Of a stretch of DNA of 64,000 nt, positions 1 through 64,000 are shown piece after piece. Made by a program: the position numbers and the translations under genes. The stretch is taken from the NCBI RefSeq assembly GCF_900103005.1, contig NZ_FMWL01000003.1, positions 1 to 64,000 of the forward strand, written 5' to 3'. Every line of letters starts with the position of its first letter. The first letter of the stretch is position 1. The stretch comes from Acidaminobacter hydrogenoformans DSM 2784. GTDB lineage: Bacteria; Bacillota; Clostridia; Peptostreptococcales; Acidaminobacteraceae. The notes beneath the pieces are model-generated. The model was given only the letters and a program-made list of their open reading frames with translations, did not search any database and was not told where the DNA came from.

Positions 1-170
1 CACTGACCTCTGCATTATTTCCATAATCAGAAATCACTTCGCCGGTTCCAAGCAGAACCGACATTTATTTCAGAATTTTGGGTTGTACACTGTTTAGTTT
101 TCAAGGATCGAATGAAGACTGTTTAGCGTCACTTTCGAACCGTTTTTCGCGATTCAATATCTCAAGTGAC
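1..170 (-). other. Probable rRNA operon leader
   Basis: Read on the minus strand, positions 90-108 give TCCTTGAAAACTAAACAG, the type of sequence commonly found in the leader and spacer of Firmicutes rRNA transcripts. The rest of positions 1-170 has no coding potential and no start of 16S rRNA. Between the promoter and the end of argD (206-334) I see AT-rich sequence and nothing else. The assignment depends on what lies to the left of the window. Confidence 0.5.
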
Positions 171-176
171 TTCTTC

Positions 177-205
177 AGTTTATCACCGCGTTTTTGTCAA
201 GTCAA
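177..205 (-). promoter_or_regulatory. Strong rRNA-type promoter reading leftwards
   Basis: On the minus strand a TTGACT -35 (200-205) and a TAAACT -10 (177-182) are separated by exactly 17 bases. The transcript would run off the left end of the window. The leader it would produce carries the motif described in the next entry, which suggests an rRNA operon. The promoter is seen directly; the rRNA assignment is inference because no 16S sequence lies in the window. Confidence 0.65.
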
Positions 206-334
206 GTCATTTTAAATCTTTACTTGTTCGCGACGACTTCTCCATATTACCCAAGAAACTAAGCCATGTCAACCCTTTGAAAGAAATTCTAATTTTCTGA
301 TTTTTGTTTACACACGCATCAATTTTATGTCAAC

Positions 335-1573
335 CTACTTTGCGATCTTGTCTTCCTTTAAAGCTTCCAAAATCACTTCCAATTTGCTGAAGAAAAGGTT
401 AATTTCTTCGTCTGTGACATTCAGCGGTGGAAGCACGCGAATGACGTTTTCACCCGCTGGGATCAGCAATAATTTATGATCAAACGCGAGGGTGTTAAAT
501 GATTTTACATCGACACCAAGCTCGATCCCAATCAAAAGACCCTTGCCTTTGATGCTTTTGATGGTGTGACCATCGGTTAAAGCTTGAAGTTTTTGAATGA
601 TCTTTTGCGACTTTTCTTTTACCTGGGCTAGGAAATCAGGCGAAGATATAATTTCGACACCTTTCAGCGCGACAGCGGTCGCAAGCGGATTGCCGCCAAA
701 AGTCGAGCCATGCTCGCCGGCGGTGAGTACACTTACTTTTTTTGATGCGATAAAAGCGCCAATAGGGAACCCACAGCCAAGACCCTTCGCCAGGCAAACG
801 ACATCCGGCTTTATGCTGGTAGACTGATGGGCATAGAAAGTACCAAGGCGCCCAATACCGGTCTGAACCTCATCAAAGATCAGCACTATGTCCAGGGCGT
901 CACATTTGGCTCTAAGGGCTTCGAGGTACTCATTTGAAATTGGGTTGACGCCGCCTTCCCCCTGAATAGGCTCGACCAGGAAGCCGCAGTAGCTGCTGTC
1001 GAGATTCTTTAGGGCTTCAATATCATTGGCCGGAAACTCGTAAACTTCTGGAATAAGAGGCATGAACGGTGCTTGGTATTTTGGCTGTCCCGTCACCGAA
1101 AGGGCACCCATCGTACGGCCATGGAAGCTGTGGGACAAATGCGCCACTTTGACAGCGTCGCGCTTTTTGCCATATTTTCTCGCAAGCTTTATAGCGCCTT
1201 CAAGCGCCTCAGTCCCGCTGTTGCAGAAAAACACGTCCTGGAGCGCGCCCTCTGAGAGGTCAATCAGGTTTTTCGCGAGCTTCAGCTGTGGTTCGTTCCA
1301 GTAAAGGTTGCTGATATGCATCAGTTTGGCAGCTTGCTCAGAAATCACAGCCGCAAGTTCAGGATTGCCGTGTCCCAGGGCGTTGACGGCGACACCGCTG
1401 ACAAAATCCAGGTAAGTCTCGCCTTTTGTGTCCCAGAGCATAGCGCCCTGACCTTTTTCGAAGATGACGTCAAATCTGCCGTAGGTTGGCATAACCGCAG
1501 CTTTGCAGGCATCAAGGCCTTGCGCCGCGCTCGTATTTTCTGCTTGGTTCATTTCTTTAGTTTGATTTTCCAT
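335..1573 (-). CDS. argD: Acetylornithine aminotransferase
   Basis: Class III pyridoxal-phosphate aminotransferase of 412 residues that converts N-acetylglutamate semialdehyde to N-acetylornithine in the cytoplasm. The PLP lysine is K263 in LAKGLGCGFPIGAF, preceded by the cofactor-binding FDEVQTGIGR at about 233-242. NSGTEALEGAIKLARK lies at about 118-133. The length is normal apart from a polar N-terminal extension of some 25 residues. An ATG start with AAAGGAG about eight bases upstream fixes the 5' end. It lies 107 bases downstream of argB on the same strand and is probably co-transcribed from the argB promoter. No convincing terminator follows it. Confidence 0.95.
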   Translation of the reverse strand: MENQTKEMNQAENTSAAQGLDACKAAVMPTYGRFDVIFEKGQGAMLWDTKGETYLDFVSGVAVNALGHGNPELAAVISEQAAKLMHISNLYWNEPQLKLAKNLIDLSEGALQDVFFCNSGTEALEGAIKLARKYGKKRDAVKVAHLSHSFHGRTMGALSVTGQPKYQAPFMPLIPEVYEFPANDIEALKNLDSSYCGFLVEPIQGEGGVNPISNEYLEALRAKCDALDIVLIFDEVQTGIGRLGTFYAHQSTSIKPDVVCLAKGLGCGFPIGAFIASKKVSVLTAGEHGSTFGGNPLATAVALKGVEIISSPDFLAQVKEKSQKIIQKLQALTDGHTIKSIKGKGLLIGIELGVDVKSFNTLAFDHKLLLIPAGENVIRVLPPLNVTDEEINLFFSKLEVILEALKEDKIAK

Positions 1574-1680
1574 AATAATCTCCTTTCAAATTCTATTAGC
1601 CTATTCCATTTCACTTTATTTCACTCAATTCCATTCGGAATTTACCCGCTCTCAGACTTGAGCTCAAACCACAGCTCTTA

Positions 1681-2526
1681 TTACCGTTCAATCATAGTCC
1701 CTATGCCACTGTCCGAAAAGACCTCCACCAACAGACTGTGAGGCGTGGAGCCATTCAGCAGGTGCACGGTATGAACGCCCTGCTCGATAGCGTTTATGGC
1801 ACAGGTCAGTTTTGGAATCATGCCGCCTTTGACCGTTTCAAGAATTTCCTTGGCTTCCGCAAGACCCAGCTTGCTGACGAAGCTGGCCGGATCCGGAAAG
1901 TTTTTATAGACGCCGTTGACATCCGTCATCAGGATGAGCTTCTCCGCGCCCACCGCGACCGCGACCGCGGAAGCGACGTCATCCGCATTGATGTTGAAGG
2001 TCTTGCCGTCTTTGTCATGGCCTATTGGCGAAATAATTGGCGTATAGCCCCCTGTCATGAGCAGATTGATCAGGGTTGGGTCGACGTTGGAAACCTCGCC
2101 CACATGGCCTATATCCCCTTCTCCCACCTGCTTTGGCGTCGCTTCCAGCCAGCCGCCGTCCTTGCCGCTGATCCCGACTGCCTTTATGCCGCCATTGTTC
2201 AGCATTAAGGTAAGCTCCGTGTTGATCCGTCCGGTCAGGACCATTTCCACCTCTGTGATCGCGGCATCCCCCGTGACTCTGTAGCCGCCTATGAATTCAC
2301 TCTCTATGCCCATCCGGTCCAGCCGTTTGCTGATTTCTTTGCCGCCGCCGTGAACCAACACAATTTTCATCCCGACTAAGCTGAGCAGTACAATATCCTG
2401 CAGGATAGAGCGCCTTCCTTCAGGTGAATCCGCCAGGCTTCCGCCAAGCTTGATCACGACAGTCTTATCCCGAAACTTTTGAATGTAGGGTATGGATTCG
2501 ACGAGTGCAGATACAAATGCAGACAT
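1681..2526 (-). CDS. argB: Acetylglutamate kinase
   Basis: Amino-acid kinase family protein of 281 residues that phosphorylates N-acetylglutamate, usually the arginine-sensitive step when the acetyl group is recycled by ArgJ. KLGGS (26-30) and VHGGGKEIS (58-66) form the nucleotide-binding glycine loops. TGRINTELTLMLN and GMIPKL match the substrate and C-terminal family motifs. The ATG start has GGAGG nearby. It is the first gene of an argB-argD unit with its own promoter at 2565-2593, overlapped by a palindrome that may bind ArgR. The spacer to argD holds short pyrimidine-rich repeats but no recognisable gene. Confidence 0.95.
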   Translation of the reverse strand: MSAFVSALVESIPYIQKFRDKTVVIKLGGSLADSPEGRRSILQDIVLLSLVGMKIVLVHGGGKEISKRLDRMGIESEFIGGYRVTGDAAITEVEMVLTGRINTELTLMLNNGGIKAVGISGKDGGWLEATPKQVGEGDIGHVGEVSNVDPTLINLLMTGGYTPIISPIGHDKDGKTFNINADDVASAVAVAVGAEKLILMTDVNGVYKNFPDPASFVSKLGLAEAKEILETVKGGMIPKLTCAINAIEQGVHTVHLLNGSTPHSLLVEVFSDSGIGTMIER

Positions 2527-2564
2527 CTTTTAACCTCCTCTATATTTTTTGCAATTTTACATAC

Positions 2565-2593
2565 ATTATACACAAAAATGTATATAGTTTCAA
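2565..2593 (-). promoter_or_regulatory. argB-argD promoter
   Basis: On the minus strand TTGAAA (2588-2593) and TATAAT (2565-2570) are spaced by 17 bases, about 40 bases upstream of the argB start. This is a near-consensus sigma-A promoter. The palindrome at 2567-2584 overlaps its -10 box and spacer. Confidence 0.75.
2567..2584. promoter_or_regulatory. Candidate arginine operator (palindrome)
   Basis: TATACA, six bases, TGTATA forms a perfect 18-bp inverted repeat over the argB -10 box. ARG boxes bound by ArgR/AhrC are also 18-bp AT-rich palindromes, but the usual half-site is closer to TGAAT. TGTATA half-sites recur near argC and argG. ArgR binding is inference. Confidence 0.4.
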
Positions 2594-2849
2594 TTTTTAA
2601 TTACGACGTTGTCACTTTTTTATGCGGAGCATTTTATAAAATCACTGGCGCTTTTTGTGCCGATGGTCACCAAAAACCACACCCACCACCACGCCCTTTT
2701 TCGCCCCTCTCAAAATCTGATTATAAGAAAATTGCAGAACTCCAGCCATCTGCGTCAGCCTGTTTTCGCCCCTTCAAACAAGCCAAAACCCGTTGATTTT
2801 GGGACAATCTCATAAAAGGGGAAGTCAAAACCGGATAATATCAGCTCTT

Positions 2850-2957
2850 TTAATATTGTATCATATTTTTTGAATTTTTTAAGTATTCCTTGAATTGGAG
2901 GTCCTTCTTAGGGACAATAACAACAAGTGCCTTCCCAAGTTTGACAGCTTTCTGAGT
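2850..2957 (-). pseudogene. Possible gene remnant, AbrB-like
   Basis: On the minus strand a 35-codon stretch without a start codon encodes KAVKLGKALVVIVPKKDLQF followed by a short tail and a TAA. The LGxxLVVxxPK pattern resembles the DNA-contacting strand of SpoVT/AbrB-type antitoxin or regulator domains. Two in-frame stops (TAA and TGA) separate it from KKLSGDYVAAGL just upstream in the same frame, as in a decayed gene. It is short and could be chance. The rest of the argB-argC gap (2595-2849 and 2960-3020) shows nothing I can name. Confidence 0.25.
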
Positions 2958-3022
2958 TCAGCCTTACAGGCCTGCAGCGACATAGTCACCCGACAACTTT
3001 TTATGGATGCCCCCTTACCTTG

Positions 3023-3061
3023 AGTGCGGCTCAAAACAAGCATAATTATAATAGCCGCACT
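3023..3061. repeat. Inverted repeat upstream of argC
   Basis: AGTGCGGCT (3023-3031) pairs with AGCCGCACT (3053-3061) around an AT-rich loop of 21 bases. It ends exactly at the argC -35 box. It could be an old terminator without a T-tract or a regulator site; its role is unknown. Confidence 0.45.
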
Positions 3062-3089
3062 TGAATTATTCGAATAAATTGTGTATAAT
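3061..3089 (+). promoter_or_regulatory. argC-argJ promoter
   Basis: TTGAAT (3061-3066), 17 bases, TATAAT (3084-3089), about 30 bases ahead of the argC start. The -10 is embedded in TTGTGTATAAT, the same string that surrounds the argB -10 box on the other strand, so the two arginine promoters are probably co-regulated. Confidence 0.75.
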
Positions 3090-3119
3090 TATCCTCAAAC
3101 ATTTTATGGAGGTTTTATT

Positions 3120-4178
3120 ATGAATGTATGTATCGTAGGCGCTTCGGGCTACGCCGGCCAGCAGCTGGTCTCACTGCTGCTGCTGCATCCGGAGGTGGAC
3201 AAGCTCTTTTTGATGGCCTCGTCAACCGCTGGCGCGCGTTACTCTGACTTGAATCCAGCTTTTAAAGGCCGTGTGGATGATACGCTTCTGCCGGCCGCTG
3301 ACTTGATCGAAACCAATTTCGTCAAAGAGAACGCTATTGGGGCTGTATTTCTCGCGTTGCCACATGGCGCTTCAATGCCTTATGCCCAGCATTTAATAGA
3401 AAACGAACCGGACGTTGGCATTATTGACTTGGGCGCCGACTTCAGGATTCACGACGTCAAAGAATATGAGAAATGGTATGGTGACCATACGTGTCCTGAA
3501 TATCTGGACCGTTTTGTGTATGGGCTTCCGGAGTTTAACAAAGATCAGATTGTGGGCAGCAAGACTATCGGCAATCCCGGCTGCTATCCGACTTCTATTC
3601 TGCTGGCTATGCTTCCGGCGTTGAAAGCCGGTGTGGTGGAGACAGACCGGATCGTCGCGGATTCGAAATCCGGGATGAGCGGCGCGGGTAAAACGGCTGC
3701 CGTCGCATCCCTGTTCACTGAGGTGGCTGAAACGGTACGGCCTTACAAAACCGGGAAACACCGTCACACGGCTGAAATCGCCCAGGAAATGGCGATCGCG
3801 GCGGGCGGAAAGGTTGGCCTCCTGTTTTCACCGTCAATTGTACCTATGAGCCGTGGGATCGAGTCCACCGTCTATGCGGCTGTGAAGCCCGAAAAGCTGG
3901 AGTGGGCGAAGGCCTCCATTTTGGATTACTATAAAGAATTTTACAAGGATGCGCCTTTCGTCAGAGTTTTGGATTCGCAGCCAGAAACCCGCAATGTCAG
4001 AGGCAGCAATTTCTGTGATGTTTGGGTCACCATTGACGAAGAAACAAGCACACTGGTGGCCATGGGCGTCATTGACAACCTGGTCAAAGGGGCCAGCGGC
4101 CAAGCGGTGCACAATTTCAACCTGATGTTTGGGTTTGAAGAAACCGCTGGTTTGAAAATGATGGCGCTTTATCCATAA
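3120..4178 (+). CDS. argC: N-acetyl-gamma-glutamyl-phosphate reductase
   Basis: NADPH-dependent reductase of 352 residues that makes N-acetylglutamate semialdehyde. It has an N-terminal Rossmann motif VGASGYAGQQL (6-16), the catalytic cysteine C155 in GNPGCYPTS, and AGKTAA and HRHTAEI motifs of the family. I chose ATG at 3120 because GGAGG lies seven bases upstream; the reading frame is open further 5' to a GTG inside the promoter, which cannot be the start. It is first gene of argC-argJ, separated by 74 bases from argJ. Confidence 0.95.
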   Translation: MNVCIVGASGYAGQQLVSLLLLHPEVDKLFLMASSTAGARYSDLNPAFKGRVDDTLLPAADLIETNFVKENAIGAVFLALPHGASMPYAQHLIENEPDVGIIDLGADFRIHDVKEYEKWYGDHTCPEYLDRFVYGLPEFNKDQIVGSKTIGNPGCYPTSILLAMLPALKAGVVETDRIVADSKSGMSGAGKTAAVASLFTEVAETVRPYKTGKHRHTAEIAQEMAIAAGGKVGLLFSPSIVPMSRGIESTVYAAVKPEKLEWAKASILDYYKEFYKDAPFVRVLDSQPETRNVRGSNFCDVWVTIDEETSTLVAMGVIDNLVKGASGQAVHNFNLMFGFEETAGLKMMALYP

Positions 4179-4252
4179 GCTCAATCAAAACACCCACAGT
4201 GCACATTTTAAAATATCAAGAAATCATCTAAACCAGTCCAAGGAGGCTTTTT

Positions 4253-5473
4253 ATGAAAAACGATCTAACACCAGAAGCAGTCAGCGTCCCAGGGTTTAAG
4301 GCCTGCGCCCTCTTTTGCGGCATTAAGAAGGAAAACAAAGATTTGACGTTAATCACTTGTGAAAAGGGCGCTGTGGCAGCAGCGGTCTTTACGACTAATC
4401 TTTCTAAGGCAGCCCCGGTCATAGTCTCTCAGGAAAATATGAAGCAGCCGCTGGTTCACGCTGTCGTCATAAACAGCGGAAACGCCAACGCTTGCAATGG
4501 CCAGCGCGGCCTTGACGACGCAAAGCGCACCACCGTCAAAACCGGCGAGCTGCTGGGCGTCGACCCATCCTCTGTCATTGTCTCTTCCACTGGTGTCATT
4601 GGCGTCCCTCTTCCAATTGAAAAATTGGAGTCCGGGATTGAAAAGGCCATACCTATGTTAAAGTCGGACGGATTGGTGGAAGCCGCAGAAGGGATTATGA
4701 CAACAGACACCTTCAGAAAGCTGTCTGCTAAATCAGTAGCACTCCCAGAGTCTGGCGTCACTGTACAAATTGTTGGTTTCTCAAAAGGCAGCGGGATGAT
4801 TCACCCTAATATGGCCACTATGTTAGGGGTTACCCTGACAGATGCCAACATTGAAAAGGAAGTCTTCCAGACGCTTCAAAAGGAATCTACGGATGTGACC
4901 TTCAATATGATTTCTGTAGATGGCGATACCTCAACCAACGACATGTCCCTGGCACTGAGCTCCTGTGAGGCCGGCAATCCGCCGCTTAAGCCAGGCACCA
5001 AGGATTATGAAGTCTTCAAAGAGGCTTTCATTGACCTTCAAAAAACCCTGGCCAAGCTGATTGCCAAGGATGGCGAGGGCGCTTCCAAGCTGATCCAGGT
5101 CAAAATCAACGGCGCGAGGACGGAAAAAGACGCGCGTCTCCTCGCCAGAAGCGTCACGACCTCTTCCCTTGTTAAAGCAGCAATCTTTGGCCGGGACGCC
5201 AACTGGGGCCGGGTCCTCTGTGCCATGGGTTACGCGGGCGGCATGTTTAACCCGGACCTTGTGGACCTTTATTTTGAAAGTGAATTTGGCAGTATTCAGC
5301 TTATGGAGAAAGGCGCTGGTCTGATCTTTGATGAGGATAAAGCGCTCAAAATCCTGGAATCCGACACCATAGACATTGTAGCCCAGCTGGGCGAAGGCGA
5401 AGCTTCTGCTGAGGCCTGGGGCTGTGACCTGACTTATGAGTATGTCAAGATTAATGGAGAGTACAGATCGTAA
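4253..5473 (+). CDS. argJ: Glutamate N-acetyltransferase (ornithine acetyltransferase)
   Basis: ArgJ transfers the acetyl group from N-acetylornithine to glutamate, closing the cyclic arginine pathway. The 406-residue precursor cleaves itself between A188 and T189 in the motif MIHPNMATML; T189 becomes the nucleophile of the beta chain. The length and motifs are normal. Whether it is bifunctional (also using acetyl-CoA) cannot be read from sequence, but no argA is seen here. AAGGAGG precedes the ATG. A strong terminator follows at 5511-5559. Confidence 0.95.
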   Translation: MKNDLTPEAVSVPGFKACALFCGIKKENKDLTLITCEKGAVAAAVFTTNLSKAAPVIVSQENMKQPLVHAVVINSGNANACNGQRGLDDAKRTTVKTGELLGVDPSSVIVSSTGVIGVPLPIEKLESGIEKAIPMLKSDGLVEAAEGIMTTDTFRKLSAKSVALPESGVTVQIVGFSKGSGMIHPNMATMLGVTLTDANIEKEVFQTLQKESTDVTFNMISVDGDTSTNDMSLALSSCEAGNPPLKPGTKDYEVFKEAFIDLQKTLAKLIAKDGEGASKLIQVKINGARTEKDARLLARSVTTSSLVKAAIFGRDANWGRVLCAMGYAGGMFNPDLVDLYFESEFGSIQLMEKGAGLIFDEDKALKILESDTIDIVAQLGEGEASAEAWGCDLTYEYVKINGEYRS

Positions 5474-5510
5474 GGAAATTTTTATTAAGTAATCAGACAA
5501 GCAAAAATGA

Positions 5511-5559
5511 AAAGAAGTCTCAACCGGCAAGCAATAATCCGGTTGAGACTTCTTTTTTT
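5511..5559. terminator. Bidirectional terminator after argJ
   Basis: A 17-base stem ending in CTCAACCGG/CCGGTTGAG with an 11-base loop is followed by seven T residues on the plus strand. The minus strand also ends in a shorter T run, so it can also serve the convergent secreted-protein gene. Confidence 0.9.
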
Positions 5560-5649
5560 GTCGTTCTTCATGGCCAGAGAAAATGGCGAGACTGGCGCCA
5601 TCAGCAGGCTCCGTTTCCCTCCATTTCTCTGAAGGTACAAGGTTTAAAT

Positions 5650-6246
5650 CTACTGTGCGTCTGTTGTCCCTTGGAAGCACGCGCCGCCAAAGCCTTGTCC
5701 GCCTTGTCCAAAGCCGCCGCGCATCATGCCGCCGCGTCCGCCGTTAGCAGGACCAAAGCCCTGACCAAGACCTGCCGCTTCGCCATTAGGCCGTTCCCTG
5801 TCAAACCCTTCGGTTTGTCCCAGTCCCTGACCGCCATTCGCTCTGCCGCTGCCAAGGCCAAAGCGCTCACCATTGTTAAGCGCGTTTCTCATAGCGAATT
5901 GCTGTGTGCCAGTGCAGTCGTGGTTTTCCATAAAGGTTTTCATGACTTCAGCGCGTTCCTTGGTCAATCTGCCACTTTCTACCAGCGCATCAATTCTCAA
6001 GGCTCTGTTTTCTTTGATGGCATCGACGAATTCATCAAATTTATCTGCGTCTTGAGCCTGAACGCTGAGGGATTTACCCGCTCTTAAAGCCTCCAGAACA
6101 TCCTCTTCGTCTACGTCAATAATCTCTGCCAGGATTTCAATATTGCTTTTGAATTCAACCGTTGGTTTCGCATCATCCGCAAAGACGGCTACAGAGCCGA
6201 GTGCCAGGACGAGTATAAGCGAGAGTGACAATAAGATTTTTTTCAT
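5650..6246 (-). CDS. Secreted glycine-rich protein of unknown function
   Basis: Protein of 198 residues with a clear Sec signal peptide: MKKILLSLSLILVLALG, then a likely cleavage after VFA around residue 23. Residues 25-110 are charged and helical, and 130-198 are low-complexity, rich in Gly, Asn, Gln and Phe with GLGQ, GFGQ and RGG repeats. Two cysteines occur (NHDC and GGACF). I chose ATG at 6246, preceded by GGAGG, over a TTG that overlaps that site. I do not recognise a family. It stands alone between argJ and carB, convergent with argJ. A metal- or surface-related role is possible but not shown. Confidence 0.75.
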   Translation of the reverse strand: MKKILLSLSLILVLALGSVAVFADDAKPTVEFKSNIEILAEIIDVDEEDVLEALRAGKSLSVQAQDADKFDEFVDAIKENRALRIDALVESGRLTKERAEVMKTFMENHDCTGTQQFAMRNALNNGERFGLGSGRANGGQGLGQTEGFDRERPNGEAAGLGQGFGPANGGRGGMMRGGFGQGGQGFGGACFQGTTDAQ

Positions 6247-6375
6247 TTTTGTTTCCTCCTTCAAAAGTCTCGACCTCCATAGTGCGGGTCAGCTTGTTTC
6301 TATGGTCTAAGTATACAACTCAAATTTGAAGAGAATATGAAGATGAGCGACATATTTCAAATTTTTATTCTCCGG

Positions 6376-6405
6376 GAGAAAAAGAAAGAAGGCCCCAGGG
6401 CCTTC
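6376..6405 (-). terminator. carB terminator
   Basis: On the minus strand GAAGGCC, loop CTGG, GGCCTTC is followed by a T-rich run (TTTCTTTTTC). It sits 30 bases downstream of the carB stop and also separates carB from the promoter region of the secreted-protein gene. Confidence 0.85.
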
Positions 6406-6436
6406 CTCCATAAAATACTGTAATTATAACGGCATA

Positions 6437-9400
6437 CTACGAATACGCCATGTGCACATTCACGCTTTGATCGTCAATCCCTTTTTCAAGCAGCAGTACC
6501 ACCGCTGAGAAAGTGTCAAAAGCCGTCAGGCAAATAACCTTGTTTTCCACAGCCCTGCGGCGCATGCGGAAGCCCTGCTTCTCTTTAACTTTGCCCACTG
6601 TTGGCAAAATCACGCTGAAGGAGATTTTCTCCCTGGTCAGCCAGGTCAGGGCTTCATCCTCTGTACCGGCATCTATGACCTTTGCCGCCGGGAACGCATC
6701 TCGAATGGCTTGCGCTGTGCCAGAGGTGGCCACAATCTCATAGCCAAGCTCCGCCAGCTTTCCTGCCAGCGGCAGTGCAGGCTCTTTGAAGGCGTCTGCA
6801 ATAGAGAGGAAGACCCGCTCGGTGATCACTTCGCCATCAGCCGCCTCACCTGCCGCAGCCGCATCCTGAGCCCGCTTCGCGCCTTTAGCGCTGAGGCCCC
6901 TGAGTGTGCCGCTCGAAGCCACAAAGCCTTTATAAAGGGCATGCTCCAGCTTCGCGTCCATGCAGAGCACTTCCCCTGTCGACTTCATCTCTGGACCAAG
7001 GGCAGAATCCGCAAACGGAATCTTCTCCATGGAGAAGACTGGATGCTTAACCGCATAAATCTCTCGCTCCGGATAAAGGCCCGTTGGGTATTCCATGCTG
7101 TTGACAGTTTCGCCCAGCATGCAGCGGGTGGACAGCTCGATCATAGGCACCCCGGTGACCTTGCTGAGGAACGGCACAGTGCGGGAGGCGCGCGGGTTGA
7201 CTTCAATAACATAAAGCTTATTTTTTTCGACAATGAACTGGATGTTGAGAAGGCCTACAATTTTCAGTGCCTGCGCTATACGTCGAGTGGTGACCACGAT
7301 CTGACCCTTCATCTGACTGCTGATGCTTGGCGCCGGATAGATGGATATGCTGTCACCGCTGTGGACGCCTGCACGCTCGAGGTGCTCCATGATGCCTGGA
7401 ATGATGACGTTCTCGCCGTCCGAGATCGCGTCGACTTCGACTTCAAGACCGTTGATGTACTGGTCGATCAACACCGTGCTTTTGGGTTCCCGTTCGAAGG
7501 CGCCAAACAAATAGCGCTCCAGGGATTCGTTGTCATGGACGATTTCCATACCGAGGCCGCCTATGACGTAGCTTGGTCGGACCAGGAGGGGGAAGCCGAG
7601 GCTTTTTGCTTGCGACATACCATCGGCAACACTGGAAACGCCGTAGCCAAGCGGGCTTGGAATGCCCTCTTGAATCAAGATCTGGTTGAAGCATTCCCGG
7701 TCCTCCGCGTTATGGACGGCTTCAAAGGACGTCCCCAGAATTGGGATGCCAGCTTCTGAAATAAAACGCGCCAGCTTGATGGCCGTCTGGCCGCCATACT
7801 GGAGAATGACGCCCACCGGCTTCTCCTTGTCGACAATGCTCAGGATGTCCTCTTCTGTGATGGGTTCAAAGTAAAGCTTGTCCGAGAGATCGAAGTCCGT
7901 GCTGACTGTCTCAGGGTTATTGTTGACTATGATAGCCTCGTAGCCCAGATTCTTAAGGGCCAGGACACCATGGACCGAGCAGTAGTCGAACTCCACACCC
8001 TGACCAATGCGGATTGGGCCGGAGCCTATGACAATGACCTTTTTACGGTCACTGACCTCAACTTCATCCTCGCCGCCGTACATGGAGTAGTAATAAGGTG
8101 AGGTCGCCTCGAACTCGCTGGCGCAGGTGTCGACCATCTTATAGGAAGGCATGATATTGTACACTTTTCTGAGATCGTAGATCTTGTCCGCGGAAGTATC
8201 CTTCATCAGGCGGCTGATGCCCTTGTCAGCGAAGCCATAGCGCTTGAGTTCCATGAGGAGCTGGGAATCCAGGGCATTGATGGCCTTGCCGCGTATGCGC
8301 TCTTCCAGGGCTACCAGGCGCTGTACCTTGCTGAGGAAGAACGGGTCAATACCAGTCATTTCCTGAAGCGCCGCCACGGTCGTGCCTCTGCGCATGAGCT
8401 CAGTGATAAAGAACAGCCGCATGTCGTCCCCGTTGATGACCCTGTCCACCAAAGCCTCTGTGCTCATGGCGTCCGAGACAGGCAGCTTCAGGTTGAACAG
8501 ATTAATTTCAAGGGAACGCACCGCCTTCAGCAGCGCCGCCTCAAAGCTTCCGGCAATCGCCATAACCTCGCCGGTAGCCATCATCATGGTCCCCAGGACT
8601 TTACTCGCTTCTTTGAACTTGTCAAAAGGCCACTTTGGAATTTTAACAACCACGTAATCCAGAGTCGGCTCAAAGCACGCTTTGGTTTTGCCGGTAATAT
8701 CGTTGACGATTTCATCCAGGTCGTAGCCTAAGGCAATCCTGGTCGCCACCTTGGCAATGGGATACCCCGTCGCCTTGGAAGCCAGCGCCGAGGAGCGGCT
8801 GACCCGCGGGTTGACCTCAATGACAAAATAACGGTCGCTCCTTGGATCCAGCGCCAGCTGCACATTGCAGCCGCCTCGGATCTCCAGGGCGTTGACTATG
8901 TCAATGGAGGCCCTTCTGAGCATCTGATACTCTAAATCATTCAGCGTCTGGGACGGTGCCACAACAATACTGTCCCCTGTGTGGACGCCCACCGGGTCAA
9001 AGTTTTCCATGTTGCAGACCGCGATCACGTTGCCGCTGTTGTCCCGGATCATCTCGTACTCAATTTCCTTCCAGCCCTTGATAGACTTTTCAACCAGCAC
9101 CTGTCCCGCAATGCTGAAATCAATTCCGCGACGGGCAATTTCCCTGACCTCAGCCTCGGTGTTCGCAATGCCGCCGCCAGTACCGCCAAGGGTAAACGCA
9201 GGACGAATGATGACCGGCAGTCCAATCTGATGGGCCTGGGTGACAGCAGACTCGACGTCCTCTGCGATATAACTTTCTATACAAGGCTGTCCAATGGCTT
9301 CCATGGCTGCCCTGAAATCTTCCCGGTCCTCCGAGGTCTCAATGGACTTCAGGGATGTCCCAATGACCTCAACATTATACTTTTCAAGCACGCCCCGCTT

Positions 9401-9706
9401 CCACAGCTCCATGGACAGGTTGAGGGCCGTCTGACCGCCCATGCCGGCAATCATGGCCTCCGGGCGTTCCTTTTCTATAATCTTTTCCAGGAATTCCGGG
9501 GTCATAGGCTCCATGTAGACATGATCCGCAACCGTTGGATCCGTCATAATAGTCGCAGGGTTCGAGTTGACCAGGACCACCTCAACGCCCTCTTCCTTCA
9601 GGACCTTGCAGGCCTGCGTCCCGGAATAGTCGAACTCTGCCCCTTGACCTATGATGATAGGTCCTGAGCCAATAACGAGGACTTTTTTAAACATATGCTT
9701 CTTCAT
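6437..9706 (-). CDS. carB: Carbamoyl-phosphate synthase large subunit
   Basis: Large subunit of 1089 residues that makes carbamoyl phosphate from bicarbonate, ammonia and two ATP for arginine and pyrimidine synthesis. Two homologous halves are visible: each begins with a VIGSGPIxIGQG motif (about residues 11 and 560) followed by an ATP-grasp domain. An oligomerisation region lies between them and an MGS-like allosteric domain covers about 940-1089. The start ATG overlaps the carA stop (TAATG) and has AAGGAGG seven bases upstream, so the two are translationally coupled. Full length with no frameshift. Confidence 0.97.
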   Translation of the reverse strand: MKKHMFKKVLVIGSGPIIIGQGAEFDYSGTQACKVLKEEGVEVVLVNSNPATIMTDPTVADHVYMEPMTPEFLEKIIEKERPEAMIAGMGGQTALNLSMELWKRGVLEKYNVEVIGTSLKSIETSEDREDFRAAMEAIGQPCIESYIAEDVESAVTQAHQIGLPVIIRPAFTLGGTGGGIANTEAEVREIARRGIDFSIAGQVLVEKSIKGWKEIEYEMIRDNSGNVIAVCNMENFDPVGVHTGDSIVVAPSQTLNDLEYQMLRRASIDIVNALEIRGGCNVQLALDPRSDRYFVIEVNPRVSRSSALASKATGYPIAKVATRIALGYDLDEIVNDITGKTKACFEPTLDYVVVKIPKWPFDKFKEASKVLGTMMMATGEVMAIAGSFEAALLKAVRSLEINLFNLKLPVSDAMSTEALVDRVINGDDMRLFFITELMRRGTTVAALQEMTGIDPFFLSKVQRLVALEERIRGKAINALDSQLLMELKRYGFADKGISRLMKDTSADKIYDLRKVYNIMPSYKMVDTCASEFEATSPYYYSMYGGEDEVEVSDRKKVIVIGSGPIRIGQGVEFDYCSVHGVLALKNLGYEAIIVNNNPETVSTDFDLSDKLYFEPITEEDILSIVDKEKPVGVILQYGGQTAIKLARFISEAGIPILGTSFEAVHNAEDRECFNQILIQEGIPSPLGYGVSSVADGMSQAKSLGFPLLVRPSYVIGGLGMEIVHDNESLERYLFGAFEREPKSTVLIDQYINGLEVEVDAISDGENVIIPGIMEHLERAGVHSGDSISIYPAPSISSQMKGQIVVTTRRIAQALKIVGLLNIQFIVEKNKLYVIEVNPRASRTVPFLSKVTGVPMIELSTRCMLGETVNSMEYPTGLYPEREIYAVKHPVFSMEKIPFADSALGPEMKSTGEVLCMDAKLEHALYKGFVASSGTLRGLSAKGAKRAQDAAAAGEAADGEVITERVFLSIADAFKEPALPLAGKLAELGYEIVATSGTAQAIRDAFPAAKVIDAGTEDEALTWLTREKISFSVILPTVGKVKEKQGFRMRRRAVENKVICLTAFDTFSAVVLLLEKGIDDQSVNVHMAYS

Positions 9707-10782
9707 TATTTGGCCTCCTTCATCATGGTCACGAACTGGTCAAACAGCAGGTCCGAATCCCGCGGGCCCGGTGATGCTTCAGGATGGTACTGTACGCTGA
9801 AAACCGGCAGATGCTTGTGGCGCATGCCCTCCACACTGCCGTCATTGACATTGATGTGAGTGATTTCGATCTGCGACGCGTCAAGCGAAGACGCCACCGT
9901 CACATACCCATGGTTCTGAGCCGTGATGACAATATGGTTGTGAATCAGGTCCTTCACCGGGTGATTGCCGCCCCTGTGTCCATAGACCAGCTTTTCCGTC
10001 TTGCCTCCAAAGGCGTGCGTCAGAATCTGATGGCCCAGGCAGATCCCAAAGATGGGTTTCTTACCAATAAGCGATTTCACAACTTCCACAATTTCACCAA
10101 GCTCTGACGGATCCCCAGGGCCATTGGACAGCAGGATGCCGTCCGGACTGCAGGAAAGGATCTCCTCCGCCGTAGCCCTCGCCGGGAAAACATGCAGTTC
10201 GACCCCTCGCGCCACCAGCGATTTCAGGATGCCGCGCTTGATCCCAAAATCCATGACTGCCGCTCTTAAACCACTCGCCTTTTTGGGCTTGATGACATAA
10301 GGCTTCTTCGTGGTGACTTCATCCACGTAGCCCTTGATATCATAGCCCGCCAGCAGTGCCTGGGCCTCGTCGAGATCACTGACCTCCGAAACTATAATCC
10401 CCGGCAGCGTCCCCTGGCTGCGCAGCTTCCGCGTCAGTGCCCGGGTGTCAATCCCTGAGATTCCTATAATGCCATGGCGGGTCATGTAAGCATCTAAACT
10501 TTCATTCCCTCTCCAGTGCGAATAGTCATCCACTTTTTCCCTCACAATCATGCCCCGGACCATAGGCCGCTCGGACTGCTCATCATCTGGATGCACGCCA
10601 TAGTTGCCAATCAGCGGATAAGTCATGACCACGATCTGTCCAAAATAGGAAGGATCCGTCAACACCTCCTGATACCCTGTCATGCTGGTGTTGAATACCA
10701 CTTCCCCTACACGCGAAAAAAGAGCCCCAAAGAGCTCACCTTCATACCGACTTCCGTCCTTTAAGACCAGAAATCCCTTCAT
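9706..10782 (-). CDS. carA: Carbamoyl-phosphate synthase small subunit (glutaminase)
   Basis: Class I glutamine amidotransferase subunit of 358 residues that supplies ammonia to CarB. The N-terminal CarA domain covers 1-140 and the triad glutaminase domain about 172-355, with nucleophile C248 in GICLGHQ and the histidine in VQYHPEASPGP. The frame is open to a TTG at 10800, but ATG at 10782 is chosen because GAGGAGAGG lies just ahead. A 375-base spacer with strong secondary structure separates it from argH. Confidence 0.96.
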   Translation of the reverse strand: MKGFLVLKDGSRYEGELFGALFSRVGEVVFNTSMTGYQEVLTDPSYFGQIVVMTYPLIGNYGVHPDDEQSERPMVRGMIVREKVDDYSHWRGNESLDAYMTRHGIIGISGIDTRALTRKLRSQGTLPGIIVSEVSDLDEAQALLAGYDIKGYVDEVTTKKPYVIKPKKASGLRAAVMDFGIKRGILKSLVARGVELHVFPARATAEEILSCSPDGILLSNGPGDPSELGEIVEVVKSLIGKKPIFGICLGHQILTHAFGGKTEKLVYGHRGGNHPVKDLIHNHIVITAQNHGYVTVASSLDASQIEITHINVNDGSVEGMRHKHLPVFSVQYHPEASPGPRDSDLLFDQFVTMMKEAK

Positions 10783-11157
10783 GATGCCACCTCTCCTCAA
10801 TGTTTTTTTCCATTAATTGTCAGATACATTTCCGACGAGGCAGATTTATGGTATCGATCGATTTTGTATGGACCCGCTCCCGGCGGGACAGAATCTCCGT
10901 TCCCCTTGGCCCGCTCTCAGTCAGGCCAGATCTGCGCTGGTGGTACTGCTCCGTTCCTTCACGGAGGATCCCCGGACATAACCGTGCCTGCAGCTTTGGT
11001 CCTTAAGCTTCGCGTATCTGTGACAAACGCCGCTTTTTGAACCCACGCTGCAGGTCGGTTTTTTGCCGATGGTTTTATACTCAAATCTTCGCCATTGTAA
11101 CCCAATTAGAAGCCAATGTCCATAGAAAACAGAAAAATACTTGGTGTTTCCGGACCG
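10783..11157 (-). ncRNA. Structured leader upstream of carA, unrecognised
   Basis: No gene fits this 375-base gap. On the minus (carA-sense) strand several stems can form: 11047-11053 with 10988-10994 (CTGCAGC/GCTGCAG), enclosing GGTTC/GGACC (11039-11043 with 10998-11002) and GCGT/ACGC (11027-11030 with 11012-11015). A second part has hairpins 10949-10966 (CTCCGT/ACGGAG), 10908-10927 (GGCC/GGCC) and 10873-10887 (CCCGC/GCGGG). GGAACGGAG occurs twice (10895-10903, 10949-10957). I do not recognise a known riboswitch, T-box or PyrR site. A weak promoter could lie near 11071-11099. A ten-codon reading frame (10797-10829) ends inside the carA ribosome binding site. Confidence 0.4.
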
Positions 11158-12531
11158 TTACGCCTTCAGGTACGCCTTCGCGAGCTCAAGCATCCTGTTG
11201 ACGCTGTCCAGGGACGTGGAGCCATAGGACTTCTTGTTTTCCACGCAGCGCTCAATGTCAATGGCCTCGTAAACGTCTTCTCCAATCAAATTGGAAACCG
11301 TCTGCATTTCCTCAAGGGAAAGGGTCTCGAGAATCTTCTTCTCCCGGATGGCATACGCCACCAGCTTGCCTGAAACCTCATGGGCATCTCTGAACGGCAG
11401 GCCTTTCTTGACCAGATAATCCGCCAGATCTGTCGCGTTCAGGAAGCCCTGCTTGCACTGGTGCAGCATGACCTCTGGCTTGAAGGTGGTATGCCGGAGC
11501 ATATCCGCGAAAACAGTCAGGCAAAGCTTCACCGTGTCTCCAGCGTCAAAGACCGGCTCCTTGTCTTCCTGCATGTCTTTGTTGTAAGCCATAGGAAGGC
11601 CCTTCATCACAGTCAGGAGGGCCATAAGGTCGCCGTAGACCCTTCCGCTCTTGCCGCGAATAAGCTCTGCAGCATCCGGATTTTTCTTCTGTGGCATAAT
11701 GCTGCTGCCCGTTGCGTAAGCGTCTCCAATTTCAATAAAAGCAAACTCTCCAGTACTCCAGATGACGAACTCCTCCGCCAGTCTGCTGAGGTGCATCATG
11801 GTGATGGCGCTGGCACTCAGAAATTCAATGGCGAAATCCCGGTCTGCCACACTGTCCATTGCGTTCTCGGAGGGCCCTGAAAAGCCGAGTGCTTCTGCTG
11901 TCAGAAAGCGGTCGCTCTCATAGCTGGTTCCAGCAAGGGCGCCTGCCCCAAGGGGAGACAGCGACATGCGCTCGTAAGCGTCCTCAAACCTGGACACGTC
12001 GCGCTTCAGCATTTCAAAGTATGCCAGTAGGTGATACGCCAGGCGGACAGGCTGCGCCTTCTGCATGTGAGTATAGCCCGGCATAATGACGTCGGTTGTA
12101 ACGGCGGCATGCTCCACCAGAACGCTCATCAGCTCGCGGATGAGCTCCTGGATCGTCTGGCATTCCCGGCGTACATACAGCCGAAAATCCAGGGCGACTT
12201 GATCGTTCCTGGATCTTGCGGTGTGTATTTTTTTGCCGAGATCGCCGAGTTTCTCCGTCAACCGCTTTTCAACCGCCATGTGAAGATCTTCATCTTCAAT
12301 TTTGAACTTGAAAGAACCAAGCTCGATTTCTGCCTCAATTTCCTTCAGCGCGAGGACGAGCGCCTTGAGCTCGTCCTCTGTAAGAATGCCCATTTTCGCA
12401 AGCATCTTGGCATGTGCCAGGCTGCCCGAGAGGTCTTCCTTGTACATTCTATGATCAAACTGAATGGAGTTATTGAACGCGTCCATCAATTGGCTGGTTC
12501 CGGACTCGAATCGACCTGACCAAAGCTTCAT
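11158..12531 (-). CDS. argH: Argininosuccinate lyase
   Basis: Fumarase/aspartase superfamily enzyme of 457 residues that splits argininosuccinate to arginine and fumarate, as a cytoplasmic homotetramer. The signature [11 protein letters not shown] is at 275-285, HTARSRND at 103-110 and the catalytic region TSYESDR at about 202-208. The ATG start overlaps the argG stop by four bases (ATGA), so translation is coupled. Length is normal. Confidence 0.97.
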
Positions 12532-13781
12532 ACGAATACAATTTCTCCTTTATCTTCATGTTCCAGTTTGCCGGCTTCCTCAGCTTCAAGACGCTTGATC
12601 GCGCCAATTTTAAGGGACAGCGTGAACAGGTTTATGAAGCCTTCCGCGTCCTGCTGATTGTAGACGTCATCCGCGCCAAAGGTGACATAGCGCTCGTCGT
12701 AAAGCGTGAAGTCAGATTTGGAAGCGACCACCATACAGTTGCCTTTGTAAAGTTTGACTTTGACTTCGCCAGTGACGACCTTCTGGGTTTCATTGATGAA
12801 AGCATCCAGCGCCAGCTTGAGCGGTGAGAAGAGCAGTCCGTCATATACCAGCTCAGAGTATCTTGCGGCAACTGTGCGCTTGAAGCTCATGGTCGCGCGG
12901 TCGAGGACCAGCTTCTCAAGGCCCTTGTGCGCTTGATAAAGCACTGTGCCAGCCGGTGTTTCATAAACCCCGCGGGACTTCATGCCCACCAGTCGGTTTT
13001 CAACGATGTCAATGAGACCGACGCCATTCGCGCCAGCGATTTCGTTGAGCTCGAGAACGAGATCAAGTCCGCCTTTTTTGACGCCGTTCAGGGACACCGG
13101 AACGCCCTCTTCAAAGCCTATAGTCACAAAAGTTGGCGCATCCGGCGCCTTCTCAGGCTGGACCGTCAGCTTATAGATGGATGGATCATGCTCGTTCCAA
13201 GGGTTCTCGAGGTTGCCGCCCTCATGGCTGAGATGCCAGACGTTCTCATCCCTGGAGTAAATATCCTTTTTGGTAACAGGAATTGGGATCCCATGCTCAA
13301 TCGCGTAGTCAATGCAGTCTTCGCGGGATTTGAGGCTCCAGAAACGCCAAGGCGCAATAATTTTAAGTCTTGGGTTGAGGGCCTTAATGCCCGCTTCAAA
13401 ACGCACCTGGTCGTTGCCTTTTCCGGTCGCGCCATGGGCAATGGCCACCGCGCCCTCAAGCTCAGCCACTTCGACGAGCTTCTTCGCGATCAGCGGACGG
13501 GCGTACGCTGTACCCATAAGATAATCTTCTTCATAAATGGCGCCGGATTTGATGCCCTGGAACAGGTAGTCCTGAACGAACTCCTCCTTGACGTCGACGA
13601 CATAAGCTTTGATCGCGCCTGTTTCCATTGCTTTCTTCTTGACAGCTTCGAAGTCATCCTTTTGACCGACGTCGACGCAAACTGCAATAACCTCCATGTC
13701 ATAGGTTTCCTTGAGCCATGTGAGGATGACGGAAGTGTCAAGCCCTCCGGAATATGCGAGTACTACTTTATCTTTATTCAT
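12528..13781 (-). CDS. argG: Argininosuccinate synthase
   Basis: ATP pyrophosphatase family protein of 417 residues that joins citrulline and aspartate. The PP-loop AYSGGLDTS lies at 9-17, and [16 protein letters not shown] is the family signature in the middle of the chain. ATG is preceded by AAGGGAG at a seven-base spacing. First gene of argG-argH, with the carA-carB pair further downstream on the same strand. Its promoter is at 13815-13842, and two TGTATA palindromes lie further upstream. Confidence 0.97.
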
Positions 13782-13814
13782 TATTATGCTCCCTTCTGCA
13801 TATATATTGATTGA

Positions 13815-13842
13815 ATTATAACATTTTCTGGCGCATAATCAA
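13815..13842 (-). promoter_or_regulatory. argG-argH promoter
   Basis: On the minus strand TTGATT (13837-13842), 16 bases, TATAAT (13815-13820), about 35 bases upstream of the argG start codon. Confidence 0.7.
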
Positions 13843-13889
13843 CCGTTTTTCGAAAGATTTACAAAGTTTTTTTCTTGGGCGCTCAATTT

Positions 13890-13933
13890 TGTATACATGT
13901 ATATAACCTTGCATAACAACTGTATATATACAG
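13890..13933. promoter_or_regulatory. Paired TGTATA palindromes upstream of argG
   Basis: TGTATACATGTATA (13890-13903) and the perfect palindrome CTGTATATATACAG (13920-13933) lie 50 to 90 bases upstream of the argG -35. The same half-site occurs at the argB promoter. They are candidates for regulator binding, possibly ArgR acting from upstream; binding is not shown. Confidence 0.35.
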
Positions 13934-13963
13934 CTCTATGCAATCCCGCCAACCTCTCCGGCA

Positions 13964-14012
13964 ACAAAAATCGGAGGCGAAAAGATGTCAGACATCTTAC
14001 CTCGCCTCCGAT
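13964..14012 (-). terminator. iorB terminator
   Basis: A 12-bp stem AATCGGAGGCGA/TCGCCTCCGATT is followed by T-rich sequence on the minus strand, just after the iorB stop. The 24-base loop carries its own AGATGTC/GACATCT hairpin. Confidence 0.85.
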
Positions 14013-14020
14013 TCTATAAA

Positions 14021-14599
14021 CTATTTAAACTGAGCCATGCCTTCCTTCAGCGCCTTCAGGTTGATCTCCACAAACTGCGGTTTCACCGTTTCGCGGATCA
14101 CCTTGTCCCAATCCAGCGCCTCAAGGCCCATAGCCCTGATCAGCGTCCCAACGAGCACCACGTTCATGGTCTTTGGATTGCCAAGGGCTGCTGCGATCTC
14201 GCCTGCCTTGACCACAACCGTTTCAGCACGCTCGCGGATCGCGTCAATAACGCCCTCCGGATAGTCCGCCGAACCCATCAGAATAGGCGCAGACCAAAGC
14301 TCTTGATCATTGACGACGACTTTGCCGTTTGGATTCATGTAATCCAGCCACCGCATAGCTTCCATACTCTCGAAGGAGACTAAAAGATCCGCCTGGCCTT
14401 TGCCGATGATTGGAGAATACACCTTTTCACCGTAGCGTACCTGTGTCGTCACACTGCCGCCACGCTGAGCCATGCCGTGCACTTCGCTCATTTTGACATC
14501 ATAGCCCGCGTTGATGAGGCCCGCCGCGAGAATTTTACTGGCCAGAATAATGCCCTGGCCACCGACGCCTGCAAATAAAATGTTTTTAATCTCAGCCAT
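14021..14599 (-). CDS. iorB: Indolepyruvate:ferredoxin oxidoreductase, beta subunit
   Basis: Gamma-domain subunit of 192 residues of the ThDP-dependent 2-oxoacid:ferredoxin oxidoreductase family. GVGGQGIILASKILA (11-25) is the typical N-terminal motif, followed by MSEVHGMAQRGGSV. It acts with IorA in oxidative decarboxylation of aryl pyruvates from aromatic amino acids to aryl-acetyl-CoA, reducing ferredoxin. It follows iorA with two bases between, so it is in the same operon, which ends at the terminator 13964-14012. Confidence 0.93.
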   Translation of the reverse strand: MAEIKNILFAGVGGQGIILASKILAAGLINAGYDVKMSEVHGMAQRGGSVTTQVRYGEKVYSPIIGKGQADLLVSFESMEAMRWLDYMNPNGKVVVNDQELWSAPILMGSADYPEGVIDAIRERAETVVVKAGEIAAALGNPKTMNVVLVGTLIRAMGLEALDWDKVIRETVKPQFVEINLKALKEGMAQFK

Positions 14600-14601
14600 G
14601 A

Positions 14602-16377
14602 TTATTCACCCGCCTTCTTGATCGCATGGAACGGACAGACCTGCAGACAGACTTCACAACCTACGCAGGCATTAGGGTCAATGTAGGATTTCTTTTTCGC
14701 CTTGTCAAAGACAATAGCAGGGCAGCCCGTCTTATTGCACAGACGGCAGCCGCGGCATTCTTCCTCAACCACGTAGCAGACTGGCTGAGCTTTTCCAAAT
14801 TCCTTGATGTCCTCTGGCGTGAACTTTTTAAGCGCGCATGGCCATCTTGTGATGATCACAGACGGGCCTTCAAAAGCCAAAGCGGCATCAAGAGCTTTTG
14901 TGACAGCGTCCAAATCCAGTGGGTTGACATTAATGACGAGCTCCACGCCAAGGGCGCGTACGAGCGTGTCAATTTCTACTTCCTTGACCTTCTTGCCTGA
15001 GAGTGTATACCCCGTTCCTGGATTTTCCTGGTGTCCTGTCATCCCTGTAATGCGGTTGTCGAGAATGACATTGACTGTATTGCCTTGATTATAGACCACA
15101 TCTATCAATGAGGTTATGCCGGAGTGGAAGAACGTGGAGTCACCAATGACAGAAACAACCTTCATGCCCTTTCCAGCCTTGTCCAGGACGCGCTGAGCGC
15201 CGTGGCCCATGGAAATGGAAGCCCCCATATCAATGACGGTATCCGTGGTATTCAGCGGCTCAGAAGCCCCAAGGGTGTAGCACCCAATATCCCCTGTGAC
15301 CATGACGTTTTTCTTTTTCTTAAGGGCGTAAAAGAAACCCCTGTGAGGACAGCCTGCGCAAAGCGTAGGTGGTCTGCCAACGATTTTGTCCTTGTCTATT
15401 TCGATCAGAGGACGCTCTTCGCCGAGAAGCGCTTTTGCTATGATGTCCGGGTTGAGCTCTCCAATGTTAGGTATTTTTTCTTTTCCAACGCAGCTGATCC
15501 CCGCCGCCTTGATTTGATCTTCCATAAACGGTTCAAGCTCTTCGATAACATACAGCATCTCCACTTGGGCAGCGAAGTCCCGGATCTTGTCCATAGGCAT
15601 AGGATTCGTAAAGCCCAGCTTCAGATAAGAGGCGTTTTCACCGAACACTTCTTTGGCATATTGGTAAGCGACACCAGAAGTCACAATGCCAATTTTTTTG
15701 TCAAACCACTCCACGCGGTTGAGGGTTGTCTCGTTGCTGAACTTCTCAAGGTCAACCAGCTTCGCTTCTACAACAGGATGAAGCTTCTTCGCATGAGCAG
15801 GCGCCGCAATATATTTTTCAGGACGCTTCACATATGGAATAATCTCTTTTTCAACGCGCTCTCCTTGCTCTACCAGGCTCTTGGAATGGCAAACCCGGGT
15901 CGTCATGCGCAGCATGACTGCCACGTCGTACTTCTCACTGATCTCATAGGCCGCCTTCATATAGTCAAGTGACTCCTGGGAATCACTTGGCTCAACGCAG
16001 GCAATCTTCGCGAATTTTGCCAGAATGCGGTTATCCTGTTCATTCTGGGAGCTGTGGCATCCCGGATCATCCGCAGAAATCAATACGAGGCCGCCAGTAA
16101 CGCCGGTATAGGAAATCGTCATCAGCGGGTCTGCAGCGACGTTGACGCCAACATGCTTCATAGCCGCGAGGGCTCTGCCGCCTGCAATGGAGGCGCCCAG
16201 AACAGCTTCCAGCGCAACTTTTTCATTTGGCGCCCATTCAGAAATAATTTCCGGATACTGCGCTGTGTTTTCCAAAATCTCTGTACTCGGTGTTCCCGGG
16301 TACGCCGAGGCATACACGACGCCGGCTTCATAGGCGCCACGGGCAATAGCCTCGTTTCCTGTCATAAAGATTTTCAA
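14602..16377 (-). CDS. iorA: Indolepyruvate:ferredoxin oxidoreductase, alpha subunit
   Basis: Catalytic subunit of 591 residues. A pyruvate:ferredoxin oxidoreductase-like N-terminal domain is followed by the ThDP-binding part (CAGCPHRGFFYAL, GDIGCYTLG, GDSTFFHSGI) and a C-terminal ferredoxin domain with two cysteine clusters (CRGCRLC and CVGCEVCLQVCP) for two Fe4S4 centres. The start is a TTG at 16377 with AGGAG ten bases upstream; the next in-frame ATG is too far from that site. It starts 20 bases after ptb, suggesting joint use of the acyl-CoA product. Confidence 0.95.
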   Translation of the reverse strand: MKIFMTGNEAIARGAYEAGVVYASAYPGTPSTEILENTAQYPEIISEWAPNEKVALEAVLGASIAGGRALAAMKHVGVNVAADPLMTISYTGVTGGLVLISADDPGCHSSQNEQDNRILAKFAKIACVEPSDSQESLDYMKAAYEISEKYDVAVMLRMTTRVCHSKSLVEQGERVEKEIIPYVKRPEKYIAAPAHAKKLHPVVEAKLVDLEKFSNETTLNRVEWFDKKIGIVTSGVAYQYAKEVFGENASYLKLGFTNPMPMDKIRDFAAQVEMLYVIEELEPFMEDQIKAAGISCVGKEKIPNIGELNPDIIAKALLGEERPLIEIDKDKIVGRPPTLCAGCPHRGFFYALKKKKNVMVTGDIGCYTLGASEPLNTTDTVIDMGASISMGHGAQRVLDKAGKGMKVVSVIGDSTFFHSGITSLIDVVYNQGNTVNVILDNRITGMTGHQENPGTGYTLSGKKVKEVEIDTLVRALGVELVINVNPLDLDAVTKALDAALAFEGPSVIITRWPCALKKFTPEDIKEFGKAQPVCYVVEEECRGCRLCNKTGCPAIVFDKAKKKSYIDPNACVGCEVCLQVCPFHAIKKAGE

Positions 16378-16397
16378 TGCGTAGTCACTCCTGTCTT

Positions 16398-17318
16398 TTA
16401 TGTAGTTGGGTTCATACCGGCAGCGATAATGCTGCCAAGAGCTATTGAATAAAGCTTCACTTCCGCGGTGTCTGCCCGGGAGACGAGTACAACAGGTACT
16501 TTGGCACCCATGATTACCCCAGCGGATTCGGCATTTGCCAGATAGGTCAAGGCTTTTCCAATTCCATTTCCGACTTCAATGTTGGGCACCAGCAGAACGT
16601 CAGCATCACCAGCGATCTCACTTTCAAAGCCTTTAATTTCCGCTGCTTCCTTAGACACCGCAAGGTCAAAGGCCAAAGGCCCCTCTACAATGACCCCTTC
16701 TCCAAAATCCCCTTCCCGGGACATATTTTGGAGCGCGCGGGCATCCACGGTTGCCGGCATTTTATCATTGACCTTTTCCTTGGCTGCGATACAAGCCACT
16801 TTGACCGTTTCCATACCGAGTGTCCGGGCAGCGTCCAATGCGTTTCTCAGAATGGTCGCTTTTTCCGCAAGGGTTGGTTCAATGTTCATACCGCCATCCG
16901 TCAGGAACAGCAGCTTGTGGTAAGCCGGCGCGTCATAAAGCATAACGTGGCTTAGCTGACTGTCCGTTCTGAGGCCATATTCCCGGTTAAGCACAGCCTT
17001 AAGGAGAATGGAGGTGTCAATCAGCCCCTTCATCAGAAAGTCGGCTTTTCCTTCCCGTACCATTTGGACACTGACTTTCGCGGCGGCTTCCAGCTCAGGT
17101 TCATCAATAATTTCAACACCGCAAATTTCAAGATGTTCTTCGCCACAAAGCTCAGCGATTTTTTGCTGGTCACCAATCAAGATTGGCTCTATCAGCCCGA
17201 GCTGCGCCGCTTTGACGACCGCCCCGAGCACCTCAGGATCATGGGCCGCAGCGACAGCAAGGCGCATGGTCTTTTGAGACTTTGCCGCTTCCAACAGCTG
17301 ATCAAAATTTTTGATCAA
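16398..17318 (-). CDS. ptb: Phosphate butyryltransferase family enzyme
   Basis: Acyl-CoA:phosphate acyltransferase of 306 residues in the PTA/PTB family, shorter than typical phosphotransacetylase. Family features include DFLMKGLIDTS (about 98-108), EGPLAFDLA and the C-terminal VPVVLVSRADTAEVKL. It would convert an acyl-CoA to an acyl phosphate. Next to iorA-iorB the substrate may be an aryl-acetyl-CoA rather than butyryl-CoA; this is inference. No butyrate kinase gene is present in the window. Start is a TTG with AAGGAGG eight bases upstream. Confidence 0.87.
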   Translation of the reverse strand: MIKNFDQLLEAAKSQKTMRLAVAAAHDPEVLGAVVKAAQLGLIEPILIGDQQKIAELCGEEHLEICGVEIIDEPELEAAAKVSVQMVREGKADFLMKGLIDTSILLKAVLNREYGLRTDSQLSHVMLYDAPAYHKLLFLTDGGMNIEPTLAEKATILRNALDAARTLGMETVKVACIAAKEKVNDKMPATVDARALQNMSREGDFGEGVIVEGPLAFDLAVSKEAAEIKGFESEIAGDADVLLVPNIEVGNGIGKALTYLANAESAGVIMGAKVPVVLVSRADTAEVKLYSIALGSIIAAGMNPTT

Positions 17319-17358
17319 AGGCCGAACCTCCTTTTACACACCCACTCTTGCATCTTAA

Positions 17359-17387
17359 CATTTATGGGGGATTTTAGGTAAAGTCAA
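17359..17387 (-). promoter_or_regulatory. ptb-iorA-iorB promoter
   Basis: On the minus strand TTGACT (17382-17387), 17 bases, TAAATG (17359-17364). The -35 is strong and the -10 weak. It is 40 bases ahead of the ptb start. Confidence 0.5.
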
Positions 17388-17504
17388 CTTTGTTGAATAC
17401 TTCTATATTTTTTGTAATCTCAAGCTTATTGTAAACAATTATAGCGCAGAGTTCAAGTAGCTCTTATGTTATTCCTGTTGCTAAATGTTTGACCCCATTA
17501 ATTT

Positions 17505-17550
17505 AGAAGAAAAGGGAGATTGGCCCGGGACAGTCTCCCCACCAATCTCC
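17505..17550 (-). terminator. Terminator after TPR gene
   Basis: On the minus strand GGAGATTGG pairs with CCAATCTCC around a GC-rich loop and is followed by CTTTTCTTC. It would end the bshC-to-TPR transcription unit. The remaining bases between here and ptb (17388-17504) are AT-rich and show no gene. Confidence 0.65.
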
Positions 17551-17609
17551 AAACAAAGTGTAAACAAACAGCCACACTGCACCGCTGGTATCACGCCAAA
17601 CCGGCAGCT

Positions 17610-18743
17610 TTAAGAGAGCGGTCCTGCACCTGCGCCAAGATGTCTGATCCAGGCGGCAGTGACTTCATCCTCTGGATTCAGCTCATAAGCCCGTTCTATG
17701 AGCTTTCGCGCCTGTCCTGCATCTCCCAGGTGCAGCAGGGCGATCCCCTTGTTGCAAAGAAGGTCAGGAGATTCAGGGTGCATTTTGATTGCTTCTGTAT
17801 AAACCGCTTCAGCTTCATGGAAACGCTCAAGGGACATCAAGCAGAGGCCAATTTCGTTGTGGATTTCCGGGCTGCCCGTATTCAGGCGCTGAGCACGTCT
17901 GAAATAATCCAGCGCTTCGTCATACTGGGCTTTTTGACGGTAGGCAAGACCTATAAAGAACAAAAGATTCCACCAGTCGTCATGGCTGCTCTCAAGGGGG
18001 AGCAGCTTAACCAGACCTTCATCTGAAAAACCCTCAAGCACCAGCATATACCCTTCTTCATATTGGATGCGGCTCCAGAGGTCATCCAGCTGACGGAACA
18101 TTTCATCCCGCATGTTGTCGTCCACACCCAACTGCAGCGCATGGCGCCAAGCGGACTCCGCGGCTTTGTAGGACTTTCTGTTGACAAGCTGAAAGCCCAT
18201 CAGATAAAAAAGTGGCGCAAAGTCAGTAAATTGCTCAATTTTTTCAGAAAGGAGGTCAAAAACATCCTCTTCGAGCTGCTTCTCCTCAGGTGAATTTTCC
18301 GAAAACCGCTCAGCTTGACGCAGCGCGCAGCGCGCCAAATTATAGATGACCTGCGGCTGATCAGGCGCGATCTGGGCGGCCGCATGCAGATAAATAACAG
18401 CGTCCAGCCACTTTTCCTCCGCTTCAAGACCCTCCACCTTTTCTTCAAGCAGTGCCAGCAGACCCGGCATCAGCGCTGTCAGAAACGCCTTGTAGGCCTG
18501 TGCATGGGGGAACTCCGGGTCAAATCCCAAAGTCCAGCACATCCCTTCAGCAATATTGTCTGCGGTGAAATCCGTGTCGCTGACCCCTTTGACCTTGTCC
18601 ACGAGCTTGTCCACACGAATGGGAAGCGGCACCCGTTCATCCAGGGTGATCTCCCCCAGGGTCAGTGTCTTTCCTTCTTTCAATTCAACAAACATGACTT
18701 CGTCCGCTTTTCGCTTCAAAAGCATGCGGCTGCGTTCCAGCAT
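17610..18743 (-). CDS. TPR-repeat protein of unknown function
   Basis: Soluble protein of about 377 residues made mainly of tetratricopeptide-like helices. Clear TPR units occur near 264-295 (ALDYFRRAQRLN), 300-330 (EAVYTEAIKMHPES) and 335-365 (ARKLIERAYELNPED), with weaker ones from about 110. The first 90 residues form a distinct domain with no recognised family. It has no signal peptide or membrane segment. ATG at 18743 is chosen, although a TTG three bases earlier has slightly better spacing from GGAGG. It is probably the last gene of the operon that begins with bshC. Confidence 0.8.
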   Translation of the reverse strand: MLERSRMLLKRKADEVMFVELKEGKTLTLGEITLDERVPLPIRVDKLVDKVKGVSDTDFTADNIAEGMCWTLGFDPEFPHAQAYKAFLTALMPGLLALLEEKVEGLEAEEKWLDAVIYLHAAAQIAPDQPQVIYNLARCALRQAERFSENSPEEKQLEEDVFDLLSEKIEQFTDFAPLFYLMGFQLVNRKSYKAAESAWRHALQLGVDDNMRDEMFRQLDDLWSRIQYEEGYMLVLEGFSDEGLVKLLPLESSHDDWWNLLFFIGLAYRQKAQYDEALDYFRRAQRLNTGSPEIHNEIGLCLMSLERFHEAEAVYTEAIKMHPESPDLLCNKGIALLHLGDAGQARKLIERAYELNPEDEVTAAWIRHLGAGAGPLS

Positions 18744-18761
18744 CAACTTTCAACCTCCAGT

Positions 18762-18803
18762 TCATTTTCGTTTCCGTACACTTCCGTACCATTTCCGTAC
18801 CAC
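18762..18803 (-). repeat. Triple GTACGGAA repeat in nadK-TPR spacer
   Basis: The 118-base spacer holds three near-tandem copies of GTACGGAA (minus strand), each about 10 to 11 bases apart. The period is close to one helical turn. It could be slippage or a binding array. No other element is seen. Confidence 0.6.
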
Positions 18804-18861
18804 CTCTGTCCCAGTTCTGCACCGGTTCAGTCCTGGCATTGTTTCCTGGGGTTTTCCACCC

Positions 18862-19683
18862 TCAGTCGCTGAGCACGCGGCTGACCCGCTTGTCTATGAT
18901 TTTATTTCTGAACAGCTCAAAATAATCATAATCTCCGTATCTCAAAATCTTGACCTCTTTGTGTGCTGCCCGTACAGAAATCTGGGAGATAAAGTCGTCC
19001 GTCACCTTCCTGCCGTCACAGGCCACAATGACAGCCCGCAGCTGAGCTTTGACAATTGAGAAATCAATCACAGTCTCAATAGGCACGACCATGGATGTTT
19101 TTAACGGCCTGTTGATGCTGTTGTCATTCGCGTGAATAGGTGTAATCTGATACACCGGCAGCTCCGAATGCGTCGCCACGCCACCGGCCCAAATGGCATA
19201 GCCCGTCGAACCTATTGGCGTTGAAATGATGAAGCCATCCCCGGTAAAATAATTGAACGGCTTCCCGTCAATATAGATTTTTACCTCAAGGAGCCGGGGT
19301 TCCAGATGCTTGATCAGAATTTCGTTGAAAGCGTAGCCGTCAATCTGCTCCCCGTTGACGGTTTTGCAGCGCACTTCGAGCAGCGGATAGCTCTGTATGG
19401 CATAGGCTTTGGTATCTAAAAGCTCCAAAATAATGTCAAGCTGATTGGGCGGTACACTGGGCAAAAATCCAAGGGTGCCGGTATTGACGCCAAGGAACGG
19501 AATCTTCAGCGTCCTGTAACGCCTAATCGCACTGAGCATAGTGCCATCACCGCCAATGACAATGATCAGGTCCGCGCCTTCGGAAACAATTTTGTATCCA
19601 GCCGCTGTCAACATCCGAAATAGTTTGTCCTTTACTTCCAAAGATGTTTTTTTAGTATTGCTGTACAGTGTGATATTTTTCAA
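18862..19683 (-). CDS. nadK: NAD kinase
   Basis: ATP- or polyphosphate-dependent NAD kinase of 273 residues that makes NADP. The catalytic GGDGT motif is at 44-48, with GVNTGTLGFL following and GSTGYAIWAGG in the middle. NAD kinases usually have NE/D-type residues in this region and here NDNS is present. It starts 46 bases after the upstream membrane-protein gene. A location in the same transcript as the bacillithiol genes would link NADPH supply to thiol reduction, which is inference. Confidence 0.93.
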   Translation of the reverse strand: MKNITLYSNTKKTSLEVKDKLFRMLTAAGYKIVSEGADLIIVIGGDGTMLSAIRRYRTLKIPFLGVNTGTLGFLPSVPPNQLDIILELLDTKAYAIQSYPLLEVRCKTVNGEQIDGYAFNEILIKHLEPRLLEVKIYIDGKPFNYFTGDGFIISTPIGSTGYAIWAGGVATHSELPVYQITPIHANDNSINRPLKTSMVVPIETVIDFSIVKAQLRAVIVACDGRKVTDDFISQISVRAAHKEVKILRYGDYDYFELFRNKIIDKRVSRVLSD

Positions 19684-19729
19684 TCAGGACCACCGCCTTA
19701 TGAGATGTAGACCGACAAAGCTGTATGCA

Positions 19730-20470
19730 TCAGTCATTCCGGTACATGGTTTCTGTAAAGAGGCGCTTGCGCCTCGTCGTTTTATAGAGGACATCAAACA
19801 GATACCCCCTGTAGATCATTCCGAAACTGATTAATCCCGCTGAGACCACACTCATAACGAGTAAATTGAGCCAACCCAGGCCAAAAGCATAGAGCCCTCC
19901 ATCAATCAAAGCTCGAACAGCGAGAAGGATCGCTATAATAACCGCGTTGGGCACCAGCCACTCAATGGCATTTTCCCTCGTGAATTCAACGGTTTTCACA
20001 AAGGTTTCCGGTTCGCTGAAATATTTTTGGTAGATCATCTCAGGCAGTGGATTCAAAATGACAAAAACAAAGAAATAAACAGCTGCCAGCACAAACCCCA
20101 GCCCCATGGCATTGAGGATTGGCGACAGCAGCAAGCTCGCGCCGTAATTCGCGACCCACATCACAAAGAGCACCATGTAAACCTTCCTGAAATGCACTGT
20201 AAATCCATTTTTAAAATCTTCCAGATCAAACTTTCTCCTTGTAATGACCTGATGGATGATGTGCAAATAATCCGAAATAATGGCAGCCTCAACAACAAAA
20301 ATCAAAATACCTCCCAGGAAGCCCATCATGGAAGCAACGGTTGCTGCAACCATAGTCAGAGCCATATAGGGGATCGCGAGCAAAAAAAGCAGCCAGTTAT
20401 TCAGGAAGGTGCCAACCGCTTTCTTGAAAACGGAGCGATTGGTCAGTACCAAGTCTTTCAGGATTTCCAT
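19730..20470 (-). CDS. Integral membrane protein of unknown function
   Basis: Protein of 246 residues with about six hydrophobic segments (roughly 24-45, 47-70, 98-118, 120-145, 175-195 and 200-220) and basic cytoplasmic ends (TTRRKRLF). I do not recognise the family. Its ATG lies 13 bases inside the end of the radical SAM gene, with GAGGTG there as ribosome binding site, so translation is coupled. It may serve the same pathway as the radical SAM enzyme, but nothing in the sequence shows a substrate. Confidence 0.75.
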   Translation of the reverse strand: MEILKDLVLTNRSVFKKAVGTFLNNWLLFLLAIPYMALTMVAATVASMMGFLGGILIFVVEAAIISDYLHIIHQVITRRKFDLEDFKNGFTVHFRKVYMVLFVMWVANYGASLLLSPILNAMGLGFVLAAVYFFVFVILNPLPEMIYQKYFSEPETFVKTVEFTRENAIEWLVPNAVIIAILLAVRALIDGGLYAFGLGWLNLLVMSVVSAGLISFGMIYRGYLFDVLYKTTRRKRLFTETMYRND

Positions 20471-22260
20471 AATTTCACCTCAAGGCTCGCTTGCGCGTAT
20501 TCATAGTGCCCATTCACAGCGGATCGCCGGGTCGTGTCCACCCAGCCCAGCCACACTGAATCCTGCTGCGGCTGGACCTCAGTGACGCCCTCCAGCCAGG
20601 CTTTGACGTCAAAGTCGAAGAGCTGATACCTGACACGTTTTAAAATTGTCTTCACTGGCAAGGACGCGTCTGAAGTCCTGAGCGCATCATGGATCAGCCC
20701 TCTGACCATTTCAGGCATGTCGCTCTCCCGGCGCCTTTTGGCCAGCGCTACCAGGCAGTCATAGTCAAGAAGCCCTCTAAATACCGGATCATACCAGCTT
20801 TGTTCTTCAAGATAAGCCTCCAGGTGACTGTAATGCGCTTCACTCCTGTAAGCCTGCTGATCATAGCCTCTGCCTCTGAAAAACTCAGAGAGCCCAGTGA
20901 AGAAGGCCGATGGTAACAGGCCGCTCCTGCCAAGGGCATAGCTCAGTGTCTGGGTGAAGCCATGGCTATTGTAAAAAATGTCAACCAGCGCTTCAACGCG
21001 CTTAAGCTGCGTGAGCTCAGCAAAGCTTAACTTATGGTTGCCAAGGACTTCATAAGGCGGATGATCCTCTTTGATGTACCCGTATTTCCCCGCTTCCTCA
21101 GAAAGCGGCGAGCCTGGGATCAGTTTCAGGAATCCAAGCTGCAAGGCGTGGGGACTTAGGTTGTAAACCTCATCAAAGGAGTTCAAAAACCGCTCATAAG
21201 TTTCAAATGGAAGACCCGCGATCAAGTCAAGGTGGAGATGGACATTCCCAAGGGCTCTCAGTTTCCTGCAAACCTCCGCAGTCCTCTCAAAGGGCAATGG
21301 CCTTTGAACCGCCGTCATGGCTTCCTCGCAGGTCGACTGTACGCCAATCTCAAACTGGAATTGGCCTGGTCTTGCCTTTGACAAAAGCTCAATCTCTTCC
21401 TCCCTGATCAGGGCTGCTGTGATTTCAAAGTGAAATCCGGTTATGCCATTATCATGCTCTATCAAATATCGAAAAATTGTCTGGGTTCGAACAGGATCAA
21501 TATTGAAGGTCCGGTCCACAAACTTGACCTGCATGACCTCCGCCTTCAGGAATTTTTCTAAATCATCCAGAACTCGGTCGAGACCAAACACCCGGACACC
21601 GGGTTCCCTTGAAGACAGGCAATACGCGCAGCGATAGGGACAGCCCCTGGAAGCTTCATAGTAAAGCATGCGTTGTCCGCCGAGCTCCTCTTCTTTGTAC
21701 GGAAATGGGATGCTGTCCAGCGCTTTGATCAGCGGCGCCTTTCCATGGTTGACGACGCCCTCCGGCGTCCGTTCCACCAAACCGGGAATCCCGAAATTCC
21801 CCCTGTTGATCTGCCTTTCAATATAATCTCCCAGGATTTTCTCGCCTTCACCTGTAACAACGGCATCCAGATAACTATAAGCTTTCAGAAAGCTTACTGC
21901 ATCATAAGCACTCTCAGGTCCACCGAACAGGATCACCGTCCCTGGCAAAACCTTTTTCAAAGACGCCGCCAGCTTCAGGGTGGCTTCAACATTCCAGATA
22001 TAAACGGAAAAGCACAGATAGTCAGGGCCGGCCTCAAAAAGTGTTCTGAGAATCTGCTCATGAGGCTGGTTGATAGTGAATTCATGGAGCGTGACGCGGA
22101 CTGAATCCTGCCCTGGTTCAGCACCACCTGCTGAGTCGAGCTTATGTCGGGGATCAGGGGAACCAACCGTAAAGCGCTGCTCCAAAGCGGACCGCAGATA
22201 ACGCAGGCTGAGGCTCATATGTGTATAGCGTGAATTAAGTGTGGTCAATATGACGTTCAA
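20458..22260 (-). CDS. B12-binding radical SAM protein (DUF4080-like)
   Basis: Protein of 600 residues. Residues 1-170 fit a cobalamin-binding fold (CFSVYIWN, ILFGGPES, VVTGEGE) and residues about 200-400 a radical SAM domain with the cluster cysteines C207, C211 and C214 in GCPYRCAYC. The C-terminal 200 residues match the architecture of DUF4080 proteins. The frame extends upstream to 22440, but this would overlap bshA by 170 bases; TTG at 22260 gives MNVILTTLNSRY, the usual beginning of this family, seven bases after the bshA stop. Reaction unknown. A linker near 35-50 is rich in Gly and Pro. Confidence 0.85.
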   Translation of the reverse strand: MNVILTTLNSRYTHMSLSLRYLRSALEQRFTVGSPDPRHKLDSAGGAEPGQDSVRVTLHEFTINQPHEQILRTLFEAGPDYLCFSVYIWNVEATLKLAASLKKVLPGTVILFGGPESAYDAVSFLKAYSYLDAVVTGEGEKILGDYIERQINRGNFGIPGLVERTPEGVVNHGKAPLIKALDSIPFPYKEEELGGQRMLYYEASRGCPYRCAYCLSSREPGVRVFGLDRVLDDLEKFLKAEVMQVKFVDRTFNIDPVRTQTIFRYLIEHDNGITGFHFEITAALIREEEIELLSKARPGQFQFEIGVQSTCEEAMTAVQRPLPFERTAEVCRKLRALGNVHLHLDLIAGLPFETYERFLNSFDEVYNLSPHALQLGFLKLIPGSPLSEEAGKYGYIKEDHPPYEVLGNHKLSFAELTQLKRVEALVDIFYNSHGFTQTLSYALGRSGLLPSAFFTGLSEFFRGRGYDQQAYRSEAHYSHLEAYLEEQSWYDPVFRGLLDYDCLVALAKRRRESDMPEMVRGLIHDALRTSDASLPVKTILKRVRYQLFDFDVKAWLEGVTEVQPQQDSVWLGWVDTTRRSAVNGHYEYAQASLEVKLWKS

Positions 22261-22267
22261 AGGAATC

Positions 22268-23488
22268 CTACCTCTCGGATGCGGGGGTGTGACGGGGCTC
22301 AGACAGCAGTCTTTCATAAAGGGCGACGTATTGGGACGCAATCGTTTTTTCTTCAAATAAGGAAATGGCTCTGATGCGGGCGGCAGAAGCCATCTCATTG
22401 TAGCGAACTGAATCAGAAAGAATAGAGACAGCGTCTTCAATCATCTTCTCAGTATCGCCCACTTCTGACAAAGCGCCACAGATGCCGTCTTCAACGACCT
22501 CCGGTATACCGCCGGTGCGGCTGGCAATCACCGGCACCTCACACGCCATAGCTTCAAGGGCCGCCAGTCCGAAGCTCTCCTTCTCCGAGGGCAGCAGGAA
22601 AAGATCCGAACATGACAAGAGGGCTGCCACGTTGTCTTGCTTGCCCATGAAGTGGACGCGGTCTCTAAGGCCAAAGCGATCCGTCAAGTCATAGGCCGTA
22701 CGCATTTCAGGGCCATCCCCTACAAGCATCAAATGCGAAGGGCATCTGGCGTTGACTCCCCTGAAAATTTCCAGGACATCCTGGATGCGCTTGACAGGTC
22801 GAAAATTTGAGATGTGTATGAGCAGCTTCTCTTCAACAGGAACTTTAAGACGACTGCGTGAGCATAGTGCCTGCTGCCGGCTGTACTGAGAAGCGTTGAT
22901 AAAATTGTAAATTTTTTGTATAGGCCTGGCAATGTTTAAGGTTTTAAGGGTATATTGCTTCAAATCATCTGAAACAGCGGTCAAGGCATCCATTTGGTTG
23001 AGGCTGAATTCGGTAACGTCCCTCAAGCTTTGGTCTTCAGACATAATGGTCACATCCGTCCCATGAAGGGTCGTTACGGTTCTGACCTGAGACCCCAGCA
23101 TCTGCGCCGCCATGTGGACGGCCATAGTGTGAGGCACAGCGTAATGGGCATGGAGGATCTGAAGGTTCTCCCGGCGGGCGACTTCATAAATTTTGTTGGC
23201 AAGGGCCAAAATGTAGGGCGGATATTTGAAAACCGGATAATTGGAGACGTCCACTTCGTGGAAGAAGATGTTTTCGTGGAAGGCCATCAATCGGAAAGGT
23301 TTGTCATAAGTGATGAAGTGGATCTCATGGCCAAGATCCGCAAGGTGTATGCCAAGCTCAGTCGCGACGACGCCGCTGCCGCCATAGGAGGGGTAACAAA
23401 CCATTCCAATTTTCAAGCGCGATAGCGCCTGTGGATCACGAATGGGTTGCTGGCTATCCGAGGAGGATAATCCTGTGCTCCGGATCAT
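22268..23488 (-). CDS. bshA: N-acetyl-alpha-D-glucosaminyl L-malate synthase
   Basis: GT-B glycosyltransferase (family 4) of 406 residues that joins GlcNAc from UDP-GlcNAc to L-malate, the first step of bacillithiol synthesis. The N-terminal IGMVCYPSYGGSGVVATELG and SNFRPVKR and the C-terminal EX7E region EKESFGLAALEAMACEVPV match BshA specifically among GT4 enzymes. ATG at 23488 has GGGGGAGG six bases ahead, all inside the end of bshC, so the two are coupled. An N-terminal extension of about 25 polar residues precedes the core. Confidence 0.92.
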   Translation of the reverse strand: MIRSTGLSSSDSQQPIRDPQALSRLKIGMVCYPSYGGSGVVATELGIHLADLGHEIHFITYDKPFRLMAFHENIFFHEVDVSNYPVFKYPPYILALANKIYEVARRENLQILHAHYAVPHTMAVHMAAQMLGSQVRTVTTLHGTDVTIMSEDQSLRDVTEFSLNQMDALTAVSDDLKQYTLKTLNIARPIQKIYNFINASQYSRQQALCSRSRLKVPVEEKLLIHISNFRPVKRIQDVLEIFRGVNARCPSHLMLVGDGPEMRTAYDLTDRFGLRDRVHFMGKQDNVAALLSCSDLFLLPSEKESFGLAALEAMACEVPVIASRTGGIPEVVEDGICGALSEVGDTEKMIEDAVSILSDSVRYNEMASAARIRAISLFEEKTIASQYVALYERLLSEPRHTPASER

Positions 23489-25109
23489 AGTCAACCTCCC
23501 CCAGCAAAAAATCTATCAGTGTATTGCCCTGGTCCGCGTAATATTGAAGAATGGAAAGGGTGCGTTCCTGAAGGTTTCCACCCGGCATCAATTGGTCCTC
23601 TACAGCATTCAGGTCCTGTGTAATCTGTCTGTGATTGCGTCTGTGGAACCGGTGGGCCTTCTCCTTCAAATAGCTCATCTGGGATTTGATAATGTTTATA
23701 TTCTTTTCTGCCAACGTCTTGAGATCCGGACTGATTTCCAGAACGTTCTCAAGCATGGTCCTATATTCTGCCTCAAATTTTGAAGTGTAATCGTCAAACA
23801 GCGTATCAATCCTGACATCATCCCGGAGATCCAGAAGATAGTCCCTGATGGTGCTGATCCCGCACATCAGGACGTTCTCAGGGGACAAATCATACTGATC
23901 CAGCATCTTTGTGACATCTTTTGGTACCAGTGTGAAGTTTTCACGCGGGTAAAAGATTGGCGGCTGCTTTCCAAACACTGGGTAGACCTTGTCCAGCTGG
24001 CCGTAATAATTGAGTTCGCCAGGCCCCGCTACATAGGCCAGGGTGGGCAGGAGCACATCCTGAACTACTGGCCTGAGAACGACATTGGTGCTGAAATCCT
24101 GCGGCCGGCTGACTGCCCTCTCAAGAAGTTCTTCCTTCGTGTAGTAATGCTTTTGCGCTGTGCTCTCGCAGTAAAAGCCTTCTGAATCCCTCCGCAGTGC
24201 CAGCCGTTCTTCGTGTTCATAGATGAAGAGCTGAAGGCCTTGCGCGTCAAACTCAATGGCTTTCTGAAAGCCGAGGCGCTCCACCTCTTGACTTTGTTTC
24301 TCCAAAGCACTGACCACCTCAGGCTGCCTGTTAATGGCCGTTTGAAAAAAACCGGATTCCAGTGCTCTCAGCTCAGGCAGCATAGGATCCAGCATGACTA
24401 AGCCATAGTCATGAAAGAGACGGCTCATGATGCGACCAAACCAATTGCTCAGGGAATCCTTTTCTATAAAGGTGGTCGACAGCAACGCTTCGAAGTGTTC
24501 TATTGGCTCATCACCGGAAAAATCAGAAAGGATCTGCTCAATGGACTGCCTGACACTGCTGTTGGTTTCAAGGTGACCCACGGACATTTTTTTTAAATTG
24601 ACGCGCTTCAAAGTTTGGCGGTCTGTTTTGTCAATGACGACCTTTCTGAGCTTACCTCCGGTCAGGTATTGGGCTGCCCTGATTTCTTGAAAGTCATGGT
24701 CCTCAGAGGCGATCCAGAAGACGGGGACCACCGGCCGCCCCAGTGCCTTTTCAAGACTGGAGGAAAGCTTCAGAGTTGAGATCGCTTTGTAAACTGTATA
24801 AAGGGCGCCTGTAAAAATGCCGGCTTGTTGTCCTGTGACAACCACGACAGCCTCTTGCTGTCTGAGCTTGTCTATGTGCTTCAGGGTCTTCTCAGAGCCA
24901 CCGAGACTTCTGTTGTACATTTCCAGAGCATCACACAGTACTTTGCGCTCTACGGGCTGCGCCTCGAGGGCCTTCAACCTGCGCTGAAGGCTTTCTGGAT
25001 CGCGAAAATTCAGGCTGTATAAAGTGCCGACCCGTGGGTCGTGATTCACATAAGCGGCGGAAAGTCCCTTGAAAATGTTATATTGACTGGATTGCGCGCG
25101 AAGTTCCAT
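23454..25109 (-). CDS. bshC: Putative cysteine ligase BshC
   Basis: Protein of 551 residues of the BshC family, which adds cysteine to glucosaminyl-malate as the last step of bacillithiol synthesis. VTGQQAGIFTGALYTVYKA (about 92-110) and FWIASEDHDFQEI (about 133-145) are characteristic nucleotide-binding-like motifs. A coiled-coil segment lies at about 450-500, as known in this family. Length is typical. It overlaps bshA by 35 bases. The deacetylase BshB is not in this window. First gene of the unit, with an extended -10 promoter at 25145-25155. Confidence 0.93.
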   Translation of the reverse strand: MELRAQSSQYNIFKGLSAAYVNHDPRVGTLYSLNFRDPESLQRRLKALEAQPVERKVLCDALEMYNRSLGGSEKTLKHIDKLRQQEAVVVVTGQQAGIFTGALYTVYKAISTLKLSSSLEKALGRPVVPVFWIASEDHDFQEIRAAQYLTGGKLRKVVIDKTDRQTLKRVNLKKMSVGHLETNSSVRQSIEQILSDFSGDEPIEHFEALLSTTFIEKDSLSNWFGRIMSRLFHDYGLVMLDPMLPELRALESGFFQTAINRQPEVVSALEKQSQEVERLGFQKAIEFDAQGLQLFIYEHEERLALRRDSEGFYCESTAQKHYYTKEELLERAVSRPQDFSTNVVLRPVVQDVLLPTLAYVAGPGELNYYGQLDKVYPVFGKQPPIFYPRENFTLVPKDVTKMLDQYDLSPENVLMCGISTIRDYLLDLRDDVRIDTLFDDYTSKFEAEYRTMLENVLEISPDLKTLAEKNINIIKSQMSYLKEKAHRFHRRNHRQITQDLNAVEDQLMPGGNLQERTLSILQYYADQGNTLIDFLLGEVDYDPEHRIILLG

Positions 25110-25144
25110 AGCAACCTTCCTTCATGATTTGACTTAACAGAACT

Positions 25145-25155
25145 ATTATATCACA
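25145..25155 (-). promoter_or_regulatory. bshC promoter (extended -10)
   Basis: On the minus strand TTTGTGATATAAT gives a TATAAT -10 (25145-25150) with the TGn extension. No good -35 lies at 17 bases. It starts inside the descending arm of the argS terminator, so terminator and promoter are interleaved. Confidence 0.55.
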
Positions 25156-25202
25156 AACAAACCGGTCAACGAGCCCTTTAAAGGCTGAATTGACCGGCTT
25201 GT
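25154..25202 (-). terminator. argS terminator
   Basis: AAGCCGGTCAA pairs with TTGACCGGTTT and is followed by GTTTGTTTG on the minus strand, about 65 bases after the argS stop. An inner CAGCCTTTAAAGGGCT hairpin caps it. Confidence 0.75.
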
Positions 25203-25268
25203 ATTTGATGCTTTTCAGGTTGACGCAGGAGCCGGGCAGTTCGTGACGTTTGTGACGACGCTTGCCGA

Positions 25269-26972
25269 CTACATTTTGACCGGCGCTTTAAGGCTGATCA
25301 GGAATAGAGCGTTCTTAATGGTTTGTCGCGTCGCGTCGACCAGAGCCAGACGCGCTGTTGAAAGCACCTCATCCTCAGAGAGGATTGGGTGATCATGGTA
25401 AAAGCGGTTGAACTCCTGAGCTAAGTTGACGACATAGCGGGTAATCAAAGACGGTTCGTACTTTTCACCAGCGTCAATTACGATTTCAGGGAACTGGCGA
25501 ATCAGCTTGACGACCTCACTGGTTGCGCTGTCGCCTAACTTTGAAAAATCAACCGGTTGCTTAAGCAGTTCTGGGGCAGCTTTTCTCAATACGCTGCATG
25601 CCCGGGCATGGGTATACTGGACGTAAGGTCCTGTTTCGCCGTCAAAGGAAAGGGTTTTGTCGAGACTGAAGGTATAATCCTTGATCCGGTTGTTTGAAAG
25701 CTCCTGGAAGACGACCGCGCCTATGCCAACCTGCGCTGCCACTTCGTCTTTGTGTTCGAGATTTGGATTTTTTTCCGCAATAATTTCTTTTGTCTTTTCA
25801 ACTGCTTTCTTCAAAACCTCTTCGAGGAAGACCACACGGCCTTTACGGGTCGACAGAGACCCTTCCTCAAGGGAGACTGTACCAAATTCAACGTGAACAC
25901 AATCCTTGACCCAGTCGTAGCCCATCAGTTCAACAACCTTCATCCACTGCTGGAAGTGCAGCTTTTGAGGGGCACCGACAACGTAGACATTTTTGTCAAA
26001 ATTATAATGGTTCTTTCTGTAGATCGCAGCGGTGATGTCTCTGGTCAGATAGAGGGTTGAACCGTCTTTTTTGGTGATGAGCGCAGGCGGCATGCCATAG
26101 GGCTCGAGGTCGACGATTTCAGCACCATCGGAAACCTTCATGATGCTCTTTTGGCGCATCTCCTCCAAAACCGCTGGCATTTTATCCGAATAGAAGCTTT
26201 CACCCGCATAGGAATCAAAATGAACGTCCAGCATGCCGTAAACCCTGCTGAACTCCTTCAGGCTGATATCCCTGAACCACTCCCAGAGCTCATAGGCCTC
26301 AGGATCATTGTCTTCGAGCCTCTTGAACCAGTTTCTGGCTTCGTCCTCCAGTGATGGGTTGACCTCCGCTTCGTCATGGAATTTGACGTAGATTTTCAGC
26401 AGCTCCGGAATAGGATCCGCCTCAATGGTCGCCCTGTCCCCCCACAGCTTGAAAGCGACAATAAGTTTTCCAAACTGAGTTCCGTAATCGCCAAGGTGGT
26501 TGATGCCAATAGTGTTGTACCCCAAAAACTTATGAATCCTGTAAAGGGCATTGCCAATCATAGTACTGCGGATGTGCCCCATGTGAAAGGGCTTGGCAAT
26601 ATTCGTGGAGGAGAATTCCACAATGACGGTCTTTCCTTCACCTTTTGTGGAAGAGCCGTAAAGATCCCCAAGCTCCAGGACATCCTTAAGGACATCCTCA
26701 GCGAGCTGGGCCTTATCCATGGTAAAGTTGACATAGGCACTGGCCGCCTCTACTTTTTCATAAAGCGGATCACCGGAAACCTTCTCAGCGAGCTCAGCCG
26801 CGATCAGGTTAGGCGCCTTCTTCAGCGCCTTGGCGTAACGAAAGCACGGGAACGCGAAATCTCCCATGTCCGTGTATTTTGGAAGCTCAATAAGTGCTGC
26901 TATTTCTTCTTCTGTCGCGATCTCAAGATGCGGCGCCAAGTGTGATGCAATGATTTTTCTGTAATCCTTCAC
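25269..26972 (-). CDS. argS: Arginyl-tRNA synthetase
   Basis: Class I aminoacyl-tRNA synthetase of 567 residues. The HIGH motif is HMGH (130-133) in SSTNIAKPFHMGHIRST; the KMSK region reads SLSTRKG, a variant common in ArgRS. The N-terminal additional domain (1-90) and C-terminal DALR anticodon-binding domain (about 450-567) are both present. Length normal. It is controlled by a T-box leader at 27080-27350 and ended by the terminator at 25154-25202. Confidence 0.96.
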   Translation of the reverse strand: MKDYRKIIASHLAPHLEIATEEEIAALIELPKYTDMGDFAFPCFRYAKALKKAPNLIAAELAEKVSGDPLYEKVEAASAYVNFTMDKAQLAEDVLKDVLELGDLYGSSTKGEGKTVIVEFSSTNIAKPFHMGHIRSTMIGNALYRIHKFLGYNTIGINHLGDYGTQFGKLIVAFKLWGDRATIEADPIPELLKIYVKFHDEAEVNPSLEDEARNWFKRLEDNDPEAYELWEWFRDISLKEFSRVYGMLDVHFDSYAGESFYSDKMPAVLEEMRQKSIMKVSDGAEIVDLEPYGMPPALITKKDGSTLYLTRDITAAIYRKNHYNFDKNVYVVGAPQKLHFQQWMKVVELMGYDWVKDCVHVEFGTVSLEEGSLSTRKGRVVFLEEVLKKAVEKTKEIIAEKNPNLEHKDEVAAQVGIGAVVFQELSNNRIKDYTFSLDKTLSFDGETGPYVQYTHARACSVLRKAAPELLKQPVDFSKLGDSATSEVVKLIRQFPEIVIDAGEKYEPSLITRYVVNLAQEFNRFYHDHPILSEDEVLSTARLALVDATRQTIKNALFLISLKAPVKM

Positions 26973-27079
26973 GTTATTCCCTCCAGCAGATTCTCTTTTA
27001 TAAATGTTCGTCAGCAGTGCTGCATCTTACTAAACACGGTTTTTCAGTCTGGGTCAGCAGACTGTCAGCCGCTGAAAAT

Positions 27080-27350
27080 CAAAAACGCCCCTATCCAAGG
27101 ATAGAGACGAAATAACCGCGTTACCACTCTAATTGACTCCCGGTTAAAACCGGAAATCCTCTCAGATCCCATAATGGCGGATACACCAGCGCGCTCAGCA
27201 GCTATAGGCCTGACGCGCGTCTCCGGGGCGCGATTTCAAAGAAAGGTCCGCGTCATCCTCTCACCCTCGATGACTCGCTGAAACAGACGGTTTCCACTAC
27301 TTTCCCCTTCAAAGACACTTTGACAGCAACTTAATGCCCTAAATTAAATT
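27080..27350 (-). promoter_or_regulatory. T-box leader of argS
   Basis: On the minus strand the T-box core AGAGTGGTAACGCGG (27117-27131) is followed by a terminator stem CTATCCTTGGATAG with a T-run (27081-27108). Upstream stem I and GAGAGG-type loop lie at about 27240-27330. Uncharged tRNA-Arg would stabilise the antiterminator and turn on argS. CGC/CGG triplets occur near 27249-27253 at a plausible specifier position, but I cannot fix the specifier by eye. Confidence 0.88.
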
Positions 27351-27357
27351 CAAAATC

Positions 27358-27386
27358 AGTTTACCACAGCCTCACGAGAGAATCAA
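27358..27386 (-). promoter_or_regulatory. argS promoter
   Basis: On the minus strand TTGATT (27381-27386), 17 bases, TAAACT (27358-27363), directly ahead of the T-box leader. Confidence 0.65.
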
Positions 27387-27470
27387 GGGGTGGAAGCGAC
27401 CTGTCTTAGGCCCTTTAACGCGTTTAATCGTGGTGGTTTTACGAATAACCGCACTGATGACAGACATGCC

Positions 27471-27499
27471 TTGAACATCCGGGGTCACTTTGCTATCAT
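27471..27499 (+). promoter_or_regulatory. Rhomboid gene promoter
   Basis: TTGAAC (27471-27476), 17 bases, TATCAT (27494-27499). The transcript would have a very short leader before the ATG at 27523. Confidence 0.55.
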
Positions 27500-27522
27500 G
27501 GAGATATTGCGAGGTGTTCACC

Positions 27523-28362
27523 ATGATATTGGAGCAAACCAGAAAGCCCATATTTCTTAGTCATATATTGATACTCATCAATGTAGCGGTCTTTCTGATC
27601 ATGATGTTTTTTGATTCAAGCTTGTCCACATTGACGCTGATTCGCTTTGGCGCCAAAATCAATTACCGCATAGCAGACCTGGAGCTTTACAGATTGGTCA
27701 CACCCATGTTTCTGCACGCCAATCTCCTTCACTTGGGCTTCAACAGCTATGCCCTCCATTTGTTTGGCAGGGATACGGAGATGATCTTTGGCCGGACCCG
27801 TTTCCTCATCATTTATTTTGCAGCAGGGATCACAGGGACAGTGGGAAGCTTCCTGTTTAACGACAATATCTCTGTAGGCGCTTCTGGCGCGATCTTTGGA
27901 TTGATTGGCGCCAACCTGTATTTGTTTACACTGAATAAAGACGTTTACCGCAGAATTTTTGGCAATGATATCTTCGTGCTGCTGGGTATCAACGTCGCCT
28001 ATGGCTTTATCAATCCCATGATTGACAACACGGCGCATATGGCAGGTCTGTTCGGTGGTTTTCTGGCAGCCTGGTCCGTGGGGTATCGCTATCAAGTCAA
28101 GTATACCTGGAAAAATTGGGTCGCCAGAACCGCATTAATCCTAACCGTAACCGGAGGCCTCACCTTTGGTCTGCCGGCTTACAGGGACTCCGCAGAATAT
28201 TTTTTCAAGAAAGGCTATTTTTCAGCTGTGGAGGGGCAGATCAGCATAGCGCTTGAAGCGCTGAATACCGGGGCCCAGAGGTATCCTGAAGACGAACGCT
28301 TTCCATCCCTGATCGGAGAAATTGAAAATCTCATTCAGGAGCTTAATCTAAACTCAAACTAA
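27523..28362 (+). CDS. Rhomboid family intramembrane serine protease
   Basis: Protein of 279 residues with six to seven membrane helices in the first 200 residues. HANLLHLGFNSYALH carries the conserved histidine/asparagine region, GASGAIFG the catalytic serine, and HMAGLFGGFLAAW the catalytic histidine. After the last helix a soluble tail of about 60 residues (AVEGQISIALEALNTGAQRY) looks like a single TPR-like helix pair. ATG at 27523 is chosen, with GAGGTG upstream; the frame runs further 5' through the promoter. Substrate unknown. It is a monocistronic gene divergent from argS. Confidence 0.88.
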   Translation: MILEQTRKPIFLSHILILINVAVFLIMMFFDSSLSTLTLIRFGAKINYRIADLELYRLVTPMFLHANLLHLGFNSYALHLFGRDTEMIFGRTRFLIIYFAAGITGTVGSFLFNDNISVGASGAIFGLIGANLYLFTLNKDVYRRIFGNDIFVLLGINVAYGFINPMIDNTAHMAGLFGGFLAAWSVGYRYQVKYTWKNWVARTALILTVTGGLTFGLPAYRDSAEYFFKKGYFSAVEGQISIALEALNTGAQRYPEDERFPSLIGEIENLIQELNLNSN

Positions 28363-28384
28363 AGCTCAAACACAAAACACAAAA

Positions 28385-28452
28385 CTCAAAAAGCCTCCGC
28401 AAGGGGTGCATTATGCTTTACAGCATAGCGCCCTTCCCGGAGGCTTTTTCAA
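28385..28452. terminator. Bidirectional terminator between rhomboid and DUF523 genes
   Basis: AAAAAGCCTCCG pairs with CGGAGGCTTTTT, with an inner ATGCT/AGCAT hairpin. T-runs are present on both strands, so it serves both convergent genes. Confidence 0.9.
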
Positions 28453-28456
28453 TGGT

Positions 28457-28921
28457 TTACAACGCTTTTTCAGAGATCACGGGGATTCCATTTTCTCTCA
28501 GTTTGCACACGGTGAGCCCTGCCCCTGGAAGTTTAACCCCGGAGAAGGTCCCATCATAGATCAAACTGCTTCCGCAGGAAGGGCTGCCTTCCTTCAGAAT
28601 AGCCACCTCAACCTTGAGCAATTTGAAAAGCGCAAGAGTCTCCTCTGCGCCGCGCTCAAAGGCTGCCGTCAGATCCGCCCCCTCTTTTGAGACGACCTTT
28701 CCACCCATAATTTCCGCGGGTGGACGCGGCGTCGTCAAACCGCCAAGCTGTTCAGGACACACGGGGATCAGCGTAAAGCGGTCCGCGAGCGCCTTAACCG
28801 ACGACTCAGCATAGTTGCTGGTGCCATCATATTTGCACCGCACCCCCAAAAGACACGCGGAGACGCCAATCCGGGATCCTGCAGGCACTGTTCTGAGATC
28901 AAACGTAAGGTCCACTGCCAT
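28457..28921 (-). CDS. DUF523 family protein
   Basis: Protein of 154 residues of the DUF523 (YbbK-like) family. Conserved motifs are VSACLLGVRCKYDG near the N terminus, CPEQLGGL and REPAEI-like RPPAEIMGG, and LKEGSPSCG, which together place several cysteines around a possible metal or nucleotide site. ATG at 28921 has AGGAGG eleven bases upstream; the upstream frame lacks support. Function is not known. It follows mutS2 by 50 bases and may be its co-transcribed last gene. Confidence 0.85.
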   Translation of the reverse strand: MAVDLTFDLRTVPAGSRIGVSACLLGVRCKYDGTSNYAESSVKALADRFTLIPVCPEQLGGLTTPRPPAEIMGGKVVSKEGADLTAAFERGAEETLALFKLLKVEVAILKEGSPSCGSSLIYDGTFSGVKLPGAGLTVCKLRENGIPVISEKAL

Positions 28922-28970
28922 AGCAAATGCCACCTCCTGAATACCACACTTAAAGGTCAATCCCCAGCTT

Positions 28971-31340
28971 CTACTTCAACTCCAAAACTGTAACGCCCAA
29001 GCCCCCCTCGCCATAGACGCCGTCTCTGGCTGTCTTGACGTGTGGGTGGTTCTTGAAATAGGGCTTAAGCCCCGCCTTCAAGGCGCCGGTTCCAATGCCA
29101 TGGATAATCCTGACGGATTTAAGGTTCGCAAGACTGGCATCATCCAGATACTTGTCCAGCTCCGCCATTGCCTCCTCGACATTGAGCCCTCTGAGATCTA
29201 TCTCGGTTTTTGCGTTCACTGTCTTGTTCTCAAAACCCCGGCCGCCTTTTCCCTGGCGCTTTGCCTGGGCCGGCTTTTCCTCAATTTTCTTGAGATTGCT
29301 CAAATTGACGCTGATCTTCATTATGCCCACCTGAACCATCAGTTCACCTTTGTCGTCCGGCAAGGTGACAACATTGCCCTTTTGATTCAAATGGACCAGC
29401 TGGACGAGATCCCCAAGCCTCAGATCTTTTGGCGGTTCCACCTCATACAGGTCCTCAAGAAGCGGTGTCTGAAGCTCATCCATATTGGACTTGAGCTTCC
29501 GTCGAAGCTCTTCCACTCTGCGCAGGTGGTCTTTTGACAAACCTCCGGAGATTTCCCTAAGTTCCCTTGCCAGCGCGTCCGCTTCTTCCTTTGCTTCTTT
29601 AAGGAGCTTTCGAGCTTCTTCTTTCGCTTCGCGAATGAGCTTTGCCCGTTGCTCCGCAATTTTTTCATCCTTCTCTTCCAGGGATTTTCGAAGCTTTTCA
29701 GCGTCGACCCTCATGCGAATAGCTTCATCCCGTTCAGCCTCTGAGGTCTTCCTGTTGTTTTCAATCTTCGCAAGAACATCCTCAAAAGCAATGGCATTTG
29801 TTTCAATCCAAGTTTTAGCGCTTTCAACGATTTCTTTGCTGAGCCCCAGCTTTCTGGAGATTTCGAAAGCATTAGACTTGCCGGGTACCCCAATCAGCAG
29901 TCTGTAGGTTGGGCTCAAGGTCTCCACGTCAAACTCCACGCTGGCATTTTCAACCCCTGGGGTTACCAGCGCGAACTCTTTCAGCTCACTGTAATGGGTG
30001 GTCGCCACCGTGGTGACCTTCCAGTCGAACAGCTTTGTCAGAATTGCCTTAGCCAGAGCAGCCCCCTCTGTAGGATCCGTACCGGCACCGAGCTCATCAA
30101 ACAGCACCAGCGAGTTCGCGTCCACGTGGTTTAATATGTCAACAATATTGGTCATATGGGAAGAAAACGTGGAGAGGCTCTGCTCAATCGATTGCTCGTC
30201 CCCAATATCCGCGAAGACCTGATCGAAAACCGCAATATTAGAGCCGTGGTCCGCAGGTATATGGAGGCCGCATTGTGCCATGAGCGTCAGCAGCCCCACC
30301 GTTTTCAGCGTTACTGTTTTTCCCCCGGTATTTGGACCCGTGATCAACAGCGTCTTGAAGGTGTCGCCAATCCAAAAATTGCTGGGCACGACAGCCTTGG
30401 GATCGATCAGCGGATGACGTCCATTTTTGAGACGGATCTTTCCTTCACGGTTCAGCTCGGGAGATGAGGCTTTCATCTTGTGCGCCAGCTTCCCCTTGGC
30501 TAAAATCATGTCAAGCTGAATCAGCGTTTCCTGATTTGAAAGCAGCGCATCCGCTGATTCAGCTACTTCAGCAGTGATCTCCGTCAGAACCCTTACAATT
30601 TCCTCCTGCTCCTCCAGTCGGAGCTCTTTTAAACCATTATTCAGCTCCACTATGGCCAGTGGTTCAATATAGAGGGTCGATCCACTGCCTGACTGATCGT
30701 GCACCAGGCCTTTGATCATGTGCTTGTACTCACTTTTTACAGGCACCACGAACCGGTCCTGGCGAATGGTCACAAGGGCATCCTGCAGATACTTTTGATT
30801 GGACGTGTCGCGAATGATCGAATCCAGTTTGTTCCGAATCGCTTGATGCTTGTTTTCAATTTCCCGCCGGATTTTTTTAAGCGCGTGGCTGGCATTATCC
30901 GACACCAAATTTTCTCCCAAAATGGCATTGTTAATGGTGTCCTCAAGGTCCTTCACAGGCACCAACACCTCAGCCAAGCCTCTGAGAATAGGCATTTCAC
31001 TGCCTTCTCCAGCGTTTTTCAAAATGAACTGCCTGACATTTCTGGCGGTTCGGAGGCTGTCCGAAACCTCCATGAGCTGCCCCGGCGACAAAAAAGATCC
31101 TATAGCGGAGATCTTCGCATGAGGCCTCAAATCGTGAACCGGTCCAAAGGGCGGACTGGAGTGGCGCATAATCAGCGCGCTCGCTTCGTCCGTTTCCCTC
31201 AGTCTTTCACGCACCTCTTCCATATTCCCGCTAGGCTCAAGGTCGAGGACGCGCTGCCTGGTCAAGCTGCAGGAAACGAGCTCAGCGAGCATGGCAATAA
31301 TTTTGGGAAGTTCCAAGACGCGTAGTGATCTGGGATTCAT
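28971..31340 (-). CDS. mutS2: Endonuclease MutS2
   Basis: Protein of 789 residues with MutS core and ATPase domains and a C-terminal Smr nuclease-type domain. The Walker A motif GPNTGGKT is at 335-342, followed by the MutS-like VLFDELGAGTDPTEGAALA. A long charged coiled coil occupies about 510-620. The Smr domain covers about 713-789 (IDLRGLNVEEA, IHGIGTGALK). MutS2 is known to act in suppression of recombination and in rescue of collided ribosomes in Firmicutes. Good AGGAGG site at the ATG. Confidence 0.95.
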   Translation of the reverse strand: MNPRSLRVLELPKIIAMLAELVSCSLTRQRVLDLEPSGNMEEVRERLRETDEASALIMRHSSPPFGPVHDLRPHAKISAIGSFLSPGQLMEVSDSLRTARNVRQFILKNAGEGSEMPILRGLAEVLVPVKDLEDTINNAILGENLVSDNASHALKKIRREIENKHQAIRNKLDSIIRDTSNQKYLQDALVTIRQDRFVVPVKSEYKHMIKGLVHDQSGSGSTLYIEPLAIVELNNGLKELRLEEQEEIVRVLTEITAEVAESADALLSNQETLIQLDMILAKGKLAHKMKASSPELNREGKIRLKNGRHPLIDPKAVVPSNFWIGDTFKTLLITGPNTGGKTVTLKTVGLLTLMAQCGLHIPADHGSNIAVFDQVFADIGDEQSIEQSLSTFSSHMTNIVDILNHVDANSLVLFDELGAGTDPTEGAALAKAILTKLFDWKVTTVATTHYSELKEFALVTPGVENASVEFDVETLSPTYRLLIGVPGKSNAFEISRKLGLSKEIVESAKTWIETNAIAFEDVLAKIENNRKTSEAERDEAIRMRVDAEKLRKSLEEKDEKIAEQRAKLIREAKEEARKLLKEAKEEADALARELREISGGLSKDHLRRVEELRRKLKSNMDELQTPLLEDLYEVEPPKDLRLGDLVQLVHLNQKGNVVTLPDDKGELMVQVGIMKISVNLSNLKKIEEKPAQAKRQGKGGRGFENKTVNAKTEIDLRGLNVEEAMAELDKYLDDASLANLKSVRIIHGIGTGALKAGLKPYFKNHPHVKTARDGVYGEGGLGVTVLELK

Positions 31341-31379
31341 GGGTACCCTCCTGAAAATGATTAGACGTTGACTAATATT

Positions 31380-33809
31380 CTAAAACACCCCACGGAAAAA
31401 ATGTCCGTGAGTTCTTGGATATTCAGAGCGAACAGGCGTCCGTTTGCCTTCCAGCCGCTCCTGATGCACCGCCACAAGATCCATGATCTCGTCCGGTGAT
31501 TCGATTGTAAAATGAAGCCTGTAACGCGTCACCCCGGCGGCGCTCAGCCGCTCCAGCTGATCTGAAAGATCCAGCACGGGGTTGTTGAGAATCTCTGTCC
31601 AGCACGGCCCGGTCTTGACAACAGGAAAAATTGCCCCCGTCTTGTCCCTGAGACCATAGGATTTCCCGCTGCAAAGCGCGCAGCCTTTGTCCGGCCCGCC
31701 AAGCCCTGTGCGAATAGGACAGTGCGGTGTCACCATCACCGGAAGGTGACCATAGCCCACAATTTCAAGGACGCCGCCTGAGGCTTTGCCGATGGTCTCA
31801 ATACCTTCCCCCGTCAGCTCCGGCGACAAGGTGACGACCTCTGCGCCGAGAGCCCTTACCACCCGCTCCGAACCAGTGTTGAGCACATTCATGCCATAAT
31901 CTGCTGTCACGTGCTCAGCAAACTGCTTCGCCCAGCCAAGCATTCCCGGGGAACTGACAACTATGCCTTCCGGCTTTATTGAACTTAGAAGCGTCGTATA
32001 TTTTTCAAGCAGCCCGCTTGGATTTGGGCGGGTCCACTGCCAGGACAACTTGGCATCATACCTGGCAGCAAGGGCCTTCGCCTGTTCGAGCTCCATGACA
32101 GGGCCCCTGAAATAAACGTCCTTAAGGCCTGATTCCAGCACCAGATGAAGCCGCCCCAAATCAGGCACTGAGGCACAAAGCGTCACTTCAGGTTTGGCGA
32201 CCTCTTCTGTGGCGCTTACTTCATCCGGCTGATGAACCACAGCTTCAATGATTTCACCCCTGGCTTCAAGAGCTTCAAGGCGCGCCTCATCCAGCCTCTG
32301 ACCTGCCAGGCGTCTGGTTTCGTTGATGACCTTTATAGGCAAGGTCGCTTCACCATCAAGATTCAGATCAAACGCTGAAACCTCGTAAATGGTAGTACCG
32401 AGCTTTCCAAGCTGCTCCAGAAGCCGCTCACGGTCAAGCGGCCGCTTCAGCGCCGCTTCTGCAGGCAACTCAGAAACCGCACAGCCCCTGTTGCCCTGCG
32501 CATCCGTCAGACAAACTTCCAAAGGAAGTCCTACCTTCAGCGTCGCCGCCACTTGAACGGGAATACGTCTCGACGTCTCGTGAATCAGCCCTTGGATACG
32601 GTCCATTTCCTTCTTGTCATAGGTTCGCCTTAAGAGATCACCTTTATTGCAGGAAGACTTGTAGTTGATTCTGACTTTGCTGCCTTTTTCAGCGGATTTG
32701 ATCCTCTGACCCCTCAGCAGGATATATTCGACGCGGCATCCGCTGCTTTCTTTCCCTTTTCTGATCTGGAGTTCGTCCCCAACAGTGAGGTCCTCCAGCA
32801 GCTCAACCTCGACCTCTTCCGCCCGGGCGTCAAACCGGATCACTTCAGCCGCTGGGATCCCCTGATTGCCTGGAATGTCTGCGCTGAGATAATCGCCGCC
32901 CCGCTCCCCGAGAACCCAGCCCTTTGTAAAGCCCCGGTTGAATATCTTCTCGAGATTTTTTTCTGTCTCCAGAAGCGCTTCCGGGCTCAGTGCTTCATTT
33001 TTAAGATGACGGTCAATGGCCGTCCTGTAAGCCTTCACCGTCTGGTAGACGAATTCAGGTCCCTTCATTCTGCCTTCAATTTTGAGGGCGGTCACCCCGG
33101 ACTCCAGTATTTCGCCTATGTGCTCCAGCGTATTCAGGTCTTTGGGGCTCAGTCGGTACATACCGCTTTTACCGCCCACATTCTCCCCCGTCTCCAGGTC
33201 AATCAAATCATACGCCTGGCGGCAGGACTGGGCACACTGGCCTCTATTGCCGCTGCGACCGCCAATCATGCTGCTCATGTAGCATTGACCGGACACACTC
33301 ACGCAAAGGGCGCCGTGGACAAACAGCTCAAGCTCAGCGCCCGTCTCGCGGTAAATAGCACGCGCTTCTTCAAGTCGCATTTCCCGGGGCAGGACAACCC
33401 GGTGCACACCAAGGGCCATCAGCGCTTTTACATCCTCCAGGTTTTGTGCGGCCATCTGGGTGGAGGCATGAACCTCCACCTGAGGATAGCGGCTTTGAAC
33501 CAATTCCAGTACGCCAAGGTCCTGTACGATCCAGGCATCCAGTCCTATAGCTGCCATCCTGTCGAGGAACGCTGTCAGACCTTCTTTTTCATGATCATAG
33601 ATCAGCGTATTCACCGTCAGATAAACGCGGACTCCCACAAGATGCGCCTCTCGAACAACTTCCCTAAGAGCGGCGTCATCAAAATTAGCCGCGCTGTGAC
33701 GTGCACCAAAAGCATCACCGCCAAGATAAATAGCGTCTGCGCCAGCCTTAATCGCAGCCTCAAAGGAAGCTCTGCTTCCAGCAGGCGCGAGCAATTCAAA
33801 TTTAGACAT
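31380..33809 (-). CDS. U32 family peptidase / RNA hydroxylation protein with DUF3656
   Basis: Protein of 809 residues. Residues 1-300 form the U32 TIM-barrel domain (FELLAPAGSRASFEAAIKAG) with the family signature ELFVHGALCVSVSGQC and further cysteines (NRGQCAQSC). A middle part (about 370-500) matches DUF3656 architecture and a second barrel-like part follows, with C-terminal CPIRTGLGGPDKGCALC. U32 proteins of this layout are known to be needed for hydroxylation of rRNA or tRNA bases (RlhA, TrhP); which one applies is inference. ATG at 33809 with AGAAGGA is chosen over the longer open frame. Confidence 0.88.
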   Translation of the reverse strand: MSKFELLAPAGSRASFEAAIKAGADAIYLGGDAFGARHSAANFDDAALREVVREAHLVGVRVYLTVNTLIYDHEKEGLTAFLDRMAAIGLDAWIVQDLGVLELVQSRYPQVEVHASTQMAAQNLEDVKALMALGVHRVVLPREMRLEEARAIYRETGAELELFVHGALCVSVSGQCYMSSMIGGRSGNRGQCAQSCRQAYDLIDLETGENVGGKSGMYRLSPKDLNTLEHIGEILESGVTALKIEGRMKGPEFVYQTVKAYRTAIDRHLKNEALSPEALLETEKNLEKIFNRGFTKGWVLGERGGDYLSADIPGNQGIPAAEVIRFDARAEEVEVELLEDLTVGDELQIRKGKESSGCRVEYILLRGQRIKSAEKGSKVRINYKSSCNKGDLLRRTYDKKEMDRIQGLIHETSRRIPVQVAATLKVGLPLEVCLTDAQGNRGCAVSELPAEAALKRPLDRERLLEQLGKLGTTIYEVSAFDLNLDGEATLPIKVINETRRLAGQRLDEARLEALEARGEIIEAVVHQPDEVSATEEVAKPEVTLCASVPDLGRLHLVLESGLKDVYFRGPVMELEQAKALAARYDAKLSWQWTRPNPSGLLEKYTTLLSSIKPEGIVVSSPGMLGWAKQFAEHVTADYGMNVLNTGSERVVRALGAEVVTLSPELTGEGIETIGKASGGVLEIVGYGHLPVMVTPHCPIRTGLGGPDKGCALCSGKSYGLRDKTGAIFPVVKTGPCWTEILNNPVLDLSDQLERLSAAGVTRYRLHFTIESPDEIMDLVAVHQERLEGKRTPVRSEYPRTHGHFFRGVF

Positions 33810-33910
33810 AATAAGTTTCCTTCTTTCAATAATGGGGCGCATAGAAGTCCGCAGTTCCTGACACTGATTCAGGTCCTCCGCGAATACCGCTTACCCTTGC
33901 CTTAACCCTC

Positions 33911-33943
33911 AAAAAAGTGGCGGAATTGCTCCCGCCACTTCAT
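33911..33943 (-). terminator. Terminator after zapA
   Basis: On the minus strand GAAGTGGCGG, loop GAGCAATT, CCGCCACTTTTTTG. It would end the pheS-pheT-zapA transcript, so the U32 and mutS2 genes need their own promoter or readthrough. Confidence 0.9.
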
Positions 33944-33947
33944 TGTA

Positions 33948-34490
33948 TCAGCCTTCCTGAAAACTGTCGAGAAAATCGACCAGCTCCCGTTCTTTCAGCG
34001 ACAGCTGCTCTAAAAGCTCTGCCTTCTCGGACTCCAGTACAATGACTCTGCTGTCCCGTTCGCTGATGGTACGGCTTTGTTCTTCAATTTTGAGTTTAAG
34101 CGCCACAATAGTCTTATCATGCTCTTTGGCGCTTTGTACCAGCTTGTCAAAATCTGTTGCCAACCGCTCATATTCCAAGCTTTTAAGCTCATAATTCCTC
34201 TGGAGGACTTCAATTTTATCCTGGACCTCCTGTTGGTTGATCGTAGGATCCTGAATTCGCTTTTCAAGCTCTTCATTGTGAGCCGCGATCTTAAGATACT
34301 CATCCGTGACATTGAGCGCCGTTAAAACGGCCATCATGGACGTACTGAGTTTCTTGTTCGCTGCTGCTATTTCCTTCATCTTATCGTCCACAACATTGGC
34401 AACGCGCTGCATATATTCCCTGGTGTCTTCACTGACCAATGTATATTCGTGGCCCATGATGCGGACGACGACTTTATTCTTTTCCGGCAT
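33948..34490 (-). CDS. zapA: Cell division protein ZapA with long coiled-coil tail
   Basis: ZapA bundles FtsZ filaments. Residues 1-90 match the ZapA domain (VVVRIMGHEYTLVSEDT, YMQRVANVVDDKM). Residues 90-180 form a long coiled coil with heptad spacing (EEQSRTISERDSRV). The 180-residue length is about twice that of a typical ZapA, though long forms are known in Clostridia. ATG at 34490 follows a GGGGG-type site; the frame upstream is unlikely to be coding. It lies after pheT, the usual clostridial neighbour. Confidence 0.85.
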   Translation of the reverse strand: MPEKNKVVVRIMGHEYTLVSEDTREYMQRVANVVDDKMKEIAAANKKLSTSMMAVLTALNVTDEYLKIAAHNEELEKRIQDPTINQQEVQDKIEVLQRNYELKSLEYERLATDFDKLVQSAKEHDKTIVALKLKIEEQSRTISERDSRVIVLESEKAELLEQLSLKERELVDFLDSFQEG

Positions 34491-34675
34491 ATCCCCCGAC
34501 CCCTTTCCTGCTGTGCGACAAATAGGTCTCCACTCTGAACGCGGCGGCACTTAAATATCAATGCGCCCAGTGCCATGCTCAGCACGGGAACCGCCGCTTC
34601 AGAGCTTCATTTGAATTATCTATTCGATACCCATTTAAAATTCCCTTCAACCTCAAACAAGAAAGTTAATAATTA

Positions 34676-37072
34676 TTATCTCAGCTTCGCACCTACAGAC
34701 TCCACAAGTGCTGCCAGCTGAGCATCAAAGACTTTGCTGACTTCAGCGTCTGTCAGGGTTCTGTCACTGGCACGGTAAACCAGCGCGTAAGCCATGGACT
34801 TGTGGCCGGCTTCGATCTGCTTACCTTTGTAGACGTCGAACAGCGCCACGCTCTCAAGGACCTTTCCGCCGTTTTTCCTAAGGATTTCAAGCATTTGGGC
34901 ATTCGTCACTTCATCACGGACGAGGACAGCCAGATCCCGGCTCATGGCAGGGAACTTAGGCAGCGGATTGTATTTGCGGTCAAGATCTGCCTTCTCAATC
35001 AGCCATGCCAGCTCCAGCTCCGCCAGATAAGCCTTGCCTTCAAAGCCAAAGGCTTCGACGACCTTAGGATGCACCTCACCTACTGTACCAAGGCAGGTCT
35101 CTCCTTGGAAAACCTGAGCGCAGCGGCCTGGGTGATACGTCGTGTGCGTCGTAACAGGACGCCACTCGACGTCTTTAATGCCATAAACCTCCAGAAGGTT
35201 CTCTACGCTCCCCTTCATGGTAAAGAAGGATTCCTCCTGACCATAAGCACCCATGACCAAAGTCTGGCGCTCCTCAGGGAGTTCCTGAAGCGGTAAGGTC
35301 TGCGCGATAAAACGGTAACCAATTTCAAAAGCCCGTGCAGAAGGCAAACGTCTGTTGAAATTGCGTGCGAGCACTTCCAGCTGATTGGCAGCCAGAGTGG
35401 TTCTCATGACGCTATACTCTTCACCCAATGGATTGATGAGGCGGATCTGCAGTCTCTCCGGCGCGTCCTCCGGCAAATTCAGCCAGTCAGGCTGAGATGG
35501 GCTTACAAAGGAGTACGTGGAAGTTTCGTTGTAGCCGTCCGCGACCAGCTGTGACCGCGCTGCAGCCACTAAGGATTGGTTGTAGTTCAGACCGCCCGTG
35601 GAAGCGTCGTGAGGCAATGTCGTGTCAATCACGTCAAAGCCATACATTCTGGCGACTTCCTCGACCAGATCTATCTCTTTTTCCAGATCCAGACGATGCG
35701 CTGGCACTTGGCAGCGCAGGACGCCGCCCTCAATAGCGCAACTGATTTCCAGACGCTCGAGATACCCTTTGATCGCTTCCGTACTAAGCGCCGTGCCTAT
35801 GATCGCGTTGATCCACTCAGGTCTTGCCACGATCTCCTTAGCTTCAAGCGGCTTCGGATAAACGTCAATGACGCCTGAAATTACATCCCCCGCATCAAGC
35901 TGCTGGATCAGCTGTACAACCCGGTCCACTACCGGCAGCACGTGACAGTGGGCAACGCCCTTTTCAAAGCGTGCTGACGCCTCAGTCCTAAGGCCAAGGA
36001 CCTTGGAGCTGCGTCGGATATTCGTCTTGTCAAAGGAAGCGACCTCTATCAAAATATTCTTTGTCGCGTCCGTAATCTCCGTATTCTCACCGCCCATGAT
36101 CCCCGCCAGTCCCACTGGATGTGTCGCGTCCGCAATGACCAGGGTTTCATGGTCCAGCGTTCTTTCCACGCTGTCAAGGGTCACGATCTTCTCGCCTTCA
36201 TGGGCACGACGGACAATGATCTTGCCGCCGCCAAGGGTATCGAAGTCAAAGGCATGGATGGGCTGACCGTATTCCAGCATGACATAGTTCGTAATGTCGA
36301 CAATGTTATTGATTGGCCGGACGCCCGCCTTCATCAGTCTGAGCTGCATCCACACAGGTGATGGTGCGATCCGGACATTTCTGACCACCTTGGCCGCATA
36401 ACGGGGGCAGAGGTCGGAATCGAGGATTTCCACGGACGCAATCTCGTTAATGTTCCCGGCTTCCACAACATCTGCCCGTGGAATCTCAAGCTTAGGCCGT
36501 TCAAAGGTCGCAGCGGCTTCCCGGGCGATTCCCAGCATGCTGAGGCAGTCGGGACGGTTCGGCGTAATTTCAAACTCCACCACCTGGTCCGACAGCTCAG
36601 GGACAGCTTCTTGAAGCGGCGCGCCCAGCGGGAGCGGTCCGTCGAGGATATAAATACCATCGGCAAAGCGCTTTGGAATGACGTTGTCTGCAAAGCCCAG
36701 TTCTTCCAAAGAGCAGAGCATGCCGTCCGAGTCAATGCCGCGGAGCTTGCTCTTCTTGATCTTGACGCCGCCGCTGATCCAGGAGTTGTGCACCGCCACC
36801 GGAATATAGGCGCCTTCAAAGCAGTTGTCCGCCCCTGTGACGATCTGGGTGACGCGCTCGCCAAGATCCACCTGCATCACCCAAAGCTTGTCCGCCTCTG
36901 GATGTCGCACGATCTCGACAATTTTGCCTATGACAATGTTCTTGATGCCCGGGCAGACTTCGGAAATTGCCTCTGTCTTGGATCCGGACATGACCATACG
37001 GTCTTCAAAGTGGGTCAGGGAAAGATCCCCAATCTCCACATAATCTTTTAACCACGCTATAGGTACCAGCAT
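34676..37072 (-). CDS. pheT: Phenylalanyl-tRNA synthetase beta subunit
   Basis: Beta subunit of 798 residues of the tetrameric PheRS. A tRNA-binding (EMAP-like) domain lies at about 40-155, B3/B4 editing domain at about 210-400, B5 domain at about 405-480, the catalytic-like core at about 490-690 and a C-terminal ferredoxin-fold anticodon-binding domain at about 705-798 (KFPAMSRDLAVLV). Full length. It starts 15 bases after pheS in the same operon. Confidence 0.97.
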   Translation of the reverse strand: MLVPIAWLKDYVEIGDLSLTHFEDRMVMSGSKTEAISEVCPGIKNIVIGKIVEIVRHPEADKLWVMQVDLGERVTQIVTGADNCFEGAYIPVAVHNSWISGGVKIKKSKLRGIDSDGMLCSLEELGFADNVIPKRFADGIYILDGPLPLGAPLQEAVPELSDQVVEFEITPNRPDCLSMLGIAREAAATFERPKLEIPRADVVEAGNINEIASVEILDSDLCPRYAAKVVRNVRIAPSPVWMQLRLMKAGVRPINNIVDITNYVMLEYGQPIHAFDFDTLGGGKIIVRRAHEGEKIVTLDSVERTLDHETLVIADATHPVGLAGIMGGENTEITDATKNILIEVASFDKTNIRRSSKVLGLRTEASARFEKGVAHCHVLPVVDRVVQLIQQLDAGDVISGVIDVYPKPLEAKEIVARPEWINAIIGTALSTEAIKGYLERLEISCAIEGGVLRCQVPAHRLDLEKEIDLVEEVARMYGFDVIDTTLPHDASTGGLNYNQSLVAAARSQLVADGYNETSTYSFVSPSQPDWLNLPEDAPERLQIRLINPLGEEYSVMRTTLAANQLEVLARNFNRRLPSARAFEIGYRFIAQTLPLQELPEERQTLVMGAYGQEESFFTMKGSVENLLEVYGIKDVEWRPVTTHTTYHPGRCAQVFQGETCLGTVGEVHPKVVEAFGFEGKAYLAELELAWLIEKADLDRKYNPLPKFPAMSRDLAVLVRDEVTNAQMLEILRKNGGKVLESVALFDVYKGKQIEAGHKSMAYALVYRASDRTLTDAEVSKVFDAQLAALVESVGAKLR

Positions 37073-37087
37073 ATTATTCTCGCCCTC

Positions 37088-38107
37088 CTAAAACTGTTCA
37101 ATGAAACGCATGTCATTTTCAAACATCAGACGGATGTCATCGATTTCCAGTCTGAGCATGGTGACGCGGTCGAGGCCCATGCCAAAGGCAAAACCAGTGT
37201 ACTTTTCGGAGTCAATGCCACACTCCTCAAGGACGTTCGGATGGACCATGCCACAGCCCAGGATCTCGATCCAGCCGCTGCCTTTGCAGACCCGGCAGCC
37301 CTTGCCGCCGCATTTGAAGCAAGTGACGTCCACTTCTGCGCTAGGCTCCGTGAACGGGAAATAGTGCGGTCTGAACTTTGTCTTGGTGTGCTCGCCAAAC
37401 AGGCGCTTCGCGAACACATCCAGGGTACCTTTGAGGTCCGCCATGGTGATGTTCTCATCTACAACCAGTCCTTCGATCTGATGGAACATTGGGGAATGGG
37501 TCGCGTCCAGCTCATCAAAGCGGAAACAGCGGCCCGGAGAAATAACTTTAACAGGCGGCTTGCTTGCTTTCATGGTCCTGACCTGTACCGGAGAGGTCTG
37601 GGTTCGCAGGAGGATTTCTTCAGTAATATAGAAGGTGTCCGACAAGCTTCGGGATGGGTGATCCGCCGGCGAGTTCAGGGCGTCAAAGTTATTGTAAACT
37701 GTGTCCACTTCTGGACCCTCTGCCACGCTGAAGCCCATGCCTATGAAGATATCCTGGATTTCGTTCAGGACCACCGTCAATGGATGCAAGTGCCCGCGCT
37801 TCTTCGCGACACCCGGCAGCGTCACGTCAATTTGCTCCTGGATAAGCCGGCCGCTCAGGGCGCTTTCCGCTTTTATGGTTTTCTCCGCTTCCAGCGCGGC
37901 TTCTATAGCTTCCCGGGCTTCGTTGATGATCCTTCCCATTTCCGGGCGATCTTCAGGCGCCACCGTGCCCATGGATCTCAGCAGTGTCGTCACTTCGCCT
38001 TTTTTACCGAGATATTTGACGCGAAGCGCTTCGAGCGCCGCCAGATCAGCCGCGCCCTTAATCTCGGACAGGGCCTGCGTCAACATGCTCTGAACATTGT
38101 CTTTCAT
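37088..38107 (-). CDS. pheS: Phenylalanyl-tRNA synthetase alpha subunit
   Basis: Class II synthetase subunit of 339 residues. An N-terminal coiled coil that binds tRNA covers about 1-90, and the catalytic domain shows motif 2 ([12 protein letters not shown]) and motif 3 ([11 protein letters not shown]). [18 protein letters not shown] zinc-ribbon-like stretch at about 258-274 is typical of Firmicutes PheS. First gene of pheS-pheT; expression is governed by the T-box at 38172-38546. Confidence 0.97.
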
Positions 38108-38171
38108 TTCGTAGCTCTCCTCTCAATTCTTCATTTGATAGCCATTAGCCTTAACTTGGAGGTTTTGGACA

Positions 38172-38546
38172 AATAAAAAAATCCCCATCCCAAAGGGACG
38201 AAGATTCACTCCGTGGTACCACCCAATTGACGAGACGCTAAGAGCGCCTTGCCACTCATTGACAGTCCTTAACGCGGACCTTGCGTTTTCAGCTACTCAC
38301 GGCATCAGGCGCCAGGTTCACCAAAAAAGCTCAGGAGGGAACTTCATCCACATCAAACCAAAAGGCTTACACCAATGCCTTTCTCTCTGAAGATTCGCGC
38401 TATGGACTACTCTCTCCGTCATTGCCAAAATTTCTTTGAGACAAGGTCGAAACTTTATGCCTTTAGAAATCTATGAACTGACTTCTGCCGCTGGATTTTC
38501 CGGACCGGTTTTCCAAGCATGGCACTATTTCACCTTCCATTCAATT
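38172..38546 (-). promoter_or_regulatory. T-box leader of pheS-pheT
   Basis: On the minus strand the T-box core TTGGGTGGTACCACGG (38211-38226) is followed by a TCCC/GGGA terminator stem and a T7 run (38175-38200). Stem I elements with GAGAGAGTA lie near 38410-38425, and TTC followed by A (38389-38391) is a good candidate Phe specifier. This leader fills nearly all of the 493-base gap between pheS and the methyltransferase gene. Confidence 0.88.
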
Positions 38547-38552
38547 GTAAAT

Positions 38553-38582
38553 ACTATAGCATACTGAAAAGGCAGGATGCAA
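38553..38582 (-). promoter_or_regulatory. pheS promoter
   Basis: On the minus strand TTGCAT (38577-38582), 18 bases, TATAGT (38553-38558). Confidence 0.5.
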
Positions 38583-38600
38583 GTGCCGTTTTCTCTTATT

Positions 38601-39395
38601 TTATTTAACACGCTGCTGACGGGCACCTTCAAAGAGGAGTACACCTGCCGCGACTGCTGCGTTCAAACTTTCCGCGCCGCCCCGGATAGGAATGCTGACA
38701 CGCTGGGTTGACAAGGTCTGGATCTCTTCTGAGATGCCTTCAGCCTCATTGCCAACAACGAGGACGGTTGGCTTCGTCCAGTCAAATACAGCGTAATCTA
38801 TGGAATTCTCAAGAACCGCCGCAGCGATTTCATAGCCTTTTTCTCTGTAGCTTGACAGCTCTCCAGCAAAATCCGCGCACTGAACCAGCGGCACATCAAA
38901 GAGTGAGCCCATGGTCGCCCTGACGACTTTTTCGTTAAAGGGCTCCACGCACCCTTTTGAAAGCAGCACCCCCCCTACACCTGCCGCGTCCGCGGTCCTT
39001 AAAATCGTACCCAGATTACCCGGGTCTCTGATTTGGTCAAGGGCTAAAATCAAATTGCCCTCCAGTGGCCTTGGCTGAAGCTCCGGCATTTTTGCGACGC
39101 CAAGACACCCTTGAGAATGGACCGTCTCTGATAAAACGTCAAAGAGCTCACCCTCCAGGATCATGACACTGACACCCGCTGCCTCTGCCTGCTCAGAGAG
39201 ACGTGACAGCTCCGGCCGGTCTGACTCTCTAAGATCCAGGATCAAATTTTGCAGCGGCCATCCGCGCTCCAAAACGTGGCGCACCAACCGCACACCCTCA
39301 ATCAGAAACGCCCCCTGTTGAGTGCGGTGTTTCTTTGAAAGAAGACTTTTTATCGATTTATAAGCCTCGTTCTGCGAGGATGAAATATGCTTCAT
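38601..39395 (-). CDS. SpoU/TrmH-type RNA 2'-O-methyltransferase
   Basis: SPOUT-class methyltransferase of 264 residues. Residues 1-90 form a substrate-binding L30e-like domain; the trefoil-knot domain carries LDQIRDPGNLGTILRTADA (motif 1), LVVGNEAEGIS (motif 2) and SIPI with ESLNAAVAAGVLLFE (motif 3). Target is a 2'-OH in rRNA or tRNA; the exact base cannot be told. Genes of this kind often stand next to pheST or rplT in Firmicutes. It follows ktrA by 85 bases. Confidence 0.9.
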   Translation of the reverse strand: MKHISSSQNEAYKSIKSLLSKKHRTQQGAFLIEGVRLVRHVLERGWPLQNLILDLRESDRPELSRLSEQAEAAGVSVMILEGELFDVLSETVHSQGCLGVAKMPELQPRPLEGNLILALDQIRDPGNLGTILRTADAAGVGGVLLSKGCVEPFNEKVVRATMGSLFDVPLVQCADFAGELSSYREKGYEIAAAVLENSIDYAVFDWTKPTVLVVGNEAEGISEEIQTLSTQRVSIPIRGGAESLNAAVAAGVLLFEGARQQRVK

Positions 39396-39480
39396 TTAGC
39401 GCTTGCTCCCTTCCAAACCACTGATGCTTCTTGACTTCAGTCTGCGGGGCAAGTGATCCCCCCACCGCCTGCATAGTGTT

Positions 39481-40149
39481 TTAAGATTTATCAATGCGGT
39501 TCAAGTCATCATTGTGTCCAATAACCACCAGGACGTCACCTTCCCGGATGACATCCTCCGGGCCCACGGCAACTTTGATATCATAGCCCTGTTTAATGGC
39601 CATGACGTTGACGCCGTATCTGGCCCGGATATTAAGCTGTCTCAGATTTTTCCCAATCCAGCGTTCGAGGGCAACAATTTCTACAATACTGTAATCCGGC
39701 GCCAGCTCTATGTAGTCGAGAATGTTGTCAGAAACCAGATTCTTCGCGATTTTGACGCCCATCTCACGCTCCGGGAACACCACACGATCTGCCCCGGTCT
39801 TGTAAAGGACCTTGCCATGCAGCTCATTTTGAGCTTTGGAGATGACATATTTGACCCCAAGCTCCTTGCACATGAGCGTGATCAGGATTGAGGACTGAAT
39901 GTCAGAGCCAATTGTGACCACCGCAACATCAAAGTTCCGGATTCCAAGCGAGCGTATGGTCTGCTCATCTGTGGCATCCGCCTGAACGGCATACGTCACT
40001 GATTCTGAGATCGTCTGAATAATTTCTTCGTTTTTGTCAACAACCATAACTTCTTCGCCGAGCTCAGTCAGCTTCATGGCGACGCTGCTTCCAAAGCGGC
40101 CGCAGCCTATAACCACATATTGCTTTTTCAAAGGGAACACGCTCCTCAT
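39481..40149 (-). CDS. ktrA: Ktr potassium uptake regulatory subunit KtrA
   Basis: RCK/TrkA-type cytoplasmic gating subunit of 222 residues. An N-terminal Rossmann fold (VIGCGRFGSSVA, 14-25) binds nucleotide, with VVDKNEEII after strand 2. A C-terminal TrkA-C domain covers about 140-215. It forms a ring that opens KtrB; binding of ATP, ADP or c-di-AMP is known in the family. The ATG overlaps the ktrB stop (TAAATG), so the two are coupled. Confidence 0.93.
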   Translation of the reverse strand: MRSVFPLKKQYVVIGCGRFGSSVAMKLTELGEEVMVVDKNEEIIQTISESVTYAVQADATDEQTIRSLGIRNFDVAVVTIGSDIQSSILITLMCKELGVKYVISKAQNELHGKVLYKTGADRVVFPEREMGVKIAKNLVSDNILDYIELAPDYSIVEIVALERWIGKNLRQLNIRARYGVNVMAIKQGYDIKVAVGPEDVIREGDVLVVIGHNDDLNRIDKS

Positions 40150-41526
40150 TTAACCAACATTGACTTTACTTTCCGGATACCTGACCAGTGCTCTGTTCAT
40201 GGACTGCCGTCTTGCCAAGGCCATGACCAGCGTCATTGGACCGAGACGCCCAAAAAACATGGTGACGGCAATCACAAGCTTACTGACATCATTTAAGCTC
40301 GACGTAATCCCGGTACTAAGTCCAACAGTACCAAAAGCGGACACGGTTTCAAAAAGCAATTCCATAAAACCCAAATCGCGTTCATTAAATGACAGGATCA
40401 TGGTCACCATAATCACGAGAGCCAACGCCAGACTCATGAGTGCCAGCGCCCGGCTGATCAGGATTTGGGAAACCCTGCGCTTAAACATGACCGTTTCCTC
40501 GTAACCGCCAATGACAGAACCTATGTTGAAAATTATCAATCCAAAGGTCGTGGTCTTGATCCCGCCGGCTGTGGAAGCAGGACTCCCACCAATGAACATG
40601 AGGACCATAGTCATCAGCAGTGAGCTCATAGTCAGTTTATCCGTAGGCAGCGTATTAAAGCCCGCCGTTCGCGGCGTTATAGATTGAAACAAAGCCGCCT
40701 GAAGCTTTTCCAGGAGACTTAGATGGCCCAGAGTGTCCGGGTTACTGTACTCCACCAGAAAGAAAAAGGCTGTGCCTATGGCAATTAAAACCGTAGTGAC
40801 TGTCACAGCCAGCTTTGTGTTGAGCTGAAGGGTTTTGAAATCCCTTTTCGTCACAATGTCAGAAAGTATTGTAAAGCCAAGGCCGCCTGTCACAATCAAC
40901 CCCATAACTGTAAAATTGACCACCGGATCCGCGACGTAAGCCGTCAAGCTTGTAAAATTACCCATTAAATCAAAGCCAGCATTGCAAAAAGCTGACACTG
41001 AATGGAATATTGACAGAAATAAGCCACGCCCAAATCCAAACTCTGGAATAAACCTGGTTGACAGAAGTATTGCGCCCAAAGCCTCCAGGGAGAACGTCAT
41101 GATCAAGACATTAATAGTAACCCGGACAACGCCTGAAATGTTTTGATGGCTCAAAGCTTCCTGCATGACCAGCCTGCTTTTCAGCGAGATTTTCTTACCC
41201 ACGACCAGCGCGAACATGGTGGCCATGGTCATAAATCCCAATCCGCCAATCTGAATGAGAATCAGGATGACACTCTGACCGAACAGTGTCCAATGTGTTG
41301 CGGTGTCTACCACGACAAGCCCTGTCACACAGACCGCTGATGTCGCGGTAAATAAAGCGTTGATAAATCCCACACTCTCAAAAGACTTTGAAGCAATAGG
41401 CAAATCCAAAAGCAAGGCGCCCAGAAGGATAATACCGCTAAAACCGAGTGCCAGCACCTGAGCGGGATTCAAGTCTATCATTCTATCGTTTTGCTCGCGC
41501 TTTGCGTAGCCCAACCAAGTTCTCAT
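40150..41526 (-). CDS. ktrB: Ktr/Trk potassium uptake membrane subunit KtrB
   Basis: Membrane channel subunit of 458 residues with about ten hydrophobic segments and four pore loops of the Trk/Ktr/HKT type (TSAVCVTGLVVVD, SAFCNAGFDLMG, ITPRTAGFNTLP, SAFGTVGLSTGIT), each with the filter glycine. It works with KtrA in sodium-linked potassium uptake. A GGGGGTGGG site precedes the ATG; the frame also has MIDLNPAQ at residue 16 as alternative start. Confidence 0.93.
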   Translation of the reverse strand: MRTWLGYAKREQNDRMIDLNPAQVLALGFSGIILLGALLLDLPIASKSFESVGFINALFTATSAVCVTGLVVVDTATHWTLFGQSVILILIQIGGLGFMTMATMFALVVGKKISLKSRLVMQEALSHQNISGVVRVTINVLIMTFSLEALGAILLSTRFIPEFGFGRGLFLSIFHSVSAFCNAGFDLMGNFTSLTAYVADPVVNFTVMGLIVTGGLGFTILSDIVTKRDFKTLQLNTKLAVTVTTVLIAIGTAFFFLVEYSNPDTLGHLSLLEKLQAALFQSITPRTAGFNTLPTDKLTMSSLLMTMVLMFIGGSPASTAGGIKTTTFGLIIFNIGSVIGGYEETVMFKRRVSQILISRALALMSLALALVIMVTMILSFNERDLGFMELLFETVSAFGTVGLSTGITSSLNDVSKLVIAVTMFFGRLGPMTLVMALARRQSMNRALVRYPESKVNVG

Positions 41527-41561
41527 CTACCCACCCCCGCCTTGAAATTTCAGCTATAAGA

Positions 41562-41575
41562 ATTATACCACAATT
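41562..41575 (-). promoter_or_regulatory. ktrB promoter (extended -10)
   Basis: On the minus strand TTGTGGTATAAT gives TATAAT (41562-41567) with a TGn extension. The -35 is poor. Confidence 0.5.
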
Positions 41576-41600
41576 ATGATTTTAACTCGTTTACAAATAG

Positions 41601-41632
41601 CAAAAAGACCACTGCGGGGCAGTGGTCTTCAT
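41601..41632 (-). terminator. rplT operon terminator
   Basis: On the minus strand GAAGACCACTGC, a CCC loop, GCAGTGGTC and a T5 run, 50 bases after the rplT stop. Confidence 0.92.
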
Positions 41633-41684
41633 CTCACTGTCTACATTTGTCGACAGGTCGCATCTTCTTTTAAGACCGGATGAA

Positions 41685-42044
41685 TTACTTCGCGAGGCTG
41701 GACTTCGCAGTCTCAACCAGCTTTGAGAAGCCAGCCGGATCATGGATTGCCATTTCAGAGAGCATTTTACGGTTGATTTGAACGTTGGCTACTTTAAGGC
41801 CGTTCATGAATCTGCTGTAGCTCATGCCGTTGAGGCGTGTCGCAGCGTTGATACGCGCGATCCAAAGCTTTCTGAAGTCTCTTTTGCGGTTCTTTCTTCC
41901 TACATAAGAAGAACGAAGGGAACGCATCATAGCAGGGTTAGCCGCTCTGAAGACTTTGCTCTTTTGTCCGTAGAAGCCCTTAGTTAATTTGAGGACTTTT
42001 TTATGTTTTTTCTTGGCGTTTAACGCCTTTTTAACTCTTGCCAT
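41685..42044 (-). CDS. rplT: Ribosomal protein L20
   Basis: Protein of 119 residues of the large subunit, needed early in 50S assembly. [19 protein letters not shown] and the central [19 protein letters not shown] are the family signature. In Bacillus L20 also represses its own operon by binding the infC leader; the structured leader at 42799-42968 suggests the same here. Confidence 0.97.
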
Positions 42045-42062
42045 TATATTAACCTCCTGATC

Positions 42063-42260
42063 TTAAGAATAAGGCAACATAGCTTTGATACGCTTCATGT
42101 CGCTGCTTGAAACCATAGTTGCTTTTCTGAGATTACGCTTTCTCTTAGGCGTCTTCTTAGTCAGGATATGGCTCGTGTGTGAGTGTTGACGCTTGAGTCC
42201 ACCGCTACCAGTTACTTTAACGCGCTTTGCCAAGCCTCTGTGAGTTTTCATCTTTGGCAC
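42063..42260 (-). CDS. rpmI: Ribosomal protein L35
   Basis: Basic protein of 65 residues, [20 protein letters not shown] at the N terminus and the usual [13 protein letters not shown] core. It lies 28 bases after infC and 18 before rplT, the standard order. Confidence 0.96.
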
Positions 42261-42288
42261 GCTCGTTTCCTCCCTTCAAATTGACAAA

Positions 42289-42798
42289 TTATTTTTTAGG
42301 TGTGAATATCGCTACGAGAGTACGTCCCTCAAGAGACGGCTTCTTCTCGATATCTCCGCTGTCTGCAATCAATTCAGCAAAGTTTTTAATGACGGCTTCG
42401 CCCAAGTAAGCATGGCCCATTTCTCGTCCGCGGAATCTGAGAGATACCTTGACCTTGTCACCCTTTTGAAGAAACTTGGCAGCACTCTTGGCTTTCGTCT
42501 CAAGGTCGTGTTCCTCGATATTAAGTCCGAGTCTGACCTCTTTCAATTCAACCGTCTTTTGTTTTTTGCGCGCTTCTTTGTCGCGCTTCGACATCTCGTA
42601 CTTGTGCTTGCCATAGTCCATGATTCTACAAACTGGCGGTACGGCCTGCGGCGCAATCTTGACCAGATCGAGCTTCTTCTCGGCTGCCAGCTCCAAGGCT
42701 TCCTTGGCAGACATAATACCGAACTGTTCCCCATCTTCACCGATTACTCGGAGCTCGCGGTCACGTATGGCTTCATTGATCTCAGTCTTTTTGTTAAT
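42289..42798 (-). CDS. infC: Translation initiation factor IF-3
   Basis: IF-3 of 169 residues with N domain (INKKTEINEAIRDRELRVI), a lysine-rich linker (KRDKEARKKQK, about 80-90) and C domain (VKVSLRFRGREMGH). The start codon is ATT at 42798, with AGGAGG ten bases upstream. The open frame continues to an ATG at 42891, but this would run through a terminator hairpin. A rare ATT start is a known feature of infC that allows IF-3 to limit its own translation. Confidence 0.94.
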   Translation of the reverse strand: MNKKTEINEAIRDRELRVIGEDGEQFGIMSAKEALELAAEKKLDLVKIAPQAVPPVCRIMDYGKHKYEMSKRDKEARKKQKTVELKEVRLGLNIEEHDLETKAKSAAKFLQKGDKVKVSLRFRGREMGHAYLGEAVIKNFAELIADSGDIEKKPSLEGRTLVAIFTPKK

Positions 42799-42968
42799 AT
42801 TCCTTGCACCTCCTGAAAAAAAATAAAACGGGTTTCCAAGTAAGAAACCCGCTAAAAAGACAAGAATCGACCAGACAATAGTGTCCAGCATTCAAAGGTA
42901 TGTCTTTCATGAACCCGGGCGTGCCTTTGCAGCCGGGTGAGAAGCGAGCTTCTTCTTGATTAACAACA
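42799..42968 (-). ncRNA. infC-rpmI-rplT leader (L20-type)
   Basis: A 170-base leader between a strong promoter and infC. It contains an ACCCGG/CCGGGT stem around 42910-42940 and the attenuator above. In Bacillus the L20 leader controls this operon by transcription attenuation. The arrangement fits, but I could not align it to the known consensus by eye. Confidence 0.6.
42816..42856 (-). terminator. Attenuator terminator upstream of infC
   Basis: On the minus strand GCGGGTTTC, loop, GAAACCCG is followed by TTTTATTTTTTTT, 18 bases before the infC start. It sits inside the leader, so it must be conditional. Confidence 0.85.
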
Positions 42969-42973
42969 TACGT

Positions 42974-43002
42974 ATCTTATCACGCTGCACCTGACGTGTC
43001 AA
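42974..43002 (-). promoter_or_regulatory. infC operon promoter
   Basis: On the minus strand TTGACA (42997-43002), 17 bases, TAAGAT (42974-42979), just after the thrS stop. Confidence 0.8.
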
Positions 43003-43016
43003 GCGTCCTCATACAA

Positions 43017-44933
43017 TTAATAAAATTTTCTTTCCGCAACTTCTGATGCCACCATTTCAGCAAAATCCTCGACACTGAAGACACCAAGCTCGCCACGATC
43101 TCTGGATCTGACTGAAAGATTTTTATCTTCAATTTCTTTTTCACCGACGACCAGCATGTAAGGTACCTTCTCAAGCTGAGCCTCGCGAATCTTATACCCT
43201 ACTTTTTCACTGCGATCATCCAGTTCAACTCTGAGGCCTTTTGCCTTGAGAGCCTTCATGATCTCTTCACCATAAGCCGCGTGACGGGATGCTACTGGCA
43301 AAATCTTAACGTGGACCGGTGAGAGCCAGGTTGGGAATTTACCGGCAAAGTGTTCAATGAGAATACCCATAAAGCGCTCGATAGAACCGTACACAACCCT
43401 GTGAATCATGACAGGTCTGTGGCGTTCGCCGTCCCGCCCTATATAAGTCAGGTCAAAGCGCTGTGGCATCTGCATGTCCAGCTGAATCGTGCCGCACTGC
43501 CACGTTCTTCCAATACAGTCCTCAAGGTGGAAGTCAATTTTAGGACCGTAGAAAGCACCATCCCCTGGATTCAGCTTATACTTCATGCCCGCTTCTTCCA
43601 GAGCAGCCTTGAGTGATGCCTCCGCGTATTCCCATTCCTCCTGGGAACCCATTGAATCCTCTGGACGTGTAGACAACTCGACGTGATATTTGAACCCGAA
43701 TTTAGTGTAGACCTCATCGACGAGATGCGCGACATTCTTAATCTCGTCCTTAATTTGCTCTGGCAGCATGTAGATATGTGCGTCGTCCTGAGTGAAAGCT
43801 CTAACGCGCATTAACCCATGGAGTGCTCCGGAAAGCTCATGTCTGTGCACACGCCCTACCTCGCCCACGCGGAGAGGGAAATCCTTGTAGGAGCGCATTT
43901 CCGTTTTGTAAACGAGCATGCTGCCCGGACAATTCATAGGCTTAACCGCGAAATCCTCTTCGTCGATCGTCAAGGTGTACATATTGTCGCGATAGTGGTA
44001 CCAGTGTCCTGACGTCTCCCAGAGATGGTGGTTCAGCATGATTGGCGTCTCAATTTCCTCATAGCCGGCGCGGTCATGCACCTCTCTCCAGTATTTCATC
44101 AGCTCGTTCTTGACGACCATACCCTTTGGCAAAATGAATGGGAAGCCTGGTCCCTCCTCGAGCAGGGCAAACAATTTAAGCTCTTTTCCGAGTTTTCGGT
44201 GATCCCGCTTTTTCGCTTCCTCCAGTCGCGTAATATAAGCCTCAAGCAAACTTGCTTTAGGGAATGACGTTCCATAAACCCTTTGAAGCATTTTGCGGCT
44301 GGAATCGCCTCTCCAGTAAGCACCGGCGACACTCAGGACTTTGATGGCTTTTACCCTGTCCGTAGCCGGTACGTGAGGCCCCGCGCAGAGGTCCACAAAC
44401 TCGCCTTGTTTGTAGAAGGAAATGATCTCATCCTCAGGAAGGTCGCGGATCAGTTCCACCTTATAGGACTCACCCTTTTCCTCCATAAATTTAATCGCTT
44501 CGTCTCTTGGAAGCTCGAACCGCTCGACTTCATAGGCTTCTTTGACAATCTTCTTCATTTCCTCTTCAATCAAAGCAAAATCTTCTTCTGTGAAGATGTG
44601 CTCAGAGTCGAAGTCATAGTAGAAACCATTGTCAATAGCCGGGCCTATGGCAAGCTGCGTTCCCGGGAACAGTCGCTGAACCGCTTGGGCCAGGATGTGA
44701 GAAGACGTGTGACGGAATGCGTCCTCGCCGTCCTCTTCCTCAAATTTCAAAATTTCAATTTCCGCATCTTTCTCCAGCTTGTAGAACATGTCGACGACTT
44801 TGCCATTCACTACGCCAACCAAGCCTTCTTTTGCCAGCCGTCCGCTGATTTCCTTAGCCACATCCATTAGGGGGGTGCCTTTTTCAACTTCGCGGATTGA
44901 TCCGTCTTTCAACGTCAATTTGATTTTTTCCAT
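43017..44933 (-). CDS. thrS: Threonyl-tRNA synthetase
   Basis: Class II synthetase of 638 residues. N-terminal TGS domain (1-62), editing domain (about 65-225 with HTSSHILAQAV and the C/H motif SSRK, LCAGPH), catalytic core (about 240-535, with PMNCPGSMLVY and RHRPVMIHRVVYGS) and anticodon-binding domain (about 540-638). ATG at 44933 has AAGGAGG eight bases upstream; the longer open frame reaches into the T-box and is not coding. Confidence 0.97.
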   Translation of the reverse strand: MEKIKLTLKDGSIREVEKGTPLMDVAKEISGRLAKEGLVGVVNGKVVDMFYKLEKDAEIEILKFEEEDGEDAFRHTSSHILAQAVQRLFPGTQLAIGPAIDNGFYYDFDSEHIFTEEDFALIEEEMKKIVKEAYEVERFELPRDEAIKFMEEKGESYKVELIRDLPEDEIISFYKQGEFVDLCAGPHVPATDRVKAIKVLSVAGAYWRGDSSRKMLQRVYGTSFPKASLLEAYITRLEEAKKRDHRKLGKELKLFALLEEGPGFPFILPKGMVVKNELMKYWREVHDRAGYEEIETPIMLNHHLWETSGHWYHYRDNMYTLTIDEEDFAVKPMNCPGSMLVYKTEMRSYKDFPLRVGEVGRVHRHELSGALHGLMRVRAFTQDDAHIYMLPEQIKDEIKNVAHLVDEVYTKFGFKYHVELSTRPEDSMGSQEEWEYAEASLKAALEEAGMKYKLNPGDGAFYGPKIDFHLEDCIGRTWQCGTIQLDMQMPQRFDLTYIGRDGERHRPVMIHRVVYGSIERFMGILIEHFAGKFPTWLSPVHVKILPVASRHAAYGEEIMKALKAKGLRVELDDRSEKVGYKIREAQLEKVPYMLVVGEKEIEDKNLSVRSRDRGELGVFSVEDFAEMVASEVAERKFY

Positions 44934-44955
44934 TTTGATAACCTCCTTATTTGCA

Positions 44956-45249
44956 ATAAAAAAACTCCCGTGCCGCCATGACAGATGATTTTCAGCATCA
45001 ATCATGGGACGAGAGTTACTCGCGGTTCCACCCAAATTGCACCTATGCACGAAGCACAGCATGCCAGCTCATACGGCCTTAACGCAGCCCACGCCATTCT
45101 TTCAGGCATGTTGCCATACCTACTCAAACGGAGCTCAGAAGTTAGTATTCCCTGAAATTCCTATCCGCGGTTGCTCACAGCCAAGGCAGCCACTCTCTGA
45201 AGGAGGATTTGACAGGTACTGGTCTTCCTCATCGCATTAAAAATATCAT
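44956..45249 (-). promoter_or_regulatory. T-box leader of thrS
   Basis: On the minus strand the T-box core TTTGGGTGGAACCGCGAG (45019-45036) is followed by a terminator with a long stem (CTCGTCCCATGA with TCATGGCGGCACGGGAG) and a T7 run (44957-45015). Stem I lies at 45140-45240; ACT followed by A (45144-45146) is a possible Thr specifier. It fills the gap between thrS and the DUF445 gene. Confidence 0.88.
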
Positions 45250-45254
45250 ATCTC

Positions 45255-45283
45255 ATGTTACGCCTGTTGAGAAGCATTGTCAA
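45255..45283 (-). promoter_or_regulatory. thrS promoter
   Basis: On the minus strand TTGACA (45278-45283), 17 bases, TAACAT (45255-45260). Confidence 0.7.
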
Positions 45284-45325
45284 GAGAAATCTGACATAAG
45301 CGCTGTCTGAGACCGGCCTTGGTTA

Positions 45326-45928
45326 TTAAAGCACGAACAGCACAAGACTGCCTTGCAGCAGTCCTATGACGAGACCAATCACACCGCCAAGCCACTCAAT
45401 GTGACGAAGCTCTTTGTTGGCCACTTCTACCACAATTTCTTCAATCTTTCTAAAGTCAAACTCGTTGATTTTCTCCTCCACCAAAAGGCCTATGCTGACC
45501 TTCTCTGCAGCGCGGTGGACCACCTTTTCGCTGATTTCCGTGATTGCCGCCTCTGCGTTCTCGTCGATGGCTTCCTCAATATAGCTGTAGATGAGTTCTC
45601 TAAAAATCCCAGGAATTATGGAAGGCATTTTCTGCTTCGCAATCTCTGAAACCCGCATCTTGACCAATCTGACAATTTCATCTTTGTCCAGGTCTTCAAT
45701 CATCTTGTCTACAATTTCTTCCACCGTCACAAGCTCACGTTCAACAGTCACGCCCACACTATGCGCAATCTGGGGGCGCCTCTTGGGCATCAGGCCCTGG
45801 ATTGTCAGCGGCAGAAAGGGTATTTTATAAGGCTCATACGGTCTGAACAAAAGCTTTATTGCCAGCCAGTTCGTCGCCCAGCCAATTAATGCGCCTATCA
45901 ATGCCATCATTGTTAATTTCAGTATCAA
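45326..45928 (-). CDS. DUF445 family membrane protein
   Basis: Protein of 200 residues, with a hydrophobic N terminus (MALIGALIGWATNWLAIKLLF), an amphipathic helical middle and a hydrophobic C-terminal helix (GGVIGLVIGLLQGSLVLFVL). This matches DUF445 (YheB-like), in a short version of the family. TTG start at 45928 with AGGAGG seven bases upstream. Function unknown. It is 25 bases downstream of the NUDIX gene in the same direction. Confidence 0.85.
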   Translation of the reverse strand: MILKLTMMALIGALIGWATNWLAIKLLFRPYEPYKIPFLPLTIQGLMPKRRPQIAHSVGVTVERELVTVEEIVDKMIEDLDKDEIVRLVKMRVSEIAKQKMPSIIPGIFRELIYSYIEEAIDENAEAAITEISEKVVHRAAEKVSIGLLVEEKINEFDFRKIEEIVVEVANKELRHIEWLGGVIGLVIGLLQGSLVLFVL

Positions 45929-45953
45929 GTTTCATCCTCCTGCTTCGCAGCAA

Positions 45954-46373
45954 CTATAGATACGTCTCAATCAAATAAGCCTGTCCCCTCAGGTACATTG
46001 AGGCCACAGCTTCAGCTTTATCCATCCATAGCAGCTGGTGGTCTGACTCAAGCTGAGCATGGCCACAGGACATAATTTCAACCCTGTAGGCAGAGATCCG
46101 CTTATGATAAGCCTCCAAAGAGCCCTTAACAATGACGAACTCATCCACCGTCTCGAGATAGTCTCCGACCGAAAGTGCACAGCCCGCTTCCTCAAAGCCT
46201 TCCCGGATCAGACAGTCTTCTTCTGATTCACCGGATTCAATGCCACCGCCAATTAAAAATAAACCCAGAGGCGACTTCACAATTCCGACTTTATCTTCCC
46301 TGGTCAGAAGCCCGTAAGCACCGGGCCTGTAAATGTAATTCACGTGAGGTTCAATTGTTCCAAAGACCTTCAT
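45954..46373 (-). CDS. NUDIX hydrolase
   Basis: Protein of 139 residues. The Nudix box is GGGIESGESEEDCLIREGFE with EAG following (positions about 48-70), matching GX5EX7REUXEEXGU. It hydrolyses a nucleoside diphosphate linked to another group; the substrate cannot be told. ATG at 46373 has AGGAGG directly upstream. The tRNA-Gly terminator ends at its ribosome binding site. Confidence 0.9.
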   Translation of the reverse strand: MKVFGTIEPHVNYIYRPGAYGLLTREDKVGIVKSPLGLFLIGGGIESGESEEDCLIREGFEEAGCALSVGDYLETVDEFVIVKGSLEAYHKRISAYRVEIMSCGHAQLESDHQLLWMDKAEAVASMYLRGQAYLIETYL

Positions 46374-46382
46374 GGTACACCT

Positions 46383-46421
46383 CCTGAAAAACAAAAACAC
46401 CAGCTCATAAGAGCTGGTGCA
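46383..46421 (-). terminator. tRNA-Gly terminator
   Basis: On the minus strand CACCAGCTC, TTAT loop, GAGCTGGTG followed by TTTTTGTTTTT. The T-run abuts the Shine-Dalgarno of the NUDIX gene. Confidence 0.9.
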
Positions 46422-46436
46422 CGTCTTAGACTAAAT

Positions 46437-46511
46437 TGGAGCGGAAGACGAGATTCGAACTCGCGACCCTCGCCTTGGCAAGGCGATGCTCTACCTCTGA
46501 GCCACTTCCGC
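46437..46511 (-). tRNA. tRNA-Gly (GCC)
   Basis: On the minus strand a 75-base cloverleaf: acceptor GCGGAAG with CTTCCGC, anticodon stem CGCCT/AGGCG with loop TTGCCAA (anticodon GCC), T-loop GTTCGAATC and an encoded CCA end. A single tRNA gene with its own promoter and terminator. Confidence 0.97.
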
Positions 46512-46534
46512 TCGACAATGTATTGCCAAGAAAC

Positions 46535-46564
46535 ATATTAGCGCATGCACCTCATTATTGTCAA
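46535..46564 (-). promoter_or_regulatory. tRNA-Gly promoter
   Basis: On the minus strand TTGACA (46559-46564), 18 bases, TAATAT (46535-46540), 24 bases ahead of the tRNA. Confidence 0.75.
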
Positions 46565-46652
46565 GACTTGAAATTGTATTTTCGGTGAAATTTGATGTTT
46601 TTGCGCTGACGATTACAAATGCAATTGTGTTCCAGCCCTGACCTATGACGCT

Positions 46653-47534
46653 CTACGCTTCAGCCAGCTCCAAAATTTTGACCAAATCCTCACGACTGAA
46701 GTGGTAGTTTTTATTGCAGAAATGACAGTGGACATCCGCCTTGCCGTCTTCTTCTATCATTTGAGAGATTTCGTCTGCACCAAGGACCATAATGCCGCGC
46801 TCGAACTTATCGCGGTTGCAGTCACAGCGGTAGCCATTCTCTGTCACCGCGGTGACCTCCGTGTCGAGACCTGCCATAGCGATCGCGATCAGCGCTTCCA
46901 TACTCTCTGAACCGGCCAGCAGATCCGTCATGGCAGGCATGTGCGCCGCCAAATCCTCAAGCTGGTCAATTACAGCGTCATCCGCGAAAGGCATTGGCTG
47001 GATCACAAGCCCGCCGGCACGCTCCACGCGCCCGTCCGCCCCAACGAAGACCCCCAGGGAGACAATGGACGGCTGCTGCTCGGAATACATGAAATAAGCG
47101 GCCAAATCCTCCGCGATCTCGCCGGACACCAGCTTAGTCCGCCCAATAAACGGCTCTTTAAGACCGTAATCCTTGATCACAATGAGTTCTCCATTACGGC
47201 CAACGCCAGTGCCCACGTCCAGCTTACCGCTCTCTGTAGGCGGAAGTTCTACGTTTGGATGGGCTACGTAGCCTTTGACATACCCCGTAGCGTCCGAAAC
47301 CGCAAGGAGCACGCCAAGGGGACCGTCACCCTTTACCTGAAAGGTAAGCTTATCCGCGTCGTTCTTGAGCATGCTGCCCATAAGCGATGCACCCGTCAGA
47401 GTCCTGCCCAGGGCCGCTGCCGCTACCGGCGAAAGCTGATGAATCTGTCTTGCCTCTTCGACGAGCTCTGTCGTATCTGTCACAAAAAATCTGACGGCCT
47501 GGCTCGCAGCCATGCCCCTTACTATTTTTCCCAT
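46653..47534 (-). CDS. hslO: Redox-regulated chaperone Hsp33
   Basis: Holdase chaperone of 293 residues activated by oxidative unfolding. The C-terminal zinc switch has CDC near 234-236 and CHFC about 30 residues later, the CXC-X27-32-CXXC pattern. N-terminal domain normal (ALGRTLTGASLMGSMLK). ATG lies one base after the methyltransferase stop, with CGGAGGAG inside the end of that gene, so they are coupled. Confidence 0.95.
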   Translation of the reverse strand: MGKIVRGMAASQAVRFFVTDTTELVEEARQIHQLSPVAAAALGRTLTGASLMGSMLKNDADKLTFQVKGDGPLGVLLAVSDATGYVKGYVAHPNVELPPTESGKLDVGTGVGRNGELIVIKDYGLKEPFIGRTKLVSGEIAEDLAAYFMYSEQQPSIVSLGVFVGADGRVERAGGLVIQPMPFADDAVIDQLEDLAAHMPAMTDLLAGSESMEALIAIAMAGLDTEVTAVTENGYRCDCNRDKFERGIMVLGADEISQMIEEDGKADVHCHFCNKNYHFSREDLVKILELAEA

Positions 47535-47535
47535 T

Positions 47536-48288
47536 TTATCTCCTCCGAAAAATCATTAATGCACGTTCTGATGCAGGTTCGAGCCGCTTCATGGTCTCAC
47601 TGTCAAGGCTTTCCACCAGTTCGAACCAAGGCGACGCAAAATTTTCAAGGGTCTGGACCTCATGGGCATGCTGAACGTGGGTCTCAGCAAAGCGCTCATA
47701 AAGGGCAGGCTGGTCCTCGTCCCTCAGAAAGAACGTCAAACGCATAGTCTGTGTCCTCGCCGCCGGGTCGTAGGCATTCTCCCAAATCATAGAAATTTCT
47801 TCATCACTTTCCGCAATCGTGGTATTGCCAAGGACGTGTTCCAGCTTATAAGAGGTACTGAACTCAAGCAGCAGAAGACCGCCGGGCATAAGTGCGCCAG
47901 CCATGTGCTCGAAGGCACTTTTGAGCTGTACCTCGCCCTCAAGGTAGTTGATGCCGTCATTGATCATAGTCAGAAGATCCACAGGCCTGTGCAGTTTTAA
48001 GGTCACAATGTCCTGAAGCAGGTATCTGACCTTTAAATGGGCTTCGTACGCCTTGTCCTGGGCAATCGACAGCATGGGCTGAGAAACGTCGACCCCAATG
48101 ACCTCAAAGCCGCGCTCCGCCAGCGCGTTGGTTATATTGCCCGTACCGCAGGCCAGATCCGCTATGGTCCTGGGTCTGGCACCATGCCGTGCTGCAGCGT
48201 CCATCAGACCCTCCGTCCAGGCTTCATAGTCCACCTCAGACATGAGCGCGTCATAGCATAGCGCGAAACCGGAATAAGCTTCCGTCAT
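47536..48288 (-). CDS. Class I SAM-dependent methyltransferase
   Basis: Protein of 250 residues with SAM motif I IADLACGTGNITNALA (about 40-55), motif II VIGVDVS and a MLSIAQ helix typical of small-molecule or ubiquinone-type methyltransferases. Substrate unknown. ATG at 48288 overlaps the CPBP protease stop (ATGA), which argues against the longer frame. It belongs to a four-gene coupled unit: M20 amidohydrolase, CPBP protease, methyltransferase, hslO. Confidence 0.88.
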   Translation of the reverse strand: MTEAYSGFALCYDALMSEVDYEAWTEGLMDAAARHGARPRTIADLACGTGNITNALAERGFEVIGVDVSQPMLSIAQDKAYEAHLKVRYLLQDIVTLKLHRPVDLLTMINDGINYLEGEVQLKSAFEHMAGALMPGGLLLLEFSTSYKLEHVLGNTTIAESDEEISMIWENAYDPAARTQTMRLTFFLRDEDQPALYERFAETHVQHAHEVQTLENFASPWFELVESLDSETMKRLEPASERALMIFRRR

Positions 48289-49439
48289 GATGTCATCCCC
48301 CTGAACGCCAGGATCAAGTAAATGCCGATGGCTATATAAAGCACACCGCCACCCCAAAACGGCAAGCTCTCTTGAAGGCGCATCTTTGGCCTTGGTCCTT
48401 TCACCCAGTGCTTCGAGGCAGTTCTGACCTGCCTGTCCCGCCTGAGGGACCTCAAATCCACAAAACTAATCGCGTCTTCATAGTGTGGGGCCGCCGGCAC
48501 CTGATCATACGGATACAACCAAACCGCAGAGCTCGCGCCCGCCTCCGGGTTTTTCCTCCCCGTGACGACAAACTGTTGCCCTGAGATTTTCAGCAGATCC
48601 CCACTCTTCAGATAGTCGAGCCGTATAGAGCGATAGATTGTCAGGCCAAACCAGACCAAAGGCACAGCAATGACCAGGAGCAGCCCTGCCGCACCAGCCA
48701 GGCTGGCTAAGAGCAGTTCCTTGTTCTCAAGAAAAAGCTCTGTCAGGTCCATCCCCGTCTCCATGCTGACGTCCTGTCCCCGGGTCATGAGCCAGGACAC
48801 AGTGACAGCAAAGCCGTTGTTCACCGCGTGGCCAATCATGCCGGCATAAATCGAGTTTGTCACCTGGACGAGCCAGGCAAACAGCAGCCCAAGAAAAATG
48901 GGGCCAAGAAGATTTGCCAGGTTGAAATGGAAAAGTCCAAATAAAACAGCGCTTAAAACCGCGGCAAACCTGAAACCAAAGCGCCCTTCCAGAGCGTTCA
49001 TGATCATCCCCCTGAAAAACAGCTCCTCACAGATCCCTGGCGTCACCGCCATGACAAAAAAGCTGACCAAAAAACCAGCGCCAGCCGATGGTTCCGGAAT
49101 CGTCTGAGGTATAAAATGCACCGTCGTCATCAGAATTGCAATAACGGTAACATTTAGAAACGCCACTCCAGGGATCATCAAGAGTGATGCCCCCACAATT
49201 TTCATAGCAATTTTAACCGGTATTGGATTGAGTCTCAAGGCTTTTTTCAGATCCACCTTTAACGCGAACCCCATGATGAGCAGCGGCAACACCAAAATGC
49301 CGTATTCCGTAAAAATAATGCCGAGCTCAAAATTCGCCGCTTGGGCCATAGAGCCCAGGGTCAGGAAAGCTGCAGCAAGAATCAGGAAAGCCCAGCTCAC
49401 TGGCGTCAGAGGATAATGAGGTCTCAGCGGCCCATTCAT
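48285..49439 (-). CDS. CPBP family intramembrane metalloprotease
   Basis: Membrane protein of 384 residues with about eight hydrophobic segments. Abi/CAAX motifs are present in order: EELFFRG (about 139-145), FGLFHFN and GHAVNN, which supply the glutamate, histidine and asparagine of the metal site. A soluble domain of about 75 residues (ISGQQFVVTG to the RRDR region) precedes a last membrane helix, an extra not found in the minimal family. Substrate unknown. ATG overlaps the M20 gene stop by four bases. Confidence 0.87.
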   Translation of the reverse strand: MNGPLRPHYPLTPVSWAFLILAAAFLTLGSMAQAANFELGIIFTEYGILVLPLLIMGFALKVDLKKALRLNPIPVKIAMKIVGASLLMIPGVAFLNVTVIAILMTTVHFIPQTIPEPSAGAGFLVSFFVMAVTPGICEELFFRGMIMNALEGRFGFRFAAVLSAVLFGLFHFNLANLLGPIFLGLLFAWLVQVTNSIYAGMIGHAVNNGFAVTVSWLMTRGQDVSMETGMDLTELFLENKELLLASLAGAAGLLLVIAVPLVWFGLTIYRSIRLDYLKSGDLLKISGQQFVVTGRKNPEAGASSAVWLYPYDQVPAAPHYEDAISFVDLRSLRRDRQVRTASKHWVKGPRPKMRLQESLPFWGGGVLYIAIGIYLILAFRGMTS

Positions 49440-50599
49440 AATAGTACCCCCGATTTCTCAAAAACTTTAAGCATAGCGGCGACGCCGTTCAGCAAAACGC
49501 TTTCATCAAAATTGAAACACTCGTGATGCAGTCCAAAGATATGTCCTTTTGCCGCGTCCCTGCATCCCACAAAGACAAACAGTCCCGGCACGGCTTCCTG
49601 ATAATAGGCGAAATCCTCCGCCAGCATCTGAGGCTCAATTTCAAGGACAAACTCTTTTCCGACCGCGTCCGTAAACAGCGCAGCCAGCGCTGTGTCATTG
49701 ATCACCGGCGGGTACATAGGTCGGATCTCGACATGCGCGTCACATCCATACCCCTCCGCGACGCTACGGACTATGGTCTCCATTCGAGCAACCGCCTGCT
49801 CAAACACTTCTTTTGAAAAGGCTCTGAACGTCCCTTCAAGCCGTGCCTGTCCGGCAATGACATTCCTCTTCTCTCCTGAAAACATTTTCCCCACAGTGAG
49901 CACCGCGGCCTCAGTGGGCTTGACATTGCGGCTGACCACACTCTGTAGCACGGACACAATACTGGACGCTGCCAGCAACGCGTCCGACCCAAGATGCGGC
50001 ATAGCGCCATGAGCGCTCATTCCGGTAATTTCAATGTCGAATTCTCCTGTCATGGCCATGATTGGTCCGCTTCTGGTCGCGAAGGTTCCCGAGGCGATTT
50101 CAGGAAACAAATGGTACCCATAGACAGCCTCGACCTTGTACTTCTCAAGGATGCCGGCTTCGACGAGGACCTTTGCCCCGCCCGGACCTTCCTCAGCGGG
50201 CTGGAAAATAATCAAAACGCTTTTTTCAAGTCTGTCACGGCGCTCTGACAGCGACTGCGCAAGTAAAAGCGCCATGGTCATGTGTCCGTCATGACCACAG
50301 GCGTGCATCTTTCCAGTATGACCGGAAGCGTATGGGAGTCCGGTCTTCTCCGTGACCTCAAGGGCATCCATGTCCGCCCTGAATGCGACGCTCTGCTCGC
50401 TTCTACCCTGTATCCACGCCAAGACACCCGTTTTGGCGACCACTTCGACGACAACACCCTCAAGAGATTTTAAAGAAGAAATAAGATACTGCTGCGTTTT
50501 AAATTCCTGAAATCCCACTTCCGGGATCTGATGCAAGGCCCGCCTGTGACGGATGGCCAGTTCTGATTTATCTGATGTTGCCTGATCCAGCATAAACAT
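49436..50599 (-). CDS. M20 family amidohydrolase, possible N-acetyl-diaminopimelate deacetylase
   Basis: Metallopeptidase-fold enzyme of 387 residues. Metal ligands appear in HACGHDGHM, FQPAEEGPGGAK (general-base glutamate pair) and the C-terminal GLHHECFNFDE; the lid domain carries ITGMSAHGAMPH. It belongs to the M20D group (hippurate hydrolase, N-acyl amino acid hydrolase, DapL). It is divergent from asd-dapA-dapB-dapH, an acetylase-type lysine cluster that lacks the deacetylase, so a DapL role is a good inference but not shown by motifs. ATG at 50599 with AGGGGG. Confidence 0.85.
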   Translation of the reverse strand: MFMLDQATSDKSELAIRHRRALHQIPEVGFQEFKTQQYLISSLKSLEGVVVEVVAKTGVLAWIQGRSEQSVAFRADMDALEVTEKTGLPYASGHTGKMHACGHDGHMTMALLLAQSLSERRDRLEKSVLIIFQPAEEGPGGAKVLVEAGILEKYKVEAVYGYHLFPEIASGTFATRSGPIMAMTGEFDIEITGMSAHGAMPHLGSDALLAASSIVSVLQSVVSRNVKPTEAAVLTVGKMFSGEKRNVIAGQARLEGTFRAFSKEVFEQAVARMETIVRSVAEGYGCDAHVEIRPMYPPVINDTALAALFTDAVGKEFVLEIEPQMLAEDFAYYQEAVPGLFVFVGCRDAAKGHIFGLHHECFNFDESVLLNGVAAMLKVFEKSGVLL

Positions 50600-50637
50600 T
50601 CACACTGCCCCCTAAATAACAAATGGTTCTTTTCACT

Positions 50638-50667
50638 ATTATACCTTAAAGTAATTGAAGCGACCAA
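50638..50667 (-). promoter_or_regulatory. M20-CPBP-MT-hslO promoter
   Basis: On the minus strand TTGGTC (50662-50667), 18 bases, TATAAT (50638-50643), about 35 bases ahead of the M20 gene. Confidence 0.6.
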
Positions 50668-50827
50668 ACTTTATTGACATCCACTGTCTTGAATGCTATT
50701 ATTAATAAAATTTAATAGTTATATTCACATATGCTGATAAATATAGACAAGTATTTAAGTGACTCTAAAATGCCGTTCACGCCGGACAGAGATTGACCCG
50801 GGCTCCCGCGAACTATGCATTTTTCTG

Positions 50828-50833
50828 TATAAT
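50828..50833 (+). promoter_or_regulatory. asd promoter -10 box
   Basis: TATAAT at 50828-50833 in TCTGTATAATGTTAACATA, about 30 bases ahead of the asd start. I find no good -35. The rest of the 262-base divergent region (50668-50827) is AT-rich and carries no recognisable riboswitch. Confidence 0.45.
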
Positions 50834-50861
50834 GTTAACATATCGAAGGAGGCAATACATC

Positions 50862-51857
50862 ATGAAAAAAATCAACATCGCGGTCGTCGGCGCCACCGGT
50901 ATGGTCGGCCGCAACTTTTTACAGGTCCTTGAAGACCGTGATTTCCCGTTTGACAACCTTTATTGTTTCGCCAGCGAGCGCTCCGCCGGACAAATTCTGA
51001 CCTGCAAAGGCAAGGAATATGTCGTCGAACCTCTCAACGAGCAATCCTTTGACCGCGATATCCAAATCGCGCTCTTTTCCGCGGGCGGAGACACGAGCTT
51101 GAAATATTCTCCAATTGCCGCTTCCAAAGGCGTCATTGTCGTAGACAACAGCAGCGCCTTCCGCATGGATCCGGAGGTGCCGCTCGTGGTGCCTGAAGTC
51201 AACCCGGAAGCCCTTGAAAACCACAAAAATATCATTGCCAATCCAAACTGCTCCACCATCCAGGCTGTCGTCGCCCTCAAGCCGCTCTATGACAAGTACG
51301 GTATTGAGCGCGTCGTCTACTCAACCTACCAAGCGGTTTCCGGAAGCGGCGTCAAGGGTATGACAGACCTTGAGGAGGGCCTTAAGGGCAACCACCTCAA
51401 GAAAGCTTATCCACACCCAATCGCAGGCAACTGCTTGCCGCAGATCGACGTCTTCCTTGACAACGGCTACACAAAAGAAGAAATGAAGATGATTGATGAG
51501 TCTAAGAAAATCATGAATGATCAGTCTCTCAGAATCACCGCAACGACAGTTCGTGTACCAATTTTCTACAGCCACAGCGAATCCATCAACGTAGAGCTTA
51601 AAAAACCGTTTGAAGTCGAAGACGTTAAAGCACTGTTTGCTTCCAGCCCAGGCATTGTCCTTCAGGATGACCCAGCGAACAGCGTTTATCCGCTGGCATC
51701 AGAAGCAGCCGGCAAAGACCTTGTCTATGTGGGCCGTGTCAGAAGAGACTTCAGCGTCGAAAACGGCCTCAACTTATGGGTAGTCGCAGACAACACAAGA
51801 AAGGGCGCAGCCACGAACGCAGTTCAAATTGCAGAGCTTTTGGTCAATCGTTTTTAG
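50862..51857 (+). CDS. asd: Aspartate-semialdehyde dehydrogenase
   Basis: NADPH-dependent enzyme of 331 residues that reduces aspartyl phosphate, the branch to lysine/DAP, threonine and methionine. GATGMVGRNFL (11-21) is the nucleotide loop, NPNCSTIQ holds the catalytic cysteine and YQAVSGSGVKG follows. ATG at 50862 has AAGGAGG nine bases upstream; the frame extends into the promoter and that part is not coding. Aspartokinase is not in the window. Confidence 0.96.
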   Translation: MKKINIAVVGATGMVGRNFLQVLEDRDFPFDNLYCFASERSAGQILTCKGKEYVVEPLNEQSFDRDIQIALFSAGGDTSLKYSPIAASKGVIVVDNSSAFRMDPEVPLVVPEVNPEALENHKNIIANPNCSTIQAVVALKPLYDKYGIERVVYSTYQAVSGSGVKGMTDLEEGLKGNHLKKAYPHPIAGNCLPQIDVFLDNGYTKEEMKMIDESKKIMNDQSLRITATTVRVPIFYSHSESINVELKKPFEVEDVKALFASSPGIVLQDDPANSVYPLASEAAGKDLVYVGRVRRDFSVENGLNLWVVADNTRKGAATNAVQIAELLVNRF

Positions 51858-51979
51858 CACTTGCTGGAAGTATCTTTAGCCAGCTGGCAAATTTCAGGTT
51901 GATGATTCCGTTTCTAACGGATCATGATTTCGGGGTTGTACAATGTTGGTACCAAAGTTTTAGTCTCACTTTTTTGTGC

Positions 51980-51985
51980 TATAAT
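51980..51985 (+). promoter_or_regulatory. Promoter -10 upstream of dapA (distal)
   Basis: TTGTGCTATAAT gives TATAAT with a TGn extension; the -35 is weak. Transcription would start just at the hairpin described next. A second possible promoter, TTAAGC (52037-52042), 17 bases, TATACT (52060-52065), lies closer to dapA. Confidence 0.45.
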
Positions 51986-51989
51986 TAAA

Positions 51990-52029
51990 GTCAGCAGGAC
52001 CCAGGAGGCATCCCGGGTCCTTTTCTGAC
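51990..52029 (+). promoter_or_regulatory. Nested hairpin in dapA leader
   Basis: GTCAG/CTGAC (51990-51994 with 52025-52029) encloses GGACCC/GGGTCC (51997-52002 with 52015-52020). An AGGAGG sits in the loop (52003-52008) and TTTT follows the inner stem. It may be a terminator or attenuator at the very 5' end of the transcript. The remaining asd-dapA gap (51858-51970) has one further imperfect hairpin at about 51902-51930. Confidence 0.5.
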
Positions 52030-52109
52030 ATCAGCCTTAAGCAGGCTACATAAATAGTTTATACTCCCAGGCAATACTTATTAAACCCATACTGAAAGGA
52101 TGATTACGG

Positions 52110-52991
52110 ATGAGTTTATTCAAAGGCGCCGGTGTCGCAATCGTTACACCCTTTGACGCTGAAAACAAAATTAATTTTCCAAAACTCAAAGAGCTGATTG
52201 ATTGGCAGATTGCTGAAAAAACGGATGCTATTATCATTTGCGGCACAACTGGTGAAGCACCAACGCTGCGGGATGATGAACATATGGAAGCCATTAAGTT
52301 TGCCGTTGAGGCTGTGGCCGGCCGAGTGCCCCTCATAGCTGGAACCGGCAGCAATGACACCCAGCACGCTATTGAAATGAGCATGTACGCTGAATCTGTT
52401 GGCGCGGACGGGCTCCTTTTAGTCACGCCTTACTACAATAAAGCGACCCAGCCTGGCTTAATTCGCCATTTTACGGCTATCGCGGACAGCGTCAGCATCC
52501 CGGCGATCCTTTACAGCGTACCAAGCCGTACAGGCGTCAACATTGATCCGGACACTGTCCTGACACTTTCCAAGCATCCGAATATTCAAGGGATTAAAGA
52601 AGCTTCCGGCAATATTGCCCAAGTCGTCGAAATTGCCCGTCTGATCCCTGAGGATTTCTACCTTTACTCTGGCAATGACGACATGATTGTACCACTGCTT
52701 TCCGTTGGCGGCGACGGTGTCATTTCGGTCCTGTCCAACATTATGCCCCGCCAGACCCACGACATGGTCATGAATTATCTGGAAGGCAATTACGCGAAAG
52801 CTGTTGAGCTCCAGCTCAACCTTAAACCGCTGATCAATGCCCTGTTCTGCGAAGTTAACCCAATCCCGGTTAAGACCGCTATGAATCTGATGGGGCTGGA
52901 AGTCGGTGCGCTCAGAGGTCCACTCTACGAAATGGAGCCAAAAAATGTCGAGCGCCTGACTCAGGAGCTCAAAGCCGCTGGATTGCTATAA
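52110..52991 (+). CDS. dapA: 4-hydroxy-tetrahydrodipicolinate synthase
   Basis: Class I aldolase of 293 residues that condenses pyruvate and aspartate semialdehyde. The Schiff-base lysine lies in GIKEASGN (about 161), the catalytic tyrosine in [11 protein letters not shown] (about 133) and the threonine pair in CGTTGEAP (about 44-45). AAAGGATG precedes the ATG. It is separated from asd by 252 bases with possible own promoters and is followed by dapB after 20 bases. Confidence 0.96.
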
Positions 52992-53011
52992 TTTATAAGA
53001 GAGGTGAACCC

Positions 53012-53761
53012 ATGATCCGAATAATATTATCCGGTGCTAATGGCGCCATGGGCAAAAACGTACAGGCGCTGGTCGCAGAGCAGCCGGATTTGGTCATATC
53101 CTGCGGCGTTGACCACCATCCGGACCCTGAGGCAAAATTCCCGCAATTTAACTCTTTTGAAGCTGCTGGTATAGAAGGTGATGTCATCATTGACTTTTCA
53201 CATTACAGCATGGTGCCCTCCCTTGTTTCCTTTGCCGCGGCTGCCGGAACGCCGGCCGTGATCTGCACAACGGGCTTATCTGATGAGATCATTGCAGACG
53301 TTGAAGCAAAGGCTTCAAAGGTCGCCCTGTTCCGTTCGGGCAACATGTCCCTGGGCATTAATCTGATGATTGACCTCGCCCGCCGTGCGGCTGAAGTCCT
53401 TGGCGAACGCTATGACATTGAGATTATCGAAAAGCATCACAATAAAAAGCTGGACGCGCCAAGCGGTACTGCCCTGATGATCGCAGACGGCGTCAACGAA
53501 GCCGCGGATGGCCGTTATGATTATCAGCACGGCCGGCATGGCAAAGACGCCAAGCGTATGCCAAAAGAAATTGGAATCCACGCAGTGCGGGGCGGCACAA
53601 TTGTAGGCGAGCACCAGATCCTGTTTGCAGGCACGGACGAGGTCCTGGAAATCCGACACAGCGCCGCGTCCAAAAAGGTCTTTGCGGAAGGCGCCATAAA
53701 GGCCGCCCGGTTCCTTGCCAGTGCAGGTCCGGGGCTCTACAGCATGAAGGATATCCTGTAG
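53012..53761 (+). CDS. dapB: 4-hydroxy-tetrahydrodipicolinate reductase
   Basis: NAD(P)H-dependent reductase of 249 residues. SGANGAMGKNVQ (about 6-17) is the dinucleotide loop; EKHHNKKLDAPSGTALM holds the catalytic His/Lys pair and the substrate-binding loop. GAGAGGTG precedes the ATG. A CAGAGG/CCTCTG hairpin lies in the 124-base spacer to dapH. Confidence 0.96.
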   Translation: MIRIILSGANGAMGKNVQALVAEQPDLVISCGVDHHPDPEAKFPQFNSFEAAGIEGDVIIDFSHYSMVPSLVSFAAAAGTPAVICTTGLSDEIIADVEAKASKVALFRSGNMSLGINLMIDLARRAAEVLGERYDIEIIEKHHNKKLDAPSGTALMIADGVNEAADGRYDYQHGRHGKDAKRMPKEIGIHAVRGGTIVGEHQILFAGTDEVLEIRHSAASKKVFAEGAIKAARFLASAGPGLYSMKDIL

Positions 53762-53885
53762 GTCACTGGATACAAGCTTTCAAGCACATGATGTTAAAGA
53801 AAGTGCGTAAGTTTATGACAGAGGTGTGCGTTAATCTGAAGCCTGCCTCTGATCCAAAGAATAAAGAAAAGAGGATTGCCAATTT

Positions 53886-54596
53886 ATGACGTATGATATG
53901 ACAAACCCCTATGAAATCGCGCGTTTTATCAAAGACGCCAAGAAAACCACACCTGTTAAGGCCTATATCCGCGGCCACATTACTTTGCCTGAAGGCTCTG
54001 GGATTCGCTGCTTCGGTGAAGCGCCGTTTCTGGTCCTCTTTGGTGAAGCAGATGAGATACTTGAGCTGATTGAAGCTCAAAGCGCGGGTATAGATGATTA
54101 TGTTCTCGAAAACGATCGCCGCAACTCCGCTATTCCAATGCTGGACCTGAAGAAGCTAAAAGCACGCATTGAGCCAGGTGCCATTATCCGAGACCGCGTT
54201 AAAATTGGCGAGAATGTCGTCGTCATGATGGGCGCAGTTATCAATATTGGCGCAGAGATTGGCGACAATACCATGATTGACATGAATGCGGTACTCGGTG
54301 CCCGCGCTACGGTTGGCAAGAATGCCCACGTTGGCGCAGGCGCGGTTTTGGCAGGCGTTCTCGAGCCGCCAAGCGCAACGCCGGTCATCCTTGAGGATGG
54401 CGTCCTTGTCGGTGCCAACGCCGTTGTACTTGAAGGCGTCAGAGTCGGAAAGAACTCCGTCGTCGCTGCTGGCGCCATTGTTACGGAAGATGTGCCTGAG
54501 GGTGTTGTTGTCGCTGGCGCTCCTGCTAAGATCATCAAGTCCAAGGACGAAAAAACGGAAGGTAAAACTCAGCTTCTGGAGGATTTGAGGAAGTAG
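53886..54596 (+). CDS. dapH: Tetrahydrodipicolinate N-acetyltransferase
   Basis: Left-handed beta-helix acyltransferase of 236 residues. The N-terminal alpha/beta domain (1-80) is followed by many hexapeptide repeats ([20 protein letters not shown] and onward to about 215). N-terminal length and [20 protein letters not shown] match the Firmicutes DapH/YkuQ type, which uses acetyl-CoA rather than succinyl-CoA. An aminotransferase and a deacetylase are still needed downstream; neither is next to it on this strand. Confidence 0.92.
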
Positions 54597-54634
54597 GACG
54601 GGTTACCATCGGCAAAGCTTTTAATCAAAAATCA

Positions 54635-54696
54635 AAACAGCCACTCAGACGTCTGGATGTGAGGTCACATCCATGGACCTGGGTGGCTGTTTTTCT
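54635..54696 (+). terminator. dapH terminator
   Basis: ACAGCCAC/GTGGCTGT stem with an inner GGATGTG/CACATCC hairpin and TTTTTCTTTT after it. Confidence 0.88.
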
Positions 54697-54745
54697 TTTA
54701 TGTTGTGGCGGACGTGATTTTCGTGATGCGGTTTTCGAAAGCTTT

Positions 54746-54778
54746 GAAAAGCGGCTTTACGTCTGCCGAAGGCCGCTG
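54746..54778 (-). terminator. Possible hpt terminator
   Basis: On the minus strand AGCGGC and GCCGCT, with GCCTTCGGC in the loop region, followed by TTTTC. It lies about 35 bases after the hpt stop. Confidence 0.5.
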
Positions 54779-54810
54779 TAAAATAGAGGCAGGCGGCTGG
54801 CTGTCAGCCC

Positions 54811-55344
54811 TTAGTCTACAAAGGCAAAGACGTGGTCAACGTTGCGGAAATAGTCGCCATAATTAAGGCCGTAGCCTACAATAAACATGTCCGGAATGGT
54901 AAAACCAACGTAATCAGGTTCAAAGGCCACCTGACGCCTGGACGGCTTGTCAAGGAGCACGCAGCACTTTACGCTGTCAGCGCCCTTTTTCTTAAGATGC
55001 TCAAAAACCCCCGTCATGGTGTGGGCGGAGTCCGTGATATCGTCCACGACGAGGACGTCATAGCCTTCTAAAGAATCAATGCCAATATCCTGGGTCACCT
55101 CTACATAGCCCGTCGACTCTTCACCGTGACCATAGCTTGAGGTCGTCATAAATTCAACGCGCAGCTGCAGGTCGATTTTTCGAACGAGGTCAGCGGTAAA
55201 GATAAAACTGCCTTTAAGCAGCGAAACCACCAGCAGGTCTTTTCCGTGATAGTCTTTGGTTAGTTCTTGTCCAAGCTCTGCAACGCGGCGTTCAATGTCT
55301 TCTCTGGAAACCAGAATTTCTCTTCGTTTATTTTCTATGCTCAC
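54811..55344 (-). CDS. hpt: Hypoxanthine phosphoribosyltransferase
   Basis: Type I phosphoribosyltransferase of 177 residues that salvages hypoxanthine and guanine. The PRPP motif VLVVDDITDSAHTM is at about 100-113, LLKGSFIF and the C-terminal FIVGYGLNYGDYFRN are family motifs. The GTG at 55344 with AGAGGTGA seven bases upstream gives MSIENKRREI; a slightly longer frame starts at ATG 55362 inside that ribosome binding site. Single gene with its own promoter. Confidence 0.94.
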   Translation of the reverse strand: MSIENKRREILVSREDIERRVAELGQELTKDYHGKDLLVVSLLKGSFIFTADLVRKIDLQLRVEFMTTSSYGHGEESTGYVEVTQDIGIDSLEGYDVLVVDDITDSAHTMTGVFEHLKKKGADSVKCCVLLDKPSRRQVAFEPDYVGFTIPDMFIVGYGLNYGDYFRNVDHVFAFVD

Positions 55345-55377
55345 AGAAACGTCACCTCTCATGGTATGATTTCTTAT

Positions 55378-55406
55378 ATTCTATGCTTTTTTGACTGCAA
55401 ATTCAA
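55378..55406 (-). promoter_or_regulatory. hpt promoter
   Basis: On the minus strand TTGAAT (55401-55406), 17 bases, TAGAAT (55378-55383). Confidence 0.6.
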
Positions 55407-55498
55407 CTTATTTGCGTCTAAATAGTCCGCGAGGGCCGAACAACCCTCAGGGCGGGACAGGGCCCAGCCACGCGTGAGAGACAAAGGAGGCACTTTTC

Positions 55499-56143
55499 AT
55501 GCTGCAATTATGGATTAGAAGTTTGGTGATTGGATTGTCAATCGCCGCGCCGGTGGGTCCTATTGGACTTTTGTGTATCAGAAGGACGCTGGCGCTTGGG
55601 AGACGGGCGGGATTGATGACCGGCCTGGGTGCTGCGGCTGCTGACGGCGTCTATGGTGCCGTTGCCGCCTTTGGGCTTAGCGCCGTCTCCGCGTTCCTGA
55701 TCGATCAGCAGAACGCTCTCAGAATTGGCGGCGGACTCTTTCTGATTTATCTGGGACAAGGCATCCTGCGTTCGAAGCCGGCGTCACGGGCCGCCGAACC
55801 AGAGCGCTTGAAGGACTCGGGGAAAACCATAGGCGACATGGGAATGCTGCTTTCGACCTTTGCCTTAACGCTGACCAACCCTATGACCATTCTGTCCTTT
55901 ATCGCCATTTTCTCAGGCTTGGGGCTGGCTGGCGGCGTTGCTTCCCACGGCATTGCCGCGCCGCTACTGACTGTGGCCGGTGTCTTCACAGGCTCCGCCC
56001 TGTGGTGGCTGACACTGACCTTTGCTCTCTCAAGACTCAAAATCCTTTCAAAGCCTGAGAATTTGATCTGGATCAACCGCTTCTCCGGGCTGGTGATCTT
56101 GGGGTTTGGGACCATGGCCATTTATCAAGGCGTTGTGGGGTGA
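55499..56143 (+). CDS. LysE/RhtB-type amino-acid exporter
   Basis: Membrane protein of 214 residues with six hydrophobic segments. The N-terminal GLSIAAPVGPIGLLCIRRTL and central LTNPMTILSF are the LysE-family motifs. It exports amino acids or related small molecules; substrate unknown. AAGGAGG eight bases before the ATG. It stands divergent from hpt and convergent with the deacetylase, with a shared terminator. Confidence 0.88.
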   Translation: MLQLWIRSLVIGLSIAAPVGPIGLLCIRRTLALGRRAGLMTGLGAAAADGVYGAVAAFGLSAVSAFLIDQQNALRIGGGLFLIYLGQGILRSKPASRAAEPERLKDSGKTIGDMGMLLSTFALTLTNPMTILSFIAIFSGLGLAGGVASHGIAAPLLTVAGVFTGSALWWLTLTFALSRLKILSKPENLIWINRFSGLVILGFGTMAIYQGVVG

Positions 56144-56206
56144 TGTGCTGTGCACCCCAAGCGCCGCCGCGCTTATTTATGATCGCGGGCTACGCCATAT
56201 AAACTC

Positions 56207-56254
56207 AAAAACTGCCTCGACGAGAGCAAAGTCACTCATCAAGGCAGTTTTTTC
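56207..56254. terminator. Bidirectional terminator
   Basis: AAAAACTGCCT pairs with AGGCAGTTTTTT. T-runs occur on both strands, serving the LysE-type gene and the convergent deacetylase. Confidence 0.88.
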
Positions 56255-56273
56255 ATGAACATAGGCTCATTTA

Positions 56274-57410
56274 TTATTCTTCAACATAGGTTATAATTTC
56301 CAATCCTTCAAACCTACTCAGATCCACTTTTTCTGAGAGTGCCGCCGGCACGGCGACGCGGTCTGCCCTGCCATCGCTTATGAACCGTTTTTTCGGATTG
56401 GCTTCATACCCATCCAGCCAATCTGTCAGCTGCAAATGTCCATCTCCGCTCTGAACCCTCTGAATGGAAGCAAAATCGAAGCTTGCGTCAAACGGTGACA
56501 CGCTGGGTTTCCAGCCCACATTGAGAATCGCAATATTTTTGTAAGCCTGTCCCTCAAACTGACCTTCTACCAAAGTCGCCCTCTCCCCCTCTGCTGGACG
56601 TTCCCCATAAGGCAGTGCCAGCAAATCGATTTCATAAGACGCTGGCAGCTGTGCCTTCAGCGCAGCTGCGTTTTTTCCAAGGGACACTTCGACCTCCTGA
56701 GCACTAAGACTCTTGAAATGCTCATGTCCGAAGCTGTGGTTCCCAATGTCCATACCCTTCTCGAGCATAAAATTAAATTTGAAATCCACGGAATCCTTCT
56801 GTCCAAAAGGCGTACCCCCATTGAAGAAAAAGGTGGCATGCATCCCAAAGTCAGGGTGCTGCGCCGCGAAATCCGACATGATGCCCACAACGCTATTGGG
56901 GTCAATGGACCCGTCTTCGAGTAACCTAAAGTTAGAAATATGGCCGTCATCAAAGGTCAGGACCACCGGCGAAAATCCCGCTGGTGTCGAAATGTCACCC
57001 TTGACAAGATCCCTTAGCGGAAGGGTTCTGAAGCCCATCTCGTAAAGCCGCTTCAAATCCTCTCGAAATGAGTCGGCGGTACGAACATAATCCGAATTTT
57101 TCTCTCCAAGACTGTGATACATGATGACCATGACTTCGCCCAGCTCGTTTGGTTTGACCACCTGAAAATCTATTTCCGGAGCTTCAGGCACTTCAGGCGC
57201 TTCCGGCGCTTCAGGCGCTTCCGGCTGAGCATTTTCCCCAACAGGCGCAAGGTCTTCACCATTTTGTACCTCAGCCGGGTTCTCGGAAGGTGCAGTTTCA
57301 GGTTGGACAGAGGCATTGCATCCAGCCAAGACTAAGGATACTGTTATAACAGCAAGCACAAGCCTGGAGTGCCGCGTTGTCCCCCCTATCATTTTTAAGC
57401 GTTGCAGCAT
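56274..57410 (-). CDS. Polysaccharide deacetylase lipoprotein (CE4)
   Basis: Protein of 378 residues. A signal peptide with lipobox LAGC (cysteine near 31) indicates a lipoprotein on the outer face of the membrane. A linker rich in Pro, Glu and Ala (PEAPEAPEAPEVPEAPE, about 65-80) leads to a NodB domain with TFDDGH (catalytic Asp-Asp) and HSFGHE (metal histidines). Later sequence ALPYGERPAEGE is the usual C-terminal part of the fold. It likely acts on peptidoglycan or another glycan. ATG at 57410 with AAAGGTGG. Confidence 0.88.
   Translation of the reverse strand: MLQRLKMIGGTTRHSRLVLAVITVSLVLAGCNASVQPETAPSENPAEVQNGEDLAPVGENAQPEAPEAPEAPEVPEAPEIDFQVVKPNELGEVMVIMYHSLGEKNSDYVRTADSFREDLKRLYEMGFRTLPLRDLVKGDISTPAGFSPVVLTFDDGHISNFRLLEDGSIDPNSVVGIMSDFAAQHPDFGMHATFFFNGGTPFGQKDSVDFKFNFMLEKGMDIGNHSFGHEHFKSLSAQEVEVSLGKNAAALKAQLPASYEIDLLALPYGERPAEGERATLVEGQFEGQAYKNIAILNVGWKPSVSPFDASFDFASIQRVQSGDGHLQLTDWLDGYEANPKKRFISDGRADRVAVPAALSEKVDLSRFEGLEIITYVEE
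57181..57228. repeat. In-frame PEA/P linker repeat
   Basis: About five near-identical 9- to 12-base units (GCTTCAGGC, GCTTCCGGC) encode the Pro-Glu-Ala linker of the deacetylase. Such tracts can change length by slippage. Confidence 0.8.
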
Positions 57411-57581
57411 TATGAGTCCACCTTTCAAGGATTAGGATATCCGTATTGGTACTGCTTTATACTTAATATTATAATAGAAATAAGTGCAGATCCCAGCGAG
57501 AAACTACAAATGTAACTAATAATTCACTAATTGAAAGCTTCTCCGCCAAGGATAACTGACCTCAATTTTGCGCGTTTGTGG

Positions 57582-57587
57582 TATAAT
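57582..57587 (+). promoter_or_regulatory. DUF4364 gene promoter (extended -10)
   Basis: TTTGTGGTATAAT contains TATAAT with TGn extension; the -35 is poor. It is about 38 bases before the GTG start. Confidence 0.5.
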
Positions 57588-57624
57588 AATTAAGATTTTA
57601 TAGTTCAAGCAAGGTGGTGATCCT

Positions 57625-58143
57625 GTGTTTTTTGATGACTCCAGGCAACAAATTGAAAAGAAAATGCTTTTGCTCGAAGGGATCGCCCTGCTCAAGGGTC
57701 CCGCCCACGACATTCTGATGGATCTGATGCTCCGTGATGGGCGCATGAATTATTTTGAATTCACACACTGTTTGGGCGAACTCAAAGATTCGGGCCTTGT
57801 GCAAGAAACTGGTTCAAGTCACTATCGGCTAACCGAGCGAGGAGAAAATGCCATTTTATATTTTTCGGACCGAGTTGAAGAAGAAGCTTTAAACGCTTTA
57901 AAAACGACGGCCCAAGCATTAAATACCCAAGCCCCGGCATATACCGCGGAGTGGAGTGTCTACGAGGGCGCCCAAGTACTGAAGCTCTTGCACTCCGAAC
58001 GCGGTCTCTGTCTCATGCTTAGCATGGAGGACCGCAAACTTGGCGAGGCCATGGCGAAAGCCTGGTCGGAGCAGAACAAGTCCGCACTCACCGCACTTAT
58101 GAACTTGCTGACAGACGCGCTTTTTTATCCGCCGGAAGCATAG
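57625..58143 (+). CDS. DUF4364 family winged-helix protein
   Basis: Protein of 172 residues. Residues 15-75 look like a winged helix-turn-helix (MNYFEFTHCLGELKDSGLVQ, then YRLTERGENAI), as in DUF4364 proteins. The C-terminal half is alpha/beta and may be a dimer or ligand domain. It is probably a transcriptional regulator; target unknown. GTG start with AAGGTGG. It stands convergent with the Mrp operon. Confidence 0.83.
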   Translation: MFFDDSRQQIEKKMLLLEGIALLKGPAHDILMDLMLRDGRMNYFEFTHCLGELKDSGLVQETGSSHYRLTERGENAILYFSDRVEEEALNALKTTAQALNTQAPAYTAEWSVYEGAQVLKLLHSERGLCLMLSMEDRKLGEAMAKAWSEQNKSALTALMNLLTDALFYPPEA

Positions 58144-58197
58144 CTTTGTCCCTGAGCCAGACCAAGTAAACAAACAAACCAATCAAACAAACAGAAG

Positions 58198-58255
58198 AAA
58201 AGGTGCCGCGAGGACGTCGGTTAGATCAAACGATGTTCCTGTGGGCACCTTTTTT
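58198..58255. terminator. Terminator between DUF4364 gene and Mrp operon
   Basis: AAAAGGTGCC pairs with GGCACCTTTT across a 35-base loop region, T6 on the plus strand and a weaker T-run on the minus strand. Confidence 0.82.
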
Positions 58256-58262
58256 ATGAGTA

Positions 58263-60422
58263 TCAATATTTGACCAACGCACTGTTGAGGAAAATGAAAA
58301 TGAAGCTTAGAACGAGGATTGCGCCAAAGAGAAAAATGGAATAGGTCACCGTGCTGATGTTGAAATTCGCTCTGTAAACCGCTTTCCTGACGGTGGTCTC
58401 CCCTTCTTCTTTGATCTTGTGTCCCTTTTGTGCGCTCGACTCCGCCAGATGGCTCAGGGCTTCCCCGGAGCGATGAAGCGGCTCTGAAAGTCTGTCCGTT
58501 GAAAGCTTTCCAATAACAGCATCTCCCTTTTCAATAAGCGGTGCTGCAAACTTTCCGGAAGAAGCATTTTCGAGGGACTCAATCAAATGGGTTCCCGCGT
58601 CAGATAGCTTAGCGTTGTTTACCTCTACAAGCTGACTCGGCTTTACATTCGCAAGTTTTTGGATGGAGTCTCCCACAAAAGCGCCGAGACGGATCAGCCA
58701 CTGGTCAAAGAATCTGAAGAAGATAGTCATGCCTCTAAAAATCATCCTAAAGAGTGGTATCATCAAATCCTCTTCCAGCCTGAAAAAGCTGTTGGACGGA
58801 TTGACATAGACAGCATGACCATCCACTGTACGCCTCAGGTAAATCCTGATAAAAGTCGCGTAGAGCAAAAAGCCAAGCACAAAGATGATGCCTGACGCGC
58901 GCAGGGCTTCGCCGGCAAACAGATGAGGGTGAACCTCACCGCTGGCGCCCAGTATTTCAGCCGCCTGAGAAAGCGGCGCGTAAACCCAGTCCGGCTTCAC
59001 ACCCAAAATAACAATGGCCGCTGACAGAATTGACATAGGCAATAGGACCGGCCACTTGACCAAGTGACGGTGCTGACCGTAATACGCATCATTTTTCTCA
59101 ATAAAGACCGCGACAAAGAACTTCAGCATATAAGCCACCGTCATGGCGCTTCCCAGGTAGAACAAGATGTCCAGAACGCTGAACAGCGGACCTGGAAACT
59201 CGTGGGCTGCCTCAAGGAGCGCTTCGTGAATCATGGTCTTGCTGGCATAGCCGTTAAGTCCCGGCAGTCCTGCCACAGCCAGGGCGCCAAACAGGAACAG
59301 TGCTTTCAAAAAATGCTTGACCCGGCCAAAGCCGTAAATCACGTTAATACTCAGCTCGTGGAGTGCTATATAGATGACGCCTGCGCCAATAAACAACAGG
59401 GTCTTGACGATCCCGTGATTGACTATATGGAACAATGTCCCATAAACGGCGAGGCCCCCATGGCTGCCAAGGATCTCTATCAAAGCGATCCCCACGAGAA
59501 TATACCCCATTTGACTCATGCTGGAATAAGCGAGAATCCGTTTGACGTTCCTTTGGTACATGGCCAGCACGCCGCCAACTAAGATCGTCATCATACCAAG
59601 GATCAGGATTGCGTAAGACAGGATGGGTTCTCCATCCAGTAAGTAGTGAAGTGTCAGGATGATGCCAAAGACACCTGTTTTTGCAAGGACGGCTGATAGT
59701 ATGATCGTTGCAGGCATAGGCGCTGCTGTATAAGCTTTAGGAAGCCACACATGCAGTGGAAACAAACTCGCCTTGATTCCAAAGCCAACCAAAATCAGGG
59801 AGCCTATTGCAATTCTGGTTACCTGAGACGCTTCCTTGAGATCCATCTCAGAGATGATCAGGGTGTCCGCGAAGTTATAAGCCAGCAGGATCCCAAGGAG
59901 TACCATAAGTCCACCGGCAATGGCCATGGCCACATAGGACACCCCTGCCCGGTGCGCGTATTCGTCCTCGTCGTGAATGACGAGGAAGTAAGAGGCTATG
60001 GACATCAGCTCGAAAAAGGTAAAGAGGTTCAGGATATTCTCCGAAAGAAACATCCCAATAGTACTGAAGTACGTCAGCATGTAAAGGGAATAGTACCTGT
60101 TTCTGTGATTGTGCCGGATCAGATACTGCGTTGAGAAGATCATAGCTAACGGCCAGATAAAAGCTGTTAACCAAAGAAAGACATATCTCAGCATGTCGAG
60201 CTTCAGCATCAGCCCCGTACCCATCAGGTTAGGCACAAAGACAATGATTTCCCCCTGACTCACAGGCTTATAGAGCCATACCACAATACCGAAAACAACG
60301 ACATAAACCAGTAAATGCAGGGCATTTCTAAGTTTCTCGTGCTTGTAGCCCTGAATCGCACCTATCAGCGAAGCCAGACCGGGCAGCACGAGCATCAATA
60401 CAATCCAGAAGTTGTATCCCAT
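58263..60422 (-). CDS. Antiporter-like subunit with C-terminal extension (Mrp/Nuo type)
   Basis: Membrane protein of 719 residues. The first 500 residues form a 14-helix proton-conducting module of the NuoL/M/N-MrpA/D family: FFELMSIASYFLV with the TM5 glutamate, KASLFPLHVWLPKAYTAAP with the TM7 lysine region. Residues about 590-690 are a soluble or amphipathic extension with polar helices, ending in one more transmembrane helix. This long form is unlike plain MrpD. It starts right after the stop of the preceding subunit gene, with AGGAGG. Last gene of the operon in this window. Confidence 0.88.
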   Translation of the reverse strand: MGYNFWIVLMLVLPGLASLIGAIQGYKHEKLRNALHLLVYVVVFGIVVWLYKPVSQGEIIVFVPNLMGTGLMLKLDMLRYVFLWLTAFIWPLAMIFSTQYLIRHNHRNRYYSLYMLTYFSTIGMFLSENILNLFTFFELMSIASYFLVIHDEDEYAHRAGVSYVAMAIAGGLMVLLGILLAYNFADTLIISEMDLKEASQVTRIAIGSLILVGFGIKASLFPLHVWLPKAYTAAPMPATIILSAVLAKTGVFGIILTLHYLLDGEPILSYAILILGMMTILVGGVLAMYQRNVKRILAYSSMSQMGYILVGIALIEILGSHGGLAVYGTLFHIVNHGIVKTLLFIGAGVIYIALHELSINVIYGFGRVKHFLKALFLFGALAVAGLPGLNGYASKTMIHEALLEAAHEFPGPLFSVLDILFYLGSAMTVAYMLKFFVAVFIEKNDAYYGQHRHLVKWPVLLPMSILSAAIVILGVKPDWVYAPLSQAAEILGASGEVHPHLFAGEALRASGIIFVLGFLLYATFIRIYLRRTVDGHAVYVNPSNSFFRLEEDLMIPLFRMIFRGMTIFFRFFDQWLIRLGAFVGDSIQKLANVKPSQLVEVNNAKLSDAGTHLIESLENASSGKFAAPLIEKGDAVIGKLSTDRLSEPLHRSGEALSHLAESSAQKGHKIKEEGETTVRKAVYRANFNISTVTYSIFLFGAILVLSFIFIFLNSALVKY

Positions 60423-61907
60423 TTAAAACACCTCCTGGGCAATTCGGGTCACTATGTTGATGATTGGATTTGGAAAAATACCAAGCAATACGACGATTGC
60501 TGTGAGCAAAAAGATAGGCAGCAGCATGGTATCCGCCGGGTCCAGGGACTTCCCTTCCGCAATAGCGTCGAGCTCCGGTGTCTCATTTTTACTGAAGAAC
60601 GCTTGCACGGCAATGGGCAGCAGATAAGCCGCCGTCAGAAAAGCACTGAGCAGGAGCGCCACAGCATAGAGAACGTTATGGGCCTTCAAAGCGCCAAGGG
60701 CCAAATACCACTTGCTGACAAAGCCATTGGTAGGCGGAATGCCAATTAATGAAATGACGGACAGCCCAAAGCAAAACATGGTTACCTTCATGCGTTTTCC
60801 TATGCCATCCAATTGATGGACATATTTAAAGCCCGTTTGATAATAAATCGCACCCGCCACAAAAAACAGTGTAATTTTGATGACGGCGTGGTTGATCAAA
60901 TGCAGCAGCGCCCCAATAAAGGCGTCTTCATTCAGGAGCGCAATCCCCAGAATGATATACCCCAGCTGGCTGATCGTGGAATACGCAAGTCTCTTTTTAA
61001 GGTTATCCTGGTGCAGGGCCATCAGTGAACCCATAACTATAGTTAATACAATGATAGGCAGCAGAAACTTAGACGCCCCAAGCATAGCGACGCTGACCGG
61101 GCCAAACAGGAAGTACGTCGTTCGCATGAGGGAAAATATTCCGGACTTGACCACCGCAACGGCATGAAGCAGCGCGCTGACCGGCGTTGGCGCCACCATG
61201 GCATTAGGCAGCCAGGCGTGAAACGGCGCCAGCGCAGCCTTGACCCCAAAGCCCAAAAACAGACTGAGATAACCCGCCAGCAGCATCATGAAGTTGCTGT
61301 GATCCGTGCCGCCAATATGACTCTGCGTCACAATCCCCCCAGCCACAAAGCTGAGGTCGTTCGTCACACTGAATACCAGGAGCATCCCCAGCAGCACCAG
61401 TGTTGCGCCGGAAAACGAATAAATGATATATTTCCTGCCGCTTGACAGTGCCTCGTCGCTTCCGGCGTGGATGACCAGCGGAAAAGTCGCCAGCGTCAGG
61501 AGCTCGTAGAAAATGTAAAGCGTAAACAAGTTCCCTGAAAAAGCTATGCCGATGGTGACGCCAAGCGTAAACAGAAAGAAGACAAAGAACTGCCGGACTC
61601 TATTTTCATGCTTCATATACTCAAAGGCATAAAAGGTCGTAAAAATCCAAAGCAGCGACGCCAGCACCCCAAAGAGGATGCCCAGGCCGTCTGGTCTGAG
61701 ATAAATGTCAATAAACTTGTTGACCATCAAAAGGTGCAGGCGGACCTTGGGAAACACCGACACGACTGTAAACAGGACTACAAAATTTGTAATGACAGTT
61801 GCCGCCACAAACGGCTTCATCCGCTTCTCCGTAATGATCTTGGACTGAGTCGCCAGAATAGAGGCAAGCCAAGGCAGAAAAATTGGAAGTACAATTAAAT
61901 ATGTCAT
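60423..61907 (-). CDS. Antiporter-like subunit (MrpD/NuoM-like), second
   Basis: Membrane protein of 494 residues with about 14 helices. IFYELLTLATFPLV carries the TM5 glutamate and VKAALAPFHAWLPNAM the TM7 lysine region, HAVAVVKSGIF the TM8 lysine. ATG at 61907 with AAAGGCGG, 13 bases after the previous gene; a longer open frame upstream overlaps that gene and is not favoured. Part of the same complex. Confidence 0.88.
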   Translation of the reverse strand: MTYLIVLPIFLPWLASILATQSKIITEKRMKPFVAATVITNFVVLFTVVSVFPKVRLHLLMVNKFIDIYLRPDGLGILFGVLASLLWIFTTFYAFEYMKHENRVRQFFVFFLFTLGVTIGIAFSGNLFTLYIFYELLTLATFPLVIHAGSDEALSSGRKYIIYSFSGATLVLLGMLLVFSVTNDLSFVAGGIVTQSHIGGTDHSNFMMLLAGYLSLFLGFGVKAALAPFHAWLPNAMVAPTPVSALLHAVAVVKSGIFSLMRTTYFLFGPVSVAMLGASKFLLPIIVLTIVMGSLMALHQDNLKKRLAYSTISQLGYIILGIALLNEDAFIGALLHLINHAVIKITLFFVAGAIYYQTGFKYVHQLDGIGKRMKVTMFCFGLSVISLIGIPPTNGFVSKWYLALGALKAHNVLYAVALLLSAFLTAAYLLPIAVQAFFSKNETPELDAIAEGKSLDPADTMLLPIFLLTAIVVLLGIFPNPIINIVTRIAQEVF

Positions 61908-61920
61908 GGACAAGCCGCCT

Positions 61921-63399
61921 TTACAGGGACGGAATCGCGCTAGCGATCCAATCGAGAATAGGGCCCGAACCAAAGCCTACCAAAACCATCATGACCGACA
62001 AAAGGATCAGCGGCACCAGTTCCTTGACTGGCTTCATTTTTGATTTATAAATCTTGCCTTCAAGATTTGAGTTTCCAAAATAGCCGTTGATGATAATTGG
62101 GAAATAGTAGCTGACATTGAGTAAGCTGCTGGCCAGAATGATCAGGAGCAGAAAGATCTGTCCCCGTTCTATCGCGGCAAGGGCAAGGTTCCATTTACTG
62201 ACGAAGCCAGGCAGCATAGGAATGCCTACCATGGAAAGGCCACCTAAAGAAAATATGGCTAAAGTAATGGGCATCTCTCGGCCTATGCCCCGCATCTTGT
62301 CAATTTCCCTAAAACCCGTTTGCTCTATGAAAGAGCTGACAGATAGGAACAGACAAGATTTGGTAAGCCCGTGGGCCAGGATATGATAGATAGCAATGGC
62401 CATACCCATAGCATTGCCGAGACCAAAGCCAAAGAAGATGTAGCCCATCTGAGCAACGCTGGAATAAGCCACCATACGCTTCAGATCAGTTTGAACCCTG
62501 GCGAACAGGGAACCCATGATCATGCCCGTTGCGCCAAAGATCAAAATCAGATTGAGAATGACGGTATCCTTTAGAATTTCCTGTCCGTAAATCATGAACA
62601 GAACTTTGAAAAGCAGCACCACCGGCGCTTTGATCACTATGCCAGACAAGATGGCACTGGATGGACCAGGCGCGGAGGCATGGGCATCTGGAAGCCAGAC
62701 ATGAAGTGGAAACATGGCCGCTTTAATCCCGAGGCCTATTGTAAACATGGTGAGACTGACCAGTATGGCTTTCTCATTTCCCACGACACTAACCTGAAGA
62801 GTCTCGTGGATGGCTCGCATATTAAGATGCCCTGTCATGGAATACAGATAGGCAATCCCCATCAGAACGAGCCCAGATCCCAGACTGCTCAGGATGAGAT
62901 ACTTCATGGTCGCTTTGATGTTTTCCGGCTTGTCCTTAATAGCGATCAAACCGCAAGCCGCCAATGTGCTGACTTCAATGAAGACGAAGCTGTTGAAAAG
63001 GTCTGAGGTAAAGACAATGCCAAGGAGCGACGCCAGGAGCAAGTGAATCAGCGTGAAAAACAGTTTAACGCGGTTTTCCTTAATTTCTTTGTGGATCCCA
63101 AAGCTCGCGTACCACACCACCATGCTGGAAACAAAGGCAAACAAGATGCCTACCACTGCTTCAATGGGGCCAATATCAAAGGTAATCCCAAATGGCGCGT
63201 CGTAGTGGCCGATGGTCGCGGTATAGCGCTCCACATTAGCAACATCCACCGCCACCAGGATCAACATCAGTAAAACCGCGCCCATGGTCGCCAGGCTGAT
63301 TCGGGTTACCAATTGCCTATTCTTCATTACAGGCATAACAAAAGCCGTGATCATCAATACCAAAATGGATAACAAACTCATCAAATGTAAGCCTTGCAT
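61921..63399 (-). CDS. mrpD: Mrp antiporter subunit D-like
   Basis: Membrane protein of 492 residues of the MrpD/NuoN group. FIEVSTLAACGLIA has the TM5 glutamate and IKAAMFPLHVWLPDAHASAP the TM7 lysine region. It directly follows mrpC (TAG then ATG). In Mrp complexes MrpA and MrpD conduct ions; which of the three copies here takes which part is not decided by sequence. Confidence 0.9.
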   Translation of the reverse strand: MQGLHLMSLLSILVLMITAFVMPVMKNRQLVTRISLATMGAVLLMLILVAVDVANVERYTATIGHYDAPFGITFDIGPIEAVVGILFAFVSSMVVWYASFGIHKEIKENRVKLFFTLIHLLLASLLGIVFTSDLFNSFVFIEVSTLAACGLIAIKDKPENIKATMKYLILSSLGSGLVLMGIAYLYSMTGHLNMRAIHETLQVSVVGNEKAILVSLTMFTIGLGIKAAMFPLHVWLPDAHASAPGPSSAILSGIVIKAPVVLLFKVLFMIYGQEILKDTVILNLILIFGATGMIMGSLFARVQTDLKRMVAYSSVAQMGYIFFGFGLGNAMGMAIAIYHILAHGLTKSCLFLSVSSFIEQTGFREIDKMRGIGREMPITLAIFSLGGLSMVGIPMLPGFVSKWNLALAAIERGQIFLLLIILASSLLNVSYYFPIIINGYFGNSNLEGKIYKSKMKPVKELVPLILLSVMMVLVGFGSGPILDWIASAIPSL

Positions 63400-63765
63400 C
63401 TAATCCCCCCCAGAGTCCATTACTTCAGAAAGGTCAACCGTTCCAAAGCGTTCGTAAAACTTGATGGTCAGTGCCAGCGCAAAGGCTGTCGTACTCACGG
63501 CAACGACGATTCCCGTCAGCATCAATCCCGTTGGGATAGGTGTGACGTAAGCATCAAGACCTTTAAAGCCTCCATTGATAATGGGGGCCTCACGACCTCC
63601 AGTATAACCAATTGTGATAAAGAAAAGGAAAATGCTCGTATCCATGATATTGAGCCCAATAATTTTCCGAATCAGATTATTATTGAGCAGCAGCGTCATG
63701 AAACCGACGCCAAATAGAATGACTGTACCAATTTGAAAATAGTGCGTCGTTAAGAATTGAATCAC
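63400..63765 (-). CDS. mrpC: Mrp antiporter subunit C (NuoK-like)
   Basis: Protein of 121 residues with three helices. GVGFMTLLLNNNLIRKIIGL and GIVVAVSTTAFALALTIKFY are the MrpC/NuoK signature. The start is a GTG overlapping the mrpB stop (GTGA). Confidence 0.92.
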   Translation of the reverse strand: MIQFLTTHYFQIGTVILFGVGFMTLLLNNNLIRKIIGLNIMDTSIFLFFITIGYTGGREAPIINGGFKGLDAYVTPIPTGLMLTGIVVAVSTTAFALALTIKFYERFGTVDLSEVMDSGGD

Positions 63766-64000
63766 AGATGTCCCTCCTCAAACAGCGTTGCGATCAGATA
63801 AAACGCGACTGCAACCACAACGCCGACCAGAAGATTGAGCGGCAATATCAATCCGCTGCTCAATATATTTCCAGGCGTTCCAAGGGGAATTGGCAGACCA
63901 TTCATATGCAGAACCCCTGAGAGGAACGATTGACCTTTTAAGATCCCATAAAGCAGCAGTGCCCCAAGGGAAAGCTTCAAGAGCCGTTCACCGGTAAATC
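63762..64000 (-). CDS. mrpB: Mrp antiporter subunit B (C-terminal part, cut by window)
   Basis: The frame is open to the right edge of the window, so only the last 78 or so residues are seen. IPLGTPGNILSSGLILPLNL and the following helix match the end of MrpB/MnhB. The gene begins beyond position 64000; other mrp genes (E, F, G and possibly A) probably lie there. Confidence 0.85.
   Translation of the reverse strand, partial: FTGERLLKLSLGALLLYGILKGQSFLSGVLHMNGLPIPLGTPGNILSSGLILPLNLLVGVVVAVAFYLIATLFEEGHL

Follow-up and report, generated by a model that had tools for sequence, protein, structure and literature searches.

Bacillithiol genes at the front of an older clostridial gene block in Acidaminobacter hydrogenoformans, with bshB1 deleted and a PIG-L protein as candidate deacetylase

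We consider it highly probable that bshC and bshA of Acidaminobacter hydrogenoformans are ordinary genes of bacillithiol (BSH) synthesis, that their joining to a B12-binding radical SAM gene is accidental, that bshB1 has been deleted, and that a PIG-L protein encoded elsewhere in the genome, L001, is most likely the deacetylase. The genes lie in the window, the whole 64,000-nucleotide stretch of DNA analyzed here. Among the papers searched, none combines "Acidaminobacter" and "bacillithiol."

An earlier sequence-only reading of this DNA described a series of bshC, bshA, radical SAM (rSAM), membrane protein (mem), nadK, and TPR genes. Family matches bear this out, and every gene is on the minus strand (Table 1). 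In NCBIfam profile searches BshC scored 495.7 bits against TIGR03998 (cut-off 265.8) and BshA 519.1 bits against TIGR03999 (cut-off 273.7). Residues 20-528 of BshC match PDB 4wbd at 217 bits, and BshA matches PDB 2jjm, 3mbo, and 5d00 at 387-396 bits. The nadK protein also matches NCBIfam NAD kinase models, all below their cut-offs, and the membrane protein gave no match in Pfam or NCBIfam profile searches.

Table 1. Features of the bshC-TPR region, in window coordinates
Feature	Position	Strand	Remarks
Strong hairpin between argS and bshC	25142..25215	-	fold z -8.15; likely argS terminator
bshC, cysteine-adding enzyme of bacillithiol synthesis	23454..25109	-	551 aa; TIGR03998, both BshC Pfam domains, PDB 4wbd
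bshA, GlcNAc-malate synthase	22268..23416	-	TIGR03999; PDB 2jjm, 3mbo, 5d00; start uncertain
rSAM, B12-binding radical SAM protein, DUF4080	20458..22260	-	Pfam B12-binding, Radical_SAM, DUF4080 domains
mem, membrane protein gene, no named family	19730..20470	-	no Pfam or NCBIfam match
nadK	18862..19683	-	exceeds the cut-offs of the two NAD kinase Pfam domains
TPR protein gene	17610..18743	-	TPR families; start ATG 18743 or TTG 18746
Terminator-like hairpin 3' of the TPR gene	17500..17560	-	fold z -2.85

The overlaps and short gaps noticed earlier are also present. The rSAM gene starts at TTG 22260 rather than at 22440, 7 nt past the bshA stop; the mem start at 20470 overlaps the rSAM end at 20458 by 13 nt; and gaps of 46 and 115 nt separate mem from nadK and nadK from the TPR gene. 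The bshC/bshA junction depends on the bshA start, with ATG 23488 giving a 35-nt overlap and TTG 23416, which agrees with the start in a related genome (G012), a 37-nt gap. Taken alone, the tight 7-nt bshA/rSAM junction of Acidaminobacter would suit a shared function.

One clear promoter and one terminator had been proposed to flank the series. A promoter scan does place a promoter-like site at 25169-25142, coinciding with the hairpin upstream of bshC, and a hairpin does follow the TPR gene (4 of 200 shuffles were as stable). The argS-bshC hairpin, equaled in stability by 0 of 200 shuffles, is likely the terminator of argS. That there is only a single promoter is unproven, because 19 promoter-like sites were predicted on the two strands of 16500-26500, against 8.3 expected.

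The bacillithiol genes are genuine and, as the sequence-only reading supposed, uncommon in Clostridia. Among 41 genomes searched, bshC is present in three, namely the window's genome (G000), G001, and G012, and the other 38 are without it. It is present in 3/377 genomes of the order, and over cut-off in 2/393 of a class sample, with the window's own genome counted. G000 and G001 were the sole members of their genus to come up in the search of the order. A recent transfer of bshCA from Bacilli was rejected, as the BshC tree gives no close donor. This tree has 27 rows: 24 picked from the best 80 of 217 bshC loci, plus the window, L091, and G012. The last three fall together (99/97), outside nine rows of Bacillus, Planococcus, Paenibacillus, and their kindred (100/98); an Alicyclobacillus row is placed apart from the nine, in a tree whose deep forks are weak. 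Two gene trees addressed the number of acquisitions. In the first (33 of 37 rows; the other four were too short), G012 and Acidaminobacter fell apart, though weakly supported, and the second (29 of 37 rows, with five dropped by name and three too short) neither rejected (p-AU 0.226) nor showed a single clade. The common insertion site of the bsh genes favors one acquisition event rather than two.

The earlier remark that bshB is missing holds more strongly than was meant. There is no bshB in the 64-kb window, and bshB1 is deleted from the genome as a whole. BshB1 (cut-off 182.5 bits) is found in G001 (251.3 bits) and G012 (237.8 bits), where the gene occupies one common site 3' of parA-parB-diacylglycerol kinase; G012 also has a BshB2 over its cut-off of 195.25 bits. 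At the same site in G000 the sequence is contiguous and ~700 bp are missing. The scar that remains is the last 13 codons and stop of bshB1, with a local score of 91 versus 27 for the best of 200 shuffles. A hidden bshB1 elsewhere in the genome was considered and rejected, given this contiguous, scarred site and a PIG-L family search in which nothing passed the BshB1 or BshB2 cut-off. That search did return one PIG-L deacetylase below both.

By family, BshA would join UDP-GlcNAc and malate, a deacetylase would produce GlcN-malate, and BshC would then add cysteine. With BshB1 lost, deacetylation in this genome would most likely be carried out by L001, and the organism is predicted, on the strength of its gene content, to produce BSH. 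Of the bacillithiol-dependent enzymes, which the sequence-only reading had suggested looking for, those that usually recycle BSH did not turn up: no YpdA passed the cut-off of 339.9 bits in 41 genomes (scores were at most 86 bits among the matches listed), BrxA/B were found in 0/41 genomes, and BrxC in 0/8. Among the controls, YpdA was over cut-off in 3/14, BrxA/B in B. subtilis alone, and BrxC in B. subtilis and Deinobacterium.

These absences, together with the 13-codon scar and the lack of bshC in 374 of the 377 genomes of the order, raise the question of whether bacillithiol synthesis is dying, with bshB1 recently deleted and bshA and bshC as undecayed leftovers. We regard this as unlikely. 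Both genes are full length, and their rate of change in G000 does not exceed that in G001, with unique changes of 19 versus 28 in bshC and 10 versus 9 in bshA; dN values are 0.17 and 0.10, and dS is saturated and, for bshA, not computable. There is thus no sign of relaxed constraint on either gene, although a bshB1 loss that was recent would leave no rate signal in them, and after a very recent one BSH synthesis might already have ceased. Also counting against decay are the continued presence of the co-occurring L001 and the precedent of B. subtilis, for which PMC4360819 calls BshB1 and BshB2 functionally redundant.

L001 (G000:C25:255 kb) is the sole PIG-L protein that the family search found in the window's genome. 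It matches PF02585 at 114 bits, so the genome does encode a PIG-L enzyme potentially capable of this deacetylation. Its best NCBIfam match is BshB2, but at 92.6 bits (cut-off 195.25), and it was rejected as a standard BshB2; it scores 54.6 bits against BshB1. Being below both cut-offs, L001 is therefore a putative GlcNAc-malate deacetylase. Its distribution follows that of the bsh genes: the clade of L001, L172, and L171 (support 100/96) occurs in 3/3 bsh-bearing genomes and in 0/38 of the others searched. L001 is likely to replace BshB1 as the deacetylase, judging from this co-occurrence and family membership. A somewhat less probable course than decay of the pathway is that L001 is solely a bacillithiol S-conjugate amidase and that an unrelated hydrolase deacetylates. 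This could account for the scores under both BshB cut-offs and for some similarity to Mca (57 bits), and it has a precedent in BA3888 of B. anthracis, which PMC4360819 reports to cleave conjugates as an amidase in addition to deacetylating in vitro; against it, the PIG-L family search found no second such protein in the genome.

The radical SAM gene is far more widely distributed than the bsh genes. Homologues (E <= 1e-40) occur in 37/41 genomes searched, including 34 of the 38 that lack bshC. In the 34 regions around these, neither bshA nor bshC was found, and argS is upstream in 25 (24/28 where more than 3 kb of upstream sequence is available). Downstream, TPR is present in 30, ptb in 25, and iorA in 22; a reverse gene, x, occurs in 18, nadK in 18, and mem in 17. 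The mem homologue, present in 20/41 genomes, is directly 3' of rSAM in 17/17 of the bsh-less regions that have it. Comparing gene order in relatives, as had been proposed, recovers a conserved region of rSAM, often mem and nadK, TPR, and then ptb-iorAB, even where bsh genes are absent. The rSAM gene and those downstream form an older, widespread clostridial block, kept without bsh genes across the order.

The order in G012 is argS-bshC-bshA-x(reverse)-rSAM-mem-nadK-TPR-ptb-iorA, so that gene x, on the opposite strand, stands between bshA and rSAM. Gene x was sought in G000 and G001 and not found; it has been lost in Acidaminobacter. Linkage of rSAM with bshA or bshC was not found beyond this clade: among 78 outside bshC loci (from the best 80 of 217 matches, with flanking DNA as available per locus), none has an rSAM, mem, nadK, or TPR homologue nearby. 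Because genomes throughout the order retain the rSAM region while lacking BSH genes, its joining to bshC and bshA is most likely a positional accident, sharpened by the loss of the separating gene x. The bsh genes stand at the front of an older block, and the neighboring rSAM therefore probably has no part in bacillithiol synthesis.

The protein itself has the CxxxCxxC motif of cobalamin-binding radical SAM enzymes (C206, C210, and C213 are invariant in a three-row alignment), and its B12-binding and Radical_SAM domains score above the Pfam cut-offs. Among the papers searched, none contains "DUF4080." The modified thiol or thiol-linked repair pathway proposed from the sequence was rejected on distribution (37/41 versus 3/41 for bshC) and gene order. 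That rSAM modifies bacillithiol, for example by methylation, to give a new thiol is very improbable: the 7-nt spacing, nearest solved relatives TokK (named a methyltransferase) and the radical SAM enzyme CysS, and the known methylated bacillithiol made by NmbA (PMC6282198, PMC12719100) would fit, but the homologues in bshC-less genomes, the intervening gene in G012, and the 78 unlinked outside loci all speak against it.

The N-methyl-bacillithiol pathway shares with this locus bacillithiol genes and the idea of methyl modification. It differs in its enzyme: NmbA, according to PMC12719100, has a seven-strand fold and is a SAM-dependent methyltransferase rather than a member of the radical SAM group. 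The B. subtilis pathway (BshA, BshB1/BshB2, BshC) is another close system, since both BshA and BshC fit their curated families and have matches among solved structures. Unlike B. subtilis, the window's genome has no BshB1, BshB2, or YpdA over cut-off and no BrxA/B was found, and a third PIG-L clade remains. The order and direction of bshC and bshA are also those of bshC-bshB1-bshA cassettes in other anaerobic Bacillota, such as Candidatus Frackibacter, and in a Sumerlaeota genome. A bshB lies between the two genes in 6/78 of the outside loci from the best 80 of 217 (L093, L094, and L098 over the BshB1 cut-off; L134, L144, and L165 by BLAST), whereas bshB1 is at a second site in G001 and G012 and gone from the window's genome.

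Overall, the analysis disposes of an attractive but mistaken connection of bacillithiol to a radical SAM enzyme. With bshA and bshC intact, bshB1 deleted, and a single other PIG-L protein, this genome is a clean natural test that points to a candidate further GlcNAc-malate deacetylase. It is possible, though we hold this tentatively, that this natural bshB1 deletion still makes BSH via a third, so far unrecognized PIG-L clade distinct from BshB1 and BshB2, without YpdA or bacilliredoxins, as a stripped-down anaerobic pathway. The finding bears on the use of bacillithiol by anaerobes without the recycling enzymes familiar from Bacilli, and surveys that demand all three named bsh genes could overlook such organisms.

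All six genes lie on the minus strand in the order that the sequence-only reading gave. BshC aligns with the solved protein 4wbd, and BshA with 2jjm, 3mbo and 5d00, over most of their lengths. Upstream of the block is argS; downstream are ptb and then iorA-iorB. The names argS and ior are presumed from the sequences, and ptb is a loose name, as the protein falls below the phosphate butyryltransferase cut-offs in a family profile search. Because fold analysis places strong hairpins on both sides of the block, one between argS and bshC and one 3' of the TPR gene, the single transcription unit proposed earlier is plausible. The first hairpin (window 25142-25215) is unusually stable (z -8.15) and overlaps a promoter-like site of bshC.

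Coordinates of the genes discussed (G000, the window's own genome; G012, a bsh-bearing relative outside the genus)
Feature	Location	Coordinates	Strand	Remark
bshC	window	25109-23454	minus	curated family match, cut-off far exceeded
bshA	window	end 22268	minus	curated family match, cut-off far exceeded
rSAM	window	22260-20458	minus	B12-binding radical SAM gene
mem	window	20470-19730	minus	membrane protein gene, no family name
nadK	window	19683-18862	minus	
TPR gene	window	end 17610	minus	
Gene x	L006	7034-7543	opposite to rSAM	about 170 aa
bshB2	G012:C51 (L182)	58567-58953		
Third PIG-L gene with its DNA methylase-like neighbor	G000, L201	7480-9468		directly after DNA methylase-like gene
Third PIG-L gene with its DNA methylase-like neighbor	G012, L203	4811-6712		directly after DNA methylase-like gene

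Bacillithiol genes are indeed rare in Clostridia. We identified bshC in 3 of 377 genomes of the order (completeness at least 85%) and, over the cut-off, in 2 of 393 in a class sample that takes in the window's own genome; one further match in that sample scores weakly, at 19.6 bits, and contains stops. Excerpts of earlier work report these genes in Firmicutes, Bacteroidetes, Deinococcus-Thermus and others (PMC6282198, PMC12719100), and part of a commentary states that supposed Clostridia strains with nmbA have since been reclassified (PMC6336425). No paper in the literature searched pairs Acidaminobacter with bacillithiol.

The tie between rSAM and bacillithiol suggested in the sequence-only reading did not hold. 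Among 41 genomes searched, rSAM occurs in 37 and mem in 20, versus 3 for bshC. For each of the 34 genomes that have rSAM but no bsh genes, the region around rSAM was compared (L057-L090), and none of these regions holds bshA or bshC. Counts in these regions are approximate (BLAST with window and G012 proteins; several contigs end early): argS lies upstream in 25, or 24 of the 28 with more than 3 kb of upstream sequence, and downstream are TPR (30), ptb (25), iorA (22, one of them, L077, a weak match) and nadK (18), with gene x on the opposite strand in 18. The mem gene, present in 17, is in each directly 3' of rSAM, the two open frames lying -54 to +22 nt apart. Across the order, the DUF4080 B12-radical SAM gene recurs, as a rule with a TPR gene and then ptb-iorAB downstream of it; mem or nadK appears in about half of the regions. 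DUF4080 is not named in the literature searched; the nearest solved structures to the rSAM protein are TokK and CysS. Linkage of rSAM and bsh genes across genera, an earlier suggested check, fails outside the clade: a species collection yielded 217 bshC matches, and among the best 80, two are G012 and the second Acidaminobacter genome (G001), and at the 78 other loci the flanking DNA covered, up to 10 kb on each side (less on short contigs), contains no homologue of any of the four genes rSAM, mem, nadK and TPR. In 6 of these 78, bshB lies between bshC and bshA, and all three of the bshB genes scanned from those six encode BshB1 over the cut-off.

The gene order in G012 is argS-bshC-bshA-x(reverse)-rSAM-mem-nadK-TPR-ptb-iorA. 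Gene x, which has no Pfam match, adjoins rSAM on the opposite strand in 19 genomes; two further homologues lie elsewhere in G012. Neither Acidaminobacter genome yielded it, and in both rSAM directly follows bshA. The bshC-bshA pair thus occupies one site common to both genera, and bshA came to adjoin rSAM only through loss of x.

The block itself contains no bshB, as first noted, and true BshB1 proteins are encoded in G001 (251.3 bits) and G012 (237.8 bits; cut-off 182.5 for both); the window's genome keeps only a bshB1 3' remnant. The site common to G001 and G012 is mnmG-rsmG-parB-like-parA-parB-diacylglycerol kinase-bshB1, gene names again presumed from the sequences. In the window's genome the same site is continuous within one contig and about 700 bp shorter. 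The kinase reading frame is intact, and 3' of it stands IDVFGVDKSQGIL-stop, matching the G001 bshB1 end IHGFGVDKSCGIL-stop (local score 91; best of 200 shuffles 27). Most likely, bshB1 was once present in the window's genome and then deleted. G012 holds three candidate enzymes: BshB1, a BshB2 (272 bits; cut-off 195.25) and a third PIG-L. As for recycling enzymes, neither YpdA over the cut-off nor BrxA/B was found in 41 genomes, nor BrxC in 8.

The PIG-L family search of the window's genome gave a single protein, L001, which is 87% identical to L172 of G001 and 50% identical to L171 of G012. The clade of these three (support 100/96) falls below the BshB1, BshB2, MshB and Mca cut-offs and occurs in all 3 bsh-bearing genomes and in none of the 38 that lack bsh genes, of which five are less than 80% complete. 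The neighbor of L001 and L171, compared in G000 and G012, is presumed from its sequence to be DNA methylase-like. Unique residues number 19 in bshC of the window's genome versus 28 in G001, and 10 versus 9 in bshA. Because the two genes thus change no faster than in G001, the pathway probably remains functional, with L001 as the likeliest deacetylase replacing BshB1; a very recent loss of bshB1 that left bacillithiol synthesis dead is less likely.

A swap of one PIG-L enzyme for another would not be surprising, because PMC4360819 describes redundancy between BshB1 and BshB2 in B. subtilis, and an additional conjugate amidase activity for a homologue from B. anthracis. Overall, the genomes point to a bacillithiol pathway of a kind rare in Clostridia, with a putative natural deletion of bshB1 and a testable candidate for the replacement enzyme.
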